A stretch of 52,980 bases of DNA from assembly GCF_002887595.1 (NCBI RefSeq), contig NZ_PEBU01000019.1, forward strand, positions 1 through 52,980, given 5' to 3'. Of the stretch, positions 1 to 52,980 are shown piece after piece. The position numbers and the translations under genes are program-made. Positions within the stretch are counted from its first letter, which is position 1. Each line of letters begins with the position of its first letter. Source of the stretch: Bowmanella denitrificans (GTDB lineage: Bacteria > Pseudomonadota > Gammaproteobacteria > Enterobacterales > Alteromonadaceae). The notes beneath the pieces are model-generated. The model saw only the letters and a program-made list of their open reading frames with translations. It was not told the origin of the DNA and did not search any database.

Positions 1-79
1 GGACGAAGGTCTGCGTTTCGCCATCCGTGAAGGTGGTCGTACTGTAGGTGCTGGCGTAGTATCTAAAATCGTTGAGTAA
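1..79 (+). CDS. tuf: Elongation factor Tu, C-terminal end (partial)
   Basis: The window opens inside a gene whose last 25 codons, read from base 2, give the very conserved C-terminus of EF-Tu: DEGLRFAIREGG followed by RTVGAGVVSKIVE and TAA. This is the end of the third beta-barrel domain of the GTPase that delivers aminoacyl-tRNA to the ribosome. A terminator follows within 25 bases and the next gene is unrelated, so this is the last gene of its operon, probably the str operon copy (tufA) rather than the copy that precedes secE. The 5' part lies outside the window. Confidence 0.95.
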   Translation, partial: DEGLRFAIREGGRTVGAGVVSKIVE

Positions 80-100
80 TTCTGATTGCTTAAATGATTG

Positions 101-127
101 AAAAGGCTCCTTCGGGAGCCTTTTTTT
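101..127 (+). terminator. Rho-independent terminator of tuf
   Basis: The stem AAGGCTCC / GGGAGCCTT closes on a TTC loop and runs directly into seven T residues. It sits 22 bases after the tuf stop codon and ends that operon. Confidence 0.93.
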
Positions 128-278
128 GTAATTGCCCAAAGCGCTAATAGATAAAATAAGCTTTTATGCCGGTTCAAACTTTCGCTGCTGTTGCTCTGCC
201 TTATATTGATGTTCGTGCTGATACCGAAAGTATGTGAATATCAATAACAGCACAGAGCAGAACGACCTGATAAAACAA

Positions 279-878
279 ATGAAAATTGAGCTTTGGTTCC
301 CAACCGCCATCTATCACCATGATCCTGAATTGCAGGAAATTGCTGCGATTCGGGATGAATTGCAGGCCGTGGTTGATAAGGAATACGCAGAAATTCTGAG
401 CAGAAGTGACAGCCTGGAAAGATCGTATATTCAATCCAGGCAACCGGAACATCGTCAGGTTATCCAAAAGTATCAGTTACAGCAGTTCCATGATTATCTG
501 GTAAAACATGCTGGCGCATTTCTGAGTAAGCTCTATCCGCAGGCGCAGGGGGTAGAAGTGCGTGAAAGCTGGTTTAACTTCTATGCTACGGGTGATAGCC
601 AGGAAGTGCACAATCATGTGCATGCTATTCATCCCTCTTTCCTTAGCGGGGTGTTTTATTTGTCCGCCCCGCCAGGTTGCGGAGATATCAAGTTCTATCA
701 TCCCAATATGCAGACGGCTGTCCCCAACCCTCAGGGCAGTATTGAAAATTATGAAACCAGCTACACACCGCTAGAAAATCGGCTGATGCTGTTCAGGTCG
801 CATGTATCTCACGCTGTGATGCCTAATCGCAGCCAGGCGACCCGCATTTCCGTCAGTTTCAATATCTATGTGAGGTGA
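279..878 (+). CDS. Putative 2-oxoglutarate/Fe(II) oxygenase (TIGR02466-type)
   Basis: The 199-residue protein begins MKIELWFPTAIYHH, the usual opening of the TIGR02466 family of putative 2OG-Fe(II) oxygenases. The facial-triad region is visible: a His-rich stretch (QEVHNHVHAIHP) before SGVFYLSAP, and a distal His (SHVSHAV) followed by the Arg that would hold 2-oxoglutarate (ATRISVSFN). The substrate is unknown; relatives hydroxylate small molecules or proteins. The open frame extends upstream to a GTG at 234, but similarity starts at the ATG at 279, so I use that. No strong ribosome-binding site precedes either start. It appears monocistronic, between the tuf terminator and a chemosensory-like gene. 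Confidence 0.75.
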   Translation: MKIELWFPTAIYHHDPELQEIAAIRDELQAVVDKEYAEILSRSDSLERSYIQSRQPEHRQVIQKYQLQQFHDYLVKHAGAFLSKLYPQAQGVEVRESWFNFYATGDSQEVHNHVHAIHPSFLSGVFYLSAPPGCGDIKFYHPNMQTAVPNPQGSIENYETSYTPLENRLMLFRSHVSHAVMPNRSQATRISVSFNIYVR

Positions 879-939
879 TCGCCACTATAGCTTCATAATT
901 GCCTGCTAAGCTGTAGCGGGTTGCGTTTTGGGGCCACTA

Positions 940-2022
940 ATGAAGTTAAATTCCATAAAGTATCGCTTGCTGCTGATTATTCTGGTTTGTGTGCTGGGTA
1001 TGCTGTTGCTGATGATAAGCCAGTTCCATTCAACGCAAAGACTGATTGAACTGAATCAACAACGCCTGCAATTGTTGCAACTCAATAATGAGTTATTGCA
1101 AATGCGCCGACATGAGAAGGACTTCTTGTTGCGTTTTGACATGCGCTATGCGGAGCAACTTAATGAACGGGCGGCCAGTCTGGCTGCGCAGCTTGCTGCG
1201 CTATCAGAGCAAATAAATACACTGACGTTGCCTGCACAACAAGTGCAGGGCATGTTGGACGCTCTGTTTGCCTATCAAAGGCGTTTTGACAAATTGGTGG
1301 AGCTGCAATCACGTATTGGCTTTGATGAGCAACAAGGTGAGCAGGGACGCTTTCGCCAGGCCATTCATGCACTGGAAACACGATTGAGTGATCAGGCACA
1401 GTGGCAGATATTGTTATTGCAAATGCGGCGCAGCGAAAAAGACTTTATGTTACGTAAGCGCATGGAGTATGCCCAGCGGCAGCAGGCTGTTTATGAACAG
1501 CTTGAATATGCCATTAGCCAAAGCGCCGCGCGCGACGCTTTAGTGCCTCTTTTACAACGTTATCAGCAAGGCTTTTTACAGTTGGTGGAGTCTAACCGGC
1601 AAATTGGCTTAAACCATGAACTAGGTTTAAAAGGTCAGTTTCGTGCTCAGGCTCATTTGCTGGAACAACGACTCACACGTTTGGAACTGGCTTTGCAGCC
1701 CATACTGGCAGAGCAGCAACGCGAGGTTGAACGAAACGGCATGCTAATTATGAGCATGACATTGTTCGCTTTACTACTGTTATTAATACAGAGTTTTGTT
1801 ACCTTTCAGCGGGCTTTCTCGGCATTTATTCAGTTTTTTTATCGATGTAAGCGGGAATATCAACGCCTGGATGAGAGAAAACTGGGATTTGCTGAATTTC
1901 GATCCCTGGCGGCAGTTGCCAATGAGATGGTGGAATCTCGCCTGGAAATGGAGAGAGAGCTTAAAGAAACCAAACAGGAACTAGCGCGCTTGCGAGAGCA
2001 GCAGCATGTCTCAGCGCATTAG
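940..2022 (+). CDS. Orphan HBM-type membrane sensor without a signalling domain
   Basis: The 360-residue protein has an N-terminal membrane helix (about residues 10-28), a long all-helical periplasmic region, a second membrane helix (about 267-289) and a short cytoplasmic coiled-coil tail. The periplasmic part carries two copies of a motif typical of helical bimodular (HBM) sensor domains: MRRHEKDFLLR near residue 56 and MRRSEKDFMLR near 162, one per four-helix module. HBM domains bind small organic acids or polyamines in chemoreceptors and histidine kinases. Here no HAMP, methyl-accepting, kinase or GGDEF domain follows; the protein ends about 70 residues after the second helix. The ATG at 940 is preferred over an upstream TTG. 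Its 3' end overlaps convergent murI by 12 bases. Confidence 0.7.
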   Translation: MKLNSIKYRLLLIILVCVLGMLLLMISQFHSTQRLIELNQQRLQLLQLNNELLQMRRHEKDFLLRFDMRYAEQLNERAASLAAQLAALSEQINTLTLPAQQVQGMLDALFAYQRRFDKLVELQSRIGFDEQQGEQGRFRQAIHALETRLSDQAQWQILLLQMRRSEKDFMLRKRMEYAQRQQAVYEQLEYAISQSAARDALVPLLQRYQQGFLQLVESNRQIGLNHELGLKGQFRAQAHLLEQRLTRLELALQPILAEQQREVERNGMLIMSMTLFALLLLLIQSFVTFQRAFSAFIQFFYRCKREYQRLDERKLGFAEFRSLAAVANEMVESRLEMERELKETKQELARLREQQHVSAH

Positions 2023-2823
2023 TTGAACATCCGCTCGCTGCCCCCACAGTTGGCTAATGATGGATGCCGTGTGTGCTGTCAGACTGCTGGAGTAGAAGTG
2101 GGTTTGTCCTGAACTACCGCTCACATTCAGCAAGTTGTTGTCATGCAAACGACGCTGCAATTGTCTGGCAACTGCTGGCGCCGGATTAATAATATTCAGC
2201 CGACCATTGCTGAGGTCTGTAAGTAATGGGATCAAGAAAGGGTAATGTGTGCAACCCAGCACCAGGGTATCAACTCCCTGGCACAGCATGTCCTGAATAA
2301 CTGGGCTGGCCAGTGCACGTACTTGCGGACCGTTAAGATCGCCTCGCTCAATGCACTCAACAAAACCCGGACAGGGAACAGCGAAGACTTTGCATTGGCC
2401 AGCCCAAGCCTGTAAAAGCGATTGGAATCTATTACTTTCCAATGTCGCCTGGGTGGCCAGCAGACCTATTTTGCCGCTGCTGCTGGCTAAAGCCGCTGGC
2501 TTAATAGCTGGCTCAATACCAATGACCGGGAAGGGACTGGTGGCTCTCAAGGTGTCAATACAGATGGCAGTGGCCGAATTGCAGGCCACCACCATGGCCT
2601 TACAGGATTGATGATAAAGAAAATCCCGAATGACAATACAGCGCTTGAGAATGTCCTGTGTGGATCGCCGTCCATAAGGAGCATGGGCGGAATCAGCTAC
2701 ATAAATCAGGTGCTCGGCGGGCAAATGATGCCTGATTTCCTGCAATACCGACAGGCCTCCCAGGCCGGAGTCGAAAACGCCGATGGGGAGATGGTTAAGG
2801 TCCGGAGCTGGATCTGCGGGCAT
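2011..2823 (-). CDS. murI: Glutamate racemase
   Basis: This enzyme converts L-glutamate to D-glutamate for peptidoglycan. The 270-residue protein shows the family signatures in order: GVFDSGLGGLSV near the N-terminus, YVADSAHAPYG, the first catalytic cysteine in VVACNSATA, and the second in VLGCTHYPFL. Length matches the family. An in-frame TTG six codons upstream (at 2841) is possible, but the ATG at 2823 is more usual; neither has a clear ribosome-binding site. It is transcribed alone, convergent with the HBM sensor gene and divergent from the aldo-keto reductase. Confidence 0.93.
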   Translation of the reverse strand: MPADPAPDLNHLPIGVFDSGLGGLSVLQEIRHHLPAEHLIYVADSAHAPYGRRSTQDILKRCIVIRDFLYHQSCKAMVVACNSATAICIDTLRATSPFPVIGIEPAIKPAALASSSGKIGLLATQATLESNRFQSLLQAWAGQCKVFAVPCPGFVECIERGDLNGPQVRALASPVIQDMLCQGVDTLVLGCTHYPFLIPLLTDLSNGRLNIINPAPAVARQLQRRLHDNNLLNVSGSSGQTHFYSSSLTAHTASIISQLWGQRADVQLMR

Positions 2824-2982
2824 AGGGTTGAAAGCAAGCAAACAAACACAAATGTTATATCCTTCAGGGCTTCAATGCTATCCCTGCCATTGGTCTGTAA
2901 ATTCACGACATTAATAGATTTACCCTTGGATTTTATTCGAATTGCCACAGAGTAAAGCGGTGGCTAAGCAAAGAGGAAAACA

Positions 2983-4035
2983 ATGCAATTCACCAGATTA
3001 GGCAGCAGCAACCTTCAGGTATCCAGAGTGTGTCTGGGAACCATGACCTGGGGGAAACAGAATAATCAGGCTGATGCTGATGAGCAGTTAGACTACGCCG
3101 TGGCACAGGGCATCAACTTTATTGATACTGCTGAGATGTATGCGGTGCCGCCAACTGCAGAAACCTATGGCAGCACAGAGCGTATTTTGGGTAACTGGCT
3201 GAAGCGACATTCGGCAAAGCGCCAGGAACTGGTGATTGCCACCAAAATAGCAGGTAACGGCCTGTCTTATATTCGCGGCGGTGGCGATATCAGCGGACGA
3301 GCCATTATAGAAGCTGTGGATGCGTCATTGCTAAGACTGCAGACAGACTACATCGACTTATATCAGCTACACTGGCCAAATCGTACGACCCCGCATTTTG
3401 GCAAACAATGGCCTGGAAAACTGAAATTTTCAGAAGTGAATGCTGAACAACATAGTGACCAAATGCTGGACATTCTGCAGGCACTGGCGAGCTGTATCCA
3501 AGCCGGAAAAATTCGTCACTGTGGTTTGTCAGACGATACCACCTGGGGCATAAGCGAATATCTGCGTCTTAGCGAAAAACATGACTTACCGCGCATGGTC
3601 TCCATCCAGAATGAATTCAATTTGTTGCACACTAAGGACTGGCCTTACCTGATTGAACACTGTGTGCACGCAGATGTGGCATATTTGCCCTGGTCACCAC
3701 TGGGTGGGGGTATGTTAAGTGGTAAGTATCTCAAGGGGCAGCGCCCATCAGGAAGTCGCTGGACACTGATGCAGCGAAACGGCTTATTCAGGGACACTGA
3801 GCAGTCCAGAGCTGCGATTGCAGAATATGTAGAGCTGGCAGCCTCTTATGCCATCACCCCAAGTCAGTTGGCGCTAGCCTGGTGTCATCAGGTGGATGGT
3901 GTGACATCGACCATCATTGGCGCTACCAGCCTGGCGCAATTACAGGAAGATATCCAGGCGTTTTCGATTCCCCTCAGTGATGAACAAATGGCGGCTATTA
4001 ATAAGGTACAAAAGCGCTATCCCATGCCTTTTTAA
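2983..4035 (+). CDS. tas: NADP(H)-dependent aldo-keto reductase, Tas-like
   Basis: The 350-residue protein matches E. coli Tas along its length: an opening of the form MQFTRLGSSNLQVSRVCLGT, then AVAQGINFIDTAEMY with catalytic Asp and Tyr, QLHWPNR with the catalytic His, and a TIM-barrel end with the NADPH-binding STIIGATSLAQL. Such enzymes reduce aldehydes and ketones with NADPH; the physiological substrate of Tas is not established. A good ribosome-binding site (AGAGGA) lies six bases before the ATG. It is monocistronic and followed by a bidirectional terminator. Confidence 0.87.
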   Translation: MQFTRLGSSNLQVSRVCLGTMTWGKQNNQADADEQLDYAVAQGINFIDTAEMYAVPPTAETYGSTERILGNWLKRHSAKRQELVIATKIAGNGLSYIRGGGDISGRAIIEAVDASLLRLQTDYIDLYQLHWPNRTTPHFGKQWPGKLKFSEVNAEQHSDQMLDILQALASCIQAGKIRHCGLSDDTTWGISEYLRLSEKHDLPRMVSIQNEFNLLHTKDWPYLIEHCVHADVAYLPWSPLGGGMLSGKYLKGQRPSGSRWTLMQRNGLFRDTEQSRAAIAEYVELAASYAITPSQLALAWCHQVDGVTSTIIGATSLAQLQEDIQAFSIPLSDEQMAAINKVQKRYPMPF

Positions 4036-4044
4036 CGTCCCTCT

Positions 4045-4076
4045 AAACAAAAATGCCGTTCACTATGAACGGCATT
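4045..4076 (-). terminator. Bidirectional terminator between tas and the coiled-coil gene
   Basis: A perfect 10-bp stem (AATGCCGTTC / GAACGGCATT) with a five-base loop lies between two convergent genes. On the minus strand it is followed by TTTTTG, so it is a strong terminator for the minus-strand gene; on the plus strand the tail is weaker (AGTCTTGTATTTG). Confidence 0.85.
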
Positions 4077-4095
4077 AGTCTTGTATTTGTAACCA

Positions 4096-4866
4096 TTACC
4101 CGCCGCTTGTGCTCAGCGGATCTGGAGATACGGCCGCTGTTGGGCCCTGGATTAAGTTTTCCAACTGAGTGATACGCAAACCCAGATCCTGAATATGCTG
4201 CTGACTGTCACGCAGTTTACCTTTTAGCTCATCCAGTTGACTGTTGAATTTAGGCTGTGCCGAGCTCAGCTTCATCAGACTGGTATGCAAGGTATCATGA
4301 CTGTTTTGCAGTTTACTGAATTGTTCCTCAATGGCTGCCAATCTGGTGGTACCCAGAGAAATGTCCGACTCCAGCAAGCGGGTCTTTTCAAGCGTGCCTT
4401 GTTGCTGCTTTTCCAATGTGCTCAGGCTGGTGGACAAGTCTTTGATTTCCGCTTGGTTTTTACGCCAGGCTGAGGCCCAGAGTTTATCCATTTGCTGCCA
4501 GAGTTCGTCGGTTTTTTCTGTCACGGCTTTGAGCTTGGCCTGCAACGCCACCGTCGATTCGCCCATTTCTTCGCCCGTCGCCGAAAGTTTGCCTTCCAGG
4601 TCTTCAATGCGGGCACTGGCACTTTGCAAATGCTGTTTCTCAAGCTGAAGTTGCTGATACAGCCAGCCATTGCCTGCCAATGCTGCTAATGCCAGCAGCA
4701 GTACGAAAAATACCAGGCCACGCCCGGCAGCACTTTTCCCCGCCGGTGCAGCAACCTCTACCGTATTGGCTTTTTCATCTTTGGGCTGCTTGCTGCGTTT
4801 ATGCAGGTAAGCCTCTCTGTCTTCCTGTTCCAGCTGGATGCTGGGCATATCATCTGTTTTGGACAT
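4096..4866 (-). CDS. Single-pass membrane protein with a long coiled coil, function unknown
   Basis: The 256-residue protein starts MSKTDDMPSIQLEQEDREAY with a charged cytoplasmic segment of about 60 residues. One membrane helix follows (GLVFFVLLLALAALAGNGWLY), then about 150 residues of Gln/Lys/Glu-rich heptad sequence (for example LWQQMDKLWASAWRKNQ and LDELKGKLRDSQQHIQDLG) and a short Pro/Ser tail. The topology predicts an inner-membrane anchor with a periplasmic coiled coil. The ATG at 4866 has a strong ribosome-binding site (AGAGGGGAGCC), which decides the start over an upstream in-frame ATG at 4908. I do not recognise the family. It stands alone, with its own terminator. Confidence 0.7.
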   Translation of the reverse strand: MSKTDDMPSIQLEQEDREAYLHKRSKQPKDEKANTVEVAAPAGKSAAGRGLVFFVLLLALAALAGNGWLYQQLQLEKQHLQSASARIEDLEGKLSATGEEMGESTVALQAKLKAVTEKTDELWQQMDKLWASAWRKNQAEIKDLSTSLSTLEKQQQGTLEKTRLLESDISLGTTRLAAIEEQFSKLQNSHDTLHTSLMKLSSAQPKFNSQLDELKGKLRDSQQHIQDLGLRITQLENLIQGPTAAVSPDPLSTSGG

Positions 4867-4977
4867 GGCTCCCCTCTGAGGTAAATCTAGGCACGAATGC
4901 CTTATCATACCAATTTTGCTTAAATAGGTAATTGCTTCCCTGCACTTAGCTATTGTCCCCGTTTAAAAAGGGCTCCA

Positions 4978-6555
4978 TTACTGCCAGTTTACATCTGGCT
5001 CCGGGTAATATTGTATTTGCAGGCCGTCAAGATGCCCCTGCAAGGCTGAAAGGCGTTTGGTAAAAGCCGTATAATTACGCTGTTGTTTTGGTGTCCAGGC
5101 CACTTCAGCAATGGCGGTCAGGCGTGGCCACATACGGTTATCGGCCGTGGCACTGTCCCTGACCAGTTCTGACCACATCGGACCTTCCACCCCGACGGCC
5201 TGAGGATAATCCTCCGGGGTCAGACTGTATACTCTCTCCAGAGGAATGCCCTGCTTGGCACACCAGGTATAAGTATTGGGCTGACCGTCGTAATTGCCGT
5301 GATCCAGATAGGTATAACTACAAGGCGACAGAACCAGATGAATGCCTTTATCCAGGGCGGGTTGGATGTAGTATTGATCGTTCCACAGTTGCAACAAGGA
5401 GGACGCGCGTATATCCCCAACAGAAGCTTCTTCCCAGGCCAATAGTTCCCGGTCGAGAGAGGCAACGATACGGTCTACTTCGGTGATAAAGCCGGCAAAG
5501 CTGGCCTTTTCTTCGTTTAATACTTCGTCCCCGCCAATGTGCAGATATTTAGTCGGAAAGATGGCAGCCACTTCTGTCAGTACATCCCGCACAAACTGGT
5601 ATGTCAGGTCGGGTTTTTCGCTGGTACATAAGGCGCTGAAGCCCACGCATGTGCCTTCATAAAGCGCCAAACGGGCTGCACCGGTCACATCTGTGCACTG
5701 ATTCTGTGCCGGGCTGTTAACCACATAGTCGCAGGCCAGTTCGTTGTAGGATGCGATAGCTGCCTGAGTGTGACCGGGAAGATCGATTTCCGGGATAATT
5801 TCAACCTGTCTGCGCGCGGCATAATCCACCAGTTCCCGCATTTGTTCCTGTGTGTAGTAACCACCAGGGCCACCGCCCGCCTGCGTTGACCCTCCAACTG
5901 TAGCGAGCTTCGGCCAGCTCTTAATCTCCAATCGCCAGCCCTGATCATCGGTAAGATGCAGGTGCAGTTTATTCAGTTTGAAGGCGGCCATGCGATCCAC
6001 ATGCTGTTTCAGGTAGTCCAGGCTAAAGAAATTGCGTGCTACATCCAGCATGCTGCCACGCCAGGCATACTGTGGCTGGTCAGTGATAAATACCTGTGGA
6101 AGTGTGTAGCTTGCCTGTGGCACGGCCGGCAGTAACTGGCGCAGGCTCTGTACTCCATAAAAAAGCCCGGTATCTGTGGCCGCTTTAATGGTTATATTTT
6201 CTTCAATTGCCAATTGATAGCCTTCTTCACCCAGACTGAGGTTGGGATCAATCACCAGCCTGATGATAGCGTTGTCATTTGTGCTTTGACTTACCTCTAG
6301 TTGAGCCAGTAGCTCACTGAGGGCCGCGAGGCTGTCCGGAGCATCGGGCGAGGCACTGACAGTGACAGTATTGGGCAGAGTGAGTTGACCGGAACCGGGC
6401 TTTACCATGGCGGGGTAGGGAACCAATTGTACTTGTTTACCCTGGCTGCCGGTGGAGTAAGAGGCGGTATCCTGTTGTTTTATCTGCTCTGGCTGACAAG
6501 CCAGCAGCAGAAAAGCAGCAAAAAAAATGATAGTGGTTTTTAGCATAGGGCTCAT
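4978..6555 (-). CDS. Beta-N-acetylhexosaminidase, GH20, lipoprotein
   Basis: This enzyme removes terminal N-acetylglucosamine from chitin oligomers or glycans. The 525-residue protein has a lipoprotein signal (FFAAFLLLAC, Cys about residue 20), a GH20b-like N-terminal domain (LVPYPAMVKPGSGQL to about residue 150) and the catalytic TIM barrel. Within the barrel are NKLHLHLTDDQGWRLEIKS, IIPEIDLPGHTQA, and the catalytic Asp-Glu pair in YLHIGGDEVL near residue 338. It would be anchored in the outer membrane or periplasm. A ribosome-binding site (GGAGG) lies four bases before the first ATG; an ATG three codons later has a spacing of about 12, so the exact start is uncertain. Marine Alteromonadales commonly use chitin, which fits. 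Confidence 0.9.
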   Translation of the reverse strand: MSPMLKTTIIFFAAFLLLACQPEQIKQQDTASYSTGSQGKQVQLVPYPAMVKPGSGQLTLPNTVTVSASPDAPDSLAALSELLAQLEVSQSTNDNAIIRLVIDPNLSLGEEGYQLAIEENITIKAATDTGLFYGVQSLRQLLPAVPQASYTLPQVFITDQPQYAWRGSMLDVARNFFSLDYLKQHVDRMAAFKLNKLHLHLTDDQGWRLEIKSWPKLATVGGSTQAGGGPGGYYTQEQMRELVDYAARRQVEIIPEIDLPGHTQAAIASYNELACDYVVNSPAQNQCTDVTGAARLALYEGTCVGFSALCTSEKPDLTYQFVRDVLTEVAAIFPTKYLHIGGDEVLNEEKASFAGFITEVDRIVASLDRELLAWEEASVGDIRASSLLQLWNDQYYIQPALDKGIHLVLSPCSYTYLDHGNYDGQPNTYTWCAKQGIPLERVYSLTPEDYPQAVGVEGPMWSELVRDSATADNRMWPRLTAIAEVAWTPKQQRNYTAFTKRLSALQGHLDGLQIQYYPEPDVNWQ

Positions 6556-6681
6556 CTGCCTCCGGTTCTTTGTATAAGGTCTTGAAATTATTACCCTTCA
6601 CTACACAAATTACAGCAGCAGACAAACCAGTCAAGGCCAACGGTCGCTTAGCCTGACAGAACCAACGACAACCGGTGGTGT

Positions 6682-7941
6682 TTAATTGTGATTGCTGGGT
6701 CGGTCACTGACTCGCTGGTAAGCACGCAGACCGAAAGCCGGCAGCATGGCCAGGAAGTGATCGAAAATATCCGACTGAATTCCCTCATAACTCACCCAGT
6801 TCTTATCTGCGCTAAAACAGTAGACTTCCATCGGCAGGCCCAGCTCAGTAGGGGCCAGTTGGCGCACCATCAGGGTCATATCCTGATTAAGTTTGGGATG
6901 ATGCTGCAAATACCTGACCATGTAAGCGCGAAAGGTGCCTATATTGGTTAAACGTCTGGCGTTCAGCAGGTCTTGTTCGGTGATACTGTTGTCCTGATGG
7001 TACTTGGCCAGCTCTCGCTTTTTCTCGCTGATATAATCTTTGATAAAACGAATTTTTTCCCAGTTATCCAGCATGTCCTGATCACAGAATTTAATGCTTT
7101 GTATATCAATATTGATGGCGCGCTTAATTCTTCTACCACCAGATTCTTGCATGCCACGCCAGTTTTTCACTGAGTCGCCAATCAGGGCATAAGTGGGGAC
7201 AGTGGAGATGGTGTTGTCCCAGTTGCGAACTTTAACCGTGGTCAGCCCCAGCTCCAGTACCGTGCCGTCGGCGCCGTACTTAGGCAATTCAATCCAGTCG
7301 CCGTTGTTCACCATACGATTGGCAACAATCTGCACACCAGCCACAAAGCCTAATATGGTATCGCGAAAGACCAACAGCAAAATGGCAGCGGCGGCACCCA
7401 GGCCGGAAATAATTAATACCGGTGACTTTTCCAGCAGGTTGGACACGATCAGAATCACGGCGATTAACGCCAGTACCAGCTTGCCCACCTGGATAAAACC
7501 GGTAATGGGTACCCGTTGAGACAGTCTGGATGCTTCATAGATATCTTCAATGGTATTCAGAATGGCGCTCAGCAACATCACCGCTGTCAGCAGGATATAA
7601 ATGAATGCCAATTTCTGCAGCAACACCAACAGCATCGGGGTATGGGCAAACAGCAACGGACTGAGCAAATAGAGCAGTACGCCCGGCACCAGATGCGCAC
7701 CGCGCTTAAAGAAGTTATGCCGCTGCAGCTCGTCATCCCAGGTGGCCTTGGTTGCCAGGATAAAACGGGTCAGCTTGCCGCTGAACAAGCGTCGGGTCAC
7801 CTTGAACGCCAACCAGCAAAGCCCCAGCAGAATCAGCAGAGAGAACAAGGTAAACAAGGGGGAGGCAGAACTGAGATCCAGCCCCCACTCGCTGATGCTG
7901 TCCAGGATAAGCTGGCTGATTTGCGTTGGTTTTTCTGTCAC
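6682..7941 (-). CDS. ybdG: YbdG-type mechanosensitive channel (MscS family)
   Basis: The 419-residue protein matches E. coli YbdG (MscM) closely: about five N-terminal membrane helices, then the MscS pore helix and beta domain (ISGLGAAAAILLLVFRDTI, IELPKYGADGTVLELGLTTV, KVRNWDNTISTVPTYALI) and the YbdG-specific C-terminal segment (SGGRRIKRAINIDIQSIKF, LTNIGTFRAYMVRYLQHHP, MTLMVRQLAPTELGLP). YbdG relatives open under membrane tension and protect against osmotic downshock. The start is a GTG touching the TAA of the upstream acyltransferase (TAAGTG), which implies translational coupling. It is the last gene of a three-gene minus-strand operon; 126 bases separate it from the hexosaminidase gene. 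Confidence 0.9.
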   Translation of the reverse strand: MTEKPTQISQLILDSISEWGLDLSSASPLFTLFSLLILLGLCWLAFKVTRRLFSGKLTRFILATKATWDDELQRHNFFKRGAHLVPGVLLYLLSPLLFAHTPMLLVLLQKLAFIYILLTAVMLLSAILNTIEDIYEASRLSQRVPITGFIQVGKLVLALIAVILIVSNLLEKSPVLIISGLGAAAAILLLVFRDTILGFVAGVQIVANRMVNNGDWIELPKYGADGTVLELGLTTVKVRNWDNTISTVPTYALIGDSVKNWRGMQESGGRRIKRAINIDIQSIKFCDQDMLDNWEKIRFIKDYISEKKRELAKYHQDNSITEQDLLNARRLTNIGTFRAYMVRYLQHHPKLNQDMTLMVRQLAPTELGLPMEVYCFSADKNWVSYEGIQSDIFDHFLAMLPAFGLRAYQRVSDRPSNHN

Positions 7942-8838
7942 TTAATTAGCATCCATTAGTTTTTGTATAAGACTGTCCTTGCTTTGCCAAAGACCATTTA
8001 GCCAAAGCTGAAAGTTCTCGCGGAATTGCTGATCCGCCTGGTAGTCGCCAAGCAATGCAGACTGCAAGGGAATGGCCCTGGCGCGCAATACCACTTTTGT
8101 CAGACGGCCGCTGAGCATATCCATCATGACATGCCGCCGGTTCTGGGGGTAGAGCAGGGTCACATCAATAATATGACTGAATAATTCACCCATGCTGGCC
8201 AGGGTAAAGGCCACGCCGCCAGCCTTAGGGGTGAGTAAATGGTTGTAGGGGCTGTTTTTAGCTCGCTGCTTTTGCTCTGTAAAGCGGGTGCCTTCCACAA
8301 AGTTGATCACCGTGGTGGGGATAGTACGGAACTTTTCACAGGAGCGTCGTGTTGCTTCCAGATCTTTGCCTTTTAGATGTGGGTGCCGGCTTAAAAAGTC
8401 AGCACTGTAACGTCGCATAAAGGGCATATCCAGCGCCCAGGCACCAAGGCCAATAAAAGGCATCCAAATCAGTTCCTGCTTAATAAAAAACTTGGAGGCA
8501 GGAATACGCCCGCAGGAAAAGTGCATCAGCAAAATAATATCCAGCCAGCTGATATGATTGGCCATCACCAGATACCAGCTATGCTTTTGCAAATCGCCTT
8601 CGATCTGGTAATCCCATTCTACATTGTTGAACAGGTTGATCAGGCCCACAGCACAAAGGGCGAAGCCACTCAAGGCACTATTCAGCATCCTGTTGAGGTT
8701 TAAGGTCAACCAACTGAAGGGGCTGATAAGCTTAAGCAGGCCGAGTAAAATGATCAGGGAACCCCACCACCCCAGGTTCAGAATCTGCAGCACAGCATGG
8801 ATTGGTAAAATCACAAAACCAGGCAGGCGGCTCAGCAT
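7942..8838 (-). CDS. YihG-like acyltransferase (PlsC family), copy 1
   Basis: This 298-residue member of the PlsC superfamily resembles E. coli YihG, a lysophosphatidic acid acyltransferase paralogue. The HX4D catalytic motif is in MANHISWLDI, the substrate-binding motif in NFVEGTRFTEQK, and the family-specific stretches DMPFMRRYSADFLSRHPHLKGKD and RRSCEKFRTIPTT are present. One or two N-terminal membrane helices place it at the inner membrane, probably acting on lysophospholipids. Its ATG lies inside the end of the upstream paralogue (7-base overlap) and its stop abuts the GTG of the ybdG homologue, so the three genes form a tightly coupled operon. Confidence 0.87.
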   Translation of the reverse strand: MLSRLPGFVILPIHAVLQILNLGWWGSLIILLGLLKLISPFSWLTLNLNRMLNSALSGFALCAVGLINLFNNVEWDYQIEGDLQKHSWYLVMANHISWLDIILLMHFSCGRIPASKFFIKQELIWMPFIGLGAWALDMPFMRRYSADFLSRHPHLKGKDLEATRRSCEKFRTIPTTVINFVEGTRFTEQKQRAKNSPYNHLLTPKAGGVAFTLASMGELFSHIIDVTLLYPQNRRHVMMDMLSGRLTKVVLRARAIPLQSALLGDYQADQQFRENFQLWLNGLWQSKDSLIQKLMDAN

Positions 8839-9716
8839 TGGCGCTCCATAACAAGTTGCTTGATGGTATCGTCTTTAAGTTGCCACCTGCTGTTCAGCCA
8901 TTGCTGAAATTGCTGACGTTGTTCAGGGTTGTCAAAATAGCTGGCTGACATCAGATTATCCAGCGACATAATACTCACCCTGACTTGAATCTGTTTGACC
9001 TTACCGCAAACAAAGTCCCAGAAACTGGGCACACCTTGTGGATAGTGAATAGTCACATCCAACAATTGATGCAGCTTGTCGCCCATCGCGTTCAGCACAA
9101 AAGCAATGCCACCGGCTCTTGGCGTAAGCAAGTGCTGAAATGGACTTTGCTGGGCTTGCTGTTTATTTCTTGTCAGCCGGGTACCTTCAACAAAGTTCAT
9201 GATGCTCACAGGCTTGTGGCGAAATTTTTCGCAGGCGCGCTTAGTGGTTTCCAAATCTTTGCCTTTTAAATGCGGGTGCTTTTCCAAAAAGGCTTTCTTG
9301 TACCTTTGCATAAACGGAAAGTCTAACGCCCACCACGCCAGTCCCAGCACAGGAACCCAAATCAGCTCTTTTTTGAGGAAAAATTTGAGAAAAGGGATGC
9401 GCCCACTGAAAATGCGTTGCAATACCAGAATGTCTACCCAGGACTGGTGGTTGGCAATCACCAGATACCATTCCCTGCGCTTGAGGTTGTCCAGTCCCTG
9501 AACATCCCAATCAACCTTACTGCACAGATTCTGGTTCAGGCTGTTGACTCTGACCCAAGCCGATGCACAACCGTCCAGAATGCGACTGACCAGGCGCTGC
9601 CAACTGGCCAAGGGTATAAGTTTCAGCACAGAAAACAGCATGATGGGAATAAACCACACCAAGGTGTTGACGGTATAACCAATTATCGACAACAAACCTA
9701 TGAAAATTCGCCACAT
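8832..9716 (-). CDS. YihG-like acyltransferase (PlsC family), copy 2
   Basis: The 294-residue protein is a clear paralogue of the next gene: IANHQSWVDI (HX4D), NFVEGTRLTRNK, LDFPFMQRYKKAFLEKHPHLKGKD and KRACEKFRHKP align position by position. Two N-terminal hydrophobic helices (MWRIFIGLLSIIGYTVNTLV and WFIPIMLFSVLKLIPL) anchor it in the membrane. The open frame extends to a TTG at 9776, but similarity to YihG begins at the ATG at 9716, with AAAGGC upstream, so I start there. It is the first gene of the acyltransferase-acyltransferase-channel operon and is divergent from proB, with 79 bases between the start codons. Substrate preference relative to copy 1 cannot be read from sequence. Confidence 0.87.
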   Translation of the reverse strand: MWRIFIGLLSIIGYTVNTLVWFIPIMLFSVLKLIPLASWQRLVSRILDGCASAWVRVNSLNQNLCSKVDWDVQGLDNLKRREWYLVIANHQSWVDILVLQRIFSGRIPFLKFFLKKELIWVPVLGLAWWALDFPFMQRYKKAFLEKHPHLKGKDLETTKRACEKFRHKPVSIMNFVEGTRLTRNKQQAQQSPFQHLLTPRAGGIAFVLNAMGDKLHQLLDVTIHYPQGVPSFWDFVCGKVKQIQVRVSIMSLDNLMSASYFDNPEQRQQFQQWLNSRWQLKDDTIKQLVMERQC

Positions 9717-9795
9717 TTGATATTGCCTTTGACCGAATAAGCAACGTATTTTATGCGCACCCTCGTCATATCTCAAAGTTAATCCGGACAGACCT

Positions 9796-10914
9796 ATGAG
9801 TCACAGTATCGAGCAACCCAATTCTTTCACCTGGCAGCGTGCGGTTATCAAGGTTGGCAGTGCACTGATTGCACCGGATGGACAGGGTTGTCGTACCGAG
9901 CATTTACTGGCGCTGGCACAGTTTATTAATGCCAGTCGCCGCCAGGGCAAAGAAGTGGTGCTGGTGTCATCCGGTGCGGTGGCCGCTGGCCGCAACGCTA
10001 TGCCGATTGATGGAAAGCCGACCCTGGCGCAAAAGCAGGCGATGGCGGCGGTGGGGCAAACCCGAATGATGGCTAACTGGGCACGCTTGTTTGACTTTCC
10101 TACCGCGCAGATTCTTCTGACTCATGGCGATATTCGCGATCGCGACAGATATCTGAATATCAAAAGCACATTACGCGAACTACTGGCCCATCAGATAATA
10201 CCTATTGTTAATGAGAATGACTCGGTGGCCACCGAGGAGTTGAAGTTTGGCGATAATGATAACTTAGGTGCACTGGTAGCACTGGTGGCAGAAGCCGACA
10301 CCCTGATGATCTGTACTGATGTGGATGGGCTTTACGATGCTGACCCACGTAAAAATCCTGGTGCCCAGCTGCTTACATCGGTGAGTGACATTAGCCGGGA
10401 TATTATGGCACTGGCCGGTGGCAGTGGTTCCACTGTCGGAACCGGCGGTATGCTGACTAAACTCCAGGCAGCTAAAAAAGCCAGTGCCAATGGTATTCAG
10501 ACTCTGATTGTTAATGGCCATAAGACCAGCTCTTATGCCGCCTTAGGTCAGGGGCAAGTGCCAGGCACCTTATTTCACCCTGCATTGTCGCGCAGTAAGG
10601 CCAAGAAACAATGGCTACGCCACAGCCTCAAAGCGAAAGGCAAATTACAGATAGATTCAGGCGCGAGGCAAGCCCTGGTGACCCGGGGCGCGTCGTTGTT
10701 GCCGGTAGGCATCTTATCGGTGGAAGGTCATTTTGCAGCAGGGGATGCCCTGGAGATTTGGCATGATTCGGAATTGCTTGCTATCGGCCTGAGCCTGTTT
10801 GACGCTGATGATTTAACTAGCATCAAAGGTGCCCAGAGCCAGCAGGTGGAAGCCCTGCTGGGGTATGCCAGCCACGATGTGGCAATACATCGGGACGATC
10901 TGGTGCTGCTTTGA
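9796..10914 (+). CDS. proB: Glutamate 5-kinase with PUA domain
   Basis: This enzyme catalyses the first step of proline synthesis, ATP-dependent phosphorylation of glutamate. The 372-residue protein has the amino-acid kinase domain (VIKVGSALIAPDG, VLVSSGAVAAGRNAM, PIVNENDSVATEELKFGDND, GTGGMLTKLQAAKKA) and a C-terminal PUA domain from about residue 275, as in the E. coli enzyme (367 residues). proA is not adjacent: a convergent NRAMP gene stops one base away. In E. coli proB and proA form an operon, so the pathway genes are split here. Confidence 0.95.
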   Translation: MSHSIEQPNSFTWQRAVIKVGSALIAPDGQGCRTEHLLALAQFINASRRQGKEVVLVSSGAVAAGRNAMPIDGKPTLAQKQAMAAVGQTRMMANWARLFDFPTAQILLTHGDIRDRDRYLNIKSTLRELLAHQIIPIVNENDSVATEELKFGDNDNLGALVALVAEADTLMICTDVDGLYDADPRKNPGAQLLTSVSDISRDIMALAGGSGSTVGTGGMLTKLQAAKKASANGIQTLIVNGHKTSSYAALGQGQVPGTLFHPALSRSKAKKQWLRHSLKAKGKLQIDSGARQALVTRGASLLPVGILSVEGHFAAGDALEIWHDSELLAIGLSLFDADDLTSIKGAQSQQVEALLGYASHDVAIHRDDLVLL

Positions 10915-12111
10915 TTACAGCAAGGAATACAGTCTGTAGCCGCTCAGACAAAACAGAAACAACACAACAGCGCCGGCCATAATGTTGGTGGCAAAGGTGT
11001 TAGTGTAGTCACCCAATAACGTTTTGCGGTTCATCAACCACAGCAGGTATAAGGCTATTATTGGTAACAGCAGGCCATTGGTGGCCTGAGCAAACAGAAT
11101 CAATGCCAATGGGCTAAGCGACAGGCTGGCACCCAATACACCACATATTAAAATCGTCAGCCACACCAGGCGAAAGGGTTTTGAATCCAATGCGGTTGAC
11201 CAACCCAACATGCCGCATACCGCAAAAGCACCCGCCAGGGGCGCGGTAATGGCGCTGGTCAAGCCTGCTGCAAACAGACCGGTGGCAAAAAAGTACTGGG
11301 CTGCCGGCCCCAGAAGCGGCTCCAGTTGGTTTGCCATACTGGCGGCATTGAGTGGGCCTTTGGCCATTTCCTGACCAAAAAAAGCGGCGCTGGCCGTTGC
11401 TACAATGGCCAGCGTGACCAGTCCACCCAGACCAATTGACAGGCCACTGTCCAGCTTCATGGCCGGTAACGCCTGTTGCCAGTCTGGTGTGCTGCGCTTG
11501 GCCATCAGACTGGCATGTAAAAACAGGTTATAAGGCACAATCGTCGTGCCAACCAGTGCCAGCAATGTGATCAATGAACCGTCGGGAATCCTTGGCTGCA
11601 ATAACCCACTAAACATTGCGACAGGATCGGGTTTGGACAACAGCATGGTAGTAATAAAGACCAGGCTCATAATTGCCACTAACAGAATCAACGCTCTTTC
11701 CAGCACAACATACTTGCCGCTGTATAGCAGCAATCCCGCCAACAGTGCCAGCAACACCGCCCAAATCTTTAACGGGCCAGCAAACATCGCGTTCATGCCC
11801 AGGGCGGCGCCAGTCAGGTTACCGGCCTCATAGGCAGCACTACCTACACCAATGGCACTGATCACCAGTACGGTGCTGATTATTCGCGCGGGTCTGAATG
11901 GAAGCTGCTCGCGCAGGGATTCGGCCAGACCTTTACCTGTCGCCAGCCCCAGCTTGGCGGCCATGTTTTGCAAAATCAGGGTGGCAAATATGGCAAACAA
12001 TAACACCCATAGCAGACTGAAGCCGTAATTGGCCCCGGCTAAACTGGCCGTGGTAATAGTACCCGGGCCGATAAAGGCTGCGGTGACCAGTAATCCTGCA
12101 CCAAATCGCAT
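10915..12111 (-). CDS. NRAMP-family transporter with non-canonical metal-site motifs
   Basis: The 398-residue protein has about eleven hydrophobic segments and the fold signatures of NRAMP transporters (MntH relatives). The two unwound-helix motifs that bind Mn or Fe are changed. In helix 1 the usual DPGN is GPGT (residues 15-18), and in helix 6 the usual MPHN is VPYN (residues 192-195). The rest of helix 6 (LVGTTIVPYNLFLHASL) is otherwise typical. The side chains that normally contact the metal, Asp and Asn in helix 1 and Met in helix 6, are all replaced. Substrate is therefore open: it may be another ion such as magnesium, as in NRAMP-related divergent clades, or something else. AAGG precedes the ATG by nine bases. 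A 55-residue membrane protein gene lies just upstream on the same strand. Confidence 0.8.
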   Translation of the reverse strand: MRFGAGLLVTAAFIGPGTITTASLAGANYGFSLLWVLLFAIFATLILQNMAAKLGLATGKGLAESLREQLPFRPARIISTVLVISAIGVGSAAYEAGNLTGAALGMNAMFAGPLKIWAVLLALLAGLLLYSGKYVVLERALILLVAIMSLVFITTMLLSKPDPVAMFSGLLQPRIPDGSLITLLALVGTTIVPYNLFLHASLMAKRSTPDWQQALPAMKLDSGLSIGLGGLVTLAIVATASAAFFGQEMAKGPLNAASMANQLEPLLGPAAQYFFATGLFAAGLTSAITAPLAGAFAVCGMLGWSTALDSKPFRLVWLTILICGVLGASLSLSPLALILFAQATNGLLLPIIALYLLWLMNRKTLLGDYTNTFATNIMAGAVVLFLFCLSGYRLYSLL

Positions 12112-12176
12112 GCAGTCAACCTTGTGATAGAAAAAGACAGAAAGTCAGGATAACAGGGTAAGCAGGGAAGGAAAGT

Positions 12177-12200
12177 CTGCCGGACAATAACGTCCGGCAG
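12177..12200 (-). other. Hairpin between the small membrane protein gene and the NRAMP gene
   Basis: A perfect 9-bp GC-rich stem (CTGCCGGAC / GTCCGGCAG) with a six-base loop sits 9 bases after the stop of the small gene and about 65 bases before the NRAMP start. On the minus strand the following sequence is ACTTTCCTTCC, not a proper T run. It may be a weak terminator or attenuator, or an mRNA processing or stability element. Confidence 0.5.
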
Positions 12201-12209
12201 AATCAAAAC

Positions 12210-12377
12210 TTAAAACAACGAATCACCCATCCGCAGGGGTTTCTTTTTCAGTGACACCTCAGTACTCAGTGCGTCATCCGTGTTGCGGAAGTACTTGGTG
12301 TTCTTGCCCTTGTCCTGGGCCAGAGAATACAACAACAAAAATATAACAACTGCAAAAAGTAACGTGAGCACTAGCAT
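12210..12377 (-). CDS. Small single-helix membrane protein, 55 residues
   Basis: A 55-codon gene starts MLVLTLLFAVVIFLLLYSLA, one membrane helix at the very N-terminus, followed by a charged tail (QDKGKNTKYFRNTDDALSTE, then VSLKKKPLRMGDSLF). A textbook ribosome-binding site (AAAGGA, seven bases before ATG) and a helix-plus-basic-tail composition argue that it is real. It lies upstream of the NRAMP-like transporter in the same direction, with a hairpin between them, so it may be a small accessory or regulatory subunit. That role is inference from position only. I do not recognise the family. Confidence 0.7.
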   Translation of the reverse strand: MLVLTLLFAVVIFLLLYSLAQDKGKNTKYFRNTDDALSTEVSLKKKPLRMGDSLF

Positions 12378-12461
12378 ATACAAATCCTTTCAATACTGTA
12401 TGCTGTTTCATCAACAGCGGCACTAAGCCTACCTGCGCAGTATTTAACGAGTGTGAAAGTA

Positions 12462-12478
12462 TAGTGAAATTTTCACTA
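12462..12478. promoter_or_regulatory. Perfect inverted repeat upstream of the small membrane protein gene
   Basis: TAGTGAAA-T-TTTCACTA is an exact 8-1-8 palindrome between the end of the AraC-type regulator gene and the start of the 55-residue gene, 85 bases before that start codon. Its form suits a dimeric repressor or activator site. No regulator can be assigned from sequence. Confidence 0.45.
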
Positions 12479-12514
12479 AAGGGGCCGAAGATTTTACGCT
12501 TGGATGGTTAAATT

Positions 12515-13543
12515 TCAACCGGAAAAATCAATTAATTTCCACCCCAGCCGGGCTTGACTTGGTGTTGATCCTGTCCAGCGTTTAAAGGCCCGACGGAAAT
12601 TAGGAATATCATTAAACGCCATCTCTGCCGCAATCGCTTCATTATTCAGGCCTTTCACATGCAGCAGAAACAAGGCTTGTTGACGATTAACCTCATCCTG
12701 TAGCTGACTGAAACTGACGCCATGTTGTTTCAGGCGACGCTTTAACGTTGCTGGACTGATATTGAATACCTCTGCCAGCTCGCTAAGGGCCATGTTCCGA
12801 TGTTGTTGCAGTTGTCGTTTGACGGCTTCCAAAAAGCCCATGTTTATCTTGCTGCGCTGTGCCCGTAGCTGGCGTAATGCATGCCATTTAAGGGTCTGAC
12901 TGAACTGGATGCAGGGTTGGCGAAGATATTTCTGCTCAAAACTAATGCAAAGCAGGGGCTGGTTGAATCTCAATCTGATGCCCAGATTTTCCTCATATTC
13001 CTGAATATGCCTGGGACGAGGGAAGGGAAAGTCAAAATGAAAAGGCACGCGTTGGGCAAACAGCTGACGACTGGCAGCAGCCAGCGCCGTGCAATAGGCT
13101 TCCAGTACAAACTGAAACTCACCAGCGCAGCCAAATGCGTCATCCAGCAACCAATAACAGCGCTGGTTGTAAATGTGCAGTTGCCCATAAATAAAAGGAC
13201 AAAACTGCATTTTAACCAACCCCAGTAACTTGAGGGCGTCACCCAGATCGCGGCAATGCATAAGCAGGTTGGCAGAAGCGGTGTGAGCACCAGGGAATAA
13301 GCGCCGTCCCAATAAAAATGCGGCGTCTTTGCCCGGCATCAATTGCCTGGCGTTAGCCATCAGTCGTAATAACTGTGATGCACTGAGCCGGTGTTTTCCG
13401 CTGCGGATATCTTCATAGAAAATCCCTGTACCGCGCAGCAGGCGGTTTCGGTCAACGCCCCGGGCGCAGGCCAAATCAATCAGACTGGCGGCCAACTGAT
13501 GAGCCGGGAGCTGCTTGTCGTCCAATGCGGCAAAGTTGCTCAC
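12515..13543 (-). CDS. AraC-family transcriptional regulator (Arabinose_bd/OruR-like type)
   Basis: The 342-residue protein has an N-terminal sensing domain of the Arabinose_bd (PF12625) kind, about residues 20-210, which begins with LPAHQLAASLIDLACARG and includes GAHTASANLLMHCRDLGDAL. A C-terminal AraC DNA-binding domain follows with two helix-turn-helix units: MALSELAEVFNISPATLKRR and NNEAIAAEMAFNDIPNFRRA, ending in the family signature FKRWTGSTPSQAR. The start is a GTG only three bases after the TGA of the GGDEF gene, so the two are co-transcribed and probably co-translated. Effector and targets are unknown. Confidence 0.87.
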   Translation of the reverse strand: MSNFAALDDKQLPAHQLAASLIDLACARGVDRNRLLRGTGIFYEDIRSGKHRLSASQLLRLMANARQLMPGKDAAFLLGRRLFPGAHTASANLLMHCRDLGDALKLLGLVKMQFCPFIYGQLHIYNQRCYWLLDDAFGCAGEFQFVLEAYCTALAAASRQLFAQRVPFHFDFPFPRPRHIQEYEENLGIRLRFNQPLLCISFEQKYLRQPCIQFSQTLKWHALRQLRAQRSKINMGFLEAVKRQLQQHRNMALSELAEVFNISPATLKRRLKQHGVSFSQLQDEVNRQQALFLLHVKGLNNEAIAAEMAFNDIPNFRRAFKRWTGSTPSQARLGWKLIDFSG

Positions 13544-13546
13544 CTG

Positions 13547-14443
13547 TCAGCCTGCTCCTCTGCCCAGCTCTAGTTGCCTGTTTAGTCTGTCCAGTAAGGC
13601 TTCAGCCTGATCGCTTGCCACCGCACTGACCAATGCACAGCTAAGGGTGTGGAATACGGCTTCACCACTTTCCCGGGTTTTAAAGGCAAAATGGCGCACC
13701 GATTCAAGGATCTGCCCGGCCAGGGTCACGGCTTGTGGGCGCTGAGTTTCCGGCAGCAGTACAATAAAGCGGTCGCCAGCATAGCGGCAGGCTAAGTCGG
13801 TTTGCCTGATATTCATCAGGATCAGTTCCGACAACTCCCTTAGCAGGCGATCTCCTTCCTGATCACCATAACGCCGATTAAACTGGTCAAAGTTATCAAT
13901 ATCCAGCATCAAAACCGACAAACTGCTGACGCCCTCGTCCAGATGTTTTGTGAGCTGCTCACGCAGGTAATCTGCTCCGTACAGGCGGGTCACCCAGTCA
14001 ACCTGATGGTGCTGACGAGACTGCGCTTCCCTGCGGCGCAACTGTTGGTTCAGGGTTAATTGCTCCTGGTGCCATTGGTACAACGCCCAGGTCATCAATA
14101 CCATACCGATGGGTGCGGGAATGGACTCCACCAGACTTAACCAGTAGCCACTCTGGTGACGGACAAATTCATCCATCAGGTCAAGCAGGGCAGAAAACAT
14201 AAAACAGCTCAAGCCCAGTACCAGCAAGTCAGTGACCCGGCCCGGCGGGCGGCTGACAAACAGGAAAAACAGCCATACCAGTGTCAACAGGGCAATGCCG
14301 CCTTCCCCCACCACATCCAGCCAGGAAATCACTTGCCAGGCTTTAATTTCACCATGGCTGAAACTCAATAGCAGCGCAGACAGTGCCGTGCAAAGCACCA
14401 AAGCGATACGTTTGCTATGTAAGGGTAACAGAGAGTAATTCAT
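13547..14443 (-). CDS. Membrane protein with degenerate GGDEF domain but intact I-site
   Basis: The 298-residue protein has four predicted membrane helices in the first 130 residues (KRIALVLCTALSALLLSF, GIALLTLVWLFFLFV, VTDLLVLGLSCFMFSALL, PIGMVLMTWALYQW), then a GGDEF domain (WVTRLYGADYL, LMLDIDNFDQFNRRYGDQEGD). The active-site loop is AGDRF (residues 222-226) instead of GGDEF or GGEEF. The fourth-position Glu needed for catalysis is Arg, so cyclase activity is unlikely. The inhibitory site RxxD is kept as RQTD (213-216), the usual five residues before the loop, so it could still bind cyclic di-GMP as an effector. It is coupled to the downstream AraC regulator. Confidence 0.83.
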   Translation of the reverse strand: MNYSLLPLHSKRIALVLCTALSALLLSFSHGEIKAWQVISWLDVVGEGGIALLTLVWLFFLFVSRPPGRVTDLLVLGLSCFMFSALLDLMDEFVRHQSGYWLSLVESIPAPIGMVLMTWALYQWHQEQLTLNQQLRRREAQSRQHHQVDWVTRLYGADYLREQLTKHLDEGVSSLSVLMLDIDNFDQFNRRYGDQEGDRLLRELSELILMNIRQTDLACRYAGDRFIVLLPETQRPQAVTLAGQILESVRHFAFKTRESGEAVFHTLSCALVSAVASDQAEALLDRLNRQLELGRGAG

Positions 14444-14680
14444 TGCGGGTCCAGACAGAAAACCTTGGCCGATGCTAAACCACCAGTAGCAGTCACAGCA
14501 GGGTCATTTTGGCTCAGGCATATGACATTTATATGATGCTGCTGGCTGTCATTGGCCTGTACATCAGGTTTGCGAGGCTGCTTCTGTGGCAAAGGCCGGG
14601 GGTCAACTCAGCTCATCAAGGACAAAATTGCAGGCCTGATTAACCGAGTTTGGCCCTTAACCAAGGTGGTGGCCGCAACT

Positions 14681-14698
14681 TTGTCATAAAAGCGTCAT
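14681..14698 (+). promoter_or_regulatory. Candidate PHO box (PhoB site) upstream of the TonB receptor-phytase operon
   Basis: TTGTCATAAAAGCGTCAT matches the enterobacterial PHO-box consensus CTGTCATAAANCTGTCAN at all but three positions, with both direct-repeat cores (TGTCAT and CGTCAT) 11 bases apart. A weak -10-like element (TAGCTT) begins 10 bases after its end, the arrangement used when PhoB replaces -35 recognition. It lies about 55 bases before the start codon of the receptor gene. The rest of the 309-base gap between 14443 and 14753 shows no further gene or clear signal. Confidence 0.65.
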
Positions 14699-14752
14699 GC
14701 CTTACCTCTAGCTTGCCATGCGACATCACACACACCGCAATAAGGCTCGCAG

Positions 14753-17461
14753 ATGAACATACATAAAAGCAAACTGGCGCTGGCTTGTCTGGCTGCCCTT
14801 TTCAGTCATCAGACACTGGCAGCAGACGGCAGTTTGTTAGGCAGACTTGGAGACACGCAAAACAAGGCATGGTTCGAAGGCGCCAGTGTGCGCATTAAGG
14901 AACTCAATTTATCCACTGTGACCAAAGGGGATGGCTCTTTCCGCTTTAATGCCCTGCCGCCAGGCGACTATACCCTGGAAATTCGTTATCTGGGCGCCCC
15001 CAAGACTGAGCATCCAATCCATATTGAGGACGGTAAAACCCTGCAACAACGTTTCACCCTGGGGCTCAAAGAACCCAAGTTGGACGAGTTGATTGTGTAC
15101 GGGCAACGTGCCGGTCAGGCTGGTGCATTGAATATGCAGCGCAGCGCAGACAATCTTAAATCCATCGTTTCCAGCGACGCTATCGGGCAATTTCCCGATC
15201 AGAACGCTGCCGAAGCCTTGCAGCGCCTGCCGGGTTTGTCGATTGAACGCGATCAGGGCGAAGGGCGTTTTGTTGGTATTCGCGGAATCGATCCTAACCT
15301 CAACAATGTCACCATTAACGGAATGAATATTCCGTCGCCGGAAGCCGGTGTGCGTTCGGTGGCGCTGGATGTAATTCCTTCCGAATTAATCGAAGGGTTG
15401 GAAGTTACCAAGTCTGTAACCCCCGACATGGATGCCGATGCCATCGGTGGTTCGGTAGAAGTAAAAAGCCTGAGTGCTTTTGACCGTGCCGGTCGCAGTG
15501 CCAGCCTTACAGTGCAGGCCAGTCGTAACGAGCTGCGTAGCGAAACCAGTCCAAAAGTTTCTGGTAGCTATACCGACGTGATGGATTTTGCTGGCTTACA
15601 GGATTCATTGGGGGTGGCAATGGCGCTGTCCTGGTTTGACCGGGATTTTGGCTCAGACAATATTGAAAGCAATGGTGATGATGAAATAGAACAGCGTTAC
15701 TACGCCATTAACCGTGAGCGTATCGGTGCGGCATTGAATCTGGATTTTAGGCCGGATTTCAACAATCAGTACTATCTGCGTACGCTTTACAGCCGTTTTT
15801 CTGACGATGAATATCGCCAGGCTAATACGTTCACTTTCGATGGTGATGACTCAGAAATCGAGCGGGGCAGCAAAGACAGATATGAAGTACAAGAAATACT
15901 GTCTCTCACTGCTGGTGCTGAGCATCAACTGCAACAATGGCATTTAAGTTATCAACTTGGCTATGCTGAATCGTCGGAAGACGAGCCTGATGCTTTGTAC
16001 TACAGCTTTAAGGGCGATGGCTTCGCCATCAGTTCTGATTTCAGCGGGCAGATTCCGGCCATTGTGCAGGATGCTGAAGCAAAATCCCTGTCCAACTATG
16101 AAGTGGATGAAATCTCTTTTGAAGATAATCTGGCTGAAGACCAGGAGCTGAGCTTTAAGCTGGATATGAGTCGCGATTTCGACATGGCCGGCCATCCCGC
16201 TCAGCTTAAATTCGGTGGTAAGTATCGTAGTCGTGAAAAACAAACCAACGTCAACATCTCTATTTATGAGGGCGATTTTGATGATCTGGATGCCGGGCAG
16301 TTTGCTGCTGCGGTACCTGATTGGGGATTGGGGGACTTTGGCAGCGGTTTGGACCGTCAGGCCATGCGTAACCACTTTAACAGCAACAGAAGTAGCCTGG
16401 AGCTAGCCGAACTGGATTCTGAGCTGGAGTCCAATGGTGCTTCATATCAAAGTGACGAGGACATCTTTGCCACTTATCTGATGACTAAAGTGGACATCGA
16501 CAAGTTACGTGTGGTGGCGGGGATCCGTTACGAGCGCACCGACTTTTCCACCAGTGGTCAACGGGTAGAGCTGATCGAAGATGAACAGGCCGATGAAGAA
16601 AAGGTGGTCAATACTGCCTGGCAGGGTGAAAAACAATACAGTCACCTTCTGCCCAGTCTCAACCTGCGCTATGAATTTAGTGATCAGTTGATAGGCCGTT
16701 TTGCCTACACACAGACCATTGCCAGACCTAAATTTGAAGATTCGGCGGCATTTCAGATTATCGAATCTAAAACCGAAGAAAATGACGATGGCGGCTTTGA
16801 TACTGAACGTGAAGCCGAAGTGGGCAATCCGGAACTGAAGCCATTTGAGTCTAACAACATTGACCTGTCCATTGAATATTATCCGGGCAGTATTGGCGTG
16901 CTGTCCGCTGGGTATTTCCATAAAGATATCGATAACTTTGTGATTCTGGCAGATGTCTCGCATCTGGATGCCTGGCAGGGCTTTGCAGAAGTCACCCAGC
17001 CAATTAACGGCGAAAGCGCTAAAGTTCAGGGCCTGGAATTGTCCTGGGTAAAAAGTTTCGATAACGGTTTGTTGATTGCCGCCAATGCCACCTTGTCCGA
17101 TTCTGAGGCAGTGACCTTGCTGGATGGTGAGCGCTTTGAAACCAGCCTGCCCAATCAGTCTGACAAAGTGGGCAATCTGACGCTGGGCTATGAGGACAAT
17201 GACTGGAGTTTACGCCTGACACTCAGCCATAAGAGTGAAAACCTGGAAGAAATTGATGGCGAAATGTTGCGTATGGAAGATGCGCATCAGCAACTGGACT
17301 TCAGTGGTAAATATTTCATCAATCCACAGATGCACATCTATTTTAACGCCGTCAACCTCAACGACGAGCCTTACTACCACTACTTTGACCGCCGCAGCAT
17401 CAACGCGCAGTACGAAGAATACGGTCGTACATTCGAGCTTGGCTTTAACTGGACGCTGTAA
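14753..17461 (+). CDS. TonB-dependent outer-membrane receptor, phytase-associated
   Basis: The 902-residue protein has a signal peptide (about residues 1-23, ending TLAA), a carboxypeptidase-regulatory-like domain (GSLLGRLGDTQNKAWFEGAS to about residue 95), a plug domain (DAIGQFPDQNAAEALQRLPG, GIRGIDPNLNNVTINGMNI) and a long 22-strand barrel ending in the typical aromatic signature FELGFNWTL. The EALQRLPG / GIRG pattern is characteristic of receptors for sugars and complex organics in marine gammaproteobacteria. The next gene is a phytase and the promoter carries a PHO-box-like site, so the likely cargo is phytate, a lower inositol phosphate or their metal complex. That cargo is inference. 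AAGG lies seven bases before the ATG. Confidence 0.9.
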   Translation: MNIHKSKLALACLAALFSHQTLAADGSLLGRLGDTQNKAWFEGASVRIKELNLSTVTKGDGSFRFNALPPGDYTLEIRYLGAPKTEHPIHIEDGKTLQQRFTLGLKEPKLDELIVYGQRAGQAGALNMQRSADNLKSIVSSDAIGQFPDQNAAEALQRLPGLSIERDQGEGRFVGIRGIDPNLNNVTINGMNIPSPEAGVRSVALDVIPSELIEGLEVTKSVTPDMDADAIGGSVEVKSLSAFDRAGRSASLTVQASRNELRSETSPKVSGSYTDVMDFAGLQDSLGVAMALSWFDRDFGSDNIESNGDDEIEQRYYAINRERIGAALNLDFRPDFNNQYYLRTLYSRFSDDEYRQANTFTFDGDDSEIERGSKDRYEVQEILSLTAGAEHQLQQWHLSYQLGYAESSEDEPDALYYSFKGDGFAISSDFSGQIPAIVQDAEAKSLSNYEVDEISFEDNLAEDQELSFKLDMSRDFDMAGHPAQLKFGGKYRSREKQTNVNISIYEGDFDDLDAGQFAAAVPDWGLGDFGSGLDRQAMRNHFNSNRSSLELAELDSELESNGASYQSDEDIFATYLMTKVDIDKLRVVAGIRYERTDFSTSGQRVELIEDEQADEEKVVNTAWQGEKQYSHLLPSLNLRYEFSDQLIGRFAYTQTIARPKFEDSAAFQIIESKTEENDDGGFDTEREAEVGNPELKPFESNNIDLSIEYYPGSIGVLSAGYFHKDIDNFVILADVSHLDAWQGFAEVTQPINGESAKVQGLELSWVKSFDNGLLIAANATLSDSEAVTLLDGERFETSLPNQSDKVGNLTLGYEDNDWSLRLTLSHKSENLEEIDGEMLRMEDAHQQLDFSGKYFINPQMHIYFNAVNLNDEPYYHYFDRRSINAQYEEYGRTFELGFNWTL

Positions 17462-17469
17462 CGTTTAGC

Positions 17470-17495
17470 AACGGCCGTGCATTTACACGGCCGTT
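17470..17495 (+). other. Intercistronic hairpin between receptor and phytase genes
   Basis: A perfect 10-bp stem (AACGGCCGTG / CACGGCCGTT) with a six-base loop fills most of the 53-base gap between the two genes. There is no T run, so it is not a standard terminator. It more likely slows exonucleases or tunes expression of the second gene. Confidence 0.6.
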
Positions 17496-17514
17496 GCATA
17501 GAGATGGGTAACAT

Positions 17515-19419
17515 ATGAAAAAGACGCTTAGTGCACTAATACTGACCATTACGGCTGGTGGTGCGTATGCCGCTGACGCGGTAATTCAGGCCTTGCCTTT
17601 TTATCAGGCCGACAAGCTGCAGGGGCAGCAGGTGCAGCCTCTGGTTCGCGATAATGGTCAGTACTGGTTAATCAGCAGTGAAAGCCGTGGTTTGCTGTTG
17701 TTGGATGAACAACAGCAGGTCAGGGCCAGTTTTGCCGGAAACTTTGAGACGCTGGCCTGGCAGCCAGCAGTTAAGCTGGATGGCAAATTAGTGGATTTGG
17801 TCGTCAGCATAGATAACGAGTCAGCTACGACCAAGTTGTTGGCTCTGGACTGGCAAACGCCGGAATTGCGCCTGTTGCAGGACCTGCCAGCAGAGGAAGC
17901 ACAGCTGGAGACTTTGTGTCTTTATGCACATCCGCAAAGCAGCCATCTGTCGTTATTCAGTGTCGACGTGCAAGGCATGGCACACGAACGGATTATCTAC
18001 GACGGCCAGCGTCAGCAACTGGTGAATGTAAAAGTGCGTGATTTTCCAGGTGTGCTGAACGCCAAAGATTGTGTCGCCGATAGCGCCAGTGCCAGCCTGT
18101 ATATAGCCGAAGAATCGGTAGGCGTATGGCGTTATCCTGCCAGCATGGAGGCCGACCCGGTTCGCGAGCCTGTGGCCATGTTGTCCCCTTTTGGTGATAT
18201 TCAGGGAGAGATAACCGACTTGGCCTTGCTGGACGATGGCACTTTGCTGGTGGTGAGTCCAAAGGCCAGAAGTTTGTCGGCGTACCGCACTGATACAGAC
18301 GCCCGTCATTGGCAACTGACAGGTATGGATGAGCCCGAAGCGCTGGGCGCACAGTTGGATAGTGAAGGATTGACTCTGACCTTTTACGATGAAAGTCAGG
18401 ACGCCTATTTAGCGGCTAAGGTCGCGGATTACCAGGCTGGCAATACAAGTAAACAGGAATGGATTGCCAATGTCAGTCCGAGCGCACAAACCACCCCGGT
18501 TGCCCGCTTTGGCGATGCCGCGGACGATCCGGCAATCTGGTTTAATCGTCAGGCTCCGGCGCAAAGCCGGATTCTCGGCACGGACAAGCGTGTGGGTTTG
18601 ATGGTGTATGAACTGGATGGCACGTTAGTCCAGCAGTTGCCGGTAGGCCGGCTGAACAATGTGGATATACGTGGTGATTTTGTGGTGGGTGGTAATCGGG
18701 TCGACCTGGCGGCGGCCAGCAATCGTACCAACAATAGCATCAGCCTGTTTGCGATTGACCCTGAATCGGGTGGGGTCAGTCATTTGCAGGATATTGCCAC
18801 CGACCTGAATGAGGTCTATGGGCTGTGTATGTATCAATCAAAGACCGGTCATTATGTCTTTATCAATGATACTGATGGACGTTTTGCCCAGTACCGTATC
18901 GAAGGCGATAAACATCACCTGAGTGCCACACTGGTCAGGGAATTTGCCGTCAGCAGTCAGCCGGAAGGCTGTGTGGCCGACGATACAACCGGCGTGTTGT
19001 ATCTGGGCGAGGAAGCTAAAGGCATCTGGCGAACCCAGGCCGAGCCACAACCGGCGGTTTTGGAACAAGTTGCCCACACCGGCGATCTGCTGCATGCAGA
19101 TGTGGAAGGCATGGGGATTTACCGCAACGGCAATGACGCCATGTTAATCGTGTCCAGTCAGGGCAACGACAGTTACCTGGCCTTTGGTTTGGACCAACAG
19201 TTCAGCTACCTTGGCCGTTTCCGTATCGCCCTGGACTTGCAGTCGGGAGTGGATGGTGTATCTGAAACGGACGGTTTGGAAGTGACATCCGCCAATCTTG
19301 GTGCAGACTATCCAGCGGGATTGCTGGTAGTACAAGATGGTCGCAACCGTATGCCAATCGCCCCGCAAAACTTTAAGTTGGTGGACTGGCGACAGGTTAA
19401 GGCCGTGCTGGAAAATTAG
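17515..19419 (+). CDS. Beta-propeller 3-phytase with extra N-terminal propeller-like domain
   Basis: This secreted enzyme releases phosphate from phytate, normally with calcium. The 634-residue protein has a signal peptide (MKKTLSALILTITAGGAYAA) and a C-terminal six-bladed phytase domain from about residue 325, with GDAADDPAIWFN, ILGTDKRVGLMVYEL, GRLNNVDIRGDF, RTNNSISLFAID and QPEGCVADDTTGVLYLGEE. The first 310 residues look like an incomplete second copy: residues around 185-205 read CVADSASASLYIAEESVGVW, closely like CVADDTTGVLYLGEEAKGIW of the catalytic half, but without the DDPAIW calcium-site motif. Two-domain phytases of this kind are known, the N-terminal half assisting the catalytic one. 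It is the second gene of the operon with the TonB receptor. Confidence 0.9.
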   Translation: MKKTLSALILTITAGGAYAADAVIQALPFYQADKLQGQQVQPLVRDNGQYWLISSESRGLLLLDEQQQVRASFAGNFETLAWQPAVKLDGKLVDLVVSIDNESATTKLLALDWQTPELRLLQDLPAEEAQLETLCLYAHPQSSHLSLFSVDVQGMAHERIIYDGQRQQLVNVKVRDFPGVLNAKDCVADSASASLYIAEESVGVWRYPASMEADPVREPVAMLSPFGDIQGEITDLALLDDGTLLVVSPKARSLSAYRTDTDARHWQLTGMDEPEALGAQLDSEGLTLTFYDESQDAYLAAKVADYQAGNTSKQEWIANVSPSAQTTPVARFGDAADDPAIWFNRQAPAQSRILGTDKRVGLMVYELDGTLVQQLPVGRLNNVDIRGDFVVGGNRVDLAAASNRTNNSISLFAIDPESGGVSHLQDIATDLNEVYGLCMYQSKTGHYVFINDTDGRFAQYRIEGDKHHLSATLVREFAVSSQPEGCVADDTTGVLYLGEEAKGIWRTQAEPQPAVLEQVAHTGDLLHADVEGMGIYRNGNDAMLIVSSQGNDSYLAFGLDQQFSYLGRFRIALDLQSGVDGVSETDGLEVTSANLGADYPAGLLVVQDGRNRMPIAPQNFKLVDWRQVKAVLEN

Positions 19420-19429
19420 CGGCAATATG

Positions 19430-20380
19430 TCAGTCGGGCCCGATTTGTCCTGAGTCCGGCCCTTGCTGATAACTTATCACCCGGTTTCGCCCTGCTTGCT
19501 TGGCCTGATACAGGGCGTCATCGGCTTCCAGATAAAGTTGTTCGAAACTGGTGTCGCATTCGCGGGTGGTGACGCCGATAGAGGTGGTGACGCGGATGTG
19601 TGCTTGCCCATGATGAATAGTACTGGCCGCCACCGCCTGACAAAGCCGCTGGGCAATTTCCATCGCAGTTTGTGCATCGGTGCTGCCAAGAAATACGGCA
19701 AATTCCTCGCCGCCGATGCGGCCAAAAATATCATACTGGCGCAAAGTCTTCTTAATGGTATCGGCGACTTGTTTCAGTACCGCATCGCCGCCCTGGTGAC
19801 CATATGTGTCGTTAATGTTTTTAAAATGGTCTAAATCCAGTAACAGTTGACTGACCAGCGAGGTATCCCGCCGACAGCGGCTCAGCTCTGACTCCACCGA
19901 CTCGACAAAGCTGCGCCTGTTGGCAATACCTGTCAGTGCGTCAGTCAGAGCCATTTGATGTAAGGTATCTACAGAGCGTATTAACTCCGACTCCATCACC
20001 TTTTGCTTGGTAATATCCTTGGCCTGTACCAGCAGTGCGCCGTCCTGGCGAATCTGCTCCGAGAGTAGAAACCAGCGGCCGTCCATCATATCCACCTCAA
20101 ACAGTCGAAACGGCCGTGAACGACGTTTGGCATTGGCCTGGGTCAACCAGACCTCTATATTATCTGTATCCAGCCTGATGCCACGCCCGATGGCATAGGT
20201 ATGCCGTATCAAGTCGGCAAAGGTCAGGTGCTGGTAGGCTCCTTCAATGCAGAACATCTCTTTGAAGACGCCGTTGCAATAGCACAGCCGATCATCCACA
20301 TCGTAAATTGCGTAGCCATCCCGGCTTTGCTGGATAAACTCAAATAACTGCTGGGCAACACTATGGGCTGTGTCTGTCAT
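19430..20380 (-). CDS. PAS-GGDEF diguanylate cyclase
   Basis: The 316-residue soluble protein has an N-terminal PAS domain (YAIYDVDDRLCYCNGVFKEMF, residues about 20-130) and a C-terminal GGDEF domain (ALTDALTGIANRRSF, LLLDLDHFKNINDTYGHQGGD). The active loop GGEEF (residues 223-227) is intact and the inhibitory site is present as RQYD, so this should be an active, product-inhibited cyclic di-GMP synthase. The ATG at 20380 has GAGATG upstream; a TTG at 20419 is in frame but less likely. It is convergent with the phytase gene, with 10 bases between stops, and divergent from rpsF. Confidence 0.9.
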   Translation of the reverse strand: MTDTAHSVAQQLFEFIQQSRDGYAIYDVDDRLCYCNGVFKEMFCIEGAYQHLTFADLIRHTYAIGRGIRLDTDNIEVWLTQANAKRRSRPFRLFEVDMMDGRWFLLSEQIRQDGALLVQAKDITKQKVMESELIRSVDTLHQMALTDALTGIANRRSFVESVESELSRCRRDTSLVSQLLLDLDHFKNINDTYGHQGGDAVLKQVADTIKKTLRQYDIFGRIGGEEFAVFLGSTDAQTAMEIAQRLCQAVAASTIHHGQAHIRVTTSIGVTTRECDTSFEQLYLEADDALYQAKQAGRNRVISYQQGPDSGQIGPD

Positions 20381-20549
20381 CGGATAACATCTCTGCCTGT
20401 TTGTGATAAGCATAGCCAAGCCCCTGAAATTCGTACCACAAATCAGACACCTGACGGCTTTGTATAGCGTTTCTGAGCGGCGATGGACTCAGATGGTCAC
20501 CCTGTCAGGGCGTAACGGCCTAATAGCGGGCATTCAGGGCAAAATAAGC

Positions 20550-20578
20550 TTGTGTCGACAGTGTGCTTTATATACAAT
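20550..20578 (+). promoter_or_regulatory. Promoter of the rpsF operon with GC-rich discriminator
   Basis: A -35-like TTGTGT and a -10-like TACAAT are 17 bases apart and are followed directly by GCGCGCCC. A GC-rich discriminator is typical of stringently controlled ribosomal promoters. The roughly 85-base leader that follows contains an ACCG element shortly before the ribosome-binding site, which could belong to the S6:S18-binding leader RNA known from this operon in other bacteria. I could not fold it convincingly. Confidence 0.55.
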
Positions 20579-20666
20579 GCGCGCCCTTGATCAGCCCAAC
20601 TATTTTAGTTCCTTGTCTTAAGCAGTCTGGCTGAGCTGCAAGAGGCTACAACCGTAAGGAGCACCA

Positions 20667-21035
20667 ATGCGTCATTACGAAATCATTTTTATGGTCCATC
20701 CAGACCAGAGTGAACAGGTTCCAGGTATGATCGAGCGTTATACCGGAATCATCAAGAACGATGGTGGACAGATTCACCGTCTGGAAGACTGGGGCCGTCG
20801 TCAACTGGCTTACCCCATCGAGAAGCTGCACAAAGCCCACTATGTTCTGATCAATGCTGAAGCATCTGCTGCTGCCATCGAAGAACTGGAAACCGCTTTC
20901 CGCTTCAACGACATCGTACTGCGTAATCTGATTATGCGTACTAAGAGCGCTGTGACTGAGCCATCACCTATGGCTAAAGAAGAGCGTCGCGAAAAGCGTG
21001 AAGACAGAGCAGCTGTAGAAGCTGACGCGGAATAA
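20667..21035 (+). CDS. rpsF: 30S ribosomal protein S6
   Basis: The 122-residue protein begins [20 protein letters not shown] and contains [23 protein letters not shown] and [15 protein letters not shown], the whole S6 core. S6 binds the 16S central domain together with S18. A charged Glu/Lys/Arg tail ([18 protein letters not shown]) ends the protein, as in many gammaproteobacteria. TAAGGAG gives a strong ribosome-binding site. The next gene is rpsR at 19 bases; priB, found between them in E. coli, is not here. Confidence 0.98.
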
Positions 21036-21054
21036 CAGATTAGGAGACTAGAAG

Positions 21055-21282
21055 ATGGCTCGTTTTTTCAGACGTCGTAAGTACTGCCGCTTCTCGGCAG
21101 AAGGCATCCAGCAGATCGATTTTAAAGACACTGGCCTGCTGAAAAACTACATCACTGAGAGCGGTAAGATCGTTCCTAGCCGTATTACCGGTACCAGTGC
21201 CAAGTATCAGCGTCAGTTGTCAACTGCCATTAAGCGCGCGCGCTTCCTGGCTCTGTTGCCTTACACTGATTCTCACAAGTAA
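21055..21282 (+). CDS. rpsR: 30S ribosomal protein S18
   Basis: The 75-residue protein [17 protein letters not shown] to LLPYTDSHK is a full-length S18, including the conserved [27 protein letters not shown] segment (seen in pieces) that contacts S6 and 16S rRNA. TAGGAGACTAGAAG precedes the ATG. It is the second gene of the rpsF-rpsR-rplI operon. Confidence 0.98.
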
Positions 21283-21310
21283 TTGTTGGCGTAACTAAGA
21301 GGTAGCAAAG

Positions 21311-21763
21311 ATGGAAATCATTCTACTAGACAAAATCGCCAACCTGGGCGGTTTGGGTGACCAGGTCACCGTAAAATCAGGTTTTGCCCGTAACTTCCTG
21401 TTCCCTCAAGGTAAGGCTGTGCCTGCCACTAAGGACAACGTAGAGAAGTTCGAGCAGCGTCGTGCCGAGCTGGAAGCCAAAATTGCTGAGCAATTGTCTG
21501 CTGCACAAGCACGTGCCGCCAAACTGGCTGAACTGGCTGAAGTCACTATCGCTGCCCCGGCTGGCGACGAAGGCAAGCTGTTCGGTTCTGTTGGTACTCG
21601 TGACATCGCTGACGCCCTGACGGCGGCCGGTGTTGAAGTATCCAAAGCTGAAGTAAAACTGCCGCACGGCACACTGCGTGAATGTGGTGAGTTCGAGGTG
21701 GACCTGCAACTTCACTCTGAAGTGATTGCTCAGGTTAAAGTTGTTATCATCGCTGAAGCTTAA
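21311..21763 (+). CDS. rplI: 50S ribosomal protein L9
   Basis: The 150-residue protein has the L9 N-terminal globular domain ([38 protein letters not shown]), the connecting long helix ([20 protein letters not shown]) and the C-terminal domain ([38 protein letters not shown]). It lies at the base of the L1 stalk in the large subunit. It closes the operon, with a strong terminator 20 bases downstream. In many gammaproteobacteria dnaB follows closely; here it is 5.6 kb away. Confidence 0.98.
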
Positions 21764-21782
21764 TCGCTAACGCGCTGATGAG

Positions 21783-21810
21783 AAAGCCGCCTTTGGGCGG
21801 CTTTTTATTT
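21783..21810 (+). terminator. Terminator of the rpsF-rpsR-rplI operon
   Basis: The stem AAAGCCGCC / GGCGGCTTT with a TTTG loop is followed by TTTTATTT. It overlaps the stop codon of the convergent DUF2244 gene. Confidence 0.93.
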
Positions 21811-22335
21811 GTCTGTTTCTGGTTCTGACGGCATGGCAACAATGCTGTTTTGGCCGCGAAATGTAATTGGCACATGCAAGTCTCTGAGTGCCGAAAGCAG
21901 CTTTCGTTGGTCGTCCTGATTAAGGTACTCGCCAATCGGTAAACGCTGTTGATTACCTAACAATACCAGCCTGTCTCCACTTAATGAATGTCGGGCTTTT
22001 TCCACCAATATTAAGCTGTTTTCACGTGGAAATTGCCAGCGTCTTTTAGGGTAATGTTGGCCCCATTGCACATCAATGCAGTGCGCAGATACCTTGATTA
22101 CCTGTTGGTGATAGGTGTATTTACACACCTTGAAAGCCAGTGCCGCCAGCAATGCCACTTCCAAGCCTGCAAAAGGCAGGATCAACCATGCGCCGGCCAG
22201 GCTCCAGGCCAGTGCCACTAGAATAGCAACACAGCTCAAGCCGCTAATCAGCCATTTGGTTTGTGACCATGAAGCGGAACGGTTGGGGCGCAGGCAGATT
22301 TGATTCACCCCATTGCGGTGGCTGATTGAGACCAT
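21805..22335 (-). CDS. DUF2244-family inner-membrane protein
   Basis: The 176-residue protein starts with a conserved CLRPNRSASWSQTKW segment, then two close membrane helices (LISGLSCVAILVALAWSLA and WLILPFAGLEVALLAALAF), then a soluble beta-rich domain (WQFPRENSLILVEKARHSLSG, RLPIGEYLNQDDQRKLLSAL). RPNRS followed by the ALAGAWLILPFAGLE type of hairpin is the hallmark of DUF2244. The role is unknown; relatives are often near cytochrome oxidase genes, but not here. It is convergent with rplI, its stop inside that terminator. No clear ribosome-binding site precedes the ATG. Confidence 0.8.
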   Translation of the reverse strand: MVSISHRNGVNQICLRPNRSASWSQTKWLISGLSCVAILVALAWSLAGAWLILPFAGLEVALLAALAFKVCKYTYHQQVIKVSAHCIDVQWGQHYPKRRWQFPRENSLILVEKARHSLSGDRLVLLGNQQRLPIGEYLNQDDQRKLLSALRDLHVPITFRGQNSIVAMPSEPETDK

Positions 22336-22427
22336 AATTGTTTCGTCAACGCTACCCTGAAAAAGTGTGCAGGCTGTTCAAGTCTTGCACAATCTCTGAC
22401 ATTTTGCTTTAATCCCCATCCCGCCTC

Positions 22428-22495
22428 ACAGGGACGACCCTGTCTGTGATGTTCACGCAAGGCTTATGCAGGGACGACCCTGCCATTATGGAGGA
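22428..22495 (+). promoter_or_regulatory. Guanidine-II riboswitch (mini-ykkC)
   Basis: Two almost identical short hairpins, ACAGGG-ACGA-CCCTGT (22428-22443) and GCAGGG-ACGA-CCCTGC (22468-22483), are separated by 24 bases. Paired stems with ACGR tetraloops are the defining feature of the guanidine-II class, in which each loop binds a guanidinium ion. The second hairpin ends just before the GGAGGA ribosome-binding site of sugE (22490-22495), so control is probably translational: guanidine stabilises the hairpins and frees the ribosome-binding site. The downstream gene is a guanidinium exporter, the expected partner. Confidence 0.95.
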
Positions 22496-22502
22496 AACTC
22501 TG

Positions 22503-22817
22503 ATGGCATGGTTGATACTGTTTGCCGCTGGTGTGTTAGAAGTAGTCTGGGCTGTCGCCCTTAAGCAATCCAAAGGCTTGTCTGAGCCAAAATCATTAAT
22601 TATTGCCGTTGTGGCCATGATTCTCAGTCTGGGCCTCTTGGCTATGGCGCTGCGAACGCTGCCTTTAAGTGTGGGTTATGCCGTATGGACCGGAATCGGC
22701 GTGCTAGGGGCTTCTCTGGTGGGTATTTTATGCTTGGGAGAAAGTCTGAACGGCACTAAATTACTTGCGTTGCTGCTGCTGGCCAGCGGTATTCTATTGA
22801 TGAAAATCAGCCACTAG
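22503..22817 (+). CDS. sugE: Guanidinium exporter, SMR family (Gdx/SugE)
   Basis: The 104-residue protein has four membrane helices and matches E. coli SugE (Gdx) throughout: MAWLILFAAGVLEVVWAVAL with the essential Glu in helix 1, KQSKGLSEPKS, LRTLPLSVGYAVWTGIGVLG and ILCLGESLNGTKLL. It works as an antiparallel dimer that exports guanidinium in exchange for protons across the inner membrane. GGAGGAAA lies before the ATG at 22503; an in-frame upstream start at 22446 would run through the riboswitch and is rejected. Its expression should be induced by guanidine. Confidence 0.95.
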   Translation: MAWLILFAAGVLEVVWAVALKQSKGLSEPKSLIIAVVAMILSLGLLAMALRTLPLSVGYAVWTGIGVLGASLVGILCLGESLNGTKLLALLLLASGILLMKISH

Positions 22818-22828
22818 TGGAGGGGCTT

Positions 22829-23236
22829 ATGCAGGCGATTACCAATTTGCAGCAACTAATATACACAATGCAACCGGTGCTACATGCGCCCTGTTATGTA
22901 TTTGCTACTCTCCCCCCAGGCCTGGCCATACCTGTGGGGGTAAAAATGTTGTTCGAGGAAGTGGAAGGCTGGACCGCCATTTTAACTGAGCAGAAGGCCA
23001 TGCAATTGGAATTGGCGTATGAGTTTCCTTGCCGCATGATTACCTTGAACGTGCATTCTTCTCTGGATGCTGTGGGTTTTCTGGCCCGCATTACCGCGGA
23101 GTTAGCCAGCTTGAACATGGGAGTGAATCCAGTCTCGGCGTTTTATCATGATCATCTATTTGTACCGGCCGGGCGAGCGGAGGAAGCGTTAGCGGCCCTG
23201 GTTAACTTGAGTCACCAGGGCCAGGTGGTTAGTTAG
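22829..23236 (+). CDS. ACT-domain protein (DUF2241-type), co-transcribed with sugE
   Basis: The 135-residue protein has a two-part arrangement seen in small ACT/DUF2241 proteins: an N-terminal half ([35 protein letters not shown]) and a C-terminal ACT-like half ([57 protein letters not shown]). ACT domains usually bind amino acids or other small molecules. The start at 22829 is preceded by GGAGGGG; a GTG at 22817 overlapping the sugE stop is possible. It follows sugE by 11 bases with no terminator between, so it lies under the guanidine riboswitch transcript. A role in guanidine response is inferred from this only. Confidence 0.8.
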
Positions 23237-24921
23237 ATACTGGTGCGGCGATATTGTCGGTAAGTGGGCATCCAGAAGTTAGCTTCAATTTTGCTCAGCA
23301 ACATTTCATCTGACATTTCCAGTGCCAGGCCTTGTTGCTGGGCGACCTTGCCGACGGCAAAGGCGATATCTTTACTAAGCTGAGCTAGTTCTGTTAAGGG
23401 GGGTAATAACGCCCCTTTGCCTTTATTGGCCAGTGGCGAAGCTTCGGCCAATGTGGTACTGGCGGCCATCAGCATTTCATCAGAAATGTGCCGTGCTTTG
23501 GTTGCCAGCACACCCAGGCCAATACCAGGGAAAATATAGCTGTTGTTGCACTGGGTAATCGGCAAGGTTTTACCTTTGTATGTCACAGGACTGAACGGAC
23601 TGCCAGTGGCGATGATGACTTCGCCATCTGTCCACTCAATAACCTGTTCGGGACGGGCTTCCACTTGTCTGGATGGATTACTCAATGGGAAAATAATGGG
23701 CAACTGACAACCTTGCTTCATGGCCCGGATAACTTGCTCGGTAAATAGCCCGGCCTGACCGGACACACCGATGAGAATATCAGGCTTCGCACAGTGCATC
23801 ACGTCCAGCAGCGAAGCAAACTCGCCACTGAAGTTCCACTCAGCGATATTGTCTTGGGATTGGCATAACGCCTGTTGGAAATCCCGTAACCCTTGCATGC
23901 CATCGGTAAGCAGGCCGTAGCGATCAATCATAAAGATCTGGCTTCTGGCCTGGGCATCAGAAATGCCTTCGGCACACATTTGCTGAATCACCTGCTCAGC
24001 AATCCCGCAACCGGCTGAGCCAGCGCCAACAAATACCACTTTCTGCTCTGACAATTTGGCACCTTTGGTGCGACAAGCGGCCAACAGCGTGCCTACCGTC
24101 ACGGCTGCCGTGCCCTGAATATCATCGTTGAAACAGCACACTTCATTGCGGTAGCGATTAAGCAGAGGCATGGCATTTTGCTGAGCGAAATCCTCAAACT
24201 GGATCATGGCATCCGGCCAGCGGCGCTGCACAGCGCGAATAAAGTCCTCAACAAAAGCGTCGTACTCTTCCTGACTGATACGCTTATGACGGGCTCCCAT
24301 ATACATAGGATCGGCCAGCAATTTTTCGTTGTTGGTGCCTACATCCAGCATCACGGGCAAGGTATAGGCCGGGCTGATACCACCGCAGGCCGTGTACAAA
24401 GACAGCTTGCCAATCGGAATACCCATACCGCCGATGCCCTGGTCGCCTAAACCAAGAATTCGTTCACCATCGGTCACCACAATGACTTTCACTTTGCGCT
24501 TGGTGGCATTATGCAGAATATCGTCCATATGCTGGCGTTCAGCATAGGAAATAAACAGGCCGCGGGAACTGCGGTAAATATCTGAAAACTGCTCACAAGC
24601 GTCACCAACCGTTGGGGTATAGATGATGGGCATCATTTCTTCCAAATGGTCAGCAAGCAGCCGGTAAAACAGTGTTTCATTGTTGTCCTGAATGGCGCGC
24701 AGATAAATATGCTTGTTCAGCGGCGTGTCAAAGCTGGAATACTGCATGTAAGCGCGGCTGACCTGCTCTTCGATACTTTCGTAGCGCGGTGGCAACAAGC
24801 CGTTCAGGTTGAAGGCTTTGCGTTCTTCAGCACTGAAGGCGCTGCCTTTATTGAGTAGCGGCGTTTCCAGCAGGGAAGGGCCGGCGTGGGGAATGTATAA
24901 AGGGCGTTTTTTAGATGTCAT
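23233..24921 (-). CDS. maeA: NAD-dependent malic enzyme
   Basis: This enzyme oxidatively decarboxylates malate to pyruvate and CO2 and links the TCA cycle to pyruvate. The 562-residue protein is the long (SfcA/MaeA) type: [11 protein letters not shown]-like opening, [39 protein letters not shown] with [15 protein letters not shown] (substrate and metal site), [31 protein letters not shown], and the Rossmann motif [16 protein letters not shown]. The ATG at 24921 (AGGATT upstream) is preferred over the TTG one codon earlier. Its end overlaps the convergent ACT gene by four bases. Confidence 0.96.
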
Positions 24922-25159
24922 CAAACCAATCCTGCATACTGGCGCAGCCAGTCTTTGAGTAATTCCTGGATCATCCCCTATCCTGTGCGGGATTTCCAGT
25001 AAGACCAGTTTGATTGCCGGAATGGAAAGATAAGGTCAGCAGCGCCTTGCACTTTGTTATTGGAAAAATATTTTTCTGGGGCTTTAAACCTCTGTCATTT
25101 ACTCTGCGACATAAAAGGTCAACACGCTCTAACAAGACAACAATAATGGTGGTAGTGCA

Positions 25160-25726
25160 TTGCAAACTCAGGGACAGCTTATCGAAGCAAAGCAACAATT
25201 TGCCGAGCGTGGGTTGCACAGCCTGGTGGACGCTGTCAAACAGGGGGATCGTCAGGCTTATCAGACCTTGTATCAGCAGTATCTTGGTCAGGTGTACGCC
25301 TTATGTTATCGGCTGACCGCTGACAGAGCTCTGGCTGAGGACGTTACTCAGGAAGTCTTTATTCAGCTTTGGCGCAAACTGGACAACTATCGCGGCGACA
25401 GCAAATTCAGCACCTGGCTGCATTCTGTTACCTCAAATGTCTGTGTGTCATATATGCGCAAACAGCGCGGCTGGTGGCACAGAATGTTCAATCTTGAGGA
25501 CAGCGCAGCCATGTATGAGAGTGCAGAAGCGTCGGCAGCCGAGGTGGATCTGGACAGTTATGTGCGGCGCCTGCCACAAAGGGCTCGCATGGTGTTTGTT
25601 CTACATGCCATTGAAGGTTATCGCCATGAGGAAATTGCACAGATGCTGGACATGGCCGTGGGCTCAAGCAAAGCGCAGTTTCATCGTGCCAAACAGCTAT
25701 TGTCGGAGTGGATGGGTTATGAGTAA
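25160..25726 (+). CDS. ECF-family RNA polymerase sigma factor
   Basis: The 188-residue protein has sigma-70 region 2 (YQTLYQQYLGQVYALCYRLT, AEDVTQEVFIQLWRKLDNYR, FSTWLHSVTSNVCVSYMRKQ) and region 4 (LPQRARMVFVLHAIEGYRHE, EIAQMLDMAVGSSKAQFHRA). It would redirect RNA polymerase to an envelope-stress type regulon. The only early in-frame start is TTG at 25160, since stops lie at 25130 and 25112, with a weak GGTGG upstream. Translation may be deliberately inefficient. The gene overlaps the anti-sigma gene by eight bases. Confidence 0.92.
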   Translation: MQTQGQLIEAKQQFAERGLHSLVDAVKQGDRQAYQTLYQQYLGQVYALCYRLTADRALAEDVTQEVFIQLWRKLDNYRGDSKFSTWLHSVTSNVCVSYMRKQRGWWHRMFNLEDSAAMYESAEASAAEVDLDSYVRRLPQRARMVFVLHAIEGYRHEEIAQMLDMAVGSSKAQFHRAKQLLSEWMGYE

Positions 25727-26213
25727 TAAAGAGTTTGAGCAGCAGTTGCAGAATGCCCTGGCCAGTTTACCTAACGAGATCCAGCCCGGGCGCGACCTGT
25801 GGCCGGGGATAGAGCATGCATTGAATAGTCAGGCGGCGGCACCTGCTGTCACTTCCAGCAAGGCAAAGCCTTATTGGGGAATGGCGGCGGCCGTTGCCAC
25901 TGTTGGTCTGCTGGGCTGGTTAGGTTTGACGCAGTTACCTGGTATATCCGATTCAGCTCAGTTGGCGCAGGTGTTAAGCCAGCAGCATCAGCAACAGAAG
26001 CAAGCCTTGCTGGCATCGTTCAGCGGGCAGCCTGCGCTGACAGATAACTGGCAGCAACAAGTGGATGAACTGGACGCTGCGGCACTAGCCATTAAACAAG
26101 CGCTTAAAGAAGACCCCAATAATCCGGCCCTGCTGAAAATGTTGCAGCAGGTCTACCAGCAACAAATTGATTTAATTGAACGGGTGCACGCCCCCGCATG
26201 GCAGAAAATATAG
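25719..26213 (+). CDS. Membrane-anchored anti-sigma factor
   Basis: The 164-residue protein MSNKEFEQQLQNALASLPNE has a short N-terminal cytoplasmic domain (GRDLWPGIEHALNSQ), one membrane helix (YWGMAAAVATVGLLGWLGLT) and a periplasmic Gln-rich helical domain (SQQHQQQKQALLASFSG, ALLKMLQQVYQQQIDLIERV). The plan and the eight-base overlap with the ECF gene identify it as the cognate anti-sigma factor. It lacks an obvious HXXXCXXC zinc motif. The open frame runs much farther upstream inside the sigma gene; the ATG at 25719 is chosen because the product begins sensibly there. Confidence 0.83.
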   Translation: MSNKEFEQQLQNALASLPNEIQPGRDLWPGIEHALNSQAAAPAVTSSKAKPYWGMAAAVATVGLLGWLGLTQLPGISDSAQLAQVLSQQHQQQKQALLASFSGQPALTDNWQQQVDELDAAALAIKQALKEDPNNPALLKMLQQVYQQQIDLIERVHAPAWQKI

Positions 26214-26223
26214 GATGTCACAT

Positions 26224-27171
26224 ATGAACAAATTTTTATTTGCAGCAGGATTGTCATTACTCAGCCAACTTTGTCTGGCGGGTGAGAAAGTCGATTTAAG
26301 CTTGGATGCCAGGGCAGATGGTCGTATCAGCATTGAACACATTACCGGCAAAGCCGTGATCAAGGGCTGGGACAAGCATCAGGTTAAAGTGACCGGCGAA
26401 TTGGATGATCGCGCAGAGAAGCTGATTTTCGAACGGGACGGCAATGAAATCATCGTGAAAGTAAAGATGCCACGTAATAGCCGAAATGATTGGAGTAATG
26501 ACGACGGCGACGACTTACAGATATTTGTGCCGGTGGCCAGCCTGGTTAATTATGAAACCGTCAATGCCGACCTGAGTGCAGAGAATATTTTGGGTGGCAC
26601 GGAATTGTCGTCAGTCAATGGCAAAGTCAAGGTAAATGCACTGGCTGGGCGTATCCGCATTGAGACAGTAAATGGTGATATTCACAGCGCAGAGTTAACA
26701 GGCGACATTAAGCTCTCTACGGTGAATGGTCGTATTGTCGATAAGGACTCCAAAGGAGATGAAATACGCTATGAATCCGTTAACGGGGACATTGATGGCA
26801 GTACGTCTGCACCCAGAATAAAAGTTGAAAATGTAAACTCAGATGTGAAACTCAGTTTAGATAAGGTGGAGCGACTGGCGGTGCAAACTGTTAGCGGTGA
26901 TACCACCATCAAGCTGACCCTATTGGAGGGCGGTGAAGTGACAGGCAGCACGGTCAGTGGCGGTGTTGACCTGACATTTCAGGACAATGTCTCGGCCCGC
27001 TTTGACCTGGAAGGTCATGCCGGAGGGCACTTTGTTAATCGTCTTACCAGCGACAAGATGGACAAAGCTAAATATGGGCCAAGTCGTTGGCTGAAGTTTC
27101 GTACCGGCGATGGTTCGGCCAGGGTAAGGATTTCAACAGTGAGCGGACGCATCTCGCTGGATAGTCAATAA
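26224..27171 (+). CDS. Secreted DUF4097-type beta-helical protein
   Basis: The 315-residue protein has a signal peptide (MNKFLFAAGLSLLSQLCLAG) and then a repetitive beta-strand domain with the pattern VNG/VSG every 20 or so residues (LSSVNGKVKVN, ETVNGDIHSAEL, STVNGRIVDKD, ESVNGDIDGS, VENVNSDVKLS, QTVSGDTTIKL). This is the DUF4097 putative adhesin fold, a short right-handed beta-helix. It is the third gene of the ECF operon, 10 bases after the anti-sigma gene. Such genes often accompany ECF or PspC/LiaF-type stress systems. ATG 26224 has AGGA eight bases upstream; an ATG at 26215 is too close to it. Confidence 0.85.
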   Translation: MNKFLFAAGLSLLSQLCLAGEKVDLSLDARADGRISIEHITGKAVIKGWDKHQVKVTGELDDRAEKLIFERDGNEIIVKVKMPRNSRNDWSNDDGDDLQIFVPVASLVNYETVNADLSAENILGGTELSSVNGKVKVNALAGRIRIETVNGDIHSAELTGDIKLSTVNGRIVDKDSKGDEIRYESVNGDIDGSTSAPRIKVENVNSDVKLSLDKVERLAVQTVSGDTTIKLTLLEGGEVTGSTVSGGVDLTFQDNVSARFDLEGHAGGHFVNRLTSDKMDKAKYGPSRWLKFRTGDGSARVRISTVSGRISLDSQ

Positions 27172-27172
27172 C

Positions 27173-27197
27173 AAAAGGCCCTTAGGGGCTTTTTTTT
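27173..27197 (+). terminator. Terminator of the ECF-anti-sigma-DUF4097 operon
   Basis: The stem AAAGGCCC / GGGCTTTT (one G-T wobble) with a TTAG loop leads straight into a run of Ts. It lies immediately after the DUF4097 stop codon. Confidence 0.85.
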
Positions 27198-27324
27198 GCG
27201 AAATAAAACCCCGGCAGGTCAAGGCACTTCAATACAATAGCGGCGATTGGCTGTGCTTTGGCTTCATTCCATCTGACTCTTCGCGCATAATAGCGTTTAT
27301 GGTAGTTAACCCGGTCGGTGATAA

Positions 27325-28716
27325 GTGAAAGTTGTATCTCACAAAGAGCGCGACAGCAAAGTCGAAAAACTGAAAATCCCGCCTCATTCCATTGAGGCTG
27401 AACAGTCTGTTATCGGCAGCATGCTTATTGCACCGGATTGCTGGGACAAAGTAGCCGAAATTCTGATTGAGCAGGATTTTTATAATCGTGCCCATCAAAC
27501 CATATATAAAACCATTCTTAAACTCTTAGGTGACAGTCAGCCGGTGGATTTGATCACCGTATCCGATGTACTGGAGCAGCAGGATGAGCTGGAGGGCGTG
27601 GGCGGTTTTGCATACCTGGGTGAATTGGCAAAAAACACTCCCAGTGCAGCAAACGTGGTGGCCTATGCACAAATTATCAAGGAAAGGGCAGTCCTGCGCG
27701 AGCTTATCGGAGTCGCGCATGAAATTGCCGACACGGGGTACAACCCGGAAGGTCGCAGCAGTGGCGATGTGCTGGACCTGGCGGAAAGCAAGGTGTTTGA
27801 GATTGCCGAAAAGCGTTCCGGCAATAATGAAGGCCCGCAAAACGTAGAGACTATCTTAAGTCATACCATTGACCGGCTTGAAGCGCTGATTAAGAACAAC
27901 AAGGAAGTTACCGGGGTATCGACGGGCTATAAGGATTTGGATAAAAAAACCAGTGGCTTGCAACCATCCGACCTGATAATCGTAGCGGCGCGTCCCTCAA
28001 TGGGAAAAACCACCTTCGCCATGAACCTGTGCGAAAATGCCATGCTGCTGGAAGAAAAACCTGTACTGGTATTCAGCCTGGAAATGCCGGCCGAACAAAT
28101 TATGATGAGGATGCTGGCCTCGCTGAGCCGGGTTGACCAGACCCGTATCCGGACTGCACAACTGGATGACGAAGATTGGGCCAGAATCTCAAATACCATG
28201 GCCATGCTTAAGGATAAAGATAATCTGTTTGTGGATGACTCATCCGGTCTGACGCCAATGGAAGTGCGCACACGGGCGCGCAAACTGGCGCGTGAGCGCG
28301 GTGGTCTGGCCTTGATTATGGTGGATTATTTGCAATTAATGCAGGTGCCTTCTTTAAGTGATAACCGGACCCTGGAGATTGCCGAGATCTCCCGGTCGTT
28401 AAAAGCCCTGGCCAAAGAACTGCAGGTGCCGGTGGTGGCGCTCTCTCAGTTAAACCGAAGTCTGGAACAGCGGGCTGACAAACGCCCGGTTAACTCTGAC
28501 TTACGGGAATCCGGCTCTATTGAGCAGGACGCCGACTTGATTATGTTTATCTATCGTGACGAGGTCTATCACGAGAACAGCGAGTACAAAGGTATTGCTG
28601 AGATCATTATAGGTAAGCAGCGGAATGGTCCGATTGGAACCTGCCGTTTGACCTTTCAGGGGCAGTTTTCCCGCTTCGACAATTACGCCGGCCCGGAAAT
28701 CGCCGACGAGTATTGA
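27325..28716 (+). CDS. dnaB: Replicative DNA helicase DnaB
   Basis: The hexameric 5'-3' helicase of the replication fork. The 463-residue protein has the N-terminal primase-interacting domain (PPHSIEAEQSVIGSMLIAPD, AYLGELAKNTPSAANVVAYA) and the RecA-like motor: Walker A VAARPSMGKTTFAMNLCENA, LVFSLEMPAEQIMMRMLASL, Walker B LIMVDYLQLM, VVALSQLNRSLEQRADKRP and the arginine-finger region DLRESGSIEQDADLIMFIYR. The start is GTG at 27325, matching the family N-terminus, with a weak ribosome-binding site. No intein is present. It is monocistronic here; alr does not follow. Confidence 0.97.
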   Translation: MKVVSHKERDSKVEKLKIPPHSIEAEQSVIGSMLIAPDCWDKVAEILIEQDFYNRAHQTIYKTILKLLGDSQPVDLITVSDVLEQQDELEGVGGFAYLGELAKNTPSAANVVAYAQIIKERAVLRELIGVAHEIADTGYNPEGRSSGDVLDLAESKVFEIAEKRSGNNEGPQNVETILSHTIDRLEALIKNNKEVTGVSTGYKDLDKKTSGLQPSDLIIVAARPSMGKTTFAMNLCENAMLLEEKPVLVFSLEMPAEQIMMRMLASLSRVDQTRIRTAQLDDEDWARISNTMAMLKDKDNLFVDDSSGLTPMEVRTRARKLARERGGLALIMVDYLQLMQVPSLSDNRTLEIAEISRSLKALAKELQVPVVALSQLNRSLEQRADKRPVNSDLRESGSIEQDADLIMFIYRDEVYHENSEYKGIAEIIIGKQRNGPIGTCRLTFQGQFSRFDNYAGPEIADEY

Positions 28717-28733
28717 TTGGTCGCGATATCATT

Positions 28734-28756
28734 AAAAAGGGCGCCATAGGCGCCCT
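28734..28756 (-). terminator. Bidirectional terminator between dnaB and the OmpA-family gene
   Basis: A perfect stem AGGGCGCC / GGCGCCCT with an ATA loop. On the minus strand it is followed by TTTTTAAT, serving the OmpA-family gene; on the plus strand by GACTATTTT, serving dnaB. Confidence 0.87.
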
Positions 28757-28768
28757 GACTATTTTGAA

Positions 28769-29815
28769 TTACTTGGTCACTTTAACCTTTTCCATGGCAC
28801 TGACAGTGGCATGGATGCGGCGGTTACGCTTATGCGCTTCTGCTGTATTAGCCGAATCCAGCGGGCGGCTCTCTCCATAACCTACAGCCTGTAAACGGCC
28901 TGCGTCTATACCGTAGCGGTCAATCAACAAGCGGCGCACAGCCTTGGCCCGATTTTCAGACAAGGTCTGGTTGTAGTCATCTTTGCCTGGTGTGGAAGTA
29001 TGACCTTCAATAACGGCCTGAGTGTTGGGGAAGCGGCGCATAAACTCAGCAAATTCAACTATTTGGGCAGCATCTGGATTGCCTACTTCATAACTGTTGT
29101 TGGCAAACAGGATATCCAGTTTGGTTTCCACTTTTTCTTCCATAAAAATACTGCAACCGTTGCTATCCACTTTGTCCATTCTTGGCGTATTGGGGCACCG
29201 GTCTTTATCGTCGTATACGCCGTCCATATCTGAATCTTTGGGTGCTTGAGTGACCGGCGCCAAAGGTTGTGGTTCAGGTTCAGACACTGGCATCGGTTTG
29301 GATTTATGCCCAAAAGTATAAGCCAGGCCCAATTTAAGGCCATAGTCAGTAAAATCCTGACCAAAGTCATAATAGGCGGCAGCTTCAGTAACCAACTTCC
29401 ACTTTTCAGTCAGATCCCAGTGACGACCCACACCTAAGTTCATCATCCGGTAGTTGTCTTCCAGGTTCTGATGCTTAAAACCACCAAACAGGTAGGTTTG
29501 CTTTTGGTCTAAGAAGTACAACCCATCGATACCCACTCTGTCGCCTGATTCGTCCGCCAATCCAGACTTCGAATCCAGATTCAGATGGGACCATTCGATT
29601 CTGGCTCCCCACTTGGGCGTGAATCTAAAGCCAAGTTCGGCACCAAAGCCAGTGCCATCATCAAGTCCTCCCATTGGTAGAGGCTTGTCACTGTCGGCGT
29701 TGTAATATTCACCAAAGCCGGCAACCCAGCCTTCATATTCGGATGGCGTATCAGCCAAAGCCAGGGCAGGAATCAAGCTAAGAACAAGTGCAGAAGCTAA
29801 GGTTTTGTTTTTCAT
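28769..29815 (-). CDS. OmpA-family outer-membrane protein
   Basis: The 348-residue protein has a signal peptide (MKNKTLASALVLSLIPALALA), an eight-strand barrel domain (GWVAGFGEYYNADSDKPLP to about residue 170), a Pro-rich linker (PMPVSEPEPQPLAPVTQAP), one thrombospondin type-3 repeat (DSDMDGVYDDKDRCPNTP) and a C-terminal peptidoglycan-binding OmpA domain (AVIEGHTSTPGKDDYNQTLS, ENRAKAVRRLL, VGYGESRPLDSANTAEAHKR, NRRIHATV). It links the outer membrane to the cell wall in the manner of OprF. The 200 bases upstream of it hold only short hairpins and no gene I can support. Confidence 0.92.
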   Translation of the reverse strand: MKNKTLASALVLSLIPALALADTPSEYEGWVAGFGEYYNADSDKPLPMGGLDDGTGFGAELGFRFTPKWGARIEWSHLNLDSKSGLADESGDRVGIDGLYFLDQKQTYLFGGFKHQNLEDNYRMMNLGVGRHWDLTEKWKLVTEAAAYYDFGQDFTDYGLKLGLAYTFGHKSKPMPVSEPEPQPLAPVTQAPKDSDMDGVYDDKDRCPNTPRMDKVDSNGCSIFMEEKVETKLDILFANNSYEVGNPDAAQIVEFAEFMRRFPNTQAVIEGHTSTPGKDDYNQTLSENRAKAVRRLLIDRYGIDAGRLQAVGYGESRPLDSANTAEAHKRNRRIHATVSAMEKVKVTK

Positions 29816-30014
29816 AAAGGTCCCTTAATGATAAGTACGCTGTAACAAGCGTAATCAATAATTCAGCAGTTACTAATTATTCCTGAAGGTAAATTGCCAT
29901 GCTGCTTTGGCAACTTGCCCCACGATACTGCTGGGGGCGGGATTTTTTGATGGGCGAGCTCTAACGGCTGCTGCGTATATTGTATCAAGGGAGCGGGGCT
30001 TGGGAAATGGCTTT

Positions 30015-30449
30015 CTATGCCTGGAACTGGCCCTGTATGGTGGCCAGTAACCTTCTGCTGCCACCCTGATTACGATGTTCACACAAATAAATACCCTGCC
30101 AGGTACCTAATGCCAGCCTGCCATTGCTAATAGGTAAACTCAACGAGGTTCCCAATATACTGGCTTTAAGATGGGCAGGCATATCGTCTGCACCTTCGTA
30201 TGTGTGCTCATAGTAAGGGGCATTCTCTGGCACCATCTGATTGAAGTGGCGTTCGAAGTCATCTCTGACAGTAGGGTCGGCATTTTCATTAACAGTCAGC
30301 GATGCACTGGTGTGCTGAATAAACAGATGCAGCAACCCAATCTGGCAATGCCGCACAATGGTTAGTTGTTCCAATACTTCAGATGTCACAAGGTGAAAGC
30401 CACGAGGTTTGGGCCGCAACTTAATGTTTTGTTGATGCCATTGGCTCAT
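30015..30449 (-). CDS. yjbQ: YjbQ-family protein (UPF0047)
   Basis: The 144-residue protein matches Yjb[74 protein letters not shown] and [14 protein letters not shown]. The conserved His, Glu and Asp residues form a probable metal site. Members are annotated as having secondary thiamine-phosphate synthase activity; the true role is unclear. Its ATG overlaps the cheX stop by four bases (ATGA type), so the pair is translationally coupled. Confidence 0.92.
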
Positions 30450-30913
30450 AGCTTGTCGAAGCAGATCTCCAGATGAGCGTTTCCGGCATCGCTGGTAAAA
30501 GGCAAAATAATTTTAGGGCCATCAACCTTGTGGGTAATGGTGTGCTGTTTACCTGATACTACAATTGGCGTGGCCATATCAAAGTCAAAGCCTTTGCTGG
30601 ATAGCTCGAGCTTGGCACCACCTGTGACCATATTGGTTATTTCACCTACCATGTCGGTGACTTCAGGATTTATTTTGGGCGGCTTTTCGCCCAACATGCG
30701 CTGCATAATTTCCAACGCCAATGATTCATCGAAGGAAATAGAAAAAGACCCTTTGACTTGTGGGCCGACCATTCCAATCAGGCCTGATACATCGCCGATA
30801 GCCAATTCATCGCCTTTTTTCTTTGGCTTACCTGGCTGCAGTTTTGTTTGCGCCATGGTGTCCAGCACATTAACTAAAGAAGAGATAAATGGATTTATAA
30901 ATTCAACATTCAT
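30446..30913 (-). CDS. cheX: CheX-family CheY-phosphate phosphatase
   Basis: The 155-residue protein has the CheX/CheC phosphatase signature ExxN as EITN at residues 91-94, inside [18 protein letters not shown]. Around it are [34 protein letters not shown] and a C-terminal strand pair ([19 protein letters not shown]). CheX dimers remove phosphate from response regulators such as CheY. No other chemotaxis gene lies nearby; the orphan HBM sensor is 28 kb away. It is the first gene of a two-gene unit with yjbQ. Confidence 0.85.
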
Positions 30914-31080
30914 GGTTGATATCTAACCTTGTCTATAGACCCTGCCTGGGCCAGGCATTTCTTACTTTCACTGCGCCAACGGCCTGTTCGTCGACGTCTG
31001 GTTATTTAACTATGGCTAAGGGGCCAGCCTAAGTCTAGTTAAACCTTAACTTAACAGTTTGTTATTTCTGTCTATTTCTA

Positions 31081-31515
31081 TCAATTTTGGCAACTGGCAC
31101 AAGTGCCGTGTGCTTCAATGGTCTGAGATTCCACTTTAAAGCCATAGGCCTTAGCCTGATTATCCAGAGTTTCTTTCAGACCTTCAGACTGAATTTCCTG
31201 AACTTCGCCACAAGTGTCGCAGATCAGAAACTGTACCGGATGGTTGCAACCAAAATGATGGCAGGCAACAAAAGCGTTGTTGGACTCCAGTCTGTGTACC
31301 AAACCAAACTCAAGCAAGAAATCCAGGGTACGATATACCGTAGCTGGCTTCGCTGAGCTTTCTGTTTCCTTCAGCTCGTCAAGCAGCTCATAAGCACCTG
31401 TTGCGCCTTGCTTTTGCAGCAACAGGCCGTAAACCTTCTCCCTTAACAAGGTAAAACGGGCACCCTTACCTTCACAATATCGTCTGGCTTTTTCAACTAG
31501 TTTCTGGTGATTCAT
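31081..31515 (-). CDS. zur: Zinc uptake regulator Zur (Fur family)
   Basis: The 144-residue protein is a Fur-family repressor of the Zur type. It has a winged helix (LREKVYGLLLQKQGATGAYE, AKPATVYRTLDFLLEFGLVH), the metal-binding His-rich strand (FVACHHFGCNHPVQFLICDT), and two CxxC pairs, CDTC and CASC, that hold structural zinc. Position also supports Zur, since it is next to and divergent from dusA, a pairing also seen near zur in E. coli. It represses zinc uptake genes when zinc is sufficient. Confidence 0.9.
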   Translation of the reverse strand: MNHQKLVEKARRYCEGKGARFTLLREKVYGLLLQKQGATGAYELLDELKETESSAKPATVYRTLDFLLEFGLVHRLESNNAFVACHHFGCNHPVQFLICDTCGEVQEIQSEGLKETLDNQAKAYGFKVESQTIEAHGTCASCQN

Positions 31516-31680
31516 ATGTTCACATCAGGTAAGCACACTGGCGCTAGTGTAGCACAGTAAACTTGGGTTAAAAGGCTATAACATAAGGGATATTCCACAT
31601 GTCGTGTCTGCCTGCCCGGCAACGCAAAAACTGATACAATATTCGTTCTGCTTTGTGGTGAAGATGGTTAGCCGACGTAA

Positions 31681-32718
31681 ATGATACAAAATTCAGTTCC
31701 TTGCCAAGTCAGTAAAGACGCTATCAGGTTTAATCGCGCCTTGTCCATCGCGCCCATGCTCGACTGGACAGACCGGCACTACCGCTACTTTATGCGCAAG
31801 ATCACCCGTCATACTTTGTTGTATACCGAGATGGTGACAACCGGTGCCATTTTGTTCGGTAAAGGTGACTACCTTGGGTTTAATCAAGAAGAACACCCCG
31901 TAGCTTTACAATTGGGAGGGTCTGACCCTGCTGATATGGCGGAATGTGCCCGACGTGCTGAACAACGTGGCTACGATGAAGTAAACATCAATGTTGGTTG
32001 CCCGTCTGATCGTGTGCAAAATGGTCGCTTTGGCGCTTGTCTGATGGCCGAACCTGACACCGTTGCTGCCTGTGTTACTGCCATGCAAAAGGCCATTGAT
32101 ATCCCTGTCACAGTAAAATGTCGCATCGGCATTGACGATATGGACGAGTATACCCACCTGGATGATTTTATCAGGCGGGTGGCGGATGCAGGCTGTGATA
32201 CCTTTATTATTCATGCCAGAAAGGCCTGGTTGCAGGGGCTGAGTCCCAAAGAAAACCGTGAGATTCCACCGTTGATGTATGACAGGGTACATCTGCTTAA
32301 ACAACATTTTCCGCATCTGCATCTGAGTATTAACGGTGGAATCAAAACCCTGCTTGATGCTCAGTTACATCTGCAGTATCTGGATGGTGTGATGATTGGT
32401 CGCGAGGCCTATGCTAACCCCTATATGTTTGCTGAATCAGATCGTCTACTTTTTGCCGACCAGCATGACATTCTCAGTCGTGAAGATATCGTCCGGGCCA
32501 TGGTTCCCTATGTCAATGAACAGGTAAGCAAAGGAGCTAGAGTCTGGCATATTGCCAGACATATGCTGGGTTTATTTCAAGGACAACCAGGTGGACGTAT
32601 TTGGCGGCGTTTTCTGAGTGAAAATGGTAGCCAGGCTGTTGATGGGCAGTTGTTACTGCAAGCACTGGCTTGTCGGCAAGAGAGTCTCGAAAAGTCGAGA
32701 CATACTGAGGTTGGCTAA
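31681..32718 (+). CDS. dusA: tRNA-dihydrouridine(20/20a) synthase DusA
   Basis: This FMN enzyme reduces U20 and U20a of tRNA. The 345-residue protein shows [48 protein letters not shown], the catalytic-cysteine motif [50 protein letters not shown] and [15 protein letters not shown], all typical of DusA. The first 16 residues are not conserved, so an internal start is possible, but there is no better ribosome-binding site. The 5' ends of dusA genes are known integration sites; no integrase or att duplication is seen here. Confidence 0.94.
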
Positions 32719-32738
32719 TTTGACGATACTTTTGCGTC

Positions 32739-32748
32739 TTTGACCAAA
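32739..32748 (+). promoter_or_regulatory. Candidate activator site upstream of the small-protein operon
   Basis: TTTGACCAAA (a TTTG-AC-CAAA inverted repeat) begins exactly 102 bases before the TTGGCAC of the sigma-54 promoter at 32841. The same decamer is found at the same 102-base distance from the pspA promoter (33573 to 33675). This is the expected place for the upstream activating site of a sigma-54 enhancer-binding protein such as PspF. Confidence 0.65.
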
Positions 32749-32840
32749 CAATGTGCTAGTCGTTCTTCTTGCTACTGATGTTCGAACCGTGTTTTTCTTT
32801 TAATTCATTATTTTTCAATGTGTTAAGTGTTTTTTCCGAG

Positions 32841-32858
32841 TTGGCACAAGTCTCGCTA
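32841..32858 (+). promoter_or_regulatory. Sigma-54 promoter of the small-protein operon
   Basis: TTGGCAC-AAGTC-TCGCTA has the -24 GG and -12 GC dinucleotides with the exact spacing required by sigma-54 (TGGCAC N5 TTGCA). The predicted start of transcription is near 32867, about 45 bases before the first start codon. The -24 half and the next three bases are identical to the pspA promoter downstream. Confidence 0.85.
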
Positions 32859-32912
32859 CAACTATTCTGTCAGTTAATGCGACTTAGTACTTGAACCAAC
32901 CCGGAGAATATT

Positions 32913-33188
32913 ATGTTTAACAAAGTAAAATTGACCGCCGCTGCTCTGCTTATGACTGCCTCTATGGGAGCCAGTGCACAAACCACAGATGTGTCGTTTC
33001 AGGAGTTTGTCTCTCATATGCTGAGCACGGCCATGAGCACAGCCAGCCAGGAAATGCATAGCAACCTTAATGAAGCCGTGAGCCACGCGTTAAATAACCT
33101 GATTCAGGAAAACGATGTTGCTGAGTCAGTACAATTGGTTGAACGCAGCCAGAAAGTGGAGCAGGACAAAAACAAGCAGGCCGAATAA
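32913..33188 (+). CDS. Small predicted periplasmic helical protein, sigma-54 controlled
   Basis: The 91-residue protein has a signal peptide (MFNKVKLTAAALLMTASMGA, cleavage after SAQ or just before it) and a mature part of about 68 residues that is helical and charged: VSFQEFVSHMLSTAMSTASQ, EMHSNLNEAVSHALNNLIQE, ENDVAESVQLVERSQKVEQD. It has no cysteines. GGAG eight bases before the ATG is a good ribosome-binding site. Its stop codon overlaps the ATG of the next small gene (TAATG). Position (after dusA) and sigma-54 control match E. coli pspG, but the sequence is not PspG. I do not recognise the family; a role in envelope stress is inferred. Confidence 0.8.
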   Translation: MFNKVKLTAAALLMTASMGASAQTTDVSFQEFVSHMLSTAMSTASQEMHSNLNEAVSHALNNLIQENDVAESVQLVERSQKVEQDKNKQAE

Positions 33189-33325
33189 TGATGTTGGATC
33201 AGACTCATTTACTCAGCTTATTACTGCTACCACTCATCACATTCTTGGTCGGGGCGCTGGTTTTTAATGCTGTTGAACGCAAGTTAATTAAAGCCCCGAG
33301 CTTTTCCCCCCAAGACGGTCGCTAA
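33188..33325 (+). CDS. 45-residue single-helix membrane protein coupled to the preceding gene
   Basis: The small gene reads MMLDQTHLLSLLLLPLITFL then VGALVFNAVERKLIKAPSFS and PQDGR. It has one membrane helix (about residues 8-27) followed by a basic, cytoplasm-facing tail. It starts within the stop of the periplasmic protein gene (one-base overlap), which implies coupled translation and a joint function. Its last codons form the left arm of the terminator stem, so the gene is closely fitted to the transcript end. Not recognised as PspG, PspB or any other family. It is the second gene of the sigma-54 unit. Confidence 0.75.
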   Translation: MMLDQTHLLSLLLLPLITFLVGALVFNAVERKLIKAPSFSPQDGR

Positions 33326-33347
33326 AGTAGTACGACCGTCTTTTTTA
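33312..33347 (+). terminator. Terminator overlapping the end of the 45-residue gene
   Basis: A perfect 10-bp stem AAGACGGTCG / CGACCGTCTT encloses an 11-base loop containing the stop codon and is followed by TTTTATTT. It ends the small-protein operon. Confidence 0.92.
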
Positions 33348-33377
33348 TTTGCACCCACGTCAACTCAATCTAGCCTG

Positions 33378-33458
33378 CTTTTCAGTCTTTTCAGTCTTTT
33401 CAGTCTTTTCAGTCTTTTCAGTCTTTTCAGTCTTTTCAGTCTTTTCAGTCTTTTCAGT
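33378..33458. repeat. Nine perfect tandem copies of a 9-base unit
   Basis: The unit CTTTTCAGT is repeated nine times without a mismatch over 81 bases, after which the pattern decays (CCTTTTAGGG). It lies in the 432-base gap between the small-protein operon and pspA. That gap also holds the terminator at 33312, the activator-like palindrome at 33566 and the pspA promoter at 33675; I find no further gene in it. A perfect short-unit array is expected to vary in copy number by slippage. Confidence 0.97.
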
Positions 33459-33565
33459 CCTTTTAGGGGTCTGTCATCAGCCCTCCGTTTTGAGGATTCT
33501 GGTGCTTTAACGTTGAACGTGAATGTCTATCCCTATCTCCGCGTTGGTTAGTTATGCCATATCGG

Positions 33566-33585
33566 TGGTCAATTTGACCAAATTG
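33566..33585. promoter_or_regulatory. Overlapping palindromes, candidate activator site for pspA
   Basis: Two perfect inverted repeats overlap here: TGGTCAA-T-TTGACCA (33566-33580) and CAATTTG-AC-CAAATTG (33570-33585). The second contains the decamer TTTGACCAAA shared with the small-protein operon, again 102 bases before the -24 element. The likely binder is PspF or another enhancer-binding protein; no such gene is in the window. Confidence 0.65.
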
Positions 33586-33674
33586 TGTAATTGCGAGATT
33601 TCGAAAACCTAACACGACGCTATTCATGAGAGAAATAATTCATTTAAAACAGTCTGTTAGGCGTTTTCTTGAAG

Positions 33675-33691
33675 TTGGCACAAGCCTTGTA
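33675..33691 (+). promoter_or_regulatory. Sigma-54 promoter of the psp operon
   Basis: TTGGCAC-AAGCC-TTGTA has a perfect -24 element with correct spacing to a -12 element in which the usual GC is GT. pspA in E. coli is transcribed by sigma-54 with PspF, so the assignment fits. Blocks just upstream (TAATTCATT, and TGTTAGGCGTTTT versus TGTTAAGTGTTTT) are also shared with the promoter at 32841. Confidence 0.8.
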
Positions 33692-33757
33692 ATAGCTATT
33701 TTGAACAATTCGATAATCCCCCATTGATTATGGGCAACAAGCGTGGAGGAACCTGAA

Positions 33758-34429
33758 ATGGGTGTCTTTTCAAGAATGAACGACATAGTACAAGCCAATC
33801 TGAATGCTCTGCTGGATAAAGCCGAAGACCCTAAAAAGGTCATTCGTCTTATTGTGCAGGAAATGGAAGAAACCTTGGTAGAACTGAGAGCCATTGCCGC
33901 ACGTAACCTGGCCGCCAAGAAAGAGTTGCAACGTAAGATTAACCGTTTGAATCAGCAAATCTCTGAATGGCAGAGCAAAGCGGAACTGGCCCTGACTAAG
34001 GAACGTGAAGATCTGGCCAAATTGGCATTAAGCGAAAAGCATAAGCTGGAACAGCAAATTGCTGGACTGGACGCAGAAATGCAACAGGCGGAAGACGCCC
34101 TACAGCAACTGCAACAAGACAGCGCCCGTCTGCAGGAAAAACTGTCTGAGGCCAGAACTAAACAGAAAGCGCTGATGATGCGGGAAGAATCCGTTGCCGC
34201 CAGACTAAAAGTCAAAGTCAGCAACGACAGTCAGAAAGTTGAACAGGTAATGCAGCGTTTTGATCATTACGAATATCGTGTCGAGCAGTTGGAAGCCCAA
34301 CTGGAAGCTTACGACATCACGGCGGCACAAAACGGTTTGCATGCCCAGTTTGCTGAGCTTGAAGCTGACGAAAAAATGCAGGCCGAGTTGGAAGAGTTAA
34401 AGCAAAAAGTGCAGAAGAAAGTGGCGTAA
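33758..34429 (+). CDS. pspA: Phage shock protein A
   Basis: The 223-residue protein belongs to the PspA/IM30 (ESCRT-III-like) family, which coats and stabilises the stressed inner membrane and restrains PspF. It has the amphipathic N-terminus MGVFSRMNDIVQANLNALLD, the conserved EDPKKVIRLIVQEMEETLVE and long coiled coils (AKKELQRKINRLNQQISEWQ, KHKLEQQIAGLDAEMQQAED) up to the C-terminal YEYRVEQLEAQLEAYD. The ATG at 33758 is set by GGAGGA eight bases upstream; an in-frame start at 33743 is less likely. It is the first gene of a sigma-54-controlled operon with pspC. Confidence 0.96.
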   Translation: MGVFSRMNDIVQANLNALLDKAEDPKKVIRLIVQEMEETLVELRAIAARNLAAKKELQRKINRLNQQISEWQSKAELALTKEREDLAKLALSEKHKLEQQIAGLDAEMQQAEDALQQLQQDSARLQEKLSEARTKQKALMMREESVAARLKVKVSNDSQKVEQVMQRFDHYEYRVEQLEAQLEAYDITAAQNGLHAQFAELEADEKMQAELEELKQKVQKKVA

Positions 34430-34430
34430 A

Positions 34431-34450
34431 GGAGGGCCAGCGTGCCCTCC
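34431..34450 (+). other. Intercistronic hairpin between pspA and pspC
   Basis: A 7-bp GC-rich stem GGAGGGC / GCCCTCC with a CAGCGT loop follows the pspA stop by one base. There is no T run. It may stabilise pspA mRNA and allow higher expression of pspA than of the distal genes. Confidence 0.55.
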
Positions 34451-34480
34451 CACAACAATTCCAGGTTTGAGGAGAAAATC

Positions 34481-34681
34481 ATGAGAACACTGTATGACGA
34501 TCAACGTATCCGTAAAGATAAGATCCGCGCCAAGCTGTCAGGTGTCTGTGCTGGCTTAGCACAGCATTGGAACACGCAACCCTGGATGATCCGCCTGGCG
34601 GCCCTGGTGATCTTCTTTCATTTCCCTGTCGCGATGCTGATTGCCTATGTCGTTGCCGCGATGGTGCTACCTTCAAGGTAA
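34481..34681 (+). CDS. pspC: PspC-domain envelope stress protein
   Basis: The 66-residue protein is little more than a PspC domain: IRAKLSGVCAGLAQHWNTQP, WMIRLAALVIFFHFPVAMLI, AYVVAAMVLP. PspC (with PspB in E. coli) is the inner-membrane sensor that recruits PspA. It is shorter than E. coli PspC (119 residues) and has no C-terminal coiled coil. AGGAGAAAATC precedes the ATG at 34481. No pspB lies between pspA and pspC. Confidence 0.88.
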   Translation: MRTLYDDQRIRKDKIRAKLSGVCAGLAQHWNTQPWMIRLAALVIFFHFPVAMLIAYVVAAMVLPSR

Positions 34682-34692
34682 GGAGTCTTGTC

Positions 34693-35028
34693 ATGTTCAA
34701 GAACTTTATTATCGCTATATTAATTGCCACATTGCTGGTGTATTGCCTGGGCACGGTTGCAGACTCCTGGGGCAGTGTGCATCTGTACCTGGACGATGAT
34801 CTACTGTCGCCTGCAATCACGCTGGTGGGCGGAGTTCTTCTGGCTATAGGCTTTATACTGCTGGGGCTGATGTTGGCGGTCAGTTTGTTTGGGGTCCTGG
34901 CGTTTGTTTTTATCTGTGTGTTTGGTGCGCTATTGATTGCCGGATTGGGGGCGCTATGGCCTGCATTATTGGGTATTTTGGTGGTGGTTTGGCTGGTCCG
35001 GGATGGCAAAGCCAGTCAACCCCAGTAA
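34693..35028 (+). CDS. Psp-operon membrane protein, unknown function
   Basis: The 111-residue, very hydrophobic protein starts MFKNFIIAILIATLLVYCLG and has about four membrane helices (ITLVGGVLLAIGFILLGLML, FGVLAFVFICVFGALLIAGL, PALLGILVVVWLVRDG), with a short loop WGSVHLYLDDDLLSP after the first. The ATG at 34693 follows AAGGAG by eight bases and lies 11 bases after pspC, so it is the third gene of the psp operon. It does not look like E. coli PspD. It may replace PspB or PspG function; that is inference. No clear terminator follows before 35123. Confidence 0.75.
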   Translation: MFKNFIIAILIATLLVYCLGTVADSWGSVHLYLDDDLLSPAITLVGGVLLAIGFILLGLMLAVSLFGVLAFVFICVFGALLIAGLGALWPALLGILVVVWLVRDGKASQPQ

Positions 35029-35122
35029 CGCACTGTCACACATAGACCATTGGCAAGGAGACTGATTTACTGAATAATTCCCTTAGGATGACAATGTTCA
35101 TAGCTCAAACAGGAGTTTCAGT

Positions 35123-35569
35123 ATGCGTTACTTGCTTTTAGCCTTACTTTTGAGCACTTCTACTTTTGTTACCGCACAACTGCAGGTAGATAACGCCACC
35201 ATCAGGTTGTTGCCTCCGGGTGTGCCGAATACTGCCGGATACTTTACCTTAGTTAATCATGGCCAACATGACCGCATTCTGGTGGGGGCCCGCTGCTCAT
35301 TAGTACAGAAAGCTGAACTGCATGATCACCAGATGGTGGACGGTATGATGAAAATGACACAGCAGCAGCGCGTGGTCGTTCCGGCCGGTGAACAGGTGGC
35401 GTTTCAACCTGGAGGGCTGCATTTAATGCTGTTTGGTCTAAAGTCTCCATTACAGGATGGCCAAAGGGTGCCTCTGACTTTGTTGTTTGCCGATGGTGAA
35501 GAGTTGCAGGTTGATGCGGTCGTTGGCAGTGCTGTAAAAGTTGAAGATCATTCCCACCATCATCACTAA
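35123..35569 (+). CDS. Periplasmic copper chaperone, PCu(A)C family
   Basis: The 148-residue protein has a signal peptide (MRYLLLALLLSTSTFVTA) and the PCu(A)C fold: NATIRLLPPGVPNTAGYFTL, the His/Met-rich copper site in ELHDHQMVDGMMKM, and the second half-site in PGGLHLMLFGLKSPL. It delivers Cu(I) to cytochrome oxidase subunits or other cuproproteins. The C-terminus ends in a His cluster (DHSHHHH), an extra metal-binding tail. AGGAG lies eight bases before the ATG. It begins a run with DUF2333 and an outer-membrane barrel gene, with short gaps. Confidence 0.88.
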   Translation: MRYLLLALLLSTSTFVTAQLQVDNATIRLLPPGVPNTAGYFTLVNHGQHDRILVGARCSLVQKAELHDHQMVDGMMKMTQQQRVVVPAGEQVAFQPGGLHLMLFGLKSPLQDGQRVPLTLLFADGEELQVDAVVGSAVKVEDHSHHHH

Positions 35570-35591
35570 TTAAGGTATATCTGGAGCCTCC

Positions 35592-36584
35592 ATGTCACAG
35601 TACCTAAGTACAAAACGTATACTGCTTGCCCTATTTCTGCTGATACTGTTTTTCTATATTGTCGCGGTTTATTGGAGCAGTGAGCCTGATACCTTTGATG
35701 TTAAAGCCAATGCTCAAAACCATGCACAGCAGCAGGGCCGGGAATTGGTGCCGGGGTATGTCACCACCGCGACCCTGATCCGTGTTAGTCGCACTTTACT
35801 GGAAAAGCCTGGCGGCTACCTGTCAAATGATGTGATGCCACCTTCCGTGTTAATGGACAATATGCCAGCCTGGGAATATGGCGTACTGGAAATGATCCGC
35901 GATTTAAGTCTGGCCATGCGTAAAGACCTGAGTCGCTCTCAGTCTCAGTCTATGGAAAATCCGGATTTACTGGTTGCACAACCCAAGTTCAACACCGACA
36001 GCCGTAATTGGTTGCTACCTCCGGCAGAGTCTGAATACGGCGAGGGGATAGAAGCTCTGGAGCGTTACCTGAATAAACTGTCCAGTCCTGCCGATGATGG
36101 TGCGCAATTTTATGCCAGAGCAGATAACCTTCGCGATTGGCTGAAACAGGCGGAAAAGCGTTTGGGCAGCCTATCCCAGAAGCTTAGTGCCAGCGTTGGC
36201 CAGGAAAGATTGAACACGGATTTAGCGGGCGATCCCAATGCCAAACAATCCACACCGTCAAGAAGCTCTCAATACCTGAAAACCAGTTGGTGGAAGCTGG
36301 ACGACGTATTTTACGAAGCACGTGGGGCTAGCTGGGCATTGCTGCATTTCCTCAAAGCGGTGGAAGTGGACTTTGCTGATGTGCTGGAAAAGAAAAACGC
36401 CACGGTCAGTCTGCAACAAATTATTCGTGAACTGGAAGCCACACAACAAACCGTCTGGAGTCCCATGATCTTAAATGGCAGTGGCTTTGGGCTGGTGGCT
36501 AACCATTCTCTCGTCATGGCCAACTATATTTCCCGGGCTGATGCGGCCCTGATTGATTTAAATGAACTACTTAGCCAAGGATAA
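35592..36584 (+). CDS. DUF2333-family membrane-anchored protein
   Basis: The 330-residue protein has one N-terminal membrane helix (ILLALFLLILFFYIVAVYW) and a periplasmic helical domain with the family's hallmark stretches: LVPGYVTTATLIRVSRTLLE, KPGGYLSNDVMPPSVLMDNM, AWEYGVLEMIRDLSLAMRKD and GASWALLHFLKAVEVDFADV. The function is unknown; the family is found in marine gammaproteobacteria. GGAG five bases before the ATG. It is 22 bases after the copper chaperone gene and 3 bases before the next gene. Confidence 0.85.
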   Translation: MSQYLSTKRILLALFLLILFFYIVAVYWSSEPDTFDVKANAQNHAQQQGRELVPGYVTTATLIRVSRTLLEKPGGYLSNDVMPPSVLMDNMPAWEYGVLEMIRDLSLAMRKDLSRSQSQSMENPDLLVAQPKFNTDSRNWLLPPAESEYGEGIEALERYLNKLSSPADDGAQFYARADNLRDWLKQAEKRLGSLSQKLSASVGQERLNTDLAGDPNAKQSTPSRSSQYLKTSWWKLDDVFYEARGASWALLHFLKAVEVDFADVLEKKNATVSLQQIIRELEATQQTVWSPMILNGSGFGLVANHSLVMANYISRADAALIDLNELLSQG

Positions 36585-36587
36585 TTA

Positions 36588-37331
36588 ATGCTAAAGAAAT
36601 TATTGCCGTTCACCCTGTTTTCTCTTGCACTGCCGGCCCAGGCCGACACCCTGCTTGGGTTGTATGTAGGTGCTCAGGGCTGGCGTGCTGACAGCCAGGG
36701 CGGCTTTGCCAGTAATGCAGATGTGACAGATTTCAACTTCTCGGATGAAACTGTGTCCTCCTTCCATATTGCGCTGGAGCATCCGATTCCTCTGATCCCG
36801 AATATCAGAATTGCACGCCAAAGCCTGGATACTGATGGCAGTACTACTCTGGCTTCCAGTTTTCAGTTTGGTGGACAGAACTTCAGTGCTGGTACCCAGG
36901 TTATGTCCGGACTGGATATGGACAGCACCGATTATACCTTCTACTACGAAGTATTCGACAATGATCTGGTCAGTCTGGATCTTGGCTTGACGGGCCGTGA
37001 TGTAGATGGCCGGTTGACGGCCAGCAGCACTGGTTTAAATGCCGCGCAGTCGTTCTCGGGTATCGTTCCCCTGCTATATGGCAAGGTGGAAATTGGTATG
37101 CCACTAACTGGCTTCGGTTTTCAAGCCCAGGGTAACTTTCTGGCCATAGACGACAGTAAGGTGTACGACTATCAAGCCGCACTGACCTACAGTCTGTTAG
37201 ATAACCTGGCGATAGATCTTACGCTGCAGCTGGGCTATCGCGCGTTTATGCTGGAGTTGGATGACATGGACGACGTTTATACCGACCTGGATTTTAAAGG
37301 TCCTTTTGCTGGGGTTGAGTTGCATTTCTGA
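36588..37331 (+). CDS. TIGR04219-family outer-membrane beta-barrel protein
   Basis: The 247-residue protein has a signal peptide (MLKKLLPFTLFSLALPAQAD) and a barrel of alternating strands: LLGLYVGAQGWRADSQGGFA, FHIALEHPIPLIPNIRIARQ, DYTFYYEVFDNDLVSLDLGL, ending in LDFKGPFAGVELHF with a terminal Phe for barrel assembly. It matches my memory of TIGR04219; its function is unknown. AGGATAATT between the upstream stop and its ATG gives the ribosome-binding site, so it is in one operon with the DUF2333 gene. A 12-base direct repeat (GGGGTTGAGTTG) spans its stop at 37311 and 37341. Confidence 0.82.
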   Translation: MLKKLLPFTLFSLALPAQADTLLGLYVGAQGWRADSQGGFASNADVTDFNFSDETVSSFHIALEHPIPLIPNIRIARQSLDTDGSTTLASSFQFGGQNFSAGTQVMSGLDMDSTDYTFYYEVFDNDLVSLDLGLTGRDVDGRLTASSTGLNAAQSFSGIVPLLYGKVEIGMPLTGFGFQAQGNFLAIDDSKVYDYQAALTYSLLDNLAIDLTLQLGYRAFMLELDDMDDVYTDLDFKGPFAGVELHF

Positions 37332-37430
37332 GTGTTGTGCGGGGTTGAGTTGACCTGCAAAGGCAACTCTCCCTGCATCCCAACCTAATCATTTTTTATA
37401 GATAAATCTAAAATTAGCACTTTCAGTAAT

Positions 37431-37452
37431 AAAGAATTTGATTTAATTCTTT
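37431..37452. promoter_or_regulatory. Inverted repeat upstream of cysJ
   Basis: AAAGAATT-TGATTT-AATTCTTT is a perfect 8-6-8 repeat 59 bases before the cysJ start. An AT-rich site here could serve the cys activator CysB or another regulator of sulfur assimilation, but CysB has no simple consensus and the link is a guess. Confidence 0.4.
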
Positions 37453-37510
37453 CCTGTTCGTCTCACACCTCGCTACCCTACACACAATTGCAATAGGGTT
37501 AGCATTATTT

Positions 37511-39319
37511 ATGTCTTCATCGAACTCCCAGGCACACTTGCCTGTTTCTTTACTCAGCGATGCACAGTGGTCTGCGCTGCATCAGGCTATCGCGCCGTTA
37601 AGTGGTGCTCAGCTTACCTGGGTGAGTGGTTATTTGGCAGGCCTTGCTCAGGCTCAGCAGCCGCTGGCTGCACCTGCCGCCCAAGCGGTAACCTCTGCCA
37701 AACTGACGATTCTATACGGCTCGCAAACCGGCAATGCTAAAGGAGTCGCTAGCGAGTATAAGGCGATGGCTGAGGCGGCTGGGTTGACGGTTGAGCTGCT
37801 GAATATGGCGGACTACAAAAGCAAGCGACTTAAAGATGAAACGCATCTGGTTATCGTGGTCAGTACCCATGGTGAGGGAGAAGCGCCGGATGATGCTGCC
37901 GAGTTGCATGAATTCCTGGCCAGTAAAAAGGCGCCCAAGCTGCCGCAACTGAAATACGCCGTATTGGGACTGGGTGACAGCAGCTATGAGTTCTTCTGTC
38001 AGACTGCCAAGGATTTTGATCAGCGTCTGGCTGCTCTTGGTGCTAGCCGGCTGGCCGAGCGGGTTGATTGTGATGTGGACTATGATGCCGATGTATCCAG
38101 CTGGACCAACCGGGTGACCGAGTTGCTGAAAGAGGAGCTGGCATCTGCTGGGCAGGGACAAGTTGTGGCCATGCCTGGTGTCAATCTGGCCGTTGCTCAG
38201 GCAAGCCATTACAGTAAGAAAAATCCCTTTGCCGCTGAGTTGCTGGCCGCACAAAAAATTACCGGTCGTGATTCGGTAAAAGACATTCGCCATATCGAGA
38301 TTTCACTCGAAGATTCAGGACTTCAGTATCAACCTGGTGATGCGTTGGGCGTATGGTTTACCAATGATCCTGCGCTGGTGGACGAACTGTTGGGTCTGCT
38401 TGAACTCAATGGTGATGCGGAAGTCTCTGTGGGCGATGAGCGTTTGCCGCTGCGTAAGGCATTACTGGAGAAATTTGAGCTTACCCAGAGTTACCCCTCT
38501 TTTGCTAAAGGCTATGCTGAATTAACCCACAATGCTCAGCTGTTGCAACTGAGCGAAGACAAAGGTGCGTTGCGTGATTATCTCGCCAGCCACCAGATTG
38601 TGGATATTGTGAAAGCCTATCCGGGCAAAGTCAGTGAAGAACAACTTGCGTCCTTGTTAAGAGCAATGACGCCAAGACTTTATTCTATCGCTTCAAGCCA
38701 ATCTGAAGTGGAAGATGAAGTGCATCTGACGGTGGCGTTGGTGGAATATCAAAAGGATGGCCAACTGCGTCAGGGCGGCGCATCAGGTTTTCTGGCCGGC
38801 AGGGTGGAAGAAGGTCAGCAAGTCCGGATTTTTGTTGAATCCAACGACAACTTCAAACTGCCCGCCGATACCAATACACCAGTGATTATGGTGGGGCCGG
38901 GTACCGGCATTGCACCGTTCCGTGCTTTTATGCAGGAGCGTGAAGCTCAGGAAGCACAAGGAAATAACTGGCTGTTCTTCGGTAACCCCAATTTTACTCA
39001 GGACTTTCTGTATCAGGTGGAATGGCAGCGCTGGGTCAAAGAGGGCTTGCTCAACAAAATCAGTCTGGCCTTTTCCCGTGATCAAGCGGACAAAATTTAT
39101 GTTCAGCATCGCTTGCTGGAGCAGGGTAAAGAAGTCTTTGAGTGGCTGCAGCAAGGTGCGCACTTCTATGTTTGTGGTGACGCCAATCATATGGCTAAAG
39201 ATGTGCATAACGCATTGCTGACTATTATCAGCGAACATGGCGGCAAAACAGCCGAACAGGCAGAAGAATATTTGAATGACCTGCGCAAATCCAAGCGCTA
39301 CCAGAGAGATGTGTACTAA
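37511..39319 (+). CDS. cysJ: Sulfite reductase (NADPH) flavoprotein alpha-component
   Basis: CysJ passes electrons from NADPH through FAD and FMN to CysI for reduction of sulfite to sulfide. The 602-residue protein has a flavodoxin domain ([60 protein letters not shown]), a connecting and FAD domain ([35 protein letters not shown]) and a NADPH-binding end ([49 protein letters not shown]). The stop overlaps the cysI start (TAATG). First gene of cysJIH. Confidence 0.96.
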
Positions 39320-41016
39320 TGAGTGACAATCAGGAACAAAAGCTTTCCGACAACGAGCGGCTCAAGCGGGAAAGTAATTTCCTGCGCGGTACTATTGCGC
39401 AGGATTTGCAAGACGACTTAACCGGCGGCTTTACGGCTGACAATTTCCAGTTGATTCGTTTTCACGGCATGTATCAGCAGGATGACCGGGATATTCGTGC
39501 CGAGCGTGCCAAACAGAAGCTGGAGCCACTGCACAATGTGATGTTGCGTTGCCGTTTGCCCGGGGGGATTATCACGCCCAAACAGTGGCTGGCGATTGAT
39601 GAGTTTGCCGAGCAGCATACTTTGTATGGCAGCATCCGACTGACCACCCGCCAAACCTTCCAGTTTCATGGGGTGTTAAAACCTAATATTAAGCCTATGC
39701 ATCAGATGCTTAATAGTATTGGGCTGGACTCCATTGCCACGGCGGGTGATGTCAACCGCAACGTGCTTTGTACTTCCAACCCGGTGGAGTCTGAAGTGCA
39801 CCAGCAGGCCTATGAGTGGGCGGTGAAAATCAGTGAACATCTGTTACCTAAAACCCGCGCCTATGCGGAAATCTGGATGGATGAAGAAAAGCTGGAAACT
39901 ACCGACGTTGAGCCCATTCTAGGTAGTACGTACTTACCTCGTAAGTTCAAAACCACCGTGGTGATACCGCCGCAGAACGACGTGGATGTGCATGCCAATG
40001 ATCTGAACTTTGTTGCCATTGCCGAAGGTGGCAAGCTGGTGGGCTTTAACGTTCTGGTGGGGGGCGGTCTGGCCATGACTCATGGCGACAAAACCACCTA
40101 TCCACGCAAAGCCGATGATTTTGGCTTTATTCCTCTGGATAAAACCCTGGCGGTAGCGGAAGCCGTGGTCAGCACTCAGCGTGACTGGGGTAACCGCAGC
40201 AACCGTAAGAATGCCAAGACCAAATATACCTTGGAACGGGTAGGGGTGGACACCTTTAAAGCCGAGGTGGAAAAACGTGCTGAGGTCACCTTTGCGCCAA
40301 GTCGGGCCTATGAATTTACTGGCCGTGGTGACCGTTTCGGTTGGGTTGAAGGTGTGGACGGCAAGCACCACCTGACCTTGTTTATTGAGAATGGTCGGAT
40401 TCTGGATTATCCAGGCAAGCCACTGAAAACCGGCTGTGCCGAGATTGCCAAAATACATCAGGGGGATTTTCGTCTGACCGCTAATCAGAACCTGATTGTT
40501 GCGGGGGTGGCGGCTGAGCACAAAGCCAAGATCGAAGAAATCGCTATACAGCATGGCCTGATCCAACCCGATGTGACGGCGCAAAGACAAAACTCTATGG
40601 CCTGTGTGTCATTACCAACTTGCCCACTGGCCATGGCCGAGGCGGAACGTTACCTGCCGGATGCGGTAACCGAGTTAGAGCAGATCATGGCCAAACATGG
40701 TATGGCCGAAGAGCATATTATTTTCCGTGTCACCGGCTGTCCAAATGGTTGTGGCCGCGCCATGCTGGCCGAAGTTGGTTTGGTAGGTAAAGGGCCGGGT
40801 AAATATAACCTGCACCTGGGTGGCGATCGTAATGGCACCCGTATACCCAGGATGTACAGGGAAAACATCGGTGAGCAGGAAATTATGCAGGAACTGGATG
40901 CGCTGATTGGCCAATGGGCCAAGCTCAGACTGGCTGACGAAGGCTTTGGTGATTTTCTGATCCGTAATGATGTCATCAAACCCGTGGTGAATTCCGCTAA
41001 GGATTTTTATGACTGA
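39319..41016 (+). CDS. cysI: Sulfite reductase (NADPH) hemoprotein beta-component
   Basis: CysI carries the siroheme-4Fe4S centre for the six-electron reduction of sulfite. In the 565-residue protein the cluster cysteines are visible as C429-x5-C435 (CVSLPTC) and C474-x3-C478 (GCPNGCG). Other conserved stretches are [31 protein letters not shown] and [20 protein letters not shown]. It overlaps cysJ by one base and cysH by eight, so the three are translationally coupled. Confidence 0.97.
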
Positions 41017-41755
41017 TGCTGCAGTGAATATTAACAGCAGGTTGAGCACCAATATCAGTCAGGAAGAACTGGCTGATATCAATATCATGCTGGAAAGCAT
41101 GAGCGCGCAGCAAAGATCACAGTGGGCACTGGAAAATTTGCCGGAGCAGGCGGTATTGTCTTCCAGCTTCGGCATACAGGCCGCAGTGATGTTGCATCTT
41201 GTCAACCAAGCCAAGCCCGGTATTCCGGTGGTTTTAACCGATACCGGCTATTTGTTTCCGGAAACCTATGACTTCATTGATGAGCTGACCCAGACCCTGG
41301 ATTTGAATCTTAAGGTCTATAGTGCTGAGATGTCGCCAGCCTGGCAGGAACGCAAGTTTGGCCAGCTTTGGGAGCAGGGTTTGCCTGGTATCGAAGCCTA
41401 CAACAAGATGAATAAGGTTGAGCCCATGCAGCGGGCTTTGCGGGAACTGAACGTGGGCACTTGGTTTTCGGGCCTACGCCGCAGTCAGTCCAGCAGTCGT
41501 GAAAAACTGCCATATCTGCAACTGACCGGTGGCCGATTCAAAGTGTTTCCAATCCTGGATTGGAGTAACAAGGACGTACATTATTACCTGCAGGAGCATG
41601 GTTTGCCTTATCATCCGCTGTGGGAACAGGGCTATGTATCAGTCGGTGACTGGCATACCTCCAGGCCACTGGAAGCCGGTATGACCGAAGAAGAAACCCG
41701 CTTTTTTGGCCTTAAACGTGAATGTGGCCTGCACGAGTTTGGTGATGGTATTTAA
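41009..41755 (+). CDS. cysH: Phosphoadenylyl-sulfate (PAPS) reductase
   Basis: CysH reduces PAPS to sulfite with thioredoxin. The 248-residue protein has [20 protein letters not shown] (P-loop-like site), [60 protein letters not shown] and the C-terminal redox motif [10 protein letters not shown] with the single catalytic Cys. The absence of the CC pairs of APS reductases supports PAPS as substrate. Last gene of cysJIH; its stop touches that of the convergent TIGR03899 gene. Confidence 0.96.
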
Positions 41756-42781
41756 TCAGTGCAACTCAAACGCTTTGCTGAGTAACTGTTTCAATGACTG
41801 TAAATAAGGGGCCTGGGGCTTTACCGGTACCAGCCGGGAAAGCTCGGCACCTGCTGCAGTAAACTTATAGTAATTCAGCAGGGTTCCTCTGTGTCGGGGC
41901 GCCAGATGCAATGGCTCTCCCGCTACCCGCCACTCACTACGCGTACCGGTATTCAACTCACCGGACTCTATTTCACTGCTATAGATAAGCCCCAGGTCCA
42001 TTAACCCAAGCAGATCCGGGTAGGTCAGGCCAAACTGCGCCAGATTCAGTTGTGCCCCTCTGGCCAGGGACAATATGGAAAACAGGCTGGGTTTTTGATA
42101 GTAACCGTAAAGGATACGTGGACTATAGTCTCCGCGTCGCCGACTGGACAGACTGACCGCCAGCGAGAACATTTTTGCGTCCCGTTGAGTCAATTGCTGA
42201 AGTATTGCCAAACTGCGTAATGAGAATGATCCTGGCTGACTAATCTCGGTGGCAAATATCTTCGCCCAAAGCTCCTGCATGGCAGGGGAGTGCACATTTT
42301 CTGCCATATTAATAAAGCTGAAAAACCAGTCGGGGTCTAAGTTCTCTTCGCTTCCCTGAGCGGGGGAAAAGTCCATGGCCTGTTCAAGAATTTTTTCAAG
42401 ATTATGCAGTTGGCGCTGTGCCTGCATTGCCTTGCGGCGCTGCAATTTCTTACTGGCATCCAAATCCACTCCGCCCGATCTGGCAGGGCTAATACCTGCC
42501 TGAGCAAACCAATGGCGCATGCGATCTTTTAAAGCCTGCACAGAGGTATTGGTGTCGGCCTTGGCAGGCGCCGTGACGGTCTGACTGGGAACTGAAGCAG
42601 GCCTGATGCGGGTCACTTGTGGTGAGTGACTAAGGCTGTCTATTTTACTCATCTTCAGAATCTGCATAGATCTGGCAACGCTATCATGCATGCCATCATA
42701 GGCCTTAGATAGATGCTTGACCAGCTTTGTGCCGGTGGCCGTTGTACAGTTTATTGCTAAAGTGTCGTCACTCCCACACAT
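41756..42781 (-). CDS. TIGR03899-family protein (DUF2806-like), unknown function
   Basis: The 341-residue soluble protein has a conserved central block DPDWFFSFINMAENVHSPAM, QELWAKIFATEISQPGSFSL, RSLAILQQLTQRDAKMFSLA, which is the TIGR03899/DUF2806 pattern. A Lys/Arg/Gln-rich segment (KKLQRRKAMQAQRQLHNLEK) precedes it. The first 45 residues are not conserved and no ribosome-binding site precedes the ATG at 42781; the Met at about residue 45 (MSKIDSLSHSPQ) is another possible start. The function is unknown. It is monocistronic, convergent with cysH and divergent from the EAL-domain gene. Confidence 0.75.
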   Translation of the reverse strand: MCGSDDTLAINCTTATGTKLVKHLSKAYDGMHDSVARSMQILKMSKIDSLSHSPQVTRIRPASVPSQTVTAPAKADTNTSVQALKDRMRHWFAQAGISPARSGGVDLDASKKLQRRKAMQAQRQLHNLEKILEQAMDFSPAQGSEENLDPDWFFSFINMAENVHSPAMQELWAKIFATEISQPGSFSLRSLAILQQLTQRDAKMFSLAVSLSSRRRGDYSPRILYGYYQKPSLFSILSLARGAQLNLAQFGLTYPDLLGLMDLGLIYSSEIESGELNTGTRSEWRVAGEPLHLAPRHRGTLLNYYKFTAAGAELSRLVPVKPQAPYLQSLKQLLSKAFELH

Positions 42782-42895
42782 TTTGCAGTCTGGTCAGGCT
42801 GGAGGATTAAGTTTCTCTTTCATGAATATTAGGATATTGTTAATCAAGAGTGGAAAAGTAGGCCCATTGATTCGGCACAGGTGACGGATAGGCAG

Positions 42896-45136
42896 ATGAG
42901 TCCAACAAATTACGACAATGATGAGCTGATTTTTCTGGAAGAAGATGAAAGTCAGGTAGAAGAGCAAGAATCAAGTGAGGCTTGGAATGTCCTGATTGTT
43001 GACGATGATGAAGAGATCCACTCGGTAACCCGACTGGCGCTGGCCGATTTAGCCCTGAATGGGCGTCGCCTGCGATTTATGCACGCCTATTCTGGTGAGC
43101 AGGCGCTGAATGTGTTGAGTGAACATGGCAGTGATATTGCTATCGTCCTGTTGGATGTGGTGATGGAAAGTGACGATGCAGGTTTACAAGTGGCCAGGCG
43201 TATGCGCGAAGAGTTGCAGCTCAATGAGCCACGGATTATTCTGCGTACTGGTCAGCCTGGTTATGCACCAGAAGAGAGTGTCATAAAAGAATATGACATT
43301 AATGACTACAAGACTAAAACCGAACTTACCCGCAGTAAACTTGTTACTACCATTATTGCTTCACTCCGTTCCTATCAACAAATTCTGACCATTAATCAAA
43401 GCCGGGTTGGCCTGGAAAAGATCATTTCATCTGCCGCTAATTTACTCGAAGAACATTCCATCAAAGGCTTTTGCGAAGGGGTGGTGACGCAAATCAGTTC
43501 ACTTATTGGTCTGGATGCCGGGGGCGTGGTATGTGCCAGAGCGGGTTCAGTATTGGATAAGGATGACGACAGTGTTTATGTATTGGGGGCGGCGGGTCCT
43601 TTTGCCAGCTACATCAATGAGAAGCTGGACAGTATTCATGATGACAAAATAATTGAACAAGTGGCGAGATGCCTGAAGCAAAAAGACCATATCTACGAGA
43701 AAGACTTCTCTGTTTTATATATGAACAGCAGTGGCTACGAAGCGGCGGTATACGTACAGGTAGGCTTTGCCATTAATGTGCTGCATCGGCAATTGCTGGA
43801 AGTGTTTATGTCCAGCATTTCTGTGGGTTATGAAAACGTCAATTTATTCCATCAACTGCGTAATGCTGCTTTCCGCGATATGCTGACCAAATTGCCTAAC
43901 CGCAATGAGTTCATCAATATGCTCGATCAGATGCAGCGTAACAGTCTTGACTTAAATAGTCAGGTGGCGGCACTGGTAGATGTGAACCACTTTTCTGATA
44001 TTAATGATGGCTTGGGGCAGGATGCGGGTAACCTACTGCTTATTGCCATTGCGGAGCGTTTACATAGCGCCATGGGTGCCGATGTAAAAATGGGCCGCAT
44101 CGGTGCTGACGTATTTGGTTTGATAGGCGGTGACGACAAAGTTAACCCAGACACTATTGCCAAGGTGTTTAATTCCCCCTTTAAAGCGGGCGATCATACG
44201 TTACCTGTCAATGTCACAATTGGCTTGTGCAGATTGCTGGATGAAGACAATAACGGCTTGAACATTCTTAAGCAGTCCAATATTGCCCTGAACCGGGCGA
44301 AGAAAAGCCTGACAGCAAACTATGAGTACTATGCGCCGGAGATGGAAGAGAAAACCACTTGGCGACTAGGTATGATTCGTCAACTACGTTCTGATTTTGC
44401 AGAGCGCAAGCTGGAGCTATGGTATCAGCCGCAGGTGGATCTGGTAAACGAGTCCATTGTGGGAATGGAAGCCTTATTACGTTGGCCTGCCAGTGAAGGT
44501 GGCTATGTATCGCCAGCCGTGTTTGTGCCTTTGGCTGAATACAGTGGGCTGATTATTGATATTGGTGCCTGGGTATTGGAAGAAGCCTGTCACAAGTTAA
44601 GTCTATTGCATGAAAAAGGCTTCCCTCATCTGCGGGTGGCGGTCAATATTTCTATGCCGCAGTTTCGTGATCCGCAATTTATTCCACTGGTCAAAGATTG
44701 CCTGATTGCAAGTAAGATCGATCCAAAATCCTTGGAACTGGAGATTACCGAAAGCGTGGTAATGGATGAACCCCAGATTGTTGTCGATTCCCTCAAAGCC
44801 TTGAAAGAGTTTGGTGTAACTATTGCCATTGACGATTTTGGTACGGGATTCTCTTCAATGAGCTATCTGCAAAAGCTACCACTCGACAGACTTAAAGTGG
44901 ACCGTTCTTTTGTGAATGAAGTCACCGCAGGTAAAAGTGCCTTTATTGCCGAAACTATTGTTACCCTGGGCAATAAATTGGGGCTGCAGACCATCGCCGA
45001 GGGCGTGGAAAAACGTGAACAGGCCAGTTATATGCTGCGCCTGGGTTGCGACGAAGCGCAGGGCTTTTTGTATGCTAAACCCATGCCTTTCCATGAGCTG
45101 ACCGAGTTTTTAGATAACTATCAGGCAAGAGCCTAA
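42896..45136 (+). CDS. REC-DUF3369-GGDEF-EAL response regulator, probable c-di-GMP phosphodiesterase
   Basis: The 746-residue protein begins with an acidic leader, then a receiver domain (NVLIVDDDEEIHSVTRLALA, IVLLDVVMESDDAGLQVAR with the phospho-Asp), a DUF3369 sensor domain (LEKIISSAANLLEEHSIKGF to about residue 310), a GGDEF domain and an EAL domain. The GGDEF loop reads GADVF, so cyclase activity is unlikely. The EAL domain is intact: GMEALLRW, LEITESVV, IAIDDFGTGFSSMSYL, IAEGVEKREQ. Net activity should be hydrolysis of cyclic di-GMP, switched by phosphorylation. No histidine kinase is adjacent. The ATG at 42896 is chosen over a GTG at 42881; both have weak ribosome-binding sites. Confidence 0.88.
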   Translation: MSPTNYDNDELIFLEEDESQVEEQESSEAWNVLIVDDDEEIHSVTRLALADLALNGRRLRFMHAYSGEQALNVLSEHGSDIAIVLLDVVMESDDAGLQVARRMREELQLNEPRIILRTGQPGYAPEESVIKEYDINDYKTKTELTRSKLVTTIIASLRSYQQILTINQSRVGLEKIISSAANLLEEHSIKGFCEGVVTQISSLIGLDAGGVVCARAGSVLDKDDDSVYVLGAAGPFASYINEKLDSIHDDKIIEQVARCLKQKDHIYEKDFSVLYMNSSGYEAAVYVQVGFAINVLHRQLLEVFMSSISVGYENVNLFHQLRNAAFRDMLTKLPNRNEFINMLDQMQRNSLDLNSQVAALVDVNHFSDINDGLGQDAGNLLLIAIAERLHSAMGADVKMGRIGADVFGLIGGDDKVNPDTIAKVFNSPFKAGDHTLPVNVTIGLCRLLDEDNNGLNILKQSNIALNRAKKSLTANYEYYAPEMEEKTTWRLGMIRQLRSDFAERKLELWYQPQVDLVNESIVGMEALLRWPASEGGYVSPAVFVPLAEYSGLIIDIGAWVLEEACHKLSLLHEKGFPHLRVAVNISMPQFRDPQFIPLVKDCLIASKIDPKSLELEITESVVMDEPQIVVDSLKALKEFGVTIAIDDFGTGFSSMSYLQKLPLDRLKVDRSFVNEVTAGKSAFIAETIVTLGNKLGLQTIAEGVEKREQASYMLRLGCDEAQGFLYAKPMPFHELTEFLDNYQARA

Positions 45137-45181
45137 AGAAAATTCAGCACATAAGAGCCGTGCAGGATCAGCCCATGTTCC

Positions 45182-45790
45182 TTACATCGACAGAATGCAC
45201 CTGACTCGCTGACGCAAGTCAGGCAGCAATGTTGTTTCAAACCAGGGATGCTTTTTAAGCCAGATATTGTTCCTCGGCGAGGGGTGGGGCAGTGCAAAGT
45301 AGTCTGGCAGGTAGGTCTGATAGTTTTTCACTCTTTCTGTCAGATTTTTGCTATCGGCCAAATAATATTGTTGAGCGTACTGACCAATAAGTAAGGTGAG
45401 CTGCAGCTTGGGTAGGGTATCAAGTAAGCGGCGATGCCAGGTTGGCGCGCACTCCTTTCTGGGCGGCAGGTCGCCGCTGTTACCTTTACCCGGATAACAA
45501 AATCCCATTGGCATAATGGCTATTTTATCCTGATCATAGAAGACGTCCCTGGAAATCTGCAGCCACTCCCGCAGCCTGTCACCAGAAGCATCATTCCAGG
45601 GAATAGAGCTGTGATGCACTTTAGTACCGGGTGCCTGCCCGATAATCATTAGCCTGGCGCCTTGCTTTCCGCGTACCACGGGATTCGCCCCCAAAGGTAA
45701 ATTGGCTTCACAAAGTCGACATTGCTGAATTTCCTGAATAACAATGCTGGTTTTATCACGCAAAGCTGGATCTTTTTTAATGGTTGTCAT
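45182..45790 (-). CDS. Uracil-DNA glycosylase-family protein
   Basis: The 202-residue protein has the UDG superfamily motifs: RLMIIGQAPGTKVHHSSIPW (motif 1), NDASGDRLREWLQIS, and ALPHPSPRNNIWLKKHPWFE (motif 2 with the conserved His-Pro-Ser). It has only one N-terminal CxxC (CRLC), so the four-cysteine iron-sulfur cluster of family 4 is doubtful. Substrate is probably uracil in DNA but is not certain. The ATG at 45790 is preferred to a GTG at 45850, which would run into the divergent promoter region. Monocistronic. Confidence 0.8.
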   Translation of the reverse strand: MTTIKKDPALRDKTSIVIQEIQQCRLCEANLPLGANPVVRGKQGARLMIIGQAPGTKVHHSSIPWNDASGDRLREWLQISRDVFYDQDKIAIMPMGFCYPGKGNSGDLPPRKECAPTWHRRLLDTLPKLQLTLLIGQYAQQYYLADSKNLTERVKNYQTYLPDYFALPHPSPRNNIWLKKHPWFETTLLPDLRQRVRCILSM

Positions 45791-45879
45791 ATTCCTGTCA
45801 TAAAAATATGTTTGCAAAGCAGGCGGAATCCTGCAAAAATGTATATACACTCATGTTAGAGTTGTTGTAGGAGTCTGTA

Positions 45880-46191
45880 ATGCGTAAATCTATCATTTTA
45901 TTTTCGTTGTTGGCTGCCAGCGGCCTTGCGCAGGCTGCCGATGAATCCAGTAAGCTATTCGACTGTATGGCTGCCGATACTCTGACGGTCAATAGTGACT
46001 GCGTACAATCTAAGATAAGTCAGAACATTCAGTACCGTGATGTACAGCAGACCATCTACCAAAGCTCTCAGGTACAGAGTGAGAACGCGATGGCGACCAT
46101 TAAATTCTATCCGGAAAAATACCTGATAGAAGTTGTGGCGCACAGAGATGCGTTGGAAAATCCAGACCTGTTAGCCGCTAATCGCAAGTAA
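45880..46191 (+). CDS. Small secreted protein with two cysteines, unknown function
   Basis: The 103-residue protein has a signal peptide (MRKSIILFSLLAASGLAQAA) and a mature part of about 83 residues: LFDCMAADTLTVNSDCVQSK, QNIQYRDVQQTIYQSSQVQS, MATIKFYPEKYLIEVVAHRD. The two cysteines could form a disulfide in the periplasm. AGGAG seven bases before the ATG and a strong terminator after it support a real gene. It may belong to one of the small DUF families of Alteromonadales (DUF3718 was considered), but I cannot confirm that. Confidence 0.75.
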   Translation: MRKSIILFSLLAASGLAQAADESSKLFDCMAADTLTVNSDCVQSKISQNIQYRDVQQTIYQSSQVQSENAMATIKFYPEKYLIEVVAHRDALENPDLLAANRK

Positions 46192-46209
46192 CTTGTTGAA
46201 TTGTTGAAG

Positions 46210-46234
46210 AAACCGGGCCAAGCCCGGTTTTTTT
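46210..46234 (+). terminator. Terminator after the small secreted protein gene
   Basis: Stem AAACCGGGC / GCCCGGTTT with a CAA loop, followed by TTTT. It lies 18 bases after the stop codon. Confidence 0.93.
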
Positions 46235-46269
46235 GTACTTGCTGATCCGCTCCCTTCTGAGCTGATATA

Positions 46270-47703
46270 TTAAAAAATACGATTCAGACCATTAATCGCT
46301 GCGACCCGGTACGCTTCAGCCATGGTCGGGTAGTTAAATGTGGTATTTACAAAGTACTCAATGCTATTTGCACTGCCTTTCTGTTGCATGATCGCCTGGC
46401 CGATATGCACAATCTCCGACGCCCTTTCACCAAAGCAATGAATACCAAGAATTTCCTTTGTCTCACGATGGAAAAGAATCTTAAGACTACCCACTTGGGT
46501 ATTGGCAATCTGCGCGCGGGCCAGGTGCAGAAACTGTGCACGACCCACTTCATAAGGCACCTTAAGGGCGGTCAGTTCCTGTTCTGTTTTACCCACCGAA
46601 CTGATCTCGGGAATGGTGTAAATCCCGGTTGGAATATCTTCCACTAAGCTGGAGGGACATTTGCCACTGAGCATGGCCTGTGCCGCAAAACGGCCCTGAT
46701 TGTAGGCGGCAGATGCCAGGCTGGGATAGCCGATAACATCACCCACCGCATAAATGTTATCCACTTCGGTTTTATAATTTTCGTCAACTCTCACCTGTCC
46801 CCGAGAGTCGGCTTTAAGGCCGATAGCCTGCAAATTAAGCATGTCGGTATTGCCAGTCCTGCCGTTGGCAAACAGTAAACAGTCGGCACGCATCTTCTTA
46901 CCTGATTCCAGATGCAATACTACGGAATCGTCCCTGCCTTCGACACTGGCATAGGTTTCGTTGTGACGTATAACCACGCCGTTATTCCAAAGGTGGTAGC
47001 TGAGTGAATCTGAAATCTCCGCGTCCAGAAAAGACAACAATCTGTCTCGCATGTTGACCAGATCCACTTTCACGCCCATACCACGGAAGATACTGGCGTA
47101 TTCCGACCCTATGACACCAGCCCCATAGATAATAATCGACTTAGGATCGTGTTTAAGGGACAGAATAGAATCGCTGTTGTAGATCCGTGGGTGGTCGAAA
47201 TCTATATCCGATGGGGTGTAGGGTCTGGAGCCCGTGGCAATGACCACCTGCTTAGTGGTGATCTGGTCAACCGAACCATCTTCGCGGGTAACTTTAATGC
47301 TGTGTGCGTCAATAAAGGACGCTTCACCATGAAAAACCTTTACCCCATTGCGGTCGTAGAATGTGCCCCGTAAACGGCTTTGCTTACGGATCACCGCGCT
47401 GGCATGGGTCAGTACGTCGCTGAAAGTCAGATGACGACTACGATCACCGTCGTTAAATAAAGGATTGGAATTGTATTCGATAAGGCGGCTGACAGAATGG
47501 CGCAACGCTTTTGACGGAATTGTTCCCCAATGCGTACAGCCGCCGCCAACCGATTCGTGGCGCTCTATTACCGCCACCTGCTTGCCGGCTTTCGCCAGTT
47601 GCATGGCGGCACCTTCGCCGCCAGGGCCGGTGCCAATGACAACGGCGTCAAATTGAAATGTCTGGCGAGCTTTGGTGTTTTTCTTGCTGGTAACGGTTGA
47701 CAA
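46270..47703 (-). CDS. sthA: Soluble pyridine nucleotide transhydrogenase
   Basis: This FAD enzyme equilibrates NADPH and NAD+. The 477-residue protein has [20 protein letters not shown] for [23 protein letters not shown] (only one of the two disulfide cysteines of the related reductases, as expected for SthA), [20 protein letters not shown] for the pyridine nucleotide, and the dimerisation domain [57 protein letters not shown]. An extra Lys/Thr-rich leader of about 15 residues precedes the conserved region. Monocistronic. Confidence 0.95.
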
Positions 47704-47777
47704 CGGATGACTCCGACAACTGAAATAGAATCATAGCGTTACCGAGTTTTACCGGGAAAGCAAGGCCCCATTTAGTC

Positions 47778-48899
47778 TCAGACAAACTTGAGGCTATGTA
47801 CTTCCAGCCAGCGTCTTTTTGCCAGCGCTAAGGTTTGCTTGAGCTCCCGGTATCTGAAATCCAGCTCCAGTTTTTCATAGCTGGCCACCAATTGGCGTTT
47901 CCTGGCTTCCAGCCGCTGTTTTTTAATCGCGTGGTAATCGGCTAATTTCTGCATCAGCAATTCGTACTCTTGCTGCACTTTTTGAGCTAAATGCTGTGCA
48001 TCCGGCCGGCTGGCAATTCTCTGTTGTACTCTTTTTAACTGCATTTCGGCCTTGGCTTTTTCGATGCGTTCTTCTGGGCAGCGCCTCAATCCGCTGGTTA
48101 AACCTAACCAGGAAAGTGAGCGTATCAGCCACTTGGTTGGATCGAAATGCCACCATTTCACCCCGTTTCGGTAGTCATATTCGAAGATATGGTGGAAGTT
48201 GTGATAGCCCTCACCAAAGGTAAACAGGGCGAGGATGCCATTGTCCCTGGCGCTGTTTTTGTCGGTGTAGGTTTGCCGCCCCCAGATATGGGCTAAAGAG
48301 TTAATAAAGAAGGTCACGTGGTGCACAACCACTAAACGCAATACGCCAGCAATCAACAACATGCCCCAGATATCGCCGTTGACCCATCCCAATAGCAGTG
48401 GAATACCAAAATTGGCTGACAGGCTGATCAGCAGATAATGTCTGTGCTGCCACATAACCACCTGATCTTTTTGCAGATCGCGACAGTTGTTGTAATCACT
48501 GTAACGACTGGCCTGGTATTCCCTCAGCATCCAGCCGATATGTGAATACCAGAATCCGCGGCCGGCGGAATAAGGGTCTTTGTTATCGTCGTCCACGTGT
48601 TTGTGGTGGATGCGGTGGTCGGACGCCCAGTGCAGAATACTGTTTTGCAGTGCTAAAGCGCCGCCGATGGCCAGTATGACCTTAACCACCGGATGCGCGT
48701 CATAGGCTTTATGTGACCAAAGCCTGTGGTAACCGGCCGTGATAGACAAACCGGAAAACCAGATAAGAAAAATACAGGCCACCACTTCGACGGCATCAAA
48801 GCCATGTAGATAAGCTTCCAGTGGCACCAAAATCAGACTAATGAGTCCGGTAACGGCAAAGACCAGAACATTGGTCAGAATAATTGCGGGTTTTTGCAT
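47778..48899 (-). CDS. Acyl-CoA/fatty acid delta-9 desaturase
   Basis: The 373-residue membrane protein introduces a double bond into saturated acyl chains with a di-iron centre. The three His boxes are HRLWSH, HRIHHKH and HNFHH, set among four membrane helices (for example IILTNVLVFAVTGLISLILV and ILAIGGALALQ). The C-terminal 90 residues are a basic coiled coil (KAKAEMQLKRVQQRIASRPD, KLADYHAIKKQRLEARKRQL) not needed for catalysis. It is divergent from fabR, and a FabR-like operator lies 15 bases upstream of its start, so it is probably repressed by FabR when unsaturated acyl chains are plentiful. Confidence 0.93.
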   Translation of the reverse strand: MQKPAIILTNVLVFAVTGLISLILVPLEAYLHGFDAVEVVACIFLIWFSGLSITAGYHRLWSHKAYDAHPVVKVILAIGGALALQNSILHWASDHRIHHKHVDDDNKDPYSAGRGFWYSHIGWMLREYQASRYSDYNNCRDLQKDQVVMWQHRHYLLISLSANFGIPLLLGWVNGDIWGMLLIAGVLRLVVVHHVTFFINSLAHIWGRQTYTDKNSARDNGILALFTFGEGYHNFHHIFEYDYRNGVKWWHFDPTKWLIRSLSWLGLTSGLRRCPEERIEKAKAEMQLKRVQQRIASRPDAQHLAQKVQQEYELLMQKLADYHAIKKQRLEARKRQLVASYEKLELDFRYRELKQTLALAKRRWLEVHSLKFV

Positions 48900-48913
48900 C
48901 AGAAAAAGAGTTG

Positions 48914-48931
48914 GGCGTACAGTTGTGCGCT
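48914..48931. promoter_or_regulatory. Candidate FabR operator upstream of the desaturase gene
   Basis: GGCGTACA-GT-TGTGCGCT matches the palindrome AGCGTACA-NN-TGTACGCT, recalled as the FabR-type site, at all but two positions. It lies between the divergent desaturase and fabR genes, nearer the desaturase, where a repressor would block transcription. Confidence 0.65.
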
Positions 48932-49039
48932 AATTTAGCCAGATCATCAGGGCTTGGCAAGGGACTGCTGCGAATTCTATGGCGTGAAGTGCGGTAATAT
49001 AATGCTACACTCGTCGCGTTTTAAACTCCGGGTAAGCCT

Positions 49040-49639
49040 ATGAGACGTCAGCAACAGAAACTCAAAACCCGACGCGCTATTATTGATGCGGCCTTTAACC
49101 TGTTGGACGAACAACGCAGTCTGTCCAGTGTCAGCCTGCGGGAAGTTGCCCGCGCAGCCGGTATTGCGCCAACGTCGTTCTACCGGCATTTTAAGGATAT
49201 CGATGAACTGGGTCTGACCCTGGTGGATGAAGCTGGCCTGGCGTTGCGCCAATTGATGCGCCAGGCCCGCTCCCGAATCGACGCCGGTGGTGGGGTGATC
49301 AGTACCTCGGTCAATACCTTTATGGAGTTTGTGGTGTCCAACAGCAATGAATTCAGGTTGTTGCTGAGGGAGCACTCAGGCACCTCGCCGGCATTTCGTG
49401 CGGCGGTTTTAAGAGAAATTCAGCATTTTATCGAAGAACTGACCGACTATACCGCCAATCATACCGGCTTAAATCGTGATTTGGCGGGCTTACAGGCCGA
49501 AGCGATGGTGAAGTTGGTGTTCAGCGCCGGGGCCGAGGCTATCGACGCCAATGCTGCGCAGCGTAAGGTGCATGCGCAGCGTTTAAATCAGCAACTTCGT
49601 TTTATTGCCAGGGGCGCGGCCTTCTACGCGGGTAAATGA
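49040..49639 (+). CDS. fabR: TetR-family unsaturated fatty acid repressor FabR
   Basis: The 199-residue protein aligns with E. coli FabR over its whole length: [40 protein letters not shown] (helix-turn-helix), [74 protein letters not shown]. It senses the ratio of unsaturated to saturated acyl thioesters and represses unsaturated fatty acid genes. The 3' end overlaps convergent trmA by 16 bases; fabR and trmA are also neighbours in E. coli. Confidence 0.94.
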
Positions 49640-50736
49640 GGCTTCTTAGTCAGCATCACACCGCACTCGGCATGATGGGTATAAGGAAACTGATCAAACA
49701 GGGCAAACCGCGTAACGTCATGAGTTTTACTCAGGTGCTGCAAATTGTCTTTCAGGGTCAGCGGGTTGCAGGATATATATAAAATGTTGCGGTAGCTGCT
49801 AACTAATTCGCAGGTGTCCGGGTCCAGGCCAGCCCGGGGTGGGTCCACCAATACGGTCTGGCAGTCAAATTCTGACAATTTCACCTCACCCATTCGTTTG
49901 AATTCCCGCTTACCTTGCAGGGCTTCGGTGAATTCCTCGCTGGACATGCGCAGCACGGTAACATTCTCGACCTTGTTCAATTGGGCATTGTAATTAGCTG
50001 CTTCTACCGACGCTTTGGATATTTCGGTGGCCAGTACGCGCCGGAAATTTTGTGCCAGCGGCAGGGTGAAATTACCCAAGCCACAATAAAGCTCCAGCAG
50101 GTCTCCACTGGCATCCTGAGTGGCATCCAGTGCCCATTCGATCATGTTGCAGTTCACCCCGGCGTTGGGTTGGGTAAAGCTATTTTCAATCTGCTTGAAC
50201 TGATACGGTCTGGATTTGATGTTCAGCGTTTCAATAACGTGATCGCGATTGAGCAACAGCATTTGCTTGCGGGCGCGACCAACCAGATCCAGTTGGTACG
50301 TTTTCCGCAGTGTGTCACGCAACTGCTCTGCTTCTGCCTGCCACTGTGCATCCAGAGGTTTGTGATAGACCAGGGTGACCAGAATTTCGCCACTCAGCGT
50401 GCTGAGGTAGTCTATTTGATAGAGTTTACGTCGCAATATCTGATTGGGTTTGAGCAACACCAATAAGTCCGCCATAACCTGGTTAATCAGTAAACTGGCT
50501 GGTGGGAAGTGGTCTACTCGGTACTTTTCCTTGGTCTGGCTGTCAAACATGATGTGATAGAGATCTTCACCCTCATGCCATACGCGAAACTCGGCCCGCA
50601 TACGATAGTGGAGTGGGGCAGACGGATAGAGCGTCAGTTCCGGCATAGCAAAATCGCTGAACAGGGCTTGCAGTTCAGTCGCTTTGTCTGCCAGCTGTGC
50701 TTCGTATTGATTACTGTCTATTTCGGTTGGTCGCAT
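49624..50736 (-). CDS. trmA: tRNA (uracil(54)-C5)-methyltransferase TrmA
   Basis: TrmA makes ribothymidine 54 in the T-loop of tRNA with SAM. The 370-residue protein matches the family: [38 protein letters not shown], the SAM-binding [37 protein letters not shown] with the Asp-Pro-Pro-Arg motif, the catalytic cysteine in [18 protein letters not shown], and the final [16 protein letters not shown]. Length is close to that of E. coli TrmA (366). Confidence 0.96.
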
Positions 50737-50879
50737 GTTACCTCCACTAAAAGGCCGCCGATTGTAAAGCCTTTAGCCAAATGCGCAAATTTTAGAACAG
50801 ACAAAACTTTTACACAGTAATGACTAAAACTTGTACTAATTTGGTCGATAATAAGTCGAGAGGTATTGAGGACATTATC

Positions 50880-52217
50880 ATGAATTTAGGCGAACTAAAG
50901 GCGCGTCTTGAACAACGCACGCCTCATGTTGGCCGTTCTGAGCCACAAGGACCGTCAAAGGAAGACGGTGTGAGGCAGACGACGGACCAGCAGCAAAATG
51001 CGGTGACTCTGACGAATGCTGCGCAGTCGCAGCGTTTTATGAGTCTTAAGATATTCAGTAACGCGTTGAGCCAGTCTTTGTTGTTGGATGATCGTCGTCC
51101 CAGCTTGCCTGTGGCGAAGCCGCAGGACAACAAAAGCCTGTTTGATTTTGAAGAGGTGGCTAAAAACGTACTGCGCTTCGTTGGTGGCGCTATCCGCCAT
51201 GCGCAGTCAAAAGGTATGGATGACGAAAAGCTGACCGAGATGTTTGAACAGGCCAGGAGTGGCGTGCTCAAAGGTGTGCAGATGGCCGAGAAAGATCTGG
51301 CCGGTTTTATGAACGAAGAGATCTCCACCGGCATCAAGAAAAGTCGGGAGCTGATAGAAGACGGCATTAAGAATCTGGAAAACGAAATCTTCGGTAATAA
51401 AGAAGAGGAAGATGACCAGATTGCTCTGCGCTACACTGAGTCAGTGAGCTACAGCCGCCAGGACAGCAGTGAGCTGACGGTGCGCACCCGCGATGGTGAC
51501 GAAGTCACCATCAGTTTTGATGACCTTCGCCAGTTTGAACTGAATCGCAGCTTGGTACTGCGTAGTCAGGCGGAAAAGGAACAAGCCAAAGACAATGCGG
51601 ATGCAGAAAAGACCAACAGCACAGAGTCTGATGAGGACGAGTCTTCTAGCTTTAATGTGCGCGCCGAGCAGCGCACATTGTTTTACCAGAAGAATGAATA
51701 TGGCTTCTCAGTAAAAGGCGAGCTGGATGAAGAGGAACTCAAAGCCATAGGCGATCTGGTAGATAAAACGGCGGACCTGGCCGACGAGTTTTTCAACGGT
51801 GACGTGGAGAAGGCCTTCGAGCAGGCGTTGAAACTTGGTTTTGATGAAACTGAACTGACCGGCTATGCATTGCAACTGAGCAGACAAGAGCAGACCCGGG
51901 TTACCCAAACCTATGAAGCGGTTCAGCACGGTGACGACAAGTTTAAAGAAATGGAAGGTTATGCCAAACAGGTTTCGCACTATCTGGATAAGATGCTGGA
52001 TATGGTGGAACAGTCCCGGCAAAAACTGCAGGACGACAATTCTTTCGACAATCTGATTAACGGGCTGGTCAACAGGATGCTGGATGTGGATACGCCGGAT
52101 TTATTGCAGGCTATCAATAAATTCCACAGTTTTAACCAGCGTCTGCTGGATAACCTGCCAGACTCTCAAGCGACTGCAGACAAAGCCAAGCCAGAGAGTA
52201 AAGACGATAAACAATAA
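50880..52217 (+). CDS. DUF5610-type acidic helical protein, unknown function
   Basis: The 445-residue soluble protein is acidic and predicted mostly helical. It has a central conserved block VAKNVLRFVGGAIRHAQSKG, EMFEQARSGVLKGVQMAEKD, LAGFMNEEISTGIKKSRELI, which resembles DUF5610, then a low-complexity acidic linker (NADAEKTNSTESDEDESSS) and a C-terminal helical half with ELDEEELKAIGDLVDKTADL, ADEFFNGDVEKAFEQALKLG. No signal peptide or membrane helix is seen. The ATG at 50880 is set by GAGGAC upstream; the frame is open back to 50820. It stands alone, with its own promoter gap and terminator. Confidence 0.75.
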   Translation: MNLGELKARLEQRTPHVGRSEPQGPSKEDGVRQTTDQQQNAVTLTNAAQSQRFMSLKIFSNALSQSLLLDDRRPSLPVAKPQDNKSLFDFEEVAKNVLRFVGGAIRHAQSKGMDDEKLTEMFEQARSGVLKGVQMAEKDLAGFMNEEISTGIKKSRELIEDGIKNLENEIFGNKEEEDDQIALRYTESVSYSRQDSSELTVRTRDGDEVTISFDDLRQFELNRSLVLRSQAEKEQAKDNADAEKTNSTESDEDESSSFNVRAEQRTLFYQKNEYGFSVKGELDEEELKAIGDLVDKTADLADEFFNGDVEKAFEQALKLGFDETELTGYALQLSRQEQTRVTQTYEAVQHGDDKFKEMEGYAKQVSHYLDKMLDMVEQSRQKLQDDNSFDNLINGLVNRMLDVDTPDLLQAINKFHSFNQRLLDNLPDSQATADKAKPESKDDKQ

Positions 52218-52220
52218 GCA

Positions 52221-52249
52221 AAAGGCCCTTTTCAGGGCCTTTCATTTTT
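52221..52249 (+). terminator. Bidirectional terminator after the DUF5610 gene
   Basis: The stem AAAGGCCCT / AGGGCCTTT with a TTTC loop is followed by CATTTTTA on the plus strand and by TTTTGC on the minus strand, so it also serves the convergent RRM gene. Confidence 0.88.
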
Positions 52250-52254
52250 AATAA

Positions 52255-52713
52255 CTACTCGTCGTCTTGCTTGTCCTTGGCCATACGCACTTTAAGTGTT
52301 CTGTCCTGAAACTCCGTATCGTTCAGCGTGCTGACAATCAGTTCTGCATCACCCTGCATTTCCACAAAGCCGTATCCCTTGCGTTTGCCTGTACGCCTGT
52401 CTTTCATCAGGCGCACTGATATAACTGTCCCATGACTTGAAAAATGGGCTTTAACATCCTGTTCACTGGCACGGTAGGGAAGGTTACCTACATACAAAGT
52501 TTTGCTGTCACTATTGTCATCATTATCTGTGCCACTGGCAGAAGTGTTCTGCTGGCCAAATAAAGTGGCTAATAATGGTGTAGCAATACTGCCGACGATT
52601 AACCCCAGGGCAAGCGCCTGGTTTGATGAGACAGCTTGCGCGGGCAGGACAAAATAGCCGAGCACCGCCAGCAATCCGCCGATAACTATATAAAGAAGAA
52701 CCGGTGATTTCAT
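52255..52713 (-). CDS. Membrane-anchored RRM-domain RNA-binding protein
   Basis: The 152-residue protein has two N-terminal membrane helices (VLLYIVIGGLLAVLGYFVLP and ALALGLIVGSIATPLLATLF), a short acidic linker (GTDNDDNSDS) and one RNA recognition motif with RNP2 (LYVGNL) and RNP1 (KGYGFVEM), followed by a charged tail. The RRM resembles the small cyanobacterial and proteobacterial Rbp type, but the membrane hairpin would hold it at the inner membrane, RRM facing the cytoplasm. The target RNA is unknown. It is next to an rRNA promoter but transcribed in the opposite direction. Confidence 0.88.
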   Translation of the reverse strand: MKSPVLLYIVIGGLLAVLGYFVLPAQAVSSNQALALGLIVGSIATPLLATLFGQQNTSASGTDNDDNSDSKTLYVGNLPYRASEQDVKAHFSSHGTVISVRLMKDRRTGKRKGYGFVEMQGDAELIVSTLNDTEFQDRTLKVRMAKDKQDDE

Positions 52714-52881
52714 GTAACTACCTAAATTATAATTAGAAAATGACGTAGCAGAGCTATGTTACCGATTTATTTACATTACGCCAACTAAACTGCTGATACG
52801 GTCGTAAGCCCTGCCAAATGGCGTATTATCTATAGTTTTGTTCAATAAACGCGCGAACGAAATGTTTTTTGCAAAAATCCC

Positions 52882-52909
52882 TTGATCTGTTTTTGCTGGT
52901 CTGTAGAAT
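52882..52909 (+). promoter_or_regulatory. rRNA operon P1-type promoter
   Basis: A -35 TTGATC and a -10 TAGAAT are 16 bases apart, preceded by an A/T-rich UP-like stretch (ATGTTTTTTGCAAAAATC) and followed by GCGCACCACTTCGACGGGG. This discriminator and start region is very like that of E. coli rrn P1 promoters (TATAATGCGCCACCACTGACACGG). The remaining 60 bases look like an rRNA leader. The 16S gene itself should begin beyond the window. Between 52714 and 52840 I see no gene. Confidence 0.82.
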
Positions 52910-52980
52910 GCGCACCACTTCGACGGGGCAGGCAGAAAGGCTTCCCAGTCAGCCAGGAAGGCAAGAAGATTCAAGGAGCG

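Follow-up and report, generated by a model that had tools for sequence, protein, structure and literature searches.

Downstream of dusA in Bowmanella denitrificans, one sigma-54 promoter stands before a unit of two small-protein genes and another before a gene of the PspA family, which raises the question of whether a single enhancer-binding protein serves both, and which one. The E. coli PspF regulon is described as two transcription units; the Alteromonadaceae, to which B. denitrificans belongs, are mostly marine. The material read from sequence here consists of operators, their spacing, conservation, paralogy and synteny, all centred on the window, by which we mean the whole analysed stretch of 52,980 nucleotides. 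PspF-dependent sigma-54 promoters of the E. coli type are very probably the best explanation for both units. What is unusual is the second psp cluster under predicted PspF control, with its undescribed small envelope proteins; the control regions themselves are standard.

Two promoters and a 17-bp operator

The preliminary description of this DNA had aligned the promoters on a decamer, TTTGACCAAA, and its placement is exact: the decamer starts at 32739 and 33573, and TTGGCACAAG starts at 32841 and 33675, 102 bases 3' of it at each promoter. The intermediate blocks TAATTCATT and TGTTA-G-GTTTT are likewise common to both, the second of them taking in the end of the IHF-like WATCARNNNNTTR. Between the decamers 34 of 92 bases match, where mononucleotide shuffles give a mean of 25.3 matches (sd 4.0) and 216 of 10,000 reach 34. 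Both promoters carry the conserved GG and GC or GT of a -24/-12 element, the -12 of the small-protein promoter being the non-consensus TCGC (vs TTGC). All features are collected in the table.

Table. Features of the dusA-linked locus and its neighbourhood (window positions)
Feature	Position	Strand	Remarks
dnaB-like helicase	27325–28716		named from its sequence
Zur-like gene	31081–31515	-	147.5 bits, under the 167-bit cut-off
dusA (tRNA-dihydrouridine synthase A)	31681–32718	+	Pfam Dus E 4.6e-91; upstream neighbour
Distal PspF-type operator, small-protein promoter	32711–32727	+	TTGGCTAATTTGACGAT; 9.1 bits
Proximal PspF-type operator, small-protein promoter	32731–32747	+	TTTGCGTCTTTGACCAA; 9.1 bits; overlaps the decamer of the preliminary description
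IHF-like site, small-protein promoter	32813–32825	+	WATCARNNNNTTR; 8/9 positions; 29 bp before -24
-24/-12 sigma-54 element, small-protein operon	32842–32856	+	TGGCAC-N5-TCGC; TGGCACAAGTCTCGC
Element near expected transcription start	32879–32886	+	GCGACTTA; TCGC...GCGA inverted repeat with the -12 element
sp91	32913–33188	+	91 aa; signal-peptide-like N-terminus (by eye and simple pattern)
sp45	33191–33325	+	44 aa; one hydrophobic segment; no Pfam match
Hairpin then T run	33312–33342	+	-15.1 kcal/mol, z -4.2 for 33305–33352
Tandem repeat, 9.6 copies	33378–33463	none	CTTTTCAGT; gap between small-protein and pspA2 units
Distal PspF-type operator, pspA2 promoter	33544–33560	+	TTGGTTAGTTATGCCAT; 6.3 bits
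Proximal PspF-type operator, pspA2 promoter	33565–33581	+	GTGGTCAATTTGACCAA; 20.9 bits
IHF-like site, pspA2 promoter	33647–33659	+	8/9 positions; 29 bp before -24
-24/-12 sigma-54 element, pspA2	33676–33690	+	TGGCAC-N5-TTGT; TGGCACAAGCCTTGT
pspA2, pspA paralogue	33758–34429	+	TIGR02977 264 bits, cut-off 242.95
pspC2, 66-aa PspC-domain protein	34481–34681	+	PspC E 2.6e-15
orf4, 111-aa hydrophobic helical protein	34693–35028	+	weak PspG profile similarity

A motif search on 55 pspF–pspA spacers (the 56 canonical ones minus that of B. denitrificans) returned a 17-bp inverted repeat, roughly TTRGTNNATTTNACTAA. The decamer had been read as an inverted-repeat operator, and an inverted repeat it is, but it stands out of register with the whole element, which is 17 bp long; a further 17-bp copy, which each promoter has 20 or 21 bp farther upstream, had been missed. 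The decamer was rejected as the whole operator, the 17-bp inverted repeat being the conserved unit. A scoring matrix was rebuilt in symmetric form from 51 spacers, all from outside Bowmanella, and with it 33565–33581 outscores every other window position on either strand. Motif and layout agree with the canonical locus of the same genome, where an operator of the same kind was found in the pspF–pspA spacer (GTGGTCTAATCGACTAA, 17.5 bits, 111 bp from its -24 element). In 25 of the 51 spacers the distance between the best site and the -24 element is 111 bp, and in 43 it falls within 109–112 bp; +20 bp is the sole other offset with a mean score above -6 (1.7). At the small-protein promoter the proximal operator lies 20 bp from the distal copy and 111 bp from the -24 element; at the pspA2 promoter the copies are 21 bp apart, with the proximal one again at 111 bp.

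The small-protein operators are weak singly, 9.1 bits being reached at five window positions, both copies included, and what makes them persuasive is the pair with its conserved spacing rather than the single scores. When the window was scanned for copies 19–21 bp apart, the pair at 33544 came first (27.3 bits), that at 32711 second (18.2) and the third reached 10.1, while the maxima of 40 simulated windows had a mean of 4.2 and a highest value of 11.2. A further single site at 40984 (17.1–19.5 bits) was taken as chance, as it falls inside the final part of a coding ORF and its best pair, at 10.1, is inside the range of the simulated windows. In a genome search with a tandem model, 33544–33581 was the top match (E 0.003, next 0.6; 150 of 2488 candidates scored). 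The small-protein operator, the canonical spacer and the candidate target on contig C6 described below (L145) are all missing from those 150 of 2488, and the search is an incomplete census of PspF targets, given this fraction and the absence of the canonical spacer. A genome scan for the 17-mer with up to three mismatches gave 31 sites against 32 for the reversed control, hence no excess. Among the matches listed from outside Bowmanella (tandem pairs over 14 bits), the copies are 20 bp apart in 40/40 canonical spacers and 21 bp apart in 29/32 pspA2 loci, a systematic one-base shift between the two kinds of listed pairs.

Conservation in relatives was followed over 91 pspA loci (L001, L039–L128), which are part of all pspA matches; a divergent pspF is present in 56 of them and lacking in the 35 that we call pspA2. 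Every one of the 35 pspA2 loci has at least one sigma-54-like site with an operator that reaches 12 bits. Of the upstream sigma-54-like sites, 52 of 81 are accompanied by such an operator; for control sites elsewhere in these loci the count is 1 of 106, and for 1400 random positions, promoters included, the share is 3.3%. With the threshold lowered to 9 bits, 23/35 loci have at least two such sites, some of them overlapping calls on one promoter. It is this longer inverted repeat that relatives keep, not the decamer, whose conservation had been proposed as a check. The exact decamer occurs somewhere upstream of pspA in 8/91 loci (both strands, window included); at pspA2 it sits at the matching place, some 185 bases before the gene, in B. 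pacifica and B. yangjiangensis, but is turned round in B. dokdonensis, and at the small-protein promoter it is absent from all four genus mates.

The IHF-like sites, scored against the IHF consensus, draw their weight from a fixed offset and not from their score, since 31.5% of shuffled stretches reach 8/9 at some position of this degenerate match. An offset of 29 bp before -24 is the commonest in relatives, and a site at 28–30 bp in plus orientation occurs in at least 37/56 canonical and at least 14/24 pspA2 promoters. Around the start region, TGGCACAACTATCGCA or something similar stands at the matching place in many relatives' small-protein promoters, and GCGACTTA is exact in 11 of 22 such promoters among the matches listed, B. 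denitrificans included. The succession of a TGGCACAACTATCGCA-like element and GCGACTTA is seen at 32853–32886 of the window and in L040–L044, L047, L048, L052, L054 and L078; together with TGCGA, the -12 TCGCA makes up an inverted repeat spaced by about 8 or 18 bp. This repeat may be a second operator overlapping the small-protein promoter; its loose pattern is not enriched in the B. denitrificans genome (8 occurrences against 35 in the control).

PspF as the candidate regulator

The proposal that one enhancer-binding protein, most simply PspF, acts on both units gains support from the 51-spacer matrix, which predicts both promoters, and from the motif GLTYHQ in the C-terminal DNA-binding region of PspF, found in PspF alone among the genome's 17 strong matches to sigma-54 activators. 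E. coli PspF, to which the B. denitrificans protein is 58% identical, also carries GLTYHQ. The genome has one sigma-54 gene. A second proposal, that the operator might be lineage-specific, finds no support: the same matrix picks a site at E. coli pspA (TTAGTGTAATTCGCTAA, 19.6 bits, with a 20-bp partner of 7.7; best position in the 6 kb scanned) and one at E. coli pspG (GTAGTCAAATTCACCAC, 19.1 bits; best position in the 10 kb scanned).

Could the likeness of the two promoters have another source? Chance resemblance in AT-rich intergenic DNA would suit the single decamers, which are at or near chance level in window and genome (22 genome copies of TTTGACCAAA against 31 for its control). The arrangement TTTGACCAAA-N80-100-TGGCAC, however, occurs exactly twice in 5.48 Mb, at these two promoters, against no occurrence of the backwards pattern; both pairs score above the maximum of any of the 40 simulated windows; and operators are conserved at the matching place in relatives, all of which leaves chance a negligible probability. 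Recent duplication, as opposed to maintained co-regulation, would explain the blocks in common along the 102 bp, and the genus mate G003, with its tandem small-protein genes, indicates that local duplication happens. We nevertheless hold it to be unlikely: no more than those 34 of 92 bases match between the decamers, and what the two promoters have in common are operator, IHF-like and sigma-54 elements, which recur between dissimilar flanks in distant relatives.

A different reading keeps the co-regulation and changes the regulator, giving both units to one of the other 16 sigma-54 activators, whose binding site would resemble that of PspF. The presence of 17 strong activator matches in the genome, a pspF that is not beside the dusA-linked locus and the difference in tandem spacing (20 bp canonical vs 21 bp pspA2, among the matches listed) speak for it. 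Set against these are an operator matrix derived from pspF–pspA spacers alone, the presence of GLTYHQ in 0/16 of the others, and the genome's own pspF–pspA spacer with a like operator at equal distance, and we consider another activator very unlikely. PspF control of both units is well supported, because the matrix ranks 33565 first and also picks the E. coli pspA and pspG sites.

Under PspF control, the regulator, encoded on contig C6 beside canonical pspABC, would bind two upstream 17-bp inverted-repeat enhancers 20–21 bp apart, with 111 bp between the nearer one and the -24 element; IHF would bend the DNA at -29, and PspF would then remodel the sigma-54 polymerase. Membrane stress would free PspF from PspA, and freed PspF would switch on canonical pspABC, pspA2-pspC2-orf4 and the small-protein unit together, the last consisting of two genes, for a secreted protein of about 90 aa and a 44-aa membrane protein. 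Binding by PspF and IHF, stress induction and protein functions are what we infer from the sites and genes described. PspA2 itself could inhibit PspF or could have lost that inhibition.

The arrangement resembles the E. coli PspF regulon (pspF-pspABCDE and dusA-pspG) in its 17-bp operator, tandem 20 bp apart at pspA, its IHF-like site and sigma-54 element, and in a regulator gene at a separate locus from the dusA-linked unit. Unlike in E. coli, the dusA slot of B. denitrificans holds two units (pspA2, pspC2, orf4 and two small proteins), each with tandem operators of which the nearer lies 111 bp from -24, whereas the best E. coli sites lie 81 bp (pspA) or 68 bp (pspG) from it. PMC3709507 gives E. 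coli pspA two UASs and pspG one, with IHF assisting PspF.

A further target is likely on contig C6. There, at L145 (C6:52038-52054), TTGGTCAATTTGGCTAT and a weak partner 20 bp further on score 14.9 bits as a pair; a sigma-54-like element, TGGTTCGGCTCTTGCT, follows at distance 100, and an 8/9 IHF-like site lies 18 bp before it. In none of four simulated genomes did a sigma-54-like site scoring 16 come after a pair of 14.8 bits or more. The ORF downstream of L145 encodes a DUF3192 protein (E 2.1e-39), and an internal start would give it a lipoprotein-like signal. Another site, L143 (18.5 bits), was set aside as a target, having no partner copy and no clear gene in front.

A second psp cluster in the dusA–pspG slot

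The gene that the preliminary description called pspA does belong to the PspA family, but it is a paralogue, pspA2, and has no neighbouring pspF. Three PspA-family genes were found in the B. denitrificans genome: canonical pspABC with its divergent pspF lies on contig C6, apart from the dusA-linked locus, and the third (L003, C4:22871-23533), beside a gene named from its sequence as potassium-channel-like, falls outside both pspA groups compared. PspA2 is 87% identical to its counterpart in B. pacifica, 84% in B. yangjiangensis and 70% in B. dokdonensis. In a PspA tree holding 55 canonical rows, from which the canonical PspA of B. denitrificans was left out, all 35 pspA2 proteins stand on one side of a 100/98 branch, with bootstrap unsettled. 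A canonical pspF locus is also present in the compared set for 32/35 pspA2 genomes; for G011, G028 and G051 the second pspA match lay outside that set.

The locus follows directly after dusA, whose 3' end overlaps the first operator, and would be under PspF-type control, with orf4 as its last gene, not its first. A dnaB-like gene, a Zur-like gene and dusA precede the psp locus, a neighbourhood partly similar to that of E. coli dusA-pspG (zur-yjbL-yjbM-dusA-pspG-pspH-qorA-dnaB). No PspG (PF09583) was found in the B. denitrificans genome at E up to 1, and among the 98 genomes searched the family exceeds its cut-off in six, none of them among the 59 of Alteromonadaceae. Those six true pspG loci come from other families of the order; dusA lies just upstream in four, and an operator of at least 9 bits precedes a sigma-54-like site in four, L196 and L199 being without one, from which it follows that the matrix misses some expected sites. 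The locus occupies the dusA–pspG slot and has probably replaced pspG in Alteromonadaceae, replacement of PspG or its extreme divergence being what we infer.

With PspG, orf4 shares the slot after dusA; it differs in its 111-aa length and in the weakness of its profile similarity. An hhalign comparison with E. coli PspG gave 54% probability and E 1.3e-4, the resemblance being a weak one to the C-terminal part, and the structure model has two helical segments (pLDDT 84.5, pTM 0.43). It has no Pfam family at E up to 1, and none of 21 aligned members matches PspG (PF09583) at E up to 0.1. We did not accept orf4 as PspG on profile grounds; it is possibly a distant relative.

According to the main text of PMC9239133, many genomes have PspA and PspC paralogues. 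That text contains neither 'Alteromonad' nor 'dusA', and the main text of PMC11237479 contains none of 'Alteromonad', 'PspG' and 'small protein'. No description of the locus was found among the papers listed, judged by title and start of abstract. As far as PMC9239133, PMC11237479, PMC3709507, PMC8743547 and titles go, the extended regulon is not in print.

Small proteins of the upstream unit

The first product of the small-protein operon, sp91, matches no Pfam or NCBIfam family over cut-off and has relatives in 34/118 genomes, all of them Alteromonadaceae; sp45-like ORFs stand at the matching place in many relatives. Fold prediction gave sp91 a single helix at a pLDDT too low to inform (62.4), and the predicted fold found no match in the PDB. 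The hairpin at the end of the operon is likely its intrinsic terminator; a hairpin listing with a loop limit of 8 does not contain it.

Among small-protein loci, 19/20 have a sigma-54-like site and an operator over 9 bits, L180 being the exception; L194 and L195 are inside stretches already counted, so that 17/18 further loci are positive. Several are in genomes for which canonical pspA alone was found (G006, G009, G010, G018, G022, G056). That of G010 (L178) has a weak single operator, and G022 has two small-protein copies, of which L180 is the one lacking an operator. Four loci (L181, L183, L184, L188) have no dusA or psp gene within the roughly 3 kb examined. Gene and PspF-type promoter thus tend to stay together as the neighbourhood changes, and no argument for counting the small protein itself as a regulon member is stronger than this co-retention. 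In 12/35 pspA2 loci the gene is immediately preceded by a small signal-peptide-like ORF, apparently in one unit with it. The sp91 profile detects this ORF in 3/12 genomes (G005, G015, G043), and a profile of nine such ORFs matches the sp91 profile at 94.8% (E 5.4e-8). Common descent of these ORFs and sp91 is likely, if unproven, as the profile match includes the signal-peptide region.

Taken jointly, these data lead us to lean, somewhat above even chances, towards a reading in which Alteromonadaceae PspF controls an undescribed Psp component, a secreted helical small protein of about 90 aa that is produced together with a 44-aa membrane protein. The small protein would have replaced PspG at dusA before or alongside the second PspA–PspC system, giving the periplasmic membrane face a Psp effector of its own, and would have kept its PspF promoter in genomes for which no pspA2 was found and at gene locations elsewhere; the regulon would include the outer lipoprotein-like DUF3192 gene. 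If the prediction holds, the PspF regulon is wider in Alteromonadaceae than in E. coli and takes in a further PspA for membrane remodelling together with a small secreted protein induced by stress. The locus would offer a direct entry to two questions, namely which component takes the place of PspG and whether there is a periplasmic arm to the Psp response.

No tandem repeat was found between the two units in B. dokdonensis, and the repeat differs by species elsewhere, being TCCCAGC x22.7 in B. pacifica (L162 2518-2676) and CTGTTCC x14.1 in B. yangjiangensis (L163 2583-2681). The tandem small-protein genes of G003 (L043) are each followed by a hydrophobic ORF of about 45 aa. On the 3' side of orf4 lies a gene for a secreted copper-chaperone-like protein (35123-35569), which we take to be of the PCuAC type, and similar ORFs also come after psp genes in L051 and L052.
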